This document shows positions 1 to 36,899 of a stretch of 36,899 nucleotides of DNA, in pieces. The position numbers were made by a program, and so were the translations under genes. The first letter of the stretch is position 1. Each line of letters opens with the position of its first letter. The notes under the pieces are model-generated. The model saw only the letters and a list, made by a program, of their open reading frames with translations, did not search any database and was not told the origin of the DNA. Origin of the DNA: an uncultured Bacteroidales bacterium (GTDB lineage Bacteria > Bacteroidota > Bacteroidia > Bacteroidales > Muribaculaceae); contig CAMWNG010000013.1 of the NCBI GenBank assembly GCA_947175575.1, positions 1-36,899 on the forward strand, written 5' to 3'.

Positions 1-89
1 TTGCAATCAGTTGTAGATGGTCTATAGTGTCTTTACCTGACCTGAGTAGTTACCTTTCAGGCGCGGATTTTCATAAAAAAGTGAAATTG

Positions 90-121
90 TTTGGTAGAAG
101 AGGAAATTTCGGTTATATTTG
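90..121 (+). promoter_or_regulatory. Bacteroidetes promoter of the oxidoreductase operon
   Basis: A TTTG element at 90-93 is followed after 20 bases by TATATTTG at 114-121, which fits the Bacteroidetes -33/-7 consensus TTTG-N19-21-TAnnTTTG. The ferredoxin ATG lies 29 bases after the -7 box, leaving a leader of about 20 bases. It is the only good promoter before the four downstream genes. Confidence 0.8.
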
Positions 122-149
122 CAGTGCTTAATCTTTAATACCAATCCCT

Positions 150-380
150 ATGGCCAAAATACGAGGAGCCGTGACTATCGACGTCAACCACTGCAAGGGC
201 TGCGAGCTGTGTGTGGTGGCTTGTCCGACCGATGTCCTGATGCTTCAACCAAAAGAAGTCAATGACCGTGGTTATCACTTTGCTTTCACTGCCAATCCTG
301 ACGCCTGCATAGGCTGTGCTTCGTGCGCGGTGGTGTGTCCCGACGCCTGCATCGAGGTGTATCGTGTAACTGAAAAATAA
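150..380 (+). CDS. 4Fe-4S ferredoxin subunit (delta) of 2-oxoacid:ferredoxin oxidoreductase
   Basis: This 76-residue protein carries two CxxCxxCxxxC clusters (CKGCELCVVACP near residues 16-27 and CIGCASCAVVCP near residues 53-64), the signature of a small 2x[4Fe-4S] ferredoxin. In ferredoxin-dependent 2-oxoacid oxidoreductases the delta subunit passes electrons from the thiamine-linked active site to external ferredoxin. It is the first of four genes (delta, alpha, beta, gamma), and the next start lies only 9 bases after its stop. The start is the ATG just downstream of a strong promoter. The role is clear from context; the exact 2-oxoacid is not. Confidence 0.9.
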   Translation: MAKIRGAVTIDVNHCKGCELCVVACPTDVLMLQPKEVNDRGYHFAFTANPDACIGCASCAVVCPDACIEVYRVTEK

Positions 381-389
381 GTAACTCAC

Positions 390-1484
390 ATGCAAGAAGA
401 TATTAGACTCATGAAGGGTAACGAGGCCATCGCCCACGCCGCCATCCGCTACGGCGCCGATGCCTATTTCGGTTACCCCATCACCCCGCAGAGCGAGGTG
501 CTTGAAACACTTGAGGACGAGATGCCATGGGAAACCACCGGCATGGTGGTCCTGCAGGCCGAGAGTGAAGTGGCCGCCATCAACATGGTGTACGGCGGTG
601 CAGCCTCCGGCAAGGCCGTGATGACCTCGTCGTCGTCGCCCGGCGTCAGCCTCAAACAGGAAGGAATCAGCTACATCGCCGCATCCGAGCTGCCCGCACT
701 GATTGTCAATGTGATGCGCGGCGGTCCGGGTCTCGGCACCATCCAGCCCTCCCAGGCCGACTATTTCCAGGCCACCAAAGGCGGCGGCCACGGCGACTAT
801 CATCTCATTGTGCTCGCCCCCGCCACAGTGCAGGAAATGGCTGACTTCGTGGCTCTCGGATTCGACCTTTCGTTCAAATACCGCACTCCGGCCATGATTC
901 TCGCCGACGGCATCGTGGGTCAGATGATGGAGAAAGTGGTGCTTCCCCCGCAGCGTCAGCGACGCACTGAGGAAGAAGTGGCCGCCCAATGCCCCTGGGC
1001 TGTCACAGGCAAACACGGCCGCGGTCACCGCAACATCGTCACCTCTCTGGAGATGGATTCTCCCAAGATGGAGGAGAACAACCTCCGCTTCCAGCGCACC
1101 TACGCCGAGATTGCCGAGAAAGAGGTGCGTTTCCAAGAATACTTCTGCGATGACGCCGAATATCTCATCGTGGCTTTCGGCTCCGTGGCACGCATCTGCC
1201 TAAAGGCTATCGAGGATGCCCGCGCCCGCGGCATCAAGGTCGGCCTGCTGCGCCCCATAACCCTCTGGCCTTTCCCCACTCGCGAAATCGAAGCCCTGAG
1301 CCGACGTGTCAAGGGAATTCTTGTGGTGGAACTCAATGCCGGACAGATGATCGAGGACGTACGTCTGGCTGTCGAAGGTCGTGTGCCCGTTCGCCACTTC
1401 GGGCGTATGGGCGGCATGATTCCCAACCCCGGCGAAGTGCTCGACGCACTCGATACCGAAATCATTAACCCCGCTAAGAAATAA
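390..1484 (+). CDS. vorB: 2-oxoacid:ferredoxin oxidoreductase alpha subunit, VorB type
   Basis: The 364-residue protein begins with the typical alpha-subunit pyrimidine-binding domain (GNEAIAHAAIRYGADAYFGYP, then PITPQSEVLE), carries the conserved SSSSPGVSLKQEGISY stretch near residues 80-95, and ends in a transketolase C-terminal-like domain (IVAFGSVARI..., GLLRPITLWPFP). These enzymes oxidatively decarboxylate a 2-oxoacid plus CoA to an acyl-CoA and reduced ferredoxin, or run in reverse. Length and pattern match proteins annotated VorB (3-methyl-2-oxobutanoate) in Bacteroidales, but KorA (2-oxoglutarate) paralogues look similar, so the substrate is inferred. The beta gene begins 5 bases later. 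Confidence 0.88.
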   Translation: MQEDIRLMKGNEAIAHAAIRYGADAYFGYPITPQSEVLETLEDEMPWETTGMVVLQAESEVAAINMVYGGAASGKAVMTSSSSPGVSLKQEGISYIAASELPALIVNVMRGGPGLGTIQPSQADYFQATKGGGHGDYHLIVLAPATVQEMADFVALGFDLSFKYRTPAMILADGIVGQMMEKVVLPPQRQRRTEEEVAAQCPWAVTGKHGRGHRNIVTSLEMDSPKMEENNLRFQRTYAEIAEKEVRFQEYFCDDAEYLIVAFGSVARICLKAIEDARARGIKVGLLRPITLWPFPTREIEALSRRVKGILVVELNAGQMIEDVRLAVEGRVPVRHFGRMGGMIPNPGEVLDALDTEIINPAKK

Positions 1485-1489
1485 AGGAC

Positions 1490-2251
1490 ATGAGCGCTGA
1501 AGAAATCATAAAACCCGAAAACAAGGTGTATTCTCGCCCCCGTCTGCTTGACGAGCGGGTGACTCACTACTGCCCCGGATGCTCGCATGGTGTGGTTCAC
1601 CGTATCATCGCGGAACTACTTGACGAGATGGGCCTCGAGGACAATACAGTGGCCGTGGCTCCCGTGGGCTGCGCCGTATTCGCTTACAATTATATCGATG
1701 TCGACTGGGTGGAGGCCGCTCACGGCCGTGCTCCCGCCGTGGCCACGGCGCTCAAACGCCTCAATCCCGGCAACCTCGTGTTCACCTACCAGGGCGACGG
1801 CGACCTCTCGGCCATCGGTACCGCCGAGACAATCCATGCCGCCAACCGCGGCGAGAACATAGCCATTATCTTCATCAACAACGGCATCTACGGCATGACC
1901 GGCGGACAGATGGCTCCCACCACTCTGCTGGGAATGAAGACCGCCACCACCCCCTACGGCCGCCGTGCCGACCTCAACGGCTATCCTCTCCGCATCTCCG
2001 AACTCCTTGCTCCGCTCGACGGCACATGCTACGTTACCCGTCAGGCCGTGCATACCCCCGCGGCCGTGCGCAAGACCAAAGCCGCCATCCGCAAGGCATT
2101 CCAGAACTCGATGGAAGGCAAAGGTACTTCGGTGGTGGAAATCGTCTCCACCTGTAACTCCGGATGGAAAATGAGTCCCGCCAAGAGCAACGAATGGATG
2201 GCAGAACACATGTTCGAACGCTACCCGATGGGCGATCTCAAGAATATCTAA
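1490..2251 (+). CDS. 2-oxoacid:ferredoxin oxidoreductase beta subunit (thiamine pyrophosphate binding)
   Basis: The 253-residue product has the beta-subunit opening YCPGCSHGVVHR (CxxC-H, cluster/TPP region), the thiamine pyrophosphate motif GDGDLSAIGTAE followed about 30 residues later by INNGIYGMTGGQMAPTT, and a C-terminal STCNSGWKMSP segment. It binds thiamine pyrophosphate and forms the catalytic core with the alpha subunit in the cytoplasm. It lies in the same operon as the ferredoxin and alpha subunit, 5 bases after vorB, and the gamma subunit starts 17 bases after its stop. Family is confident; the choice between 2-oxoglutarate and branched-chain 2-oxoacids cannot be made by eye. Confidence 0.9.
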   Translation: MSAEEIIKPENKVYSRPRLLDERVTHYCPGCSHGVVHRIIAELLDEMGLEDNTVAVAPVGCAVFAYNYIDVDWVEAAHGRAPAVATALKRLNPGNLVFTYQGDGDLSAIGTAETIHAANRGENIAIIFINNGIYGMTGGQMAPTTLLGMKTATTPYGRRADLNGYPLRISELLAPLDGTCYVTRQAVHTPAAVRKTKAAIRKAFQNSMEGKGTSVVEIVSTCNSGWKMSPAKSNEWMAEHMFERYPMGDLKNI

Positions 2252-2268
2252 CCCCTGACCTTAAGACA

Positions 2269-2805
2269 ATGAAAGAAGAAATCATCATAGCCGGATTCGG
2301 CGGCCAGGGCGTGCTGTCGATGGGCAAGATTCTGGCGTATGCCGGTCTGATGAACGACCTCGAAGTGACCTGGATGCCCGCCTACGGGCCTGAGCAGCGC
2401 GGCGGCACGGCAAATGTCACCGTGATTCTCAGCGACAGTCCCATTTCATCACCCGTGCTTGATTCCTACGACACAGCCGTAATTCTCAATCAGCAGAGTC
2501 TTGACAAGTTTGAAAACAAGGTGAAACCCGGCGGCACCCTCATCTATGACCCCTCCGGCATACATCATCCGCCGACACGCACCGACATCAAGGTGGTGCC
2601 TGTCGACGCCATGGAAGCCGCTATCGAACTCAAGAACAGCAAGACATACAACATGATTCTACTGGGAGCCCTCCTTGCCTTGCGTCCGGTCGTGGACAGC
2701 GAGGCTGTCGTCAAAGCTCTCAAAAAGACACTTCCCGAACGCCACCACCATCTCATCCCGCTCAACGTGCAGGCCATCGAGCGTGGTGCGCAACTCGTAA
2801 AATAA
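2269..2805 (+). CDS. 2-oxoacid:ferredoxin oxidoreductase gamma subunit
   Basis: The 178-residue protein begins MKEEIIIAGFGGQGVLSMGK, the glycine-rich opening typical of the pyruvate/ketoisovalerate oxidoreductase gamma domain, followed by the family pattern YGPEQRGGTANVTVILSD. The longer frame opening at 2164 overlaps the beta gene by 87 bases with no family similarity, so the ATG at 2269 is preferred. It is the last gene of the four-subunit operon and is followed by a hairpin terminator. The gamma domain is thought to help bind CoA and hold the complex together. Confidence 0.9.
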   Translation: MKEEIIIAGFGGQGVLSMGKILAYAGLMNDLEVTWMPAYGPEQRGGTANVTVILSDSPISSPVLDSYDTAVILNQQSLDKFENKVKPGGTLIYDPSGIHHPPTRTDIKVVPVDAMEAAIELKNSKTYNMILLGALLALRPVVDSEAVVKALKKTLPERHHHLIPLNVQAIERGAQLVK

Positions 2806-2811
2806 AACCAC

Positions 2812-2844
2812 GGGGAGGGACAGGCTTTCATACGGTCCCTCCCC
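2812..2844 (+). terminator. Hairpin terminator after the oxidoreductase operon
   Basis: A perfect 9-bp inverted repeat, GGGGAGGGA at 2812-2820 and TCCCTCCCC at 2836-2844, encloses a 15-base loop just after the gamma stop. The tail (GCTTCGTTTCCC) has only a weak T-run, so read-through into the exporter gene starting at 2860 is possible. Confidence 0.6.
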
Positions 2845-2859
2845 GCTTCGTTTCCCTAC

Positions 2860-4689
2860 ATGACCGACTTTATCTCGCTCTTACGCAGATTCGTGCCGCC
2901 ATATCGAAAATATCTGGCGCTCAACATTCTGTTCAACATCCTTTCGGCCCTTCTGACCCTCTGTTCCTTCGCCCTGATCGTCCCCATCCTTGAGATGCTG
3001 TTCCGGATCAGGGAGGCGCATTATGTGTTCATGCCGCTGGGAAGCGGTTCGCTCAAGGATGTCGCAATCAACAATTTCTACTACTACACGCAGGAGAGCA
3101 TACTGCACTTCGGCCCGGCCAACACCCTGGCCATGCTCGCAGCAGGACTGGTGGTGCTTACCGCGCTGAAAACCGGCACCGCCTTCCTCAGCCTCTACTT
3201 CATCACTCCGCTGCGCAACGGCGTGGTGCGCGACATACGCAACTTCGTGTTCGACAAGATCACGGCTCTTCCGATCGGATTTTTTACTTCGGAGCGTAAG
3301 GGCGATGTCATGGCGCGCATGACCGGCGACGTGGCCGAGATCGAGAACTCCGTGATGGCCTCGCTCGACATGATTTTCAAAAATCCGGTGCTCATAATCG
3401 TCTATCTCGGCATGATGATCATAATCTCGTGGCAGCTGACACTTTTTGTGTTTATCCTGCTTCCTGTGGCCGGATGGGTCATGGGGCGCGTGGGTAAGCG
3501 TCTGAAGCGTCAGTCGCTCGAGGGACAAAACCAATGGGGTGTGCTGATGTCGCTCATCGAGGAGACTCTCGGCGGCCTGCGCATCGTCAAGGCTTTCACG
3601 GCCGAGGATCGCGTAAAGAGCCGTTTCCATACTGAGAACGACCGCTTCTTCCGCATCTCGAACCGTGTGGCACGGCGTCAGGCGCTCGCACATCCCATGA
3701 GCGAGTTCCTTGGTACATGCGCCGTAGCGATAATCCTGTGGTTCGGTGGCGCGCTCATTCTCAGCGGACATTCAAGCCTCGACGCGGCGAGATTCATCTA
3801 TTACATGGTGATCTTCTACTCACTGATACAGCCGGCGAAAGACCTGTCGAAAGCGGCATATTCCATTCAGAAAGGCCTTGCCTCGATGGAGCGAGTAGAC
3901 AAAATTCTCAATTCCGTGAATCCGATCGCCGACCCCGCCGCTCCGGAGCCGCTTCCGGCTCTGAAGTCAGGAATTGATTATGACGGAGTGACTTTCGCAT
4001 ATGGCGAACAGCCCGTGATCAATGATGTGTCGTTGCACATTCCCGCCGGAGCCACGGTGGCTTTCGTAGGTCAGAGCGGTTCGGGCAAGACAACTCTGGC
4101 CGACCTCCTGCCGCGCTTCTATGACGTGGACCGGGGACGCATAACGGTAGACGGCACCGACATCCGCCGGATGCGTGTGGCCGATCTCCGTTCGCTCATG
4201 GGAAACGTGAACCAGGAAGCCATACTGTTCAACGATACGGTGCATGCCAACATCGCTTTCGGAGTTCCCGACGCCACACGCGAACAAGTGATCGAAGCCG
4301 CTCGCGTGGCGAACGCGCACGAGTTCATCGAACAACTTGAGCAGGGGTACGACACCCCCGTGGGCGACCGCGGTTGCCGGCTCTCGGGCGGACAGCGTCA
4401 GCGTCTGAGTATCGCACGCGCCATACTGAAGAATCCGCCTCTGCTGATTCTCGATGAAGCCACATCAGCACTCGACAGCGAGAGCGAGGTGCTCGTTCAG
4501 CAGGCTATCGAACGCCTCATGCACGGCCGTACGACTATCGTGATAGCCCACCGTCTAAGCACCGTCCGTGGAGCCGATATTATCTGTGTGATGCATCAGG
4601 GCAGGATAGTTGAGCAGGGCACCCACGATTCGTTGATGGCACTTGACGGCCACTATCGTCGCCTGGTGGAAATGCAGTCATTAAACTGA
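2860..4689 (+). CDS. MsbA-like ABC exporter (fused membrane and ATPase domains)
   Basis: The 609-residue protein has an N-terminal half of about 350 residues with six expected hydrophobic segments, then a complete ABC ATPase: Walker A GQSGSGKTT near residue 404, signature LSGGQRQRLS near 508, Walker B LLILDEATSAL near 528-538, and the H-loop histidine near 564. This is the half-transporter design of MsbA and related lipid or drug exporters, working as a homodimer in the inner membrane. Lipid A-core flipping would suit the envelope genes elsewhere in the window, but sequence alone cannot separate MsbA from multidrug exporters. The start 16 bases after the hairpin gives MTDFISLLRRFVPPYRK, a usual opening. 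Confidence 0.88.
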   Translation: MTDFISLLRRFVPPYRKYLALNILFNILSALLTLCSFALIVPILEMLFRIREAHYVFMPLGSGSLKDVAINNFYYYTQESILHFGPANTLAMLAAGLVVLTALKTGTAFLSLYFITPLRNGVVRDIRNFVFDKITALPIGFFTSERKGDVMARMTGDVAEIENSVMASLDMIFKNPVLIIVYLGMMIIISWQLTLFVFILLPVAGWVMGRVGKRLKRQSLEGQNQWGVLMSLIEETLGGLRIVKAFTAEDRVKSRFHTENDRFFRISNRVARRQALAHPMSEFLGTCAVAIILWFGGALILSGHSSLDAARFIYYMVIFYSLIQPAKDLSKAAYSIQKGLASMERVDKILNSVNPIADPAAPEPLPALKSGIDYDGVTFAYGEQPVINDVSLHIPAGATVAFVGQSGSGKTTLADLLPRFYDVDRGRITVDGTDIRRMRVADLRSLMGNVNQEAILFNDTVHANIAFGVPDATREQVIEAARVANAHEFIEQLEQGYDTPVGDRGCRLSGGQRQRLSIARAILKNPPLLILDEATSALDSESEVLVQQAIERLMHGRTTIVIAHRLSTVRGADIICVMHQGRIVEQGTHDSLMALDGHYRRLVEMQSLN

Positions 4690-4772
4690 ATGGAGACATG
4701 CGTTGTTATAAATGTACGCGGGCACATGGCTCCGCTTCAACGAATTCTCTAACAAAGTAAAATTTACGCATC

Positions 4773-6119
4773 ATGTCAGATAACGAAAAATCTTTTGAAC
4801 AGCAGGCTCTCGACTATCATCGCTACCCCAACCCCGGTAAGATAGAGGTGGTTCCCACCAAACCGTATTCCACTCCGGAGGAACTTTCGCTGGCGTATTC
4901 GCCCGGTGTGGCTTATCCTTGCCTTAAGATCAAGGAAGACCCCATCAAGTCATACGATTACACCAACCGCGGAAATCTCGTGGCCGTGATTTCCAACGGT
5001 ACAGCCGTGCTGGGCCTCGGAAACATCAGTGCCGAGGCTTCCAAACCCGTCATGGAGGGTAAGGCTTTGCTGTTCAAGATTTTTGCGGGACTTGATGCCT
5101 TCGATATCGAGATTGATCAGGCTGATCCCGAAAAATTTATCGAGACTGTCAAGAGTCTGACTCCGACATTCGGCGGAATAAACCTCGAGGACATCAAGGC
5201 ACCCGAATGTTTCGAGATAGAGGAACGCCTCAAAGCCGAATGTGATATCCCTGTGATGCACGATGATCAGCACGGCACGGCCATCATCTCGGCGGCCGGA
5301 TTGCTCAATGCCCTTGAAATACAGGGCAAGGAGATTTCCGAGGTGAAGATGGTGGTGAACGGCGCCGGCGCCGCGGCCATGGCATGCACACGACTCTATG
5401 TGGCACTCGGCATGCGCAAGGAAAACATTGTCATGTGCGACTCTAAAGGCCCCATCACCACAGCACGCAAGGATCTCAACCGTTTCAAGAAAGAATTCGC
5501 CACCACCCGCACCTCGCTTCAGACCCTCGGCGAGGCCATGCGCGGAGCCGATGTGTTCCTCGGACTCTCGGTTGCCGATGTGCTCACACGCGAGATGGTG
5601 CAGTCGATGGCTCCCCGGCCCATCGTGTTTGCCCTTGCCAACCCGGCTCCCGAAATCTCATACGACGAAGCTATGGCATCGCGCGACGACATTGTGTTCG
5701 CCACCGGTCGTTCCGATTATCCGAACCAGATAAACAATGTGCTCGGCTTTCCCTACATCTTCCGCGCCGCACTCGATTGCCGCGCCACCACCATCAACGA
5801 GGAGATGAAAAAAGCCGCCGCCATAGCTATCGCCGCGCTGGCTCACAAGCCTGTGCCCGAGGATCTCGCCGAGGCATACGGAGTGCCCGGCCTGCATTTC
5901 GGTCGCGACTATATCCTTCCGAAGCCCTTTGACCGCCGTCTGCTCACCACAGTCGCACCGGCCATAATCCGTGCGGCCGAGGAAAGCGGAGTGGCTCGGC
6001 ACAAGATCACCGACTTCGAGGCATACGGCGAAAAACTCGAAAGCATCATGTGCTCCAACGAAGCCCTGATCAAATATATGATCCAGACTCAAAGCACTTG
6101 TGCACGACAGTCTGTCTGA
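4773..6119 (+). CDS. maeB: Malic enzyme, single-domain MaeB type without phosphotransacetylase domain
   Basis: The 448-residue protein carries malic enzyme motifs: [11 protein letters not shown] and the [11 protein letters not shown]-like segment [12 protein letters not shown] in the first 80 residues, [11 protein letters not shown] in the catalytic region, and a Rossmann site [16 protein letters not shown]. It should convert malate to pyruvate and CO2 with NADP or NAD. Many Gram-negative MaeB proteins, including those usual in Bacteroides, are about 760 residues with a C-terminal phosphotransacetylase-like domain; here the frame ends right after the malic domain and only 49 bases remain before the next gene, so no remnant is present. 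Regulation by acetyl-CoA through that domain would be lost. Confidence 0.9.
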
Positions 6120-6168
6120 CATGTAACTCTCTAATCATCCATTCATCACCACATCACCTCACCCGATT

Positions 6169-7791
6169 ATGCTTAAGACTTTCAAACGCGGAATTTTCAC
6201 CGGAGACACCGTGCTGGTGTTGTTCGTACTGTTGATTGTGCTATGGATACCCTGGCTCGGCGAGACACCCTTCTATTCCAAGGGTGAGCCGCGCGAGGCT
6301 GTCGTGGCCATGACGATGCTCCAGAGCGGCGACTGGGTTCTGCCGGTCAATGCAGGCAGCGAGATACCGTTCAAACCGCCGTTTCTGGCGTGGATGATAG
6401 CCGTGCTGGCCTGGGTGTTCAACGGCAGTGTGGTCAATGAATTCATTTCCCGTCTGCCGTCGGCGATCGCTGCTACGGCCATGATAATGGGCGGTTATTA
6501 TTGGGTAAGGGATTGTCGCGGCAAGAAGTTCGCGTTCACTATGGCCCTCGTTACCGCAACCTCGTTCGAAGTTTACAGGGCCGCCACGGCCTGTCGCCTT
6601 GACATGGTGCTCACGGCGGCGATGGTCGGCGCCATCTATCTGGTCTATACGGCCCGCGAGCGCCGGGGACGCGACAATGTGGGCCTTTGGGCCGGTGCAG
6701 CCGGACTGCTTACTGTCGCCACTCTGACCAAAGGCCCCGTGGGATCGTTGCTTCCGTGTCTGATTCTGGGCATCTATCTGTTGGTGCGAAAGGATAATTT
6801 CTTCAAGACTCTTGGAAAGATGGTGCTCCTGTGCCTGGTGTCTTTCCTGATTCCGGCATTATGGTATTATGCAGCATGGAAACGCGGGGGCGATATGTTC
6901 TTCGACCTCATGTGGGAGGAGAATGTAGGACGTCTGCTCGGTACGATGTCTTATGCCTCGCACGAGAAACCGGTGTGGTATGTTTTCGTCACCATCCTGC
7001 TCGGCATGATGCCGTGGACCATATATTTCGGTGCATGTCTGTTCCGTTCGGCCAACTATCACAAATGGCCCCTCAAGCCTTCGGGTCAGCTGGCTCTCGT
7101 TGCCGCGCTCACAGTCATTGTGTTCTATTGCATTCCGTTGAGCAAACGCAGCGTATACCTTCTTCCGGCGTATCCGTTCATGGCGTATGGCATCACGGCT
7201 CTCATCACAGAGTTGCGTGAGACCGGCATAAATCGTTTCTACGGGCGTCTGATGGCGTGGATAGGGGTGATAGTGCCGATTGTGGTGGCGGTGCTCGCAC
7301 TTGTACCTGACAATCCGTTCGTACCCGGATTCCACATGAAATTGGGATGGTTCGCATATATAATCCTCGCAGTGCCGGTCGTGGCCAGCATCTGGTGGCT
7401 TATGGGGCGCACTTATTCGTCGGTGGGAATGCCCGCCGTGTGGAGCCTTCTCTTCGCTTACGGGGCGGCTGTAATGCCCGCGGTGTTTGCCGAACCGTTA
7501 CACACACCCGAAGCCCGTGCGGCTTTCGAGTCGCTCAAGTCGCCCGGTGAGAAATACTCGTTCACATCGACCGGACATGCCACCACATATTGGTATAATT
7601 ACTACCTCAACGACGGATTGCACATCCTCACTCCGGGACCGGAGTTCGATGCTCTCCGTCCGGGTGCCCGTCTTGTCGTGAGCAATCCGTCTGATACAAT
7701 CCTGCTGCCTGCAAGTCATTGGAGCATCGCTTCGATGGGATTCAACCCCGATGTGCGCCGCGAGGCTTATTTAGCCACCAAGATCCGATGA
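6169..7791 (+). CDS. ArnT/PMT-like glycosyltransferase family 39 membrane protein
   Basis: The 540-residue protein is strongly hydrophobic with about a dozen likely membrane segments. After the first segment it has the family's periplasmic loop GEPREAVVAMTMLQSGDWVLPV, which resembles the acidic catalytic loop of ArnT and other lipid-linked-sugar transferases, followed by EIPFKPPFLAWM. Such enzymes move a sugar from an undecaprenyl carrier to lipid A or another envelope acceptor on the outer face of the inner membrane. The next gene starts inside its stop (ATGA at 7788-7791), so the two are translated together. The donor and acceptor are unknown. Confidence 0.85.
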   Translation: MLKTFKRGIFTGDTVLVLFVLLIVLWIPWLGETPFYSKGEPREAVVAMTMLQSGDWVLPVNAGSEIPFKPPFLAWMIAVLAWVFNGSVVNEFISRLPSAIAATAMIMGGYYWVRDCRGKKFAFTMALVTATSFEVYRAATACRLDMVLTAAMVGAIYLVYTARERRGRDNVGLWAGAAGLLTVATLTKGPVGSLLPCLILGIYLLVRKDNFFKTLGKMVLLCLVSFLIPALWYYAAWKRGGDMFFDLMWEENVGRLLGTMSYASHEKPVWYVFVTILLGMMPWTIYFGACLFRSANYHKWPLKPSGQLALVAALTVIVFYCIPLSKRSVYLLPAYPFMAYGITALITELRETGINRFYGRLMAWIGVIVPIVVAVLALVPDNPFVPGFHMKLGWFAYIILAVPVVASIWWLMGRTYSSVGMPAVWSLLFAYGAAVMPAVFAEPLHTPEARAAFESLKSPGEKYSFTSTGHATTYWYNYYLNDGLHILTPGPEFDALRPGARLVVSNPSDTILLPASHWSIASMGFNPDVRREAYLATKIR

Positions 7792-8858
7792 CACGTCGTC
7801 TGACAATAGTCGTATGCTTGTGCGCTTCTATCGGCGTACAGGCGTTTGAATATTCGCGCGTGGCGTATGAAGCCACTGTTCCGGGCGGTGATGACACTGT
7901 GGTGTATGCGCTTGACATTTTCGCCGAGCGGTCTCCGGCAGACACTCTCATGCCGTTGCGCTATCTCGTGGAATGGACGCGCACGGCTCCGTCCGGCGAC
8001 GTCTCGGAGGGATTCACGGCCTATTTCGACGGAAATTTCTTCAGGAGCGCCAACGGGAAGTTCACGGAGTATCATTATACGGAAGAGCCGCTGCGGTTCG
8101 CTCCGGGAGGTGTGCGCGAGTCAGGAGTGCAGTTTGACAATATGTTTGTCGACCTCATTCCTTCCGTGGTGGAGGAGCGCAACGCCGGCGCAGAGATCAT
8201 AGCAGACCGACGCGGCGATGTGGTCGTGTCGGAGTCACGTTATGTTTACGCTCCTGACGGGCGTCCGTCGCACTCCGAGACAGTCATAGGACGTGACACA
8301 CCGGGAGAGCAGGTGATAACGGTTGACTGGACGTATCCTGACTATGAAATTCCGTTCGAAGAGCTTACAGAAGATGTACTGACCCGGCGTCACTCCTACG
8401 AATTCGGAGAATTGAGGATCAGGAACACCGATGCTGCTGCGATGGTAGGCAAGCCGTTGCCCTCGCTCCACGCTCCCATGATCGGTGGTGAACGGTTCGT
8501 GTACACTCGCGGCGAAGGTTTCCGCACGCCTGTGGTGCTTGCGGTTTTTGACAGCGAGACGGATAGCGTGGCGGAAGTGCTCGGCGCGATTCAGACGGTT
8601 TTGAGAGACCTTCCCGAACGTGTCGAGTTGATTCCGGTATTTCGCAGCAACCGTTTCAGCGACATATCGGCGGCGACTTCGCCGCTTGGACTGTCAAGAG
8701 TGCTTTTTTCGGGTCGTACGGTTGTGAAGGATCTTGGTGTGAAGGAGTTCCCGACTTTGTTTTTCGTAAACTCGGACGGAACGGTGGCCGACGTGTGTGA
8801 GGTCGAAAACAATGGACTCGGTTCGGTTGTTATATCTATGACAGCAAAACTGTATTAA
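7788..8858 (+). CDS. Exported protein with thioredoxin-like C-terminal region, function unknown
   Basis: The start chosen is the ATG overlapping the stop of the glycosyltransferase gene; it gives MTRRLTIVVCLCASIGVQAF, a convincing signal peptide, and a 356-residue protein. Residues about 20-215 are beta-rich with no motif I know. From about residue 220 (GKPLPSLHAPMIGGE...) to the end (KEFPTLFFVNSDGTVADV) the pattern resembles a periplasmic thioredoxin/TlpA fold, including the cis-proline-like EFPT, but there is no CxxC pair, so it should not be an active disulfide oxidoreductase. A conserved partner role in the envelope is an inference from its neighbour and signal peptide. Confidence 0.7.
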   Translation: MTRRLTIVVCLCASIGVQAFEYSRVAYEATVPGGDDTVVYALDIFAERSPADTLMPLRYLVEWTRTAPSGDVSEGFTAYFDGNFFRSANGKFTEYHYTEEPLRFAPGGVRESGVQFDNMFVDLIPSVVEERNAGAEIIADRRGDVVVSESRYVYAPDGRPSHSETVIGRDTPGEQVITVDWTYPDYEIPFEELTEDVLTRRHSYEFGELRIRNTDAAAMVGKPLPSLHAPMIGGERFVYTRGEGFRTPVVLAVFDSETDSVAEVLGAIQTVLRDLPERVELIPVFRSNRFSDISAATSPLGLSRVLFSGRTVVKDLGVKEFPTLFFVNSDGTVADVCEVENNGLGSVVISMTAKLY

Positions 8859-8884
8859 GTATAACATAAAACCCTCACACAGAT

Positions 8885-9394
8885 ATGGAAACAGTATTTT
8901 TCAACGGACAGGAAGTCCACACTTACGGCAAGGTGCCCGAAGTAGGTGCCAAAGCACCCGAATTCAATCTCGCCGGACGCGATCTGAGCAACATCACCCT
9001 CGCTGATTATGCAGGCAAGCGCGTGGTGCTCAATGTGTTCCCGAGTCTTGATACGCCTGTTTGCGCCGCCTCAGTGCGCAAGTTCAATAAGGAAACAAGC
9101 GATATGGATAATGTGGTGGTGCTTTGCGTATCGATGGATCTTCCCTTCGCCATGCAGCGTTTCTGCACCCTTGAAGGTCTTGAAAACGTAGTGCCCGCAT
9201 CCGCTTTCCGTTCGCCGGAATTCGGTAAGAATTACGGTCTGCAGATAACCGACGGTCCTCTTGCCGGTCTGCTTGCCCGTTGCGTTCTCATCATCGACGA
9301 AAACGGCAAAGTCGCCTACCGCGATCTCGTAAGCGAAATCACTCACGAACCCGACTACGAAGCCGCAAAAAAAGTCCTCGAAGGCAAATATTAA
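8885..9394 (+). CDS. tpx: Thiol peroxidase (Tpx, 2-Cys peroxiredoxin)
   Basis: The 169-residue protein matches Tpx in length and motif: SLDTPVCAASVRKFN with the peroxidatic cysteine at residue 60, and a second cysteine at residue 94 (QRFCTLEG), the spacing expected of the resolving cysteine in Tpx. It reduces hydroperoxides with electrons from thioredoxin and protects these anaerobes from oxidative stress. It starts 26 bases after the exported thioredoxin-like protein and may be cotranscribed with it; a hairpin follows. Identification is secure. Confidence 0.95.
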   Translation: METVFFNGQEVHTYGKVPEVGAKAPEFNLAGRDLSNITLADYAGKRVVLNVFPSLDTPVCAASVRKFNKETSDMDNVVVLCVSMDLPFAMQRFCTLEGLENVVPASAFRSPEFGKNYGLQITDGPLAGLLARCVLIIDENGKVAYRDLVSEITHEPDYEAAKKVLEGKY

Positions 9395-9414
9395 ACGACT
9401 CACATAAGTATAAC

Positions 9415-9452
9415 CCGGCGCCTCACAGAGCAACCCTCCGTGAGGCGCCCGG
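9415..9452 (+). terminator. Hairpin terminator after tpx
   Basis: GGCGCCTCAC at 9417-9426 pairs with GTGAGGCGCC at 9440-9449 around a 13-base loop, and the stem extends with CC/GG on both sides around one bulge. No long T-run follows, so the strength is uncertain. Confidence 0.6.
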
Positions 9453-9485
9453 CTTATATTACACTAAGCAAATCCACAAATAATA

Positions 9486-9517
9486 TTTGTATATTCAGAA
9501 GAAATATACTAACTTTG
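9486..9517 (+). promoter_or_regulatory. Promoter of the AAA ATPase gene
   Basis: TTTG at 9486-9489, a 20-base spacer, and TAACTTTG at 9510-9517 match the Bacteroidetes consensus. The predicted start of transcription, near 9524, falls at the edge of the palindrome at 9525-9537. Confidence 0.75.
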
Positions 9518-9524
9518 TCACCGT

Positions 9525-9537
9525 GGTAATAATTACC
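9525..9537. promoter_or_regulatory. Palindrome at the transcription start of the ATPase gene (possible operator)
   Basis: GGTAAT at 9525-9530 and ATTACC at 9532-9537 form a 13-base near-perfect palindrome with a one-base centre, directly downstream of the -7 box. A second GTAATA follows at about 9541. Its position suits a repressor site or autoregulation, but that is inference. Confidence 0.4.
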
Positions 9538-9550
9538 GCCGTAATAAAGT

Positions 9551-10882
9551 ATGAAATTCTATAATCGGGTAAAGGAAATAGAGGAGCTGAGACGAATACA
9601 AGGACGAGCCTTTGACTCTCGGTCGAGGATGACTGTCATAACCGGTCGGCGTCGTATCGGCAAGACTTCGCTTGCTCTGCGTGCAACGCAGGGCGAATAT
9701 CCTACTGTGTATCTATTCGTAAGTAGAAAAAACGAGGCTGCATTGTGCGAAGAGTTTGCCGGGCTGATCTCATCGAATCTTGATTGTTATGTGCCGTCAG
9801 AGATAAAGTCTTTCAAATCATTATTTCAGATGTTGATGGAACTTGCGAAGACTCGCAAGTTCAACCTGATAATTGACGAATTTCAGGAGTTTTTCAATAT
9901 CAATCCATCGGTTTACAGTGACATGCAGAATATCTGGGATGCCTACCGAAACGATACGCATGTCAATTTGCTTCTTATGGGATCTGTGTATTCAATGATG
10001 CACAAGATCTTTGAAAATTACCACGAACCGCTTTTTGGCAGAGCTGATGCCATGATAAGTCTCTCAGGATTCGGTACCGAGACTATGAAGGAAATCATGC
10101 GGGATTTCCGACCGGACTATACCAACGATGAGTTGCTCGCATTATATACCATCACCGGAGGAGTGCCGAAATATATCGAGCTGCTGTCTGACGACACGGA
10201 TCTGTCAATTGAGGGAATGTTTGATTATGTAGTCCGCGAAAATTCCCTTTTCGTAAACGAAGGACGCAACCTGTTGATTGAGGAATTCGGGAAGGATTAC
10301 GGATTATATTTCTCAGTATTGAGCTGCATTGCTTCAGGTATCAATACTCAGGGAGCGATTGAAAACGCATTAGGTGGAGTGACGGTAGCCGGCCATCTGA
10401 AACGTCTGATCGAGGATTATTCGCTCATCAAGCGGGTGCGCCCGATTCTATCAAAGCCCCGTTCGCAGAATGTTCAGTATGAGATCAACGATAACTTCCT
10501 GCGTTTCTGGTTTAACTATTTTGACCGGAACCAGACATTGGTGGAGCTCAACAACTTTGAATACCTACGTCAGATCGTACTCTCAGATTATCCGACATTC
10601 TCAGGCCTTACGCTTGAAAAATGGTTCCGTCTGAAGATGATGGAAAGCCATAAGTATTCCGATATTGGCTCATGGTGGGAACGTAAGAAGGGAAAGGAAG
10701 CGAACGAGATAGACATCGTGGCTCTTTCAATTGATGGAACGACGGCTCTTATTGCCGAGGTAAAACGTCAGCAACGCAACTACGACCACAAAGCCTTTAT
10801 GGATAAAGTGCACTGCATCAAGACAAACATACTCTCAAAGTATAAGATAGACACACGACTATTTACGTTAGATGATATGTAA
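9551..10882 (+). CDS. AAA-family ATPase with DUF234-like C-terminal nuclease-fold domain
   Basis: The 443-residue protein opens with the archaeal-ATPase pattern FYNRVKEIEELRRI, then Walker A TGRRRIGKTSL (residues 31-41) and Walker B FNLIIDEFQEF (D109, E110). The centre holds a winged-helix-like region and the end carries EIDIVALSIDGTTALIAEVKRQ, the D...ExK pattern of the PD-(D/E)xK fold found in DUF234. These proteins are common, often multi-copy, in Bacteroidetes and archaea; their task is not known. It has its own promoter, stands alone, and is visibly more AT-rich than its neighbours, which suggests it was acquired. There is no adjacent toxin or transposase. Confidence 0.8.
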   Translation: MKFYNRVKEIEELRRIQGRAFDSRSRMTVITGRRRIGKTSLALRATQGEYPTVYLFVSRKNEAALCEEFAGLISSNLDCYVPSEIKSFKSLFQMLMELAKTRKFNLIIDEFQEFFNINPSVYSDMQNIWDAYRNDTHVNLLLMGSVYSMMHKIFENYHEPLFGRADAMISLSGFGTETMKEIMRDFRPDYTNDELLALYTITGGVPKYIELLSDDTDLSIEGMFDYVVRENSLFVNEGRNLLIEEFGKDYGLYFSVLSCIASGINTQGAIENALGGVTVAGHLKRLIEDYSLIKRVRPILSKPRSQNVQYEINDNFLRFWFNYFDRNQTLVELNNFEYLRQIVLSDYPTFSGLTLEKWFRLKMMESHKYSDIGSWWERKKGKEANEIDIVALSIDGTTALIAEVKRQQRNYDHKAFMDKVHCIKTNILSKYKIDTRLFTLDDM

Positions 10883-10995
10883 TAATAGCGAATAATCACA
10901 TACGATTGATAGTGTGGATTCTTAGAGTCAAAAATTGTTTGAAAGTGTAATTTTCTGTGAGGTGTTGCGTCAAATGAGAAATAACGTAACAAGAA

Positions 10996-12360
10996 ATGAT
11001 AAGAAGAGTTATTATAGGATTGGCTTTTCTATGCGCATCTTTCGGCATGCATGCCGGTGAAGCTGCCGCGGAGAGTTGGTGGGGACGTCTTGAACTGGGT
11101 CAGGGACGTTCGTTGAAATTGGTTGTCAACATAAGCGCAGATTCGAGTATAACGCTTGATTCGCCAGATCAGGGAGCGCGAGGAATCCCCGCAGTAACGC
11201 GCGTGCTTACCGGTGATTCCATCAATTTCGTTATCCCCAAACTTGGCGCTGATTTTGCCGGACGCCGATCATCTGACCGTATCGACGGCGTATTCACACA
11301 GGCAGGATATATATTCTCGCTGTCCCTCAAACCCGGCGACGGCAAGGTGAACCGACCGCAGACACCTCAGCCTCCGTTTCCTTATTCAGAACGCGAGGTG
11401 ACAGTGGAAAATCCGGCCGGCGGGAGCGTGCTTTCAGGCACTCTCTGCGTGCCTAATGATTATTCGTTCAGAACTCCGGTGGTGGTTCTGGTGACGGGCA
11501 GCGGATTACAGAACCGCGACGAGGAACTCTTCGAGCATAAACCCTTCGCAGTGATAGCCGATTATCTTGCCAGACAAGGAATAGCGAGCCTGCGGTATGA
11601 TGACCGTGGAATGGGACGGTCAACCGGCAACGCTTTCGATGCCACTACAGCCGATTTCGCTTCGGACGCGAAAGCTGTGGTAGACTGGCTAAGAAACCAA
11701 CATCTTTTCAGTTCGGTAGGATTGCTCGGACACAGCGAGGGCGGACAGATTGCATATATGCTGGCTGCGGGTGCTTCCACGCCTGATTTTATAATATCCG
11801 TGGCCGGACCGTCGGTTAAGGGAACTGAGACAATAAAATGGCAGAATAAAGTGGCTTTGCAAAAATCGGGTATACCGGAGCATGTGGCCGACGATTTCGT
11901 GGCCGCACTCGGACGGGTGTTCGACTATAAACTTGAAGGACACGGTGAAACAATCGTCACAGACGAAATGCTGTCGGAGTTTTATCCACAGTTGAACGAT
12001 GACGCAACTACGCGGAAACTCGGTGCGACGCTGCGGCCGGTGCTGGAGGCACAGCCGGATAATCCCTGGATGATGTATTTCCTGAATTATGATGCGGCAG
12101 AAGATCTCCGCGCCTTGCATGTTCCCGCTCTGATCATATATGGATCAAAAGACCTTCAGGTGCCACCGCATCTCAATCTTGAGCGCGCGCGTGAACTTGC
12201 GCCGACTGCTTTGGTGAAAGAATTCGACGGGCTGAATCACATGATGCAACATGCAGTGACCGGCAATGTCGAAGAATACGGGCAGATCGAAGAAACCATC
12301 GCTCCTGAAGTCCTGGAGGAGATGGTGTCATTTATCGCCCACGCGCTCGGATGGTTATGA
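10996..12360 (+). CDS. Exported alpha/beta hydrolase
   Basis: The 454-residue protein has a signal peptide (MIRRVIIGLAFLCASFGMHA), an N-terminal beta-rich region of about 120 residues, and an alpha/beta hydrolase domain with the oxyanion segment VLVTGSGLQNRDEE, the nucleophile elbow GHSEGG (Ser near residue 249), an aspartate in YGSKDLQVPP and a final histidine in GLNHMMQH. This layout matches exported S9-like esterases or acyl peptidases of Bacteroidetes. Substrate unknown. It is read toward radA and the two genes overlap by 6 bases at their stops, with no terminator between them. Confidence 0.85.
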   Translation: MIRRVIIGLAFLCASFGMHAGEAAAESWWGRLELGQGRSLKLVVNISADSSITLDSPDQGARGIPAVTRVLTGDSINFVIPKLGADFAGRRSSDRIDGVFTQAGYIFSLSLKPGDGKVNRPQTPQPPFPYSEREVTVENPAGGSVLSGTLCVPNDYSFRTPVVVLVTGSGLQNRDEELFEHKPFAVIADYLARQGIASLRYDDRGMGRSTGNAFDATTADFASDAKAVVDWLRNQHLFSSVGLLGHSEGGQIAYMLAAGASTPDFIISVAGPSVKGTETIKWQNKVALQKSGIPEHVADDFVAALGRVFDYKLEGHGETIVTDEMLSEFYPQLNDDATTRKLGATLRPVLEAQPDNPWMMYFLNYDAAEDLRALHVPALIIYGSKDLQVPPHLNLERARELAPTALVKEFDGLNHMMQHAVTGNVEEYGQIEETIAPEVLEEMVSFIAHALGWL

Positions 12361-13722
12361 GAACAGCAGGCGGAAGGCTTCATCGACGCGGCTGACTTCG
12401 GAAATCTTGATATTCATGCCCGTGAGGTCTACTCCCTTGAGATTGCCGCGGGGTACGATTATTCGTTCCATGCCGAGCTTGTTGGCTTCCGCTACGCGTT
12501 GTTCGAGGCGCGCCACCGGCCTGATCTCTCCTGACAGGCCGACTTCACCGGCCATGCAGACGGAGTGTGGAACCGGTGTGTCGAAATTACTTGAAAGAAT
12601 CGCGCAGACTACCGGCAGATCGAGGGCCGGGTCGCTCACCTTTATGCCTCCGGCGATGTTGAGAAAGACGTCTTTGGCCGCGAGTTTGAATCCCACTCGC
12701 TTTTCAAGTACGGCAAGGAGCATATTCATTCGCTTGGCATCGAATCCCGTGACAGAACGCTGCGGTGTACCGTAGGCCGCGGTGCTCACCAGAGCCTGAA
12801 CTTCGATGAGAAACGGACGCGCACCTTTGACCGTGACACCGATACATACGCCGCTGAGGTTTTCATCTGCGACACTCACCAGAAGTTCGGCGGGATTGAG
12901 CACTTCGCGGAGACCTTTCTGTCCCATTTCGTAGATGCCGATTTCGGATGTGCTGCCGAAACGATTCTTGATAGCTCGCAGGATGCGGTACATGTACTGA
13001 TTGTCGCCCTCGAACTGAAGCACGGCATCGACGATATGCTCAAGCACCTTGGGACCGGCAAGCGATCCTTCCTTGGTGATGTGACCTATGAGTAGGACGG
13101 GTACACCTGACTCTTTGGCATATTTGAGCAGCTGTGCGGCACACTCGCGCACCTGGCTGACACTGCCGGCCGAGGATTCGAGAATGTCGGAAGCGATGGT
13201 CTGGATAGAGTCGACCACCACGATTCCGGGCTTTATGTTTTCGATGTGTTCGAAAATCTTTTCAAGTGAGGTCTCGCAGACTATATACAGATTATCCGAA
13301 CCGCGACCGATGCGGTCGGCGCGTAGCTTGAGCTGAGTGGCGCTCTCCTCGCCGGAGGCGTAGAGAATATCTTTGCTCTTGATGGACAGTAAGTTCTGGA
13401 GAACAAGAGTTGATTTACCGATACCGGGTTCGCCGCCGATGAGCACGAGAGCGCCGGGGACGAGTCCTCCGCCGAGCACACGGTTGAGTTCGCCCGACGG
13501 CAACTTTATGCGAGGTGTGTCGGATGTGGTGATGTCGTTAAGTGCAACCGCTTTTGAATCGCGTGCGCTGACGGGTGACGGTGTACGTGAAGGCGAGGCG
13601 ACCACCTTTTCCTCGACCATAGTATTCCATTCGCCGCAGGAGGGGCATTTCCCGACCCATCGTGGCGACGAATCGCCACACGAACTGCACACCCACACTG
13701 TCTTGTATTTAGTCTTTGCCAT
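12355..13722 (-). CDS. radA: DNA repair protein RadA
   Basis: The 455-residue protein has all RadA marks: an N-terminal zinc finger (Cys 12, 15, 26, 29), Walker A GGEPGIGKS at residues 96-104, the RadA-specific KNRFG motif at 252-256, and a C-terminal Lon-protease-like domain (GGIKVSDPALDLPV, GEVGLSGEIRPV). RadA/Sms is a RecA-like ATPase that promotes branch migration in recombinational repair. It is the last gene of the long minus-strand operon, 3 bases after the TrmH-family gene, and its end overlaps the convergent hydrolase gene. Confidence 0.96.
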   Translation of the reverse strand: MAKTKYKTVWVCSSCGDSSPRWVGKCPSCGEWNTMVEEKVVASPSRTPSPVSARDSKAVALNDITTSDTPRIKLPSGELNRVLGGGLVPGALVLIGGEPGIGKSTLVLQNLLSIKSKDILYASGEESATQLKLRADRIGRGSDNLYIVCETSLEKIFEHIENIKPGIVVVDSIQTIASDILESSAGSVSQVRECAAQLLKYAKESGVPVLLIGHITKEGSLAGPKVLEHIVDAVLQFEGDNQYMYRILRAIKNRFGSTSEIGIYEMGQKGLREVLNPAELLVSVADENLSGVCIGVTVKGARPFLIEVQALVSTAAYGTPQRSVTGFDAKRMNMLLAVLEKRVGFKLAAKDVFLNIAGGIKVSDPALDLPVVCAILSSNFDTPVPHSVCMAGEVGLSGEIRPVARLEQRVAEANKLGMERIIVPRGNLKGVDLTGMNIKISEVSRVDEAFRLLFS

Positions 13723-13725
13723 CTG

Positions 13726-14502
13726 TTACTTTTTGAATAATCGGGAACGGAACTGAGAAAGTACGATCGCCGTGGCAGTGGCCACGTTGAGTGATTCGGA
13801 TGTAGGACGCTCCGGCGGCCATGAAGGAATGAGCAGCCGACGGTTGACGGTGCGAGACACTTCATCGCTTATGCCGGAACCTTCGTTGCCCATAACCACC
13901 ACGGCACATTCAGGCAGATCGGCCGTATATACGTTTTCGCCTCCGAGAAAGGTGCCGCATACGGGCATGCGGGCGGCAAGCCGTTCGAGCATGGCGGGGA
14001 GATCACCGTAAATTACCTTTACACGTGAGATGGCGCCCATGGTGGCCTGCACTGTCTTGGGATTGAAGCAGTCGACGGTGTCGTCTGACGCAAGGATTGT
14101 GTCTATGCCCATCCAGTCGGCCGTACGCATGATGGTGCCGAGGTTGCCGGGGTCCTGCACACGGTCGAGAGCGACTGTCAAACCGGCGAGTTCCTCAGGG
14201 CGGAACTGCGGCTCGTCAGGAAGATCATACACGGCTATGGCGTCCGGTGCCTGACTCATGGACGACATCTCGCCGATGACTCCGCGGCCGGCCTCGATAA
14301 TCTTATCGGAATCTATTGTAGCCGGCAGCTTATGTGCGGCAAGCCATTCCGGGGTGGCTATAAGGTAGCGCATGGAGAACGCACCGAGCGTGTCAAGGAC
14401 ACATTTGGTGCCTTCGGCCATGAAGGCATGCGATGTGCGTCGGCCTTTGGGACGCGCGAGATCCGCTATTTCGCGGCGGAGGGCTTTAGTAAGTTGTATC
14501 AT
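13726..14502 (-). CDS. TrmH/SpoU-family RNA 2'-O-methyltransferase
   Basis: The 258-residue protein carries the SPOUT signatures NLGTIMRTADWMGI (motif 1), VVMGNEGSGIS (motif 2) and a C-terminal SLNVATATAIVLSQF (motif 3), with a short N-terminal RNA-binding domain (FMAEGTKCVLDTLG). Such enzymes methylate ribose in rRNA or tRNA; RlmB-like 23S activity is one option but not proven by sequence. The usual short motif 3 lead-in is replaced by SWPPERPTSE before SLNV. Its start overlaps the recX stop (ATGA), so it is coupled to recX. Confidence 0.88.
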   Translation of the reverse strand: MIQLTKALRREIADLARPKGRRTSHAFMAEGTKCVLDTLGAFSMRYLIATPEWLAAHKLPATIDSDKIIEAGRGVIGEMSSMSQAPDAIAVYDLPDEPQFRPEELAGLTVALDRVQDPGNLGTIMRTADWMGIDTILASDDTVDCFNPKTVQATMGAISRVKVIYGDLPAMLERLAARMPVCGTFLGGENVYTADLPECAVVVMGNEGSGISDEVSRTVNRRLLIPSWPPERPTSESLNVATATAIVLSQFRSRLFKK

Positions 14503-14993
14503 GAGTCTGATCGGTCTGTCTTTTTGCGTAGTTCGGCAGCCACGAGGTCTGATTCGAAGCCGCGAGAAACGGCATGCCGGAAAATTTTTGTGCGCCCCTC
14601 GTAGGTGTCGGCGTCGGGAGTCATGCGGCGTTTCGAAGCGATGACCGCAGCAAGGGCCGCAGCATATTCATCTTCATCAAGCTGTTCGAATCCCGACTGA
14701 ATGTTGGCTTTGCTCACGCCTTTCTGCCACAGCGCGAAAGCGATCTTACGGCGTCCCCAACGGTTGAACACCACTTTTGACCGCGTGAACACCCGGGCGT
14801 AGCGCTCGTCGTCGATGAATCTGTCGGCTTCGAGACGGTCAAGAATCCGTTCAGTTTCAGCAGGCTGAATCCCCCAGCCTTGTAGTTTCTTGCGTATTTC
14901 TCCGCGTGAATGTTCGGCTTTGGCACACAAAGCCTCCGCGCGGTGCAGGGCAGCCTCGGGAGTGAGCGGTTGGCGGCGTCGGAATGTGTTCAT
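14499..14993 (-). CDS. recX: Recombination regulator RecX
   Basis: The start is set at the ATG overlapping the prmC stop (14991-14993), giving 164 residues; an upstream frame to 15044 runs into prmC and adds nothing family-like. The sequence has the three-helix RecX repeats (AEHSRGEIRKKLQGWG, ERILDRLEADRFIDDERYARVFTRSK, WGRRKIAFALWQKGVSKANI), with the conserved F(I/L)DDERYA centre. RecX restrains RecA filaments. It sits between prmC and a TrmH-family gene rather than beside recA, while radA is two genes further on. Confidence 0.85.
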   Translation of the reverse strand: MNTFRRRQPLTPEAALHRAEALCAKAEHSRGEIRKKLQGWGIQPAETERILDRLEADRFIDDERYARVFTRSKVVFNRWGRRKIAFALWQKGVSKANIQSGFEQLDEDEYAAALAAVIASKRRMTPDADTYEGRTKIFRHAVSRGFESDLVAAELRKKTDRSDS

Positions 14994-15838
14994 GGCTTCA
15001 AGGATGCTGTAATGAAACGTCGGCGGCCCTGAGAGTCGCGCCATACGTCAGGTTCGAACCCTGCCGCGGAGAGCATCTCGGAAAGGGCGTCGGCCTCAAG
15101 AGGATTGATTTCGAAGTAGAGCCTGCCACCGGGATTCAGCCGTGAGCGAGCCTGTGAGGCTATGGCCCGGTAGAACCGCAGAGGGTCATCGTCCGGCACG
15201 AAAAGTGCCAGATGAGGCTCGTGTTCAAGCACCCGCGGCTCCATATCCGCAGCCTCACTTTGAAGTACATAGGGAGGATTGGACACGATGATGTCGTAGA
15301 GTGTATCACCGGGAATTCCCTTCAATACGTCAGCCTTGATTATATTCACAGAGCCGGCCGGAGCGAGCGACGAGTTTTTACGCGCCACTACAAGAGCACC
15401 GTCGCTGATATCCACTGCATCCACGCGCGCGTACGGGAGCGCGCGCGCAAGAGCCACGGCGATGCATCCGCTGCCTGTGCATAGGTCGGCAACGCGCAGA
15501 TCCCGCGCCGCGAAATCATCGGTTATGCGGTCGACCAGCTCGGCTGTCTCGGGCCGGGGAATGAGGGTGTCAGGAGTGACGGTAAGATCCATCCCCATCC
15601 AACGCGCACGGCCCATGACGTACTGCGGCGGTTCGCCGGCGGCGATGCGGTCAAGATAGCCTTCGAAGCGCGGAAGCGTTTCAGGTTCGAGCACGCGGTC
15701 AGCCGCGGTGAGAAGTTTTACTGGCGTGACGGCGAGATCATCCTCGAGGAGCAGGCGCGCCGTCGCCCGTGCCTCTGACAGCCCGAGCGACGGCGTGAGC
15801 CGGTCGATGATATGTCGGTTAAGCTCGCCGAGGGTCAT
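14990..15838 (-). CDS. prmC: Peptide chain release factor glutamine N5-methyltransferase PrmC
   Basis: The 282-residue protein has the PrmC N-terminal helical domain, the SAM-binding motif [16 protein letters not shown] and the catalytic [11 protein letters not shown] (NPPY), which binds the glutamine side chain of the GGQ motif in release factors. Before this comes the usual [12 protein letters not shown] segment. It methylates RF1/RF2 and so supports efficient termination. The start overlaps the obg stop by ATGA and the stop overlaps the recX start. Confidence 0.95.
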
Positions 15839-17085
15839 TTTTCGGTGTCTTCATCGGGTATTTCCGAAATGTCGGTAGCCTCATCTTCGGGTATTTCCTC
15901 ATCCCAGAATTCCGAAGAGTCGTACTCAATGTCGTCGCCCCAGCTCTCGGCTGAGATGGACTGAAGGTCTTCGGCTTCCTCCTCGTCATCTTCTCCGGGT
16001 TCGTATTCGAATATGAACTCATCCTCCTTGGGATCGCGGTGGGCGGCATCGAGGTCGCGGTGGGCGGCGTCGGCAGCGGTGAGGCGGTTGGAGTCATCAG
16101 TAATAGCGCGCCAGAGGACATCCTTCAGTTCCTGAATGCCCATGCCGGTCACAGCCGAGATGAACACATGAGGTACACCCTCCGGAAGTGTCTTCCGGAC
16201 TTCCTCGATGAGTTCGTCGTCGAGCATGTCGCATTTAGACACGGCGAGGATGCGATGCTTGTCAAGGAGCTGAGGATTAAACTGCGCCAGTTCGTTAAGC
16301 AGTATCTCATACTCTTTGGCGATATCGTCGGCATCTGCGGGCACCATGAACAGCAACACGGCGTTGCGTTCGATGTGGCGCAGGAAGCGCAGTCCGAGTC
16401 CCTTGCCCTCGCTCGCCCCCTCGATGATGCCGGGGATGTCGGCCATGACGAACGAGCGGTCGCCGCGATAGTCCACTATGCCGAGTTGCGGCTCCATGGT
16501 GGTGAAGGGATAGTCGGCGATCTTGGGGCGTGCGGCCGAGACAGCGCTGAGCAGTGTGGATTTACCGGCGTTGGGGAAGCCGACCAAACCTACGTCAGCC
16601 AGAACTTTCAGTTCCAGGATGATGCTTTTCTCAATGGCAGGCTCACCGGGTTGGGCGTAGCGTGGAGTGCGGTTGGTGGACGACTTGAAATGCCAGTTGC
16701 CCAGACCGCCGCGACCGCCGCGGAGCAGTTTCACGAGTTGTCCGTCATATGTCACTTCGGTGAGGAACTGTCCGGTTTCGGCATCGAAGACGGCGGTTCC
16801 GCAGGGAACGTCTATTATAACGTCGTCGCCGTCTTTGCCGAACGAACGTCCGCCGGATCCGCTCTGGCCGTTTCCGGCATAAATGTGTCTACGGTATTTC
16901 AACGGTAACAGAGTCCACATGTGCGAGTTGCCTCGCAGGATGATATGGCCACCGCGACCACCGTCGCCACCGTCCGGACCTCCTTTGGGCACATATTTGG
17001 CGCGGTAGAAATGGCGCGAACCTGCGCCGCCCTTTCCCGAGCGGCATAATATTTTTACGTAGTCGATAAAGTTAGAATCTGCCAT
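15835..17085 (-). CDS. obg: Obg-family ribosome-assembly GTPase with long acidic tail
   Basis: The 416-residue protein has the glycine-rich Obg domain at residues 1-160 ([16 protein letters not shown]), G1 GFPNAGKS at 169-176, G3 DIPGIIEGA, and G4 SKCD. Obg assists 50S assembly and couples growth to GTP/ppGpp levels. The last 75 residues or so form a very acidic extension rich in Asp and Glu, with a small tandem repeat ([14 protein letters not shown]) at its start. The gene overlaps the nucleotidyltransferase gene upstream by 14 bases and prmC downstream by 4. Confidence 0.95.
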
Positions 17086-18142
17086 GGCTTAGTGTTTTAT
17101 GATGCTGGAGCAGTTCGGCCGCGTGGCGGAAATCGACGGGTGAACCGACATCTATCCACAATCCCTTCACGGGATAATGCACCACCAGACCGCCACGGGC
17201 AATGGTGGCCTCGATAAGGTCGGTTGCATCGGTGCGCGTGTCTTGCGGCAGCGAGTCCAGCACAGAGTTGTTAATTATGTAAATTCCGGCATTGGCGTAG
17301 TAGGAGTATGACGGTTTTTCCTCCAGACCGGTGACACGGTCGCCCTCGAAGGTCAGTATAGCATAGGGTACAGCCACCTGATAGGGAATAACGGCAACGG
17401 TGATATCTGCTCCGGAGTCGCGGTGGCGGATATACAGTTCTTCGAACGACACGGTGGTTATGAGGTCTGAATTCATAACCAGTGTAGCCCCCGAGTCCTT
17501 ATGTGGCAGAAGCGTGGCGGCACCGATGGTGCCCATCGGGCGGTCTTCGCGTACACATTTCACCTTAACGTCGGCAACAGGCGCCTCGAAATGGGCGTGA
17601 ATCTGTTCGGCCAGATAGCCTGTGGCCACGGTGATGTCCGATACCCCGCAGGCCGCAAGAGCTTCAATGTTATAGTCGATGATGGCCTTGCCCTCGATCT
17701 TCAGCAACGGTTTGGGGCACGTGAGGGTCATTGGGCGCAGCCGTTCGCCCTTGCCGCCCGCCATAAGGAGAGCCCGCAGCGGCAGCCGGGTGGGTGTGAT
17801 GCGCAGGTCGATGACTTCTGAAATCCGGCCGTCGGAGTCGAGTACAGGTACCATGTCGATGCCACGCAGGCGTATGTCTCTGAGCCGTTCTACGGTGTCG
17901 GCATCGTCATCGGGCCGGAGTGCCTTGAAGTCGGAGCGGGCCGCGTCGGCCACGACTGACTGCGGGGTGTGTCCGGCGAGCAGCGCGCGACGTATGTCGC
18001 CATCGGTGACAGTGCCGCGCATACGCCCGTCGGGGTCGGTGACGAATAGTGTCATCGAACTGCCGGACAGTCGGTTGAGACGGTCGAGAGCTTCCAGAAG
18101 GGTGGCTTCGGATGAAATAATATGCGCTTTTGGGTCAGTCAT
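17072..18142 (-). CDS. CBS-domain nucleotidyltransferase (PtmE-like, sugar-1-phosphate NTP transferase)
   Basis: The 356-residue protein joins two CBS domains (residues about 8-115, with [13 protein letters not shown]) to a sugar nucleotidyltransferase domain beginning [26 protein letters not shown], with DxxD-type region MNSDLITT and GLEEKP. The same domain order is known in PtmE, the GlcN-1-phosphate guanylyltransferase of the Campylobacter legionaminic acid pathway, and in related enzymes near CMP-nonulosonate genes. Here it lies 18 bases after a CMP-sugar synthetase gene and shares its operon with a NeuC-like epimerase, which supports that role. GDP versus other nucleotide preference is not readable. 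Confidence 0.82.
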
Positions 18143-18160
18143 ACCTATTAATCTAACAAT

Positions 18161-18856
18161 TCAGATATGATGTTGGTTTTTATAGCTTTCCTCGGCTGCG
18201 GCCCACTGACTCAGGGTGTCGAGATCAGCCGAACGGTGGCGTGGCATGGGGTAGGGAATCACCCGGTGCATCTGTCCCATCGGGGTGGTGCGGAGGCTGT
18301 CGGGATTGATGACATATACGGCTCCGTTGTATTCCCATACAGGGGGCGCGTCCTGGCGACGGGTGAAGGAGCCGTCCCCCTTGCATACATGCAGATATCC
18401 GTCAGCGTCCGCCTCGAAAAGGTTGTAATACGGATTGGCATCGGCGGCGGTGACGCTCACCACCATGTCGGCATCTGGAGAGTAGAGCGACATGGCACCG
18501 CGGAGGTCCTCGGGAGTGCGTAAAGGGGACGTGGGTTGGAGGAGCACCACGCAGTCGTAGTCGATGCCGCGGGCGTCGGCCCAGTCCATCGCGTGGAGCA
18601 GGGCGTCGCGTGTGGGGGTGTCATCGGCGGCCAATGCGGCAGGGCGCATGTAGGGGACGGGCAGGCCGTGACGGCGCGCCACGTCGGCTATCTCTTCTGA
18701 ATCGGTGGAGAGCAGGATGCGCTCGGGGGCGTCGCAGCAGGCAAGCGCGCCGTCTATGGCGAGCGTGAGCAAAGGACGTCCGCAGAAGGGACGTATGTTC
18801 TTGCCGGGGATGCCTTTGCTGCCTCCGCGGGCCGGAATGATGAACAGCGGTTTCAT
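18161..18856 (-). CDS. neuA: CMP-nonulosonic acid synthetase (NeuA/LegF/PtmB-like)
   Basis: The 231-residue protein begins MKPLFIIPARGGSKGIPGKN, the CTP-binding signature of the cytidylyltransferase family, followed by DSEEIADVARRHG and LLQPTSPLRTPEDLRGA. It should activate a nonulosonic acid (sialic, legionaminic or pseudaminic type) with CTP. The gene is coupled by an ATGA overlap to the neuC-like gene upstream. No NeuB/LegI synthase, the enzyme that makes the free sugar acid, is found in the window. Which nonulosonate is used is open; PtmE-like and NeuC-like neighbours lean toward legionaminic acid. Confidence 0.88.
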   Translation of the reverse strand: MKPLFIIPARGGSKGIPGKNIRPFCGRPLLTLAIDGALACCDAPERILLSTDSEEIADVARRHGLPVPYMRPAALAADDTPTRDALLHAMDWADARGIDYDCVVLLQPTSPLRTPEDLRGAMSLYSPDADMVVSVTAADANPYYNLFEADADGYLHVCKGDGSFTRRQDAPPVWEYNGAVYVINPDSLRTTPMGQMHRVIPYPMPRHRSADLDTLSQWAAAEESYKNQHHI

Positions 18857-20040
18857 AAACTGAGGTCGTGGAAATGCTTTGATGCGCTACCGTTGACAGC
18901 GAACCGTTCGATGGCTTCGGCAGCTACCCGCGGTGTGTCGGGACGGCTGTATGGATTTTCTGTATCGGCGTTATCGGCAAGAAATTCGGGAGTGAGCGCG
19001 AGGTTCAGGGCGGCGGATATTTCATCGGCCGAGTCACCGCAGTCGATTACGAGCGGGGAGTGGAGTCGTCCCTGCTGCCTGCTGCCGATATTGACCACGG
19101 GTGTTCCGGCCGCGGGCACTTCGATTATTCCGCTTGATGAATTGCCCACTACCACAGCCGCATGAGTTATGGCGGAGAGATAGCGGCGCATCCCGAGCGA
19201 TTTTATGAGGGTTATGCGCCCCGGCTGAGCGGCGGCTTCGCGTTCGATGACTTCGATTATGCGGTGGCTGCCGGCGTCGTTGTTCGGATAGGTGACAAGA
19301 AGGTCGAGGCCGGGAAAACTGTCGAGAGCGCGGAACATTTCGGTGCATAGTCGGCCGGGGTCGCCGTCGGCAAGCGTGGCCGGATGGTAAGTCACCACGG
19401 CGAACAGCCGTTCGGGGTCGATGCCTGTGCTGCCGGCCAGTTCCTGACGGGTCATGAGGGGTTGGTTCATGAGGTTCCAAACGCCCGGCGAGCCGATGTT
19501 TATCACAGATTCAGGCGCCTCGCCCATCTGGATCACGCGACGGCGGTAAGGTTCGGTGGAAACGAGATGCAGCCCGGCGAGTTTCGTGATGGCGTGGCGG
19601 AGTTTGTCGTCGATAGCCCCCTCGCTCACCTCGCCTCCGCAAAGATGCACCACAGGGATGCGGAGCATGGCGGCTGCCGATGCCACGGCGAGCATCTCGT
19701 AGCGGTCGCCGAGGAGGACGAGGGCGTCGGGGCGCATTTCAGACAGCGCCTCGGCCGTCAGGGTCAGGCAGCGGCCCATGGCGCGTGCGCGTGACAGTTC
19801 GTCGGCAGGTTCGGAGGAAGTGTCGGCCGGATGTATCGGCACAGCGACAGCGGGACTGAATCCAGCAGCGGTGATTTCGGAAAGTGTATTGCCGTAGCCT
19901 TCGAGAAGGTGCATGTTGGTGGCGAGCACCCGCACCTCCACATTGCCGCGGGTCTGCAGTTCCGAGGCTATCGGCTGAAGCAGACCCCAGTCGGCGCGGG
20001 TGCCTGTGGCTATGCAGACTATCGGCTTAACGTCGGTCAT
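18853..20040 (-). CDS. neuC: Hydrolysing UDP-sugar 2-epimerase (NeuC/LegG-like)
   Basis: The 395-residue protein has the NeuC-type opening IATGTRADWGLLQPI, the catalytic region LLGDRYEMLA, HLCGGEVSEGAIDDKLRHAITK, and the nucleotide-binding GNSSSGIIEVPA. These enzymes release UDP while inverting the sugar to give a mannosamine-type product for nonulosonic acid synthesis: ManNAc from UDP-GlcNAc (NeuC), or a 2,4-diacetamido sugar (LegG). The separate motif GAIDD-RHAITK distinguishes it from the non-hydrolysing WecB type. Both ends overlap neighbours by ATGA (yicC upstream, neuA-like downstream). Confidence 0.87.
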   Translation of the reverse strand: MTDVKPIVCIATGTRADWGLLQPIASELQTRGNVEVRVLATNMHLLEGYGNTLSEITAAGFSPAVAVPIHPADTSSEPADELSRARAMGRCLTLTAEALSEMRPDALVLLGDRYEMLAVASAAAMLRIPVVHLCGGEVSEGAIDDKLRHAITKLAGLHLVSTEPYRRRVIQMGEAPESVINIGSPGVWNLMNQPLMTRQELAGSTGIDPERLFAVVTYHPATLADGDPGRLCTEMFRALDSFPGLDLLVTYPNNDAGSHRIIEVIEREAAAQPGRITLIKSLGMRRYLSAITHAAVVVGNSSSGIIEVPAAGTPVVNIGSRQQGRLHSPLVIDCGDSADEISAALNLALTPEFLADNADTENPYSRPDTPRVAAEAIERFAVNGSASKHFHDLSL

Positions 20041-20915
20041 AACACGTTGAGCACCTGTTCCTTGATTTGTTCGAGGATGTCTTTCATCTGCACGACGATG
20101 CGCTGCATGTCGGCATGGTTGCTTTTTGAACCGAGGGTGTTGATTTCGCGTCCCATTTCCTGAGCCACGAATCCGAGTTTCTTGCCCTGTCCGGGTTCGG
20201 CATCCATAGTCTCCATGAAATAGCGCAGATGCTGGGCGAGACGCTGCTGTTCCTCGTTGACATCAAGTTTTTCGATGTAGAAAATCATCTCCTGCTCCAG
20301 GCGCCCTTTGTCGAGTTCGGCCACGGGAATTTTTGCGATAGCCTCTTCGATTCGCGCGCGTATGGCAGGCACGCGTTCGTTGGCATAAGGTACCACTTCG
20401 TCAAGCAATGCGGAAATTCCGGTGATTCGTTCGCCGAAGAACAATTCAAGGCGTTCACCCTCGGCGCGGCGATGGGCAGTGAGTCCGGCGATCGCCTCGT
20501 TGAGGGCGGCTGTTACGGCGGCGCGGACGGCATCGGAGTCTTCCTCGGCCTGCTCTGACACCATCACGTCAGGCATGCGCATCAGCAGGGGCATCCAGTC
20601 GGCCGGTTCAGCAACTCCGAGGGCGCTGCATGCATCGCTGACCTGACGGCGATAGGCCTCAAGCACCGGAAGGTTCAGCTGCACCTGCGCCGGTGCACCC
20701 GGCAGAGCCTCCACCGTGACAATCATGTCCACCTTGCCCCGCTGGAGCTCGCGGGCCACAGTGGCGCGCATGTCGAGTTCAAGCGAACGCAACTGATGAG
20801 GGACACGAGAATTCATGTCCAGCTGTTTGGAATTCAGGCTTTTGAGTTCTACTGTATATTTTTTATTGTTGGCCTCGGCAACACCTTTGCCGAAACCGGT
20901 CATTGACAATAGCAT
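20037..20915 (-). CDS. yicC: YicC-family endoribonuclease-like protein
   Basis: The 292-residue protein starts MLLSMTGFGKG, the YicC hallmark, and ends with the conserved segment ETMDAEPGQGKKLGFVAQEMGREINTLGSKS. YicC proteins are metal-dependent endoribonucleases in recent work. I set the start at the ATG 20915 rather than the TTG six bases upstream. It heads the long operon, with a strong promoter 23 bases before the start. In many bacteria yicC is next to gmk; here a nonulosonate gene follows instead. Confidence 0.92.
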   Translation of the reverse strand: MLLSMTGFGKGVAEANNKKYTVELKSLNSKQLDMNSRVPHQLRSLELDMRATVARELQRGKVDMIVTVEALPGAPAQVQLNLPVLEAYRRQVSDACSALGVAEPADWMPLLMRMPDVMVSEQAEEDSDAVRAAVTAALNEAIAGLTAHRRAEGERLELFFGERITGISALLDEVVPYANERVPAIRARIEEAIAKIPVAELDKGRLEQEMIFYIEKLDVNEEQQRLAQHLRYFMETMDAEPGQGKKLGFVAQEMGREINTLGSKSNHADMQRIVVQMKDILEQIKEQVLNVL

Positions 20916-20937
20916 AGGCAAAATCAGTTAAAACATA

Positions 20938-20968
20938 CAAAGGTACAAAAAATCCCGGAAACAGCAAA
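20938..20968 (-). promoter_or_regulatory. Promoter of the yicC-radA operon
   Basis: On the minus strand TTTG (20965-20968) precedes TACCTTTG (20938-20945) with a 19-base spacer, a perfect fit to the Bacteroidetes consensus. It is the only clear promoter for nine overlapping genes. Confidence 0.8.
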
Positions 20969-21070
20969 CGACCCTCAGGCGGGGGGATGGAGATTGAAGT
21001 GAGTCCTGTTTATTCTAAAATATTGCCTCTTCAAAAATTATTGGAGGGCACGATTAGAGGATTGGAGGCG

Positions 21071-21337
21071 CTATTGAACTTTAATAATTGGCTCTCCGAA
21101 AAATGATGAAAGCATTGCGATGGTTGCGATGGTGAAATTGTGCTCACCGCTCAGCCATCGTGTAATTTCATTGGGCCTTTTTCCCAACGCCTCTGCAAAC
21201 TGCTTTTTATTCAATCCCTTTTCCCGCATAAGACTATCAAGTCTGTTAGAAATGGCGAAAGAGAGCCGGGTTTCTTCGCGCTTCTCGCCGGGAATTTCAT
21301 TGAAGATTTCTTGCAACGGAATGTTAACGGTTCTCAT
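21071..21337 (-). CDS. HigA-like helix-turn-helix antitoxin
   Basis: The 88-residue protein has a C-terminal XRE-type helix-turn-helix (LDSLMREKGLNKKQFAEALG, then KRPNEITRWLSGEHNFTI) and an N-terminal stretch with IPLQEIFNEIP that resembles a toxin-contact segment. The start overlaps the stop of the upstream toxin-like gene by ATGA, so the two are coupled. The toxin-first order is as in higBA. The region is AT-rich compared with the operon next to it, which suggests acquisition. It probably represses its own promoter; not shown. Confidence 0.8.
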   Translation of the reverse strand: MRTVNIPLQEIFNEIPGEKREETRLSFAISNRLDSLMREKGLNKKQFAEALGKRPNEITRWLSGEHNFTIATIAMLSSFFGEPIIKVQ

Positions 21338-21804
21338 ATATTGAAGTGTTTATCTGTTTTAATTTCCTTTTCGGAAATTTCTACATTGCCGGACCGCACT
21401 TCTTGTTTCAGCAGCCGCTCAAATTTCTGTAAGTCTATTACGTAACCTTGAAGTGTATTGTCTTCCTCATACGTGCGTGTGTGCTTGACATCGCCATTGC
21501 CGAGTACAAGTATTTTATCTGAAAGACGAAGACAATAAAGACGAAGTTTTGATTTAAGCACAGGTAAAGCTACAACAGAATCGCTCACCTTTCCTTCTCT
21601 CCTGAAGTATCGCTCTAAAGCTCCGTTTGATATGATCTGTTCAACGAACCGCATGATAGCTTGAAAATCGGAATTTAGTTCAGCATGGTTCCTGAATTTT
21701 GATATGAACTTTTCAAATTCGCTCATATCGTCAGAAAGAAATTGAATTGTGTACATCGTACAACTATCGCTGCTGTTTACCAAAAGTAATTCTACTTCGC
21801 TCAT
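21334..21804 (-). CDS. Putative type II toxin of a HigBA-like pair
   Basis: The 156-residue protein lies directly upstream of the HTH antitoxin and overlaps it by ATGA. Its central part (ALERYFRREGKVSDSVVALP, KLRLYCLRLSDKILVLGNGDVK) has the basic beta-strand pattern of RelE/HigB-superfamily mRNA interferases, ending with DLQKFERLLK. Without a search I cannot place it more exactly. A TAACTTTG box at 21830-21837, 26 bases before the start, is a likely -7 element, though no clear -33 box is present. Confidence 0.65.
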   Translation of the reverse strand: MSEVELLLVNSSDSCTMYTIQFLSDDMSEFEKFISKFRNHAELNSDFQAIMRFVEQIISNGALERYFRREGKVSDSVVALPVLKSKLRLYCLRLSDKILVLGNGDVKHTRTYEEDNTLQGYVIDLQKFERLLKQEVRSGNVEISEKEIKTDKHFNI

Positions 21805-21829
21805 ATTCCTTTGTAATTAAATTTCAACG

Positions 21830-21837
21830 CAAAGTTA
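21830..21837 (-). promoter_or_regulatory. Likely -7 box of the toxin-antitoxin operon
   Basis: TAACTTTG on the minus strand 26 bases before the toxin ATG matches TAnnTTTG. The upstream TTTG is not clear, as expected for a weak or regulated promoter. Confidence 0.45.
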
Positions 21838-21883
21838 CGAAAAAGGTTTTACATAAATGTAAATTATACCAGTGATTTTGGTG

Positions 21884-22003
21884 TTAACTAATAGTTTTTT
21901 TGCGTTCCAATATATGGTGTGGACGGATTCGCGGTCGGTGTCCACGCCGGAGACCGTCGTGGACCGTTGGTGTTCCAAAGTATTGACTAGGGCTCTTTTC
22001 CAT
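21884..22003 (-). CDS. Possible 39-residue small protein or leader in a hairpin-rich stretch
   Basis: An ATG at 22003 opens a 40-codon frame ending TAA at 21884. It starts MEKSPSQYFGTPTVHDGLRR and becomes rich in Arg and His (GHRPRIRPHHILERKK). A TACCTTTG -7 box at 22021-22028 would place the transcript start about 11 bases before this ATG. Three copies of GTGGAC/GTCCAC (21919-21924, 21940-21945, 21959-21964) allow two alternative hairpins within the frame. Whether it is translated or is an RNA element is unknown; I know no such family. Confidence 0.3.
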   Translation of the reverse strand: MEKSPSQYFGTPTVHDGLRRGHRPRIRPHHILERKKTIS

Positions 22004-22114
22004 CGCTGTTCTTTTTTCTGCAAAGGTACAACTTTTATTACTCTAACACAGCTTTTTTACCATGCGCCCTTTTTTACTATGCACCCGTTCGCGCGTCCCT
22101 TTTTGGATTAAAAC

Positions 22115-22141
22115 AAAAAAGCCTCGGCGGATGCCGAGGCT
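22115..22141 (-). terminator. Intrinsic terminator of tRNA-Pro
   Basis: AGCCTCGGC and GCCGAGGCT (22120-22128 with 22133-22141) form a 9-bp stem with a four-base loop, followed on the minus strand by a run of six T (22115-22120). It lies 16 bases after the tRNA end. Confidence 0.9.
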
Positions 22142-22156
22142 ACTTCTGAAACTTTG

Positions 22157-22230
22157 TCGGGGTGACTAGACTCGAACTAGCGACCTCACGCCCCCCAGAC
22201 GCGTACTCTAACCAACTGAGCTACACCCCG
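22157..22230 (-). tRNA. tRNA-Pro (anticodon GGG)
   Basis: The minus strand folds as a tRNA: acceptor CGGGGTG/CACCCCG, D arm GCTC...GAGT, anticodon arm CGCGT-CTGGGGG-GCGTG giving anticodon GGG, and T arm with TTCGAGT loop. The discriminator is A and CCA is not encoded. It has its own promoter and terminator. Confidence 0.95.
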
Positions 22231-22250
22231 TGTTGTTTTCAAAAGCGATG

Positions 22251-22282
22251 CAAAGTTAGGCACTTTTTTTGAACTGACCAAA
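22251..22282 (-). promoter_or_regulatory. Promoter of tRNA-Pro
   Basis: TTTG (22279-22282), 20 bases, then TAACTTTG (22251-22258) on the minus strand match the consensus; the tRNA begins 20 bases after the -7 box. Confidence 0.8.
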
Positions 22283-22363
22283 TTTTTGCCGAACTTTTTT
22301 CAGAAAAAATTGACCGCCGCCTTTTTTCGGCCTTTTCAGCCACGTTTTTCGTGATTTTTTCCT

Positions 22364-22371
22364 TACCTTTG
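22364..22371 (+). promoter_or_regulatory. -7 box for the PASTA/rluA operon
   Basis: TACCTTTG on the plus strand, 66 bases before the PASTA-protein ATG and divergent from the tRNA-Pro promoter. The expected TTTG at -33 is replaced by a T-rich tract (GTTTTTC). The 200 bases between the two promoters hold no other feature that I can see. Confidence 0.55.
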
Positions 22372-22437
22372 CACACGATATAGAGTTTAAGCGACAGAAT
22401 GCTTTAACTTTCATTAACTTTTCATGTCCGTTCTGCA

Positions 22438-23121
22438 ATGGCTAATCCTGTCAAAAAAAATAAATCGGAAGGTGTGAAAGCCTGGTGTGCGAAGCATCCG
22501 GTTCTCAGCGGGCTGTGCCTGATGTTTCTCGTCGGCCTGCTGATCGCGTGGCTGATCATGATGTTTCTGAGTGTCTGGACGCATCACGGCGACAATACTA
22601 CGGTGCCGCAGGTGCGCCATGTGTCTTTCGCGCAGGCCACGCGTACATTGAATGAGGCAGGGCTGAGCATAGAAATAGCCGACTCACTTTACGACAAGAC
22701 CTATCCGCCGGGCACGGTCATGGAATCGTGGCCCAAAGCCGGTTCGCAGGTCAAGTCGGGCCGCACGGTATATGTGACCGTCACGGCATTCTCGCCAAAA
22801 CATGTCACGGTGACGATGCCTGTGACCGGGGTGTCGTCGCGTCAGGCGCTCAGCTATCTGAGCTCGCTGGGCATTACGGGCGTGAGGGTGATAAGCGTCC
22901 CCGGCGATTATCCCGACCTGGTGGAGAGCGCCACCTACAACGGCCGTCCGCTCGGAGTCGGATCAACGCTGCCCGTGGACGCAGCCGTGGTGCTGAACGT
23001 GTCGGCGGGACGTGTGCAGGAGCCCGAAGCCGAAAGTTCCTATGATGAGACCGAAGCGGGTGACGCCGATGAGGCAGTGACAGCCGAGGATGAACCGGAC
23101 CAGTCGCAATACTATGACTGA
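22438..23121 (+). CDS. Membrane-anchored PASTA-domain protein
   Basis: The 227-residue protein has a short basic N-terminus, one membrane segment (about residues 22-45, LSGLCLMFLVGLLIAWLIMM), and two PASTA-like repeats: VPQVRHVSFAQATRTLNEAG...YPPGTVMESWPKAGSQVKSG (about 57-115) and MPVTGVSSRQALSYLSSLG...STLPVDAAVVLNVSAG (about 120-198). The tail is acidic. PASTA domains bind peptidoglycan or muropeptides; the protein has no kinase or penicillin-binding domain, so it is probably a periplasmic sensor or scaffold. Its stop overlaps the pseudouridine synthase start by 8 bases, a linkage common in Bacteroidetes. Confidence 0.85.
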   Translation: MANPVKKNKSEGVKAWCAKHPVLSGLCLMFLVGLLIAWLIMMFLSVWTHHGDNTTVPQVRHVSFAQATRTLNEAGLSIEIADSLYDKTYPPGTVMESWPKAGSQVKSGRTVYVTVTAFSPKHVTVTMPVTGVSSRQALSYLSSLGITGVRVISVPGDYPDLVESATYNGRPLGVGSTLPVDAAVVLNVSAGRVQEPEAESSYDETEAGDADEAVTAEDEPDQSQYYD

Positions 23122-24163
23122 ACGAGAGGAACCTCAGGCTGTGATCGAGGGCGATGACGGCCGCGAACTATATGAGCATTTCCGATTTGTAGCCGACCCG
23201 GGACAGGCTCTGCTGCGAGTGGACAAGTTCCTTGTGGAGCGTTTGCAGGGTTCGTCGCGCAACCGTGTGCAGCAGGCCGCGGAGGCCGGGTGCATACTGG
23301 TGAACGGAAAGGCCGTCAAGAGCAACTACCGCGTGAAGCCCTGCGATGTGGTGCAGGTGGTGATGGATCGTCCGCGTTATGAGACAGAGGTGGTGGCCGA
23401 GGACATCCCGCTCGATATAGTTTACGAAGACGACTGGGTGCTGGTGGTCAACAAACCTGCCGGTCTGGTGGTGCATCCCGGACACGGCAACTATAACGGT
23501 ACGCTTGTGAACGCTCTGGCATGGCATTTCCGCAATAATCCGGATTATGATGTGAACGACCCGCGCATGGGGCTTGTGCACCGTATCGACAAGGACACTT
23601 CGGGGCTGCTCGTCGTGGCCAAGACTCCGGACGCCAAGACCGACCTCGGCAAACAGTTTTTCAACAAGACCACCAGGCGCGAATATGTGGCCGTGGTGTG
23701 GGGGCGTCCCGACCCTGCGGCAGGACGCATAGAAAGCTACATAGGCCGCAATGTGCGCGACCGCCTGCAGATGGCCGTGGTGACCGACCCGTCGCAGGGC
23801 AAGCATGCCGTGACCCATTACAGCACGACGGAACAGCTCGGACCGGTGTCGGTGGTGAAATGCGTGCTCGAGACAGGGCGCACGCATCAGATCCGCGTGC
23901 ACATGCGTCACATAGGGCATCCGCTGTTCAACGACGCCCGCTATGGGGGCGACCAGGTGCTCCGCGGAGTGCCCTCGTCGTCCTACAAAGCCTTCGTCCG
24001 GGGCTGTATGGAGGCCTGTCCGCGGCAGGCGCTTCATGCCCGCACGCTCGGATTCCGTCATCCGCACACCGGCGAAGAGATGGATTTCAGCGCGCCTATC
24101 CCCGACGACATGACCGCCATGATTGAACGCTGGCGGCGATACTCAACAAATAACATCAATTAG
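23114..24163 (+). CDS. RluA-family pseudouridine synthase (RluD-like)
   Basis: The start at 23114 overlaps the PASTA gene and gives 349 residues; the frame opening at 23090 adds only eight residues. It has an N-terminal S4 RNA-binding domain (VDKFLVERLQGSSRNRVQQAAEAG, about residues 36-59) and the catalytic motif HRIDKDTSGLLVV with Asp159, followed by the RluA/RluD-typical GRTHQIRVHMRHIGHPLFNDARYGG. It isomerises uridine in 23S rRNA, RluD-like sites being the likeliest for this domain order. A terminator follows. Confidence 0.92.
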   Translation: MTEREEPQAVIEGDDGRELYEHFRFVADPGQALLRVDKFLVERLQGSSRNRVQQAAEAGCILVNGKAVKSNYRVKPCDVVQVVMDRPRYETEVVAEDIPLDIVYEDDWVLVVNKPAGLVVHPGHGNYNGTLVNALAWHFRNNPDYDVNDPRMGLVHRIDKDTSGLLVVAKTPDAKTDLGKQFFNKTTRREYVAVVWGRPDPAAGRIESYIGRNVRDRLQMAVVTDPSQGKHAVTHYSTTEQLGPVSVVKCVLETGRTHQIRVHMRHIGHPLFNDARYGGDQVLRGVPSSSYKAFVRGCMEACPRQALHARTLGFRHPHTGEEMDFSAPIPDDMTAMIERWRRYSTNNIN

Positions 24164-24219
24164 GAAAATACGTATTGTGAGGCTCGCGGGGTGTCTCTCC
24201 GCGTCGATATGCCGTGCCG

Positions 24220-24242
24220 CGCCTCCTCGGGGAGGCGTTTTT
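24220..24242 (+). terminator. Intrinsic terminator after the pseudouridine synthase gene
   Basis: CGCCTCC (24220-24226) and GGAGGCG (24231-24237) form a 7-bp stem with a four-base loop, followed by TTTTT at 24238-24242. Confidence 0.85.
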
Positions 24243-24296
24243 GTTAACATAGTATAAAGACTTTTAAATCGCAATAATCCCGCAACTTTCCCCGGC

Positions 24297-24368
24297 TTAA
24301 AACGTATTATTAGTACAACAAGCAATAAGCAATAGCAGAAAGAAGTAAATTTGAATTAGTTTTTTCAT
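24297..24368 (-). CDS. Micro-ORF 2: 23-residue hydrophobic peptide after mdh
   Basis: ATG at 24368 opens a 23-codon frame beginning MKKLIQIYFFLLLLIACC and ending TNNTF, stop TAA at 24297-24299. A lysine start, a leucine core and a cysteine resemble a lipoprotein signal or a tiny membrane peptide. Its ATG overlaps the stop of micro-ORF 1 by ATGA, as in coupled genes. The nearby GC content is much lower than in mdh. No family is recognised; it may be a peptide, a leader, or part of an RNA. Confidence 0.45.
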   Translation of the reverse strand: MKKLIQIYFFLLLLIACCTNNTF

Positions 24369-24427
24369 AGGATTAGATTTTTAAGGTTTTTACGGACTGA
24401 GGCAATCGTGAGACTGCCTCTTTTCAT
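24365..24427 (-). CDS. Micro-ORF 1: 20-residue peptide with Shine-Dalgarno-like site
   Basis: ATG at 24427 encodes MKRGSLTIASVRKNLKNLIL and stops with TGA at 24365-24367, inside the ATGA that starts micro-ORF 2. AGGGGA (24433-24438 on the minus strand) lies 5 bases before the ATG, a good Shine-Dalgarno site in a phylum that rarely uses one. The frame spans a GAGGCA/TGCCTC hairpin (24399-24404 with 24415-24420). It lies 84 bases downstream of mdh on the same strand. Function unknown; leader peptide or small membrane-peptide operon are options. Confidence 0.45.
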   Translation of the reverse strand: MKRGSLTIASVRKNLKNLIL

Positions 24428-24449
24428 TTTTGTCCCCTGACAGATGTAG

Positions 24450-24482
24450 AAAGCCCCGCGACACGTGTGTCGCAGGGCTTTC
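24450..24482. terminator. Hairpin between mdh and the micro-ORFs
   Basis: GAAAGCCC...GCGACAC pairs with GTGTCGC...GGGCTTTC around a central GT, giving about 15 paired positions with one mismatch. The T-rich tail (TCTTTTATTTTT) is on the plus-strand side, and the minus-strand side is only weakly T-rich (CTTTCTACATC). It may therefore end plus-strand transcription better than mdh transcription, leaving read-through into the micro-ORFs. Confidence 0.6.
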
Positions 24483-24510
24483 TTTTATTTTTAGGGAAAT
24501 CAGTGTCAGA

Positions 24511-25446
24511 TCAAAGAGCTGTGGCGAGGGCGTCGTTGGTTTTGTGAACTGCTTCGGCGCTCTTGGCGAAAGCTGCCTTTTCGGCTTCGTTGAGGTCGAA
24601 TTCAACGATTTTTTCGATACCGCCCTTGCCAAGGATGCAGGGAACACCGATGCAGAGGTCCTTCTGACCGTATTCGCCGTCAAGAAGGGCTGAGCAGCTG
24701 ATGAGCTTCTTCTGGTCGTGGAGCACGGCGCCTACCACCTGGGCTGCGGCTGCACCGGGAGCATACCAAGCCGAGGTGCCGAGGAGTTTGGTGAGGGTAG
24801 CACCGCCTACCATGGTGTCGGCAGCAACCTTTTCGAGCTGCTCGGCGCTGAGATAGTTGGTAGCGGGCACACCGCGATAAGCGGCATAGCGGGTGAGGGG
24901 GATCATGGTGGTGTCGCCGTGACCGCCGATCACGATGCCTTCAACCTCAGTGGCGTTGGCGCCGAGGGCCAGGCTGAGGAAATATTTGAAGCGAGAGCTG
25001 TCGAGCGCGCCGCCCATGCCGATGATGCGGTTTTTGGGCAGGCCGGAAGTCTTGTGGATCAGGTAGGTCATGGTGTCCATGGGGTTGGAAACGCAGACAA
25101 TCACAGCGTTGGGCGAGTGTTTGAGCACGTTTTCCATCACAGACTTCACGATGCCGGCGTTAACGCCGATGAGTTCTTCGCGGGTCATGCCGGGCTTGCG
25201 GGGAATACCGGAGGTGATAACGACAACATCGCTGCCGGCTGTCATCTCATAATCGTTTGTGACGCCGTAGAGACGAGTGTTGAGGTTGAGGATGGAAGCG
25301 GTCTGCATGATATCCATGGCCTTGCCTTCAGCCACGCCTTCCTTGATGTCGAGGAGAACAACTTCGTCAGCCACCTGGTTGGTTACCAGTACATTGGCAC
25401 AGGTTGCGCCTACGTTGCCGGCGCCGATTACAGAAACTTTTGACAT
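24511..25446 (-). CDS. mdh: Malate dehydrogenase
   Basis: The 311-residue protein matches the LDH-like malate dehydrogenase family: NAD-binding VIGAGNVGATCANVL at the start, GIPRKPGMTREELIGVNAGI, VSNPMDTMTYLI, and the catalytic region GMGGALDSSRFKYFL with GGHGDTTMIPLTRYA containing the active histidine. It interconverts oxaloacetate and malate, in these anaerobes mostly in the reductive branch to succinate. A TAATTTTG box at 25519-25526 on the minus strand is the likely -7 element. Confidence 0.96.
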   Translation of the reverse strand: MSKVSVIGAGNVGATCANVLVTNQVADEVVLLDIKEGVAEGKAMDIMQTASILNLNTRLYGVTNDYEMTAGSDVVVITSGIPRKPGMTREELIGVNAGIVKSVMENVLKHSPNAVIVCVSNPMDTMTYLIHKTSGLPKNRIIGMGGALDSSRFKYFLSLALGANATEVEGIVIGGHGDTTMIPLTRYAAYRGVPATNYLSAEQLEKVAADTMVGGATLTKLLGTSAWYAPGAAAAQVVGAVLHDQKKLISCSALLDGEYGQKDLCIGVPCILGKGGIEKIVEFDLNEAEKAAFAKSAEAVHKTNDALATAL

Positions 25447-25518
25447 AATTAGTTATGTATTAGGGTATGTTTTGATTATCGTTAAACCGGGAGCAAGCGC
25501 CTCCGGGATTACACACCG

Positions 25519-25550
25519 CAAAATTACAGAAATATTTCCATATTTCCCAA
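25519..25550 (-). promoter_or_regulatory. Promoter of mdh
   Basis: TAATTTTG (25519-25526 on the minus strand) with a partial -33 element (TTG at 25548-25550) 21 bases upstream. It implies a leader of about 65 bases. Confidence 0.5.
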
Positions 25551-25600
25551 TAATACAAAAAATAAATTTCGCGTATAAGAAACTCGGGCATTACTGTCGG

Positions 25601-26803
25601 CTAAAGGCACGTTCCGGATATTAAGGAATAATAAAGTTCAATATATTTTGCGAGCGTATTTTCATAAGAAAACCGTGTTCTGACAAAGTTTTGGCAAGCT
25701 TCCGCGCTATATTTGAAAGGATGAGAAAGGATATATCGTACAGCTTCGCACATTGCATATATATTTCCCGGAGGGACAATTATCCCTGTAAATGGATTGA
25801 CGGTCTCAGGCATTCCGCCACTGCCAAATGCCACCACCGGTGTTCCACAAGATTGTGCTTCAATATTTACCGTGGAGAGGCTTTCCGCCTCCGAAGTGTT
25901 GACAAATACGGAAGCGGAAGAGTACAGACGCAGTAGAGATTCACGGTCATTTAGGCGCGGCAGCCCTTCTATGCCTGAAGGAAGAGCGGCGATTTGTCGT
26001 CGTGATAGTCCAGCCACGCGAATTCTAATATAAGGAGGTAGGATTTTTCTCATCGTCGCAATGTGTCGGAGGCCTTTCCGGGTCTCCCAACGCGAGGCTG
26101 CAGCAATTACCGTAGGCTCTTCGTTTACTGAAGACTCAAGGCTTTGAGTAGGAATAAAGTTGTAGATTGTGCTGACGTTGTATTTCTGCAAGAACGATTG
26201 CCGTACCGTGTCTCGAAGCCAATCGGATACTGTGACTATGTGCATCTGCGGCATGGATGTAAAAGATCTTCTGCGTGATTCGTAGTTTCGGTGTGAACGA
26301 TCAAAAATCCATGATGAAGGATATTCCGCTTTAAGCGGGCAACTATGGCATCCGTATCGCCAACGTGAACATCTCGCGGTGGAAAAATACGCACAGTGTC
26401 CTGTGATGGGCCAGCAGTCGTGGAGGGACCAGACCACCGGCGTTGAGATTGTGGACAGATAGCTGAACAACAGTTCGTAATTCAGATAATATCCATGGAT
26501 ATTATGGAGGTGGATGATGTCGGGTGAGAGGATCTCGATATGACGTATCAGATCCTTTGTTGGGTTCACCGAGCCGTGACCGTGATGGTCGCCGAAGCGA
26601 GAGAGTATTCCATGAATGAGTATATCCTGACGTGTGCCAATCTTGAGGAGATGAGATGCGCTGTGCGTAGGGTTCACCATGTCGCGTCCGTATGCGATGA
26701 CGCTTTGCCACCCGTCATTAATAGCCGCACGACCAATAGACTCGCACAGTATCCCGGGGGCATTCCATCCCACGTTGGTGTTGATCTGTAATAGTGTTTT
26801 CAT
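25601..26803 (-). CDS. Glycosyltransferase family 4 with cysteine cluster
   Basis: The 400-residue protein opens LLQINTNVGWNAPGILCESIG, carries a cysteine-rich motif (HDCWPITGHCAYFSTARCSRW then GCHSC), and has the GT4 nucleotide-sugar site SEAESLSTVNIEAQSCGTPVVAFGSGGMPETV near residues 300-330. This layout is common in Bacteroidetes and capsule/O-antigen glycosyltransferases with a metal-binding Cys cluster. The gene stands apart from other polysaccharide genes and is AT-richer than mdh, which suggests acquisition. Acceptor and donor unknown. It starts 75 bases after the TAG-side of the LRR gene's terminator hairpin. Confidence 0.82.
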   Translation of the reverse strand: MKTLLQINTNVGWNAPGILCESIGRAAINDGWQSVIAYGRDMVNPTHSASHLLKIGTRQDILIHGILSRFGDHHGHGSVNPTKDLIRHIEILSPDIIHLHNIHGYYLNYELLFSYLSTISTPVVWSLHDCWPITGHCAYFSTARCSRWRYGCHSCPLKAEYPSSWIFDRSHRNYESRRRSFTSMPQMHIVTVSDWLRDTVRQSFLQKYNVSTIYNFIPTQSLESSVNEEPTVIAAASRWETRKGLRHIATMRKILPPYIRIRVAGLSRRQIAALPSGIEGLPRLNDRESLLRLYSSASVFVNTSEAESLSTVNIEAQSCGTPVVAFGSGGMPETVNPFTGIIVPPGNIYAMCEAVRYILSHPFKYSAEACQNFVRTRFSYENTLAKYIELYYSLISGTCL

Positions 26804-26913
26804 TATCTGTTTCCCACTTCTTTTGTCGGACTTTTAATCCGATTTTTAAGATTCCTGCTTCGGAGTAAAGGAGACACTTGATTGAGACAGGAGAAAGAAG
26901 GGCGTAAATTTTT

Positions 26914-26948
26914 AAGGTCACCCGCCGGGGGTGATGACGGGTGACCTT
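26914..26948 (-). terminator. Hairpin after the BspA-like gene
   Basis: AAGGTCACCCG (26914-26924) and CGGGTGACCTT (26938-26948) form a perfect 11-bp stem with a 13-base loop, 24 bases after the LRR-gene stop. The tail on the minus strand is AAAAATTT rather than a T-run. Confidence 0.6.
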
Positions 26949-26972
26949 ATTAAGGAATCAGTAGGTCTAAGA

Positions 26973-29234
26973 TCAGTGCTTACTTACTTTCTTAACTGTA
27001 TTGTTCTGTTTAAGGATGTATATGCCTGGAGAAAGTACGTCGAGATCGGATCCAACCCTGACACCGCTAAGATTATAAACATCAAACGGAGCCTCCATAT
27101 CAATATCATATAGATTGTTATCCTTTACCACATCGCTTATTCCTGACATTTCGCCGGTCTGAGGATTGATCGCGACTGTCGGTCCGTCGGTGTAAAGACT
27201 TTCGGCAAGGATACGGAAAGGTGTGGCATCCGGAGCTTTCATCGGCGAGTTAAGGATTTCTGCTTCATCCATGTCCTGATGAAGTGTGACAAGTCCGTTG
27301 CGGTCGACAGTTGCGATTTCCGGGTTTGTTGAACTCCAATAGACATGAGGCAAATGAATATCTTGAGGCTTGAGAGATGCGGAGAGTTGGAAAGTATCTC
27401 CGGCACGGCCGATAAACTTCTGTGGTCCATCAAATTCAATGTATTCGGGACGGGTGAGGTAGGTCACATTTGATGGGATTGACCATGTGTACTCGTTTCT
27501 ATAAGCATCGTGTGAATCTTTTTCAAGATGTATCGTAGACATACTTATTCGATAATTACACAACGGAGGGTTAAAGGAAGTGATGCGTAGATTGTCCAGC
27601 TTGTTTGAGCCGAAAGCATTGCTGCCGATATCCTTTATTGAGTGGCCTATTATAACATTTTGCAAATAAGGCGAAGTAAATGCATCATCACCAATCTTCT
27701 CAACGTGCATCGGGATTAGGATATCGCTGAGTTGTGTTGAATAAAATGCTTTATTTCCAATGGTCTTGACATTGCTGCCGATATAGGCGGTTTTGAGGCT
27801 AAGGCAACCTTCAAACGCATTCTCCGGAATGGTCTCAATGTGATTTCCAATAATAACACTTGTGATTGAGGAGCCTTTAAATGGAGTTCCATCAATAGGG
27901 CGACCGATATATACTTCTGCTTTCATCGGATAAGAGCCATTGTAAACAGGCTCCATCGTTAATGTATTTACACCGTCATTGAGAGTAAATTCTTTGAGAG
28001 TGGTAGTTGCAAAGGCCGCTTCGCCAATCTCCGAAACAGAAGACGGAACAGTGGCCTGTGTGAGTTTTGAGCCGGCAAAAGAATACGGAGCAATGATACT
28101 AACTCCATCCATGATCACGACATTTATAAGATCAGGGAAGGGCGTTTTATTTTCTGAGAATGTAAAGGTTCGAAGCATTGTCATATTTGTAACCGGAGCG
28201 GCTTGAAACGCATTCTTGCCTATTGCGAGAGGACTTGTGTGAGACTGTCCAAGAAGATAAAGATCTCCGAGATTGATGCAGTTTGCGAATGCATAATCTT
28301 CTATGGACATCACGGTAGGTTGGACGACATAAGATTCAATATTTATCGGAGCGTATATAATAGACTGGTATTCGGGACCGTAGACGAATCCATTCTTTAC
28401 TATGGATGTTTGGGGGTCATAGGAGATTGCAACGGCGTCCTTATATTCCTCAGGTAGAGTAAAATTTTTGTTTTCTTCGAGAGCCGGGTAGCCAATCTTT
28501 ATTAAGGAAGGAAGATTAAAGAAATCATTGATACTTTTACCCAATACGGTCTGAGAGCCAAACAGAAGCTCTTCAATGCCACTATTGCTGAATGATGTAC
28601 TTCCGACATATTTGATTGATGACGGAAGATACAAAGATTTTAGAGAAGATGTGTTGGAAAAAGCTCTTTCAGCTATATCTGTTACCCCCTCAGCAATATC
28701 GACAGATGTCAAGGAAGTGCACCCGACAAGGAACATACGTGGAATGACAGTGAATGTAGAAGGGATCTTTATTGATTTCAAATTAGGGCAAAAGGCAAAT
28801 GCAGATTGATCATAGTCGGCATAACCTACTTCTCCAGACTCAATATTGCCTGATTTAGCAACCGTTGTAACGCCTTCCATTATAACAACAGACTCAAGAT
28901 TATCGCAATGAGAGAAGGCATTGTTTCCGAGAAGTTTAATGAAGCCAGGAATGGTTACTTCCGTCAGTTTGTTACAGCGGCTGAAACCACTTCCTGCTAC
29001 CATAGTAACAGGATAACTTTTGTTGTCCTCAGGGCAAATTACGGTTTCTTGCCATTGGATTTCTTCCAGATCATCTTTTGATGTGGCGGATACCCTGGCA
29101 AATGATTCGCTGTTTTGTATAGTGTATGTTAAACTGTATTTAAGGTCTTTACCATCTGAAAAAGACATTTTAGCGGCCCACGACGGGATGGAGGTTAATA
29201 AGATGGTGAATATAAGAAGTTTCAGTATTCTCAT
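26973..29234 (-). CDS. BspA-like leucine-rich repeat surface protein
   Basis: The start is placed at the ATG at 29234, giving a signal peptide (MRILKLLIFTILLTSIPSWA) and 753 residues; an upstream in-frame TTG at 29414 adds 60 residues of non-protein-like sequence that cross other elements. Residues about 60-570 hold BspA/LRR_5-type repeats (IPSTFTVIPRMFLVGCTSLTSVDIAEGV and similar). A Big_2-like Ig domain follows (FIGRAGDTFQLSASLKPQD, YWSSTNPEIATVDRNGLV), and the end (VYNLSGVRV, LSPGIYILKQNNTVKK) resembles a type IX secretion sorting domain. It is probably cell-surface or secreted and may bind host or bacterial surfaces. An AT-richer gene. Confidence 0.87.
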   Translation of the reverse strand: MRILKLLIFTILLTSIPSWAAKMSFSDGKDLKYSLTYTIQNSESFARVSATSKDDLEEIQWQETVICPEDNKSYPVTMVAGSGFSRCNKLTEVTIPGFIKLLGNNAFSHCDNLESVVIMEGVTTVAKSGNIESGEVGYADYDQSAFAFCPNLKSIKIPSTFTVIPRMFLVGCTSLTSVDIAEGVTDIAERAFSNTSSLKSLYLPSSIKYVGSTSFSNSGIEELLFGSQTVLGKSINDFFNLPSLIKIGYPALEENKNFTLPEEYKDAVAISYDPQTSIVKNGFVYGPEYQSIIYAPINIESYVVQPTVMSIEDYAFANCINLGDLYLLGQSHTSPLAIGKNAFQAAPVTNMTMLRTFTFSENKTPFPDLINVVIMDGVSIIAPYSFAGSKLTQATVPSSVSEIGEAAFATTTLKEFTLNDGVNTLTMEPVYNGSYPMKAEVYIGRPIDGTPFKGSSITSVIIGNHIETIPENAFEGCLSLKTAYIGSNVKTIGNKAFYSTQLSDILIPMHVEKIGDDAFTSPYLQNVIIGHSIKDIGSNAFGSNKLDNLRITSFNPPLCNYRISMSTIHLEKDSHDAYRNEYTWSIPSNVTYLTRPEYIEFDGPQKFIGRAGDTFQLSASLKPQDIHLPHVYWSSTNPEIATVDRNGLVTLHQDMDEAEILNSPMKAPDATPFRILAESLYTDGPTVAINPQTGEMSGISDVVKDNNLYDIDMEAPFDVYNLSGVRVGSDLDVLSPGIYILKQNNTVKKVSKH

Positions 29235-29271
29235 ATTTGTTGATTTTAATGATTGGATATTTGTTGATTTT
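29233..29271. repeat. Two copies of ATATTTGTTGATTTT in the leader of the LRR gene
   Basis: Identical 15-base copies at 29233-29247 and 29257-29271, 24 bases apart, cover the start codon and the leader of the BspA-like gene. This is a small tandem duplication. Confidence 0.8.
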
Positions 29272-29327
29272 TTTGATTCAAATCGTGTTATTGCTTCTAA
29301 CGCAGGATGAATTTGAGGTTGAATCAT

Positions 29328-29335
29328 CAAAATTA
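29328..29335 (-). promoter_or_regulatory. Possible -7 box of the BspA-like gene
   Basis: TAATTTTG on the minus strand, about 94 bases before the start codon. No clear -33 box is present, so this is tentative. Confidence 0.35.
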
Positions 29336-29342
29336 AACAATG

Positions 29343-29392
29343 GAGGGTGCGCGAATATTCATGATAAACAGGAGAGTTTACGGCACACCCTC
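29343..29392. repeat. Inverted repeat upstream of the BspA-like gene
   Basis: GAGGGTGCGC (29343-29352) pairs with GCACACCCTC (29383-29392) with one G-U. A further small stem (TAAAC/GTTTA on the minus strand) lies in the loop. It is outside the promoter of the structured RNA and may be a leader structure or terminator. Confidence 0.45.
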
Positions 29393-29521
29393 TGAGAGGC
29401 TTGAAACTTCTCAATCAATACTATCGGATAACTCACCGAAAATGAAAAGAATGGAGTGAACAAGGATACGGGCATACCGTGGTTTATGCCTTAGGCTCCC
29501 GGATAGGCGCGATATATTTAA

Positions 29522-29850
29522 GAAGAAAAGCGTGAGAGCCTTTCATCGAGCCCGTTCCGCTATCAGAGGCTCTGGTAATGCCCATCTCAGTAGAACGGAC
29601 AGGGCAGAGGCCTCACGCGGAGATATATAGTACACCTACAACGATACTCTCGTATCGCCAGGCATAGCGGTACATATCCACGTCAGACGTCTACTTCTGT
29701 CTCATTCTTGACTGAGATTGAAATTTACCAGATTTCTGATAGCCAAGAAAGAGCGTCGAGTAAACGCTTTTCAGTATTTATAACAACTTGCCACTGCAAG
29801 CATTAGCAAACCCGCCCTCAAGCCCGTGACCGGGCCTCTGCTCAGCGGTC
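29522..29850 (-). ncRNA. Structured RNA of about 330 bases with own promoter, family unknown
   Basis: A perfect promoter (29858-29888) would start transcription near 29850. The minus-strand RNA then holds many stable hairpins: CTTGC/GCAAG (29787-29800), CTCA/TGAG (29701-29716), CGATAC-GAGA-GTATCG with a GNRA loop (29642-29657), and a large 3' domain closed by GCGTGAG/CTCACGC (29612-29618 with 29530-29536), containing CCGTTC/GAACGG and CAGA/TCTG stems. A tract of T-rich sequence (CTTTTCTTCTT) follows at 29521-29531. It lacks RNase P (GAGGAAAGTC), tmRNA T-arm and SRP signatures. No long reading frame is present in this region. Confidence 0.6.
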
Positions 29851-29857
29851 TGCACGA

Positions 29858-29888
29858 CAAAATTACAATATTTATTTTTGTCGTCAAA
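29858..29888 (-). promoter_or_regulatory. Strong promoter of the structured RNA
   Basis: TTTG (29885-29888), 19 bases, and TAATTTTG (29858-29865) on the minus strand are a perfect Bacteroidetes promoter with no protein start after it. Confidence 0.8.
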
Positions 29889-30004
29889 ATTTTTGTAAAC
29901 TTTTTTTATTACTGTTTCTCAGATATTATCCATTGGACCGGAATTTCACAGTAGTCCTTTCAACTGCTTATTGATTAAAAAATAGTCAAAAGCGGTAAAT
30001 TCAT

Positions 30005-30030
30005 AAAAAACGCGCCTATGAAAGCGCGTT
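30005..30030 (-). terminator. Intrinsic terminator after the small membrane protein gene
   Basis: AACGCGC (30024-30030) and GCGCGTT (30009-30015) on the minus strand form a stem with a loop of eight bases, followed by a T-run (30005-30010). It lies 24 bases after the stop at 30054. The roughly 170 bases between this and the RNA promoter are AT-rich without a recognisable gene. Confidence 0.85.
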
Positions 30031-30053
30031 GAAATCTGTTGATGATAGTCTGA

Positions 30054-30293
30054 TCAGAATGCTGCTTCGGGGGAGAAGGGGGAGTTGTTGAGGCGTAGGG
30101 CGGCGGCGATGGTGTAGTGCCGGAATTGGCCGGCGACGTCTTTGGCTTGGGTTACTGAGGTGGCGTCTGCACCTCCGGAACGCAAGGCGGCGCCGGAGGG
30201 ATCAAAACTTAGGATGCTGATTACGGCTACCATCAGTGCTACTACGAGACCTCCAAGAAAGCCGATCAGATTGTTTGCTTGTTTGCGTGTCAT
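30054..30293 (-). CDS. Small membrane protein, function unknown
   Basis: The 79-residue protein starts MTRKQANNLIGFLGGLVVAL with one membrane segment (residues about 9-29), followed by a hydrophilic stretch rich in Ala, Ser and Gly (FDPSGAALRSGGADATS) ending in SPFSPEAAF. It has basic residues before the membrane segment, so the tail should be periplasmic. A good terminator follows. No family is recognised. It is separated from the thioesterase by 84 bases with no clear promoter. Confidence 0.6.
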   Translation of the reverse strand: MTRKQANNLIGFLGGLVVALMVAVISILSFDPSGAALRSGGADATSVTQAKDVAGQFRHYTIAAALRLNNSPFSPEAAF

Positions 30294-30377
30294 AGGTCTT
30301 ATAATTTCTTGTTTACTTTCTTATTTATAAGACAAATGGCGCGCCAAAAAGTTCTGCCGGCCTGGGCAAGTCGGAGG

Positions 30378-31130
30378 TCAGCGCGACGTTAGGGCCACGG
30401 AAACGGCTGTGCGCCTGTCGCGTCGGATTTCAGTGACCGCCGCCCGGGAATCGCGTGCGCCCGGCCCTGTGACGGCTTCGACGGTCTCGCCGTAATGACA
30501 TTCGTGGTCGAACGAGGCTTCGAGCCGGTAAACGGGATTTGCGCGATACCATTCGGGCGTGTGCTGATTCATCACCAGATCGAGATAGCGCAGGGTGTTG
30601 ACATGGCCGTTGAAGTCAATGTCGGTGAACCGGAACGTGTATGACTCTGTGGCCGTGGCGCCGTCGCGGGCAATGAGCGGTGTGCGGCACTTCTCCACCG
30701 GACATTCACGCGCGGCCACCGGGAAAAGAGTTGATTCGATGGCCGTGAGGTCGGCCATGCTGCGCTTGCGGATGTCGATGGCAACCCACACCGAACGGAT
30801 GTGTCCCAGGGGCTCGCCCTTAGAATCAGTTATAAGGAAGCAACGGTCGCTGAAGAACCGGTTGTAGCTTTCGATCCAGGTCGAAATTGTGTAGAACTCG
30901 TTTATTCCGGGAAAGCGAAGCATGTCGATGGTCAAGCGTGCAAGCACCCAGGCCATGCCGTGGGTGGCGAGGTCGGAGTAGCCGATGCCGAGCAGGTTGG
31001 CATGTTCTGTGGCCATCTCAATGGCGCGTGAGGCCACGAGGGTCAGTGGCATCTGACCGAAAATGTCGGTCTGTCCGGCGGTGAGATGATAGGTCTCGGT
31101 GAGGGTGTCTTTATTTTCAGAGAGATTCAT
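30378..31130 (-). CDS. Acyl-ACP thioesterase
   Basis: The start is set at the ATG at 31130, giving 250 residues; an ATG at 31172 that overlaps lptD by 10 bases adds 14 residues unlike the family. The protein is a double-hotdog acyl-ACP thioesterase: DIFGQMPLTLVASRAIEMATEHA, HGMAWVLARLTIDMLRFP, and the catalytic DIDFNGHVNTLRYLDLVMN (Asn/His residues of the FatA/FatB type). It should release free fatty acids from acyl-ACP, a step common in anaerobic Gram-positives and also seen in Bacteroidetes. It lies directly after lptD, so both serve envelope lipids. Confidence 0.85.
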   Translation of the reverse strand: MNLSENKDTLTETYHLTAGQTDIFGQMPLTLVASRAIEMATEHANLLGIGYSDLATHGMAWVLARLTIDMLRFPGINEFYTISTWIESYNRFFSDRCFLITDSKGEPLGHIRSVWVAIDIRKRSMADLTAIESTLFPVAARECPVEKCRTPLIARDGATATESYTFRFTDIDFNGHVNTLRYLDLVMNQHTPEWYRANPVYRLEASFDHECHYGETVEAVTGPGARDSRAAVTEIRRDRRTAVSVALTSR

Positions 31131-31162
31131 GGGGATGTTTTCAGGACCGGGGAAGCCGGTTT

Positions 31163-33916
31163 TCAATACCATTGCACGCCGTTAGATGTAGACGAGCGTT
31201 TGTCGTACTTGAGGTCGGAAAGAAGCGAACTCTTGACGGCGATGTTGAACGTATAGCTCTTGTAGGGGCCCACGGGCACAAATGACGCGCGCATGGAGAA
31301 ACAGTGCAGGTCGCGCGAGATGTTGCAGTTCATGTAGGCGAGGCGCTTGGTGTCGAAGTTATATGATGCCGTGAAGCTGAAATTCCAGTTTTTCGTCGGG
31401 CGGATAGAGCCTGAGAAGCTCAGATTCTGTGTTATGCGCGGGTCATATTCCATCTTTTCCTTGTTGAACGTGCCGTAGCCGTATGAGATGGAATAGTTGA
31501 GCGTGAGGCTCCACGGCACCCGCCAGGGCACATATCCGTCGGCGGTGAGTTCTCCGGAGCCCGAACCTCCGGTATCGTCGTCAGGATTATCGAGGTCGGC
31601 CGGATTAGCCGGCTCGGATGAAGATGACGATGAATTGTCCGGTGCTGACTGCTTCTTGTTCTTACGTTTGAACGTATCGTTGTTGAAAGTGTATGAAAAT
31701 GAAGTGCCGGTGTTGCGCAGGCGTCCGATTCCTTTGCCTGCCTTCCAGCGGGGAATGTTGACTCGGACGGGTGAGCCGTATTCGTTGAGCTGGTAAGTGT
31801 ACACATCCCACGTGGCCGAAAGGTTGAGGTTGAAACCCTTGGTGAGTCGCAGCAGTATGGATGTGCTCAGATCCGACCAGTTGAGCGAGTCGGCGGCGAA
31901 GTTGTAGCTTTCGCCTATGCTGAGGTTCTCGATGAGTGATATTTTCTTTTCGGGCACGGAGTCGTTCTGCGACTTGACCTTCATCTCCAGGTTGTTGGCG
32001 AGGTTGAACGACACTGACCCGGTCTTGCCCTGCGACGGTACACCGAACAGAGCGTTGGGGAACAGGGAATATTTACGGCTTTGGGGAGTGCCCTTAGGGT
32101 CGATGTATTCGTAGGAGTCGTAATATCCGAAGAACGGTGAGCTGAAGTCGGGTGCGCCGTTGAACGTAATCGACGGGGTCATGACGTGGCGCACCATGCT
32201 GATTTTCTTGGCCAGAAATCCCAACGGACGCCAGAATCCGTAGACTTTTGTGTCGAGACTCACCGACCCCTGGAAGTCGTACACGTTGTAGAGGCTGTAA
32301 GTGGTGTCGGCAAGTTCGATACCCAGATCAGGGTCCCAGTGGCGACGCACCTTGTTCGTGTACATTCGGTCGGTGATGTTGATCGAGGGTGTGATGTTGA
32401 TGTAGTTGAACACATTGAAGGTGGCCGATATGGGCACATTGTGCCTCATGCCGTTGCGCCAGTCTTTGATCAGGCTTTTCTTGAAGAACTGGTTCTGCTT
32501 GGCTGTGAGGGAGTTCTGGAACTGTCCGGAGTAGGACATCTTGATTTTCTCATACCATCGCTCACTTCCGCGGGCCTTCTTGCGTTTGAACGGCGCCAGT
32601 TGGCTCATAGTCAGCGTGAAGTTGGGGAAGGACACGGCGAGGGTGGAGTCCTGTGTGCGCTGGCTCACATTGAGCGTGGTGCTCAGGCTCCATTTACTGT
32701 TGGGAAAGCGATAGGTGAGGTTGACGCTCGAACTCTTGGTGTTTTCGGTGAAGGACGGAGAATAATATGAGTTGAGGTCGTTTCGGGAATATCCGGAGGT
32801 GGTGAAGTTGACGGAGGCCGACAGGTTCATGTTGGGGTTGGCCTTGGCGTCCTGGCTGTGCGACCAGAGAATCTGGAAGTTGGTCTGTGCGGAATAGTCA
32901 GGCGACCCTTTCTCACCGAGGATGGTCTTGAGATAGGAGAGCTGGAAATTGCCGTTGAACTTGTAGCGTTTGGAATATGTGCTCTGTGCATTCACGCCCC
33001 AGGAACCCTTGGTGTAGAGTTCGCCGCGAAGTGCGAGGTCGATATTGTCGTTGATGGCGAAATAGTAGCCGCCGTCGCGCAGATAAAAGCCTTTCTGATA
33101 GTCATCGCCGAAGGAGGGGAAGATGATGCCGGAGGCGTAGGAGTCGTTGAAGGGGAAATAGCCGAAAGGCACGGCAATGGGGAGGGGTAGACCGGCGAGC
33201 ACCATGTACACCGGTCCGGTGACCACATCGCGTCCCGGACGCATTCGGCCCCGGGTGATGTTGAAATAGAAGTGGGGACAGTCGTGATCGTCGCAGGTGG
33301 TGTAGCGGCCGTTTTCGATGAAATACTCGTCGTTTTCGTCCTTTTTTGTCACTCCGCCTGTGAGGTAGCCTTCGCCTTGCTGGGTGACTACGTTGGTAAT
33401 CAATCCCTTGCGGGTGTTGAAGTTGTAGTGCATGGTCTCTGCCTCGTATTCGGAATCTTTTTCATCGAACACGGGTTTGCCGACGATGGTGCCGGTGGAG
33501 TCGGGCACTCCGACCGCATACACCGTCGATGTGTTGAGGTCGAGCTGGATGTTGGCGGCCTGAAGCTTGAGGTCGCCGTAGGTCACCGAACTGTTGCCGT
33601 ACATGTAAGCCGAGTCGCGGCGCACGATCACCATGGAATCAGATGACCGGAACTGCACCGGAGCGTCCAGATCGACTTTCTCGAGTACAGGACGCAACCT
33701 CGGCACGAATGTATCGGGTTCTTCCGCCGGGACAGGTATGGCGGTATCGGCCGGTATATCAGCTGAATCGGCTACCGCGATCACCGAGTCAACCGCTACA
33801 TCGACTGATTCCGGCGCCACCGCGTCGGCGATGTCGGAAGGGTCGAAACCGGTGTCTGCGGCAGCAAAACCGGCCAGAGCCGTGATACATATTATATATA
33901 GGAGGAGTTTTCTCAA
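31163..33916 (-). CDS. lptD: LPS-assembly protein LptD (OstA-like)
   Basis: The 917-residue protein has a signal peptide (MRKLLLYIICITALAGFAAA), a periplasmic OstA/LptA-like domain (residues about 75-230; QLDLNTSTVYAVGVPDS, YNFNTRKGLITNVVTQQGEGYLTGG), the cysteine pair TTCDDHDCPHFYF, and a long beta-barrel half rich in alternating aromatic strands ending KYDKRSSTSNGVQWY. In the outer membrane it inserts LPS with LptE. Length is near that of Bacteroidetes LptD. A TATCTTTG box at 33964-33971 on the minus strand may be its -7 element. Confidence 0.9.
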   Translation of the reverse strand: MRKLLLYIICITALAGFAAADTGFDPSDIADAVAPESVDVAVDSVIAVADSADIPADTAIPVPAEEPDTFVPRLRPVLEKVDLDAPVQFRSSDSMVIVRRDSAYMYGNSSVTYGDLKLQAANIQLDLNTSTVYAVGVPDSTGTIVGKPVFDEKDSEYEAETMHYNFNTRKGLITNVVTQQGEGYLTGGVTKKDENDEYFIENGRYTTCDDHDCPHFYFNITRGRMRPGRDVVTGPVYMVLAGLPLPIAVPFGYFPFNDSYASGIIFPSFGDDYQKGFYLRDGGYYFAINDNIDLALRGELYTKGSWGVNAQSTYSKRYKFNGNFQLSYLKTILGEKGSPDYSAQTNFQILWSHSQDAKANPNMNLSASVNFTTSGYSRNDLNSYYSPSFTENTKSSSVNLTYRFPNSKWSLSTTLNVSQRTQDSTLAVSFPNFTLTMSQLAPFKRKKARGSERWYEKIKMSYSGQFQNSLTAKQNQFFKKSLIKDWRNGMRHNVPISATFNVFNYINITPSINITDRMYTNKVRRHWDPDLGIELADTTYSLYNVYDFQGSVSLDTKVYGFWRPLGFLAKKISMVRHVMTPSITFNGAPDFSSPFFGYYDSYEYIDPKGTPQSRKYSLFPNALFGVPSQGKTGSVSFNLANNLEMKVKSQNDSVPEKKISLIENLSIGESYNFAADSLNWSDLSTSILLRLTKGFNLNLSATWDVYTYQLNEYGSPVRVNIPRWKAGKGIGRLRNTGTSFSYTFNNDTFKRKNKKQSAPDNSSSSSSEPANPADLDNPDDDTGGSGSGELTADGYVPWRVPWSLTLNYSISYGYGTFNKEKMEYDPRITQNLSFSGSIRPTKNWNFSFTASYNFDTKRLAYMNCNISRDLHCFSMRASFVPVGPYKSYTFNIAVKSSLLSDLKYDKRSSTSNGVQWY

Positions 33917-33963
33917 GAAAGTGTGATTGGCGGGACTGCCCCGCGAGTGGTTTTTACAAGCTA

Positions 33964-33971
33964 CAAAGATA
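33964..33971 (-). promoter_or_regulatory. -7 box upstream of lptD
   Basis: TATCTTTG on the minus strand, 48 bases before the start. A partial ATTG at 33991-33994 lies 19 bases upstream. The leader contains a GCGGG/CCCGC inverted repeat. Confidence 0.45.
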
Positions 33972-34056
33972 GCAACTTTTTTTCAAACGACAATCGGCAT
34001 AATTACAGGATGGTCTGTATAGGACTTGTTTTCATATGTTACACACGATCGTAATC

Positions 34057-34782
34057 TTACTGCGGCCGGTGTGCCGTCGCTGAGAATTCGCCGAGCACCG
34101 GGGTGTTGAAAGTGGAAAGGTCAATCGGACCGCTGCATCCGGGCAGTTCTCCTTTATGGGAGTGCTGCCAGAATGTCCACCGTTCGCGCTCGGGCAGGGG
34201 CGGGGTGGTGAACGAACATATCCACAGGGGAATATCATCGAAATTTCCGCGCACGAACCGTCCGTAACCGTTCTTGTTGGTGTAGATTATGGGCGACATT
34301 CCCTGCAGTTCGAGCTGGTAAATCAGCTCGCGCAGATTGGACACCACGGCATCGGTAGTGATGTCGGTGGGATTGGTCCATTCTTCAAGATCGATAGCCA
34401 CCGGTAGATTCAGAGAGCGACCCCTTGCGGCGCGCATGATATTGTCGGCCTGCAACGCCGGGCTGACATCGAACCGGAAGAAGTGGTAGATGCCCACCTG
34501 TAGTCCTGCTGCTTTGGCTGCACGGTAGTTTTTCTCGAAAAAACGGTCGCGCCAGGTCGCTCCCTCGGTAGCTTTGATGTAGGCGAATGTCACTCCGGCT
34601 CGGGCGAGTGAATCGAAGTCAACCGCTCCGTTATGCCCCGACACGTCGACGCCCATCACCGGATAGAGCGAGCGGTCGACATCGACGTGGGCGATCCCGC
34701 TGTCCCACATGCGTGTGATCATAGTGGCCAGAATCGCCAACATGGTCACAGCGATTATGGATATGGCGATTTTCCTGGCCAA
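34057..34782 (-). CDS. Glycoside hydrolase family 25 lysozyme, membrane-anchored
   Basis: The 241-residue protein starts from a TTG two bases before the upstream gene's stop and gives MARKIAISIIAVTMLAILAT, a membrane anchor or signal; an in-frame TAG lies just upstream and the next ATG (34743) would cut the basic start. GH25 marks are visible: VMGVDVSGHNGAVDF with the catalytic aspartate, YIKATEGATWRD, GIYHFFRF, and the second acid in VAIDLEEW. GH25 enzymes cut the beta-1,4 bond of peptidoglycan after MurNAc. It is directly after a C69 dipeptidase with a one-base gap, suggesting one operon for cell-wall turnover. Confidence 0.85.
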   Translation of the reverse strand: MARKIAISIIAVTMLAILATMITRMWDSGIAHVDVDRSLYPVMGVDVSGHNGAVDFDSLARAGVTFAYIKATEGATWRDRFFEKNYRAAKAAGLQVGIYHFFRFDVSPALQADNIMRAARGRSLNLPVAIDLEEWTNPTDITTDAVVSNLRELIYQLELQGMSPIIYTNKNGYGRFVRGNFDDIPLWICSFTTPPLPERERWTFWQHSHKGELPGCSGPIDLSTFNTPVLGEFSATAHRPQ

Positions 34783-34783
34783 A

Positions 34784-36415
34784 TTACTCTACTTTGAGTC
34801 GGTCGCCTTGTTCGCGGACAATCGATTCGTAATACTTGCTGTCGTAACCGCCCCAGTCGGGTTGCACGGGTACGCCTTCGGGTGTGCGGGCGAAAGATCC
34901 GTCGGGATTCTGTTTCTTGATATTGCCGTCGAGGAATTTTACAAGCAGAAAATCGCCCAGGCGCTTGTAAGCTGATGTGATGTCTGCTGCCGAAGCTTCG
35001 GTGACACCGTTCAGCACCTCTTGCGCGCGTTCATAGGGCACATCGGCCGTAAGAGCATTTTCAAGCAGATCGACCTGATTTTCGAGATTGGATTCGAACG
35101 CGGTCTGAACCTTGCGGATGTCGGGAATCATCTGCGAATAACGGTTATAAGCCTGATTGGCCACATAATTGTTAACCCAGAACATGGCATCCCAACTTAG
35201 ATCGTACATGTCCCCGTTGCCGGGAGCGACCTGATGGGGCACAGAGCTGTTTGAGTTGAACACCGGGAAATAGACGCAAGTGTTGGCGTCGTCAACCCCG
35301 AACCACAGGATTCCCTTCATGGCCGGATGGCGGGCGGCGTTCATGTCGCTTACGAAGGAGAAACCGGTCTGCTGGGTGGCGATCGCACGTTCGTGGGTGT
35401 ATGTCGATCCGTCCACTTCGTAAGTCAGCGGGCGCCAGCGGTAGGGCACCGCATACGGTCCGGCGCCTATGTCGGTGGTCATATCGAGGGGGGTACCTTC
35501 GAAGTGGTCGCGCATCATCCATTTGAGATCGTTGGCGCTTACTTTTTTCGACGGTTTTACCCAGAGCGGGAGCACTTCGCCTGTGCCTTCTGTGATCCAG
35601 CCGAGCCACTTGTCGGCCTCGCCTTCGGGCAAAAAGCGGTTGTAGTAGCTCCACACGCGACCGTCGCATCCGCGGAGCGCGCCGAGATCAGTGACGGCAT
35701 AGGTGCGCGAGAAATCGAAATCCTCGTCCTTGCCGTTATAAAGCCCCTGTTCACGGGCAAATGAAATAACGTCGGGAGAATAGAGTGTCTCAGGATCGTT
35801 CAGCGGGAACGTGTGTATGCGCGAATGATTGGCATGACCGCTGATATATCCGTCAGGCACACGGCGGGCAACCCATACTGCTCCGGGATCGCTCTTGCCT
35901 TTGCCGATGAGTTCCATGATCCACACCTCGTCAGGGTCGGCGATCGAGAACGATTCGCCCTCGGAAGCATAACCGTAGTCCTTGACCAGGTCAGTCATGA
36001 TCTGGACGGCCTCACGGGCTGTCTTGGCGCGCTGCAGGGTGATGTAAATGAGCGAGCCGTAGTCTATGAGGCCCGACCCGGCCAGTTCCTCACGTCCACC
36101 CCATGTCGATTCGCTGATAGTGAGGCCGTGTTCGTTCATATTTCCGACGGTGGCGTATGTGTGGGCCACTTCGGGAATCTCGCCCAGAACGCGGTGTGTG
36201 TCCCAGTCCACCACCTGGTGCATCGCGCCGGGAGCATGGTCGGCGGCCGGCTGGCTGTACAGCTCGCCGTAGAGCACATGAGCGTCGGCGGCATAGGTTA
36301 TCATTGTCGAACCGGAATCGGTGGCGCCTTTGGCGGCTATCAGACTCGTGCAAGCATCGGCGGCTGTCCATGAAAGCAGTGCGGCTACGAGCGGATATGC
36401 AAATCGAAGATTCAT
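34784..36415 (-). CDS. Exported C69-family dipeptidase
   Basis: The 543-residue protein has a signal peptide ending ADA before Cys22, the N-terminal nucleophile expected in peptidase family C69 (CTSLIAAKGATDSGSTMITYAADAH). It continues with GREELAGSGLIDYGSLIYITLQRAKTAREAVQI, typical of PepD/C69 dipeptidases and related Ntn hydrolases, and GVDDANTCVYFPV. It should cut dipeptides in the periplasm, an energy source for these asaccharolytic-leaning bacteria. It is the first gene of a two-gene unit with the lysozyme. A TAATTTTG -7 box lies at 36468-36475 with no clear -33. Confidence 0.88.
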   Translation of the reverse strand: MNLRFAYPLVAALLSWTAADACTSLIAAKGATDSGSTMITYAADAHVLYGELYSQPAADHAPGAMHQVVDWDTHRVLGEIPEVAHTYATVGNMNEHGLTISESTWGGREELAGSGLIDYGSLIYITLQRAKTAREAVQIMTDLVKDYGYASEGESFSIADPDEVWIMELIGKGKSDPGAVWVARRVPDGYISGHANHSRIHTFPLNDPETLYSPDVISFAREQGLYNGKDEDFDFSRTYAVTDLGALRGCDGRVWSYYNRFLPEGEADKWLGWITEGTGEVLPLWVKPSKKVSANDLKWMMRDHFEGTPLDMTTDIGAGPYAVPYRWRPLTYEVDGSTYTHERAIATQQTGFSFVSDMNAARHPAMKGILWFGVDDANTCVYFPVFNSNSSVPHQVAPGNGDMYDLSWDAMFWVNNYVANQAYNRYSQMIPDIRKVQTAFESNLENQVDLLENALTADVPYERAQEVLNGVTEASAADITSAYKRLGDFLLVKFLDGNIKKQNPDGSFARTPEGVPVQPDWGGYDSKYYESIVREQGDRLKVE

Positions 36416-36467
36416 AAATGTCTAATAATCGGTTTATAAAACAGCAAAGCCTTATAGGCTCAAAGGA

Positions 36468-36475
36468 CAAAATTA
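36468..36475 (-). promoter_or_regulatory. Likely -7 box for the C69/lysozyme operon
   Basis: TAATTTTG on the minus strand 53 bases upstream of the start; no good TTTG at 19-21 bases is seen. It is divergent from the tRNA-Arg promoter. Confidence 0.45.
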
Positions 36476-36505
36476 CTAAAAAAAAGCCAAAGCGTAACCC
36501 CAAAT

Positions 36506-36536
36506 TTTGTTAAATGGATAAAAAGTAGTAAATTTG
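36506..36536 (+). promoter_or_regulatory. Promoter of tRNA-Arg
   Basis: TTTG (36506-36509), 19 bases and TAAATTTG (36529-36536) give a perfect consensus promoter. The tRNA starts 14 bases after the -7 box. Confidence 0.85.
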
Positions 36537-36549
36537 TAGCCGCAAAAAC

Positions 36550-36623
36550 GGTCCGGTAGCTCAGCTGGATAGAGCAACAGCCTTCTAAGCTGTGGGTCTT
36601 GGGTTCGAATCCCAACCGGATCA
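36550..36623 (+). tRNA. tRNA-Arg (anticodon TCT)
   Basis: Acceptor GGTCCGG pairs with CCGGATC, the D arm is GCTC...GAGC, the anticodon arm ACAGC-CTTCTAA-GCTGT gives TCT, and the T arm is TGGG-TTCGAAT-CCCA. The discriminator is A and CCA is not encoded. Confidence 0.96.
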
Positions 36624-36692
36624 CGAATGAAATGAGGGAGCGGGTTGGATGAGAACCCAAGGGTTCGTCATCGCGTAGCGCTTTCGTGGAAA

Positions 36693-36710
36693 GAATCCCA
36701 ACCGGGTCAC
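36693..36710 (+). repeat. Second, degenerate copy of the tRNA-Arg 3' end
   Basis: GAATCCCAACCGGGTCAC at 36693-36710 repeats 36607-36624 with one mismatch, 86 bases downstream. Before it stands GGGTTCG at 36661-36667, so the T-arm sequence is present but split by about 25 bases, and a strong hairpin (36648-36672) precedes. It is a candidate att remnant or tRNA fossil. Confidence 0.6.
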
Positions 36711-36715
36711 ATAAG

Positions 36716-36750
36716 GGTCACAAATTCGACAAGGATTTGTGGCCATTTTT
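36716..36750 (+). terminator. Intrinsic terminator of the tRNA-Arg transcript
   Basis: GGTCACAAAT (36716-36725) and ATTTGTGGCC (36735-36744) form a 10-bp stem with one G-U pair, followed by TTTTT at 36746-36750. It lies after the degenerate tRNA copy, so both should be in one transcript. Confidence 0.8.
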
Positions 36751-36863
36751 GTGTTCCTATGAGATTGCGACGAACACTAGCCGCCACGCCCTCGGAGTTT
36801 ACGAATTTGACCGGTAAGAATAAAAAAGCACCTTAAAATAGAGCCTAATCCAAATTAAATTGC

Positions 36864-36871
36864 TATATTTG
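36864..36871 (+). promoter_or_regulatory. -7 box at the window end
   Basis: TATATTTG on the plus strand, 28 bases before the edge, possibly for a gene just outside. No -33 TTTG is seen. Between 36751 and here I see nothing else. Confidence 0.35.
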
Positions 36872-36899
36872 CAACATATTTACAAATACGCTCCTTAAA

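Follow-up and report, generated by a model that had tools for sequence, protein, structure and literature searches.

What is encoded on the minus strand at positions 29522–29888 of this contig, where a promoter appears to face a region without a reading frame? The first-pass annotation, made from the letters of the 36,899-nucleotide stretch analysed here (the window), saw at this place an unrecognised structured RNA, which might be a new RNA class or the leader of a BspA-like LRR gene 290 bases downstream. Both suggestions fit what was found, and the most probable reading is that the stretch is the 5' leader of that LRR gene and belongs to a large Bacteroidales family of cis-acting attenuator RNAs, one absent from Rfam. 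What goes beyond the earlier description is that there are many copies of the leader, that it has two exclusive folds, and that a long helix joins its hairpin X to its loop Y.

The window locus

Inspection of the minus strand shows TTTG (29885–29888), a 19-base spacer, and then TAATTTTG (29858–29865). These are the −33 and −7 boxes of a textbook Bacteroidetes promoter, as had been proposed, and the RNA would be expected to start at about 29852. An E. coli-type promoter scan, which is not applicable to the Bacteroidetes, found nothing in the leader. No ORF of 80 aa or more overlaps 29522–29888, which agrees with the earlier statement that the region has no reading frame. The window copy of the leader RNA, about 330 letters long, lies on the minus strand from about 29852 to 29488 and runs some 30 bases past the end described before, up to a small hairpin at 29488–29507.

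The minus strand of 29515–29855 folds with −151.2 kcal/mol, compared with −103.8 ± 5.6 kcal/mol for 100 shuffled sequences (z = −8.5). The first-pass annotation needs one correction here: the lowest-energy fold is a long-range structure that opens the Y-shaped 3' domain rather than a row of local hairpins.

The LRR gene (26973–29234, minus strand) is of the BspA type (PF13306, E=2.4e-65) with a Big_2 domain (PF02368, E=2.2e-6), and the distance from the U-tract to its start (29234) is about 290 bases, as had been noted. Upstream of the leader and on the same strand are acyl-ACP thioesterase and LptD genes (30378–33916) and a 79-codon ORF with a hydrophobic stretch (30054–30293), which is followed by a terminator-like hairpin at 30009–30030.

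Copies of the leader and their distribution

With the leader as query, BLAST located seven places in the window's own genome. Matches occurred in 19 of 41 genomes, all of the window's genus; those listed are 67–89% alike to the window copy. A degenerate pattern for the 3' domain found at least 117 stretches in named GTDB records. Among the matches listed (80 titles), 21 are titled Muribaculaceae and 8 bear the names of what we take to be genera of that family (Muribaculum 2, Duncaniella 2, Paramuribaculum 1, Amulumruptor 3), alongside 19 Porphyromonadaceae, 12 Bacteroides sp., 11 Bacteroidales, one each of Barnesiella, Prevotellaceae, and Bacteroidaceae, and two named only as a bacterium. The three Lachnospiraceae titles and the one Clostridium title, also among the matches listed, are taken as mislabelled bins. 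From these titles the window's family is read as Muribaculaceae.

Most copies came from this pattern, the first 48 loci having been found by BLAST with the whole element and extensions. A profile built from the first 39 copies scores more than 60 bits in all 166 loci, mostly across the near-whole leader and in some cases across part of it. Seven of 165 rows were removed as duplicates, and from the 158 distinct copies 25 partial ones were dropped, leaving for alignment the 133 in which the profile match covers the leader nearly end to end.

In the window's family, 265 of the 297 genomes searched have a match to a covariance model of the 3' domain. The model also matched 29 of 247 genomes sampled from the order, the window's family included, and, in a sample of 247 from the phylum, the window's own genome alone. 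A second model, to which copies from other families had been added, gave matches in 51 of 295 genomes from the order at E<=1e-3, where the E-values are rough and matches near the threshold may be chance, and in 33 of 295 at E<=1e-6. By hand count, 29 of these 33 genomes are outside the window's family, in 14 families. Among 247 genomes of the class the same model matched six: two of the matches are weak, and the other four genomes, one being the window's own, are of the order. In the genomes sampled the leader RNA belongs to the Bacteroidales, and beyond the window's family its occurrence is patchy.

In the own genome there are 11 matches to the first model, one of which is the reverse strand of the palindromic domain, leaving 10 loci; an eleventh, at a contig edge, was found by BLAST, for a total of about 11. 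Up to at least 13 copies are present per genome within the family, these numbers being lower bounds, with 13 candidates scored per genome. At one locus (L147, about 4199–5056) two leader copies lie back to back, some 130 bases apart, each facing its own gene, the one LRR-like and the other lipoprotein-like by eye.

No match to the leader was found by blastn in phage and plasmid collections, and a pattern scan of IMG/VR gave a single contig, such that a general phage element is rejected at that sensitivity. The IMG/VR contig (L166, 10,757 bases) has a 75-codon ORF after the leader and may be a prophage or a bacterial fragment.

A long-range duplex between X and Y

When all column pairs of the 133-copy alignment were tested for covariation (G-test), three helices had by far the highest scores: a (9 bp), b (8 bp), and c (7 bp), which link 29711–29743 in X to 29559–29591 in Y. 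In the window, hairpin X (29705–29749, stem UUCUUGGC/GUCAAGAA) carries strand a at 29735–29743, strand b at 29711–29718, and loop c at 29726–29732, and their partners in the Y loop are a' at 29559–29567, b' at 29584–29591, and c' at 29571–29577, all on the minus strand. Pair scores reach 298, with a background standard deviation of 4.8, and sum to 1426 for helix a, 1051 for b, and 794 for c. Helix a has 98.7% of its cells paired (68.0% when shuffled) and every pair formed in 117 of 129 copies; for c the values are 99.5% (77.8%) and 127 of 131 copies, and for b 92.3% (63.8%) and 88 of 120 copies.

Each X also fits the Y of its own copy. The mean duplex energy is −34.9 kcal/mol for own partners versus −14.6 kcal/mol for mismatched ones, with the own partner best in 117 of 133 copies, and in the six own-genome copies tested every X scores best with its own Y. 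The same holds in other families (−33.4 versus −22.2 kcal/mol; own best in 14 of 15), a test of 15 out of 16 copies, the one dropped having a Y that the pattern did not recognise. Strand X is absent from the pattern and the model with which the other-family copies were found.

In a separate alignment of 48 copies, the pairs of this arrangement, here called state A, are formed in 94.8% of cells, compared with 30–43.1% when slid, and show 411 both-side changes, compared with 46–68. Four of five shuffle measures for state A were reached by 0 of 500 shuffles, and the remaining one, further pair types, by 20 of 500. State A includes the pairing of strand M (AGACAGAAGUAGA, 29690–29702), which rivals the terminator 3' strand for s1 (29593–29602), and this too is supported (95.3% of cells paired, z 8.8 versus shuffles). 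The local stem of X is weakly supported (z 3.8; 90 of 131 copies fully paired; shuffled mean 88, maximum 94). The stems are maintained in the homologues. Given the strength of the covariation, the structure of the leader is hardly in doubt.

The putative terminator and its exclusion of the duplex

The Y-shaped 3' domain, the 11-bp bulged stem, and the T-rich tract that had been described are all present, and the Y-domain proves to be one of two alternative states. In the window the stem consists of GCGUGAG/CUCACGC and GCCU/AGGC around one bulged U, followed by UUUUCUUCUU. Its outer part has a 5' arm GCGUGAGG at 29611–29618 and a 3' arm at 29530–29537 (within 29521–29540), its inner part is formed by s1 (29593–29602) and s2 (29548–29557), and the U-tract is at 29521–29529. 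A simple terminator scan did not list this end, because the loop is too long for that scan.

This arrangement, state B (s1:s2 and GCGUGAG:CUCACGC, with the X stem), has 95.2% of cells paired in the separate alignment of 48 copies, compared with 39–47.4% when slid, and 40 both-side changes, compared with 4–16. Each of 18 terminator pairs is kept in 18 to 21 of 21 sequences, of which 16 are from outside the family. Helix s1:s2 (term1) has 98.6% of cells paired (z 8.8), with 117 of 128 copies fully paired (shuffled mean 90, maximum 98). The outer stem (term2) varies little across copies; it has 96.2% of cells paired and 109 of 126 copies fully paired, with a shuffled mean of 102 and a maximum of 106. 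At least five T are found in the eight nucleotides after the stem in 123 of 133 copies, against 4.7% of background windows, and fewer than five in the other 10. The apical GNRA hairpin reported at 29642–29657 is there in the sequence as CGAUAC-GAGA-GUAUCG; a hairpin of at least 4 bp with a 4-nt loop occurs at this site in 120 of 133 copies, and the loop is GNRA in 80.

Shared bases and geometry indicate that states A and B exclude each other, as the 24-bp duplex cannot sit inside the loop closed by s1:s2, and both states are conserved: M:s1 and s1:s2 are supported alike although they share s1. Forced folds put state A below state B in energy in 132 of 133 copies, with a mean difference of 14.1 kcal/mol. 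The stop state would then not be the one reached at equilibrium, and termination would need kinetic trapping, a ligand, or a protein.

Further contacts in the leader

Outside these two states there are further supported pairings. The closing strand AAAAGCGU (29764–29771) pairs either locally with CGACGCU or, in state A, with ACGCUUUU (29526–29533), thereby covering the U-tract and part of the terminator 3' arm. This latter pairing is present in 93.5% of cells (z 9.4) and is complete in 78 of 127 copies, where shuffling gives a mean of 57 and a maximum of 68. The UACU of the closing hairpin also pairs with AGUA after s2 (z 8.9).

The 5' domain (29791–29854) includes a hairpin with stem GACCG/CGGUC, 78.8% of the cells of which are paired (72 of 113 copies in full; shuffled mean 35, maximum 42). 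Its loop GCAGAGGCC, here PK5 (29833–29841), is complementary over 9 bp to PK3 (GGCCUCUGC, 29604–29612), a strand that can be the partner of PK5 or of M. This helix (z 7.8) is perfect in the window, with 95.8% of cells paired and 100 of 116 copies fully paired, compared with a shuffled mean of 78 and maximum of 85. By eye, the 5' domain is not evident in several of the other-family copies.

Past the U-tract, the loop GAGCC (29494–29498) of the downstream hairpin (29488–29507) pairs with GGCUC (D5, 29536–29540). This D helix is perfect in the window and has 89.8% of cells paired (z 12.9), with 84 of 126 copies fully paired (shuffled mean 52, maximum 60). Since the hairpin is beyond the U-tract, the D helix would form only in transcripts that pass the terminator.

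Position of the leader relative to genes

The promoter is a feature of the family, 126 of 133 copies and 4 of 1729 control windows having an exact TAnnTTTG at the columns concerned; among the 126 copies having the −7 box, TTG or TTTG is found 17–27 nt upstream in 107. The first downstream ORF (at least 80 aa, within 1 kb) shares the leader's strand in 108 cases and lies opposite in 6, out of 151 copies examined, the rest being without an ORF or having one cut by the locus end. Upstream neighbours divide 74 to 46 by strand. This co-orientation, which fits the earlier suggestion of a leader, is repeated outside the family, where 24 of 27 loci have a downstream ORF on the same strand, one has it on the opposite strand, and two have none. 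When only the sense strand is considered, 145 of 158 copies have a downstream ORF of suitable length, although this figure alone says little, because the mirror search upstream gives 115 of 158.

Spacing is likewise non-random. In 92 of the 145 copies the gene start falls 30–50 bases downstream of a reference point set immediately behind the U-tract, whereas no bin of equal width in the mirror control exceeds 12 of 115. The start is more than 130 bases away in 17 of 145, and in the window and some other copies the next long ORF is hundreds of bases off. At the usual gene-start position the window has a 38-codon ORF (MPVSLF..., 29359–29475, minus strand), which may be a small gene or nothing, and several other copies with a far gene also carry short ORFs there. 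The copies L032, L044, and L090 precede what seems to be the same gene (KAKVIKI.VQP.EAAIYVDNNLIGYGYGEF) with a gap of 391–405 bases, in which a further element or small gene may therefore lie.

Among the 25 proteins encoded downstream of the leader in other families, nine are related to one or more of the 128 leader-linked proteins in the main set. Three of the 25 match among 405 control neighbours, all within the nine, leaving six that match leader-linked proteins alone. Together with orientation and spacing, this suggests that the leader travels or stays with certain genes. At the level of sequence comparison, then, the helices, the promoter, the U-tract, and the cis arrangement can be regarded as established.

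The genes themselves are mixed. After removal of sequences with near-identical starts and truncation of long ones to 400 aa, the 142 proteins encoded downstream include 18 with LRR_5, 4 with PDDEXK_4, 3 with DUF6567, and 2 each with TerB, SNF2, and ResIII, and among the 25 of 52 families listed none but the LRR models has more than four members. A few of the 142 match PADLOC models, and with PADLOC and PHROGs together some appear helicase-, nuclease-, or methylase-like or of LRR type. No single system accounts for the set. By a crude rule of our own, a signal-peptide-like start is seen in 65 of 107 downstream proteins versus 120 of 374 neighbours.

Of ten leader-linked genes in the own genome, five are BspA-type LRR genes, the window gene among them, and the others encode an AraC-type regulator, a GHL10 protein, a DUF6567 protein, a TerB-like protein just above the cut-off, and a protein without a match. 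The genome has 62 LRR_5 matches, which group by contig and frame into 12 genes, 5 of them directly behind a leader.

Relation to known RNAs

At the gathering threshold Rfam 15 gives two tRNAs elsewhere in the window and nothing else, and a single tRNA and no RNA family for the leader in 20 further leader loci; at E<=10 there are solely rows far below the family thresholds (window region and L205 region). In the window and these 20 loci there is no Rfam match to RNase P, tmRNA, SRP RNA, or 6S RNA, and ARAGORN finds no tmRNA, in keeping with the earlier observation that the conserved sequences of the first three are missing. The covariance-model search thus returned no known family, which along with the strong covariation fits a new RNA class.

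As a kind, the leader is an attenuator-type switch. It has an upstream promoter in 126 of 133 copies, a co-directional gene in 108 of 114, a stable hairpin with a U-tract, and an alternative fold that excludes it. With attenuators and transcriptional riboswitches it shares the 5' leader position, a promoter of its own, exclusive terminator and antiterminator folds, the U-tract, and the existence of paralogous copies. It differs from those known in that two hairpins with complementary sequences form its long antiterminator duplex, in that a pairing to a hairpin downstream of the terminator is added, and in matching no Rfam class. We know of no precedent for an architecture in which such a hairpin pair is combined with a reader hairpin further downstream. 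T-box leaders (RF00230) resemble it in being long, in switching between terminator and antiterminator, and in lying upstream of varied genes, but the leader has no Rfam match and its genes are not evidently amino-acid genes.

No description of the leader RNA was found in the openly accessible literature searched, so that a prior description is possible. Structured RNAs from the same order or phylum are Bacteroidales-1 (RF01693), Bacteroides-1 (RF01694), and Bacteroid-trp (RF01692) (Weinberg 2010, PMC2864571). The window and the 20 loci match none of 4227 Rfam families, among which these three are assumed to be included. The Bacteroides-2 motif is listed there (PMC2864571) without an Rfam number and so falls outside the Rfam comparison. 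Fremin and Bhatt (2021, PMC8040213) report 3161 RNA candidates from the human microbiome, including palindromic ones of 80–132 bp from Bacteroidetes, with three predicted terminators. These may be fragments of the leader RNA or something else; no such 330-nt element, switch, or regulon was seen described there.

Proposed mechanism

Having two mutually exclusive folds, the leader is probably an on/off switch that stops or permits reading of the gene behind it; termination itself and the direction of the switch are proposals drawn from the sequences. Each leader copy would be transcribed from its own promoter, and its parts would emerge in the order 5' hairpin, closing hairpin, X, M, apical hairpin, PK3, s1, Y, s2, and terminator arm. 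In the read-through state, A, hairpin X would open and zip with Y by way of a, c, and b, while M would take s1, leaving s2 free, and the closing strand would cover its partner at the U-tract, so that RNA polymerase would pass. The freed GGCUC could then pair with the loop of the small hairpin just before the usual gene start. In the stop state, B, X would remain a local hairpin, and s1:s2 with GCGUGAG:CUCACGC would make an intrinsic terminator before the gene. Closure of X, with PK3 held by the 5' loop, would let s1 meet s2 and the terminator form. Because PK5 competes with M for PK3, it probably favours state B, and the 5' hairpin loop is one likely place for a signal to be read.

More tentatively, and with the balance somewhat against it, the leaders might be an orphan switch class found across the order in gut Bacteroidales, in which kissing and zipping of X and Y, each much more complementary to the other than to its counterparts in paralogues, gate a surface- and defence-type regulon, the downstream hairpin re-reads the outcome, and transcription and translation are set by a three-part device that senses a common signal.

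Alternative explanations

What acts on an attenuator of this kind may be sought in two directions, each possible and neither likely. The leader could be a metabolite riboswitch of a new class, with the two folds as the expression platform and the X loop, M, the UUUACU loop, and the apical hairpin as a putative aptamer; its leader position, the paralogous copies before many genes, the conserved unpaired stretches, and the exclusive folds would suit this, but the downstream genes have no evident common pathway and the RNA is larger than most riboswitches. Or a protein acting in trans, one that binds RNA or brings about antitermination, could recognise the leader and control a regulon of surface and accessory genes, in line with the many copies before mixed genes, the excess of signal-peptide-like starts by the crude rule, and the pairing beyond the terminator; against it stands the patchy occurrence of the leader in the order.

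The remaining explanations depart from an attenuator altogether or replace its trigger. That the element is a stand-alone trans-acting RNA of about 330 nt ending at the terminator, with genes that follow by chance or have promoters of their own, is suggested by the promoter boxes and terminator-like end in most copies, and is improbable given the same-strand genes (108 of 114, and outside the family 24 of the 25 with an ORF), the peaked spacing to gene starts, the downstream hairpin that pairs back into the terminator strand, and the leader–gene pairs kept across families. Attenuation by a ribosome that sets the fold while on a short ORF would call for a leader peptide, and ATG triplets do recur at particular columns (in 114, 108, and 93 of 133 copies). 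These lie inside conserved RNA motifs, however, and the lengths and stop columns of the ORFs scatter, the steadiest (4 codons, column 188) sharing its stop in 42 of 93. With ATG starts only, no steady short ORF or frame is seen in the 133 copies; a conserved leader peptide is largely refuted, and this form of attenuation is very improbable. Least probable, if by little, is a MITE-like mobile repeat spread by transposition with no regulatory role. There are indeed many dispersed copies per genome and the 3' domain is palindromic, but the listed matches to the window copy are as little as 67% and at most 89% alike with compensatory changes between them, orientation and spacing to genes are non-random, and the promoter columns are conserved. 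A cis-acting attenuator in front of the LRR gene, and in front of the other genes that follow copies of the leader, is the most probable reading.

Significance

In the mammalian gut the Bacteroidales rank with the most abundant bacteria; not many RNA switches are known from them. Placed before BspA-type LRR genes, genes for secreted-looking proteins, and some defence-like genes, the leader would constitute a hidden layer of control over surface and accessory functions in these organisms. The leader family is also a natural example, replicated a hundred-fold, of a bistable RNA in the course of evolution.
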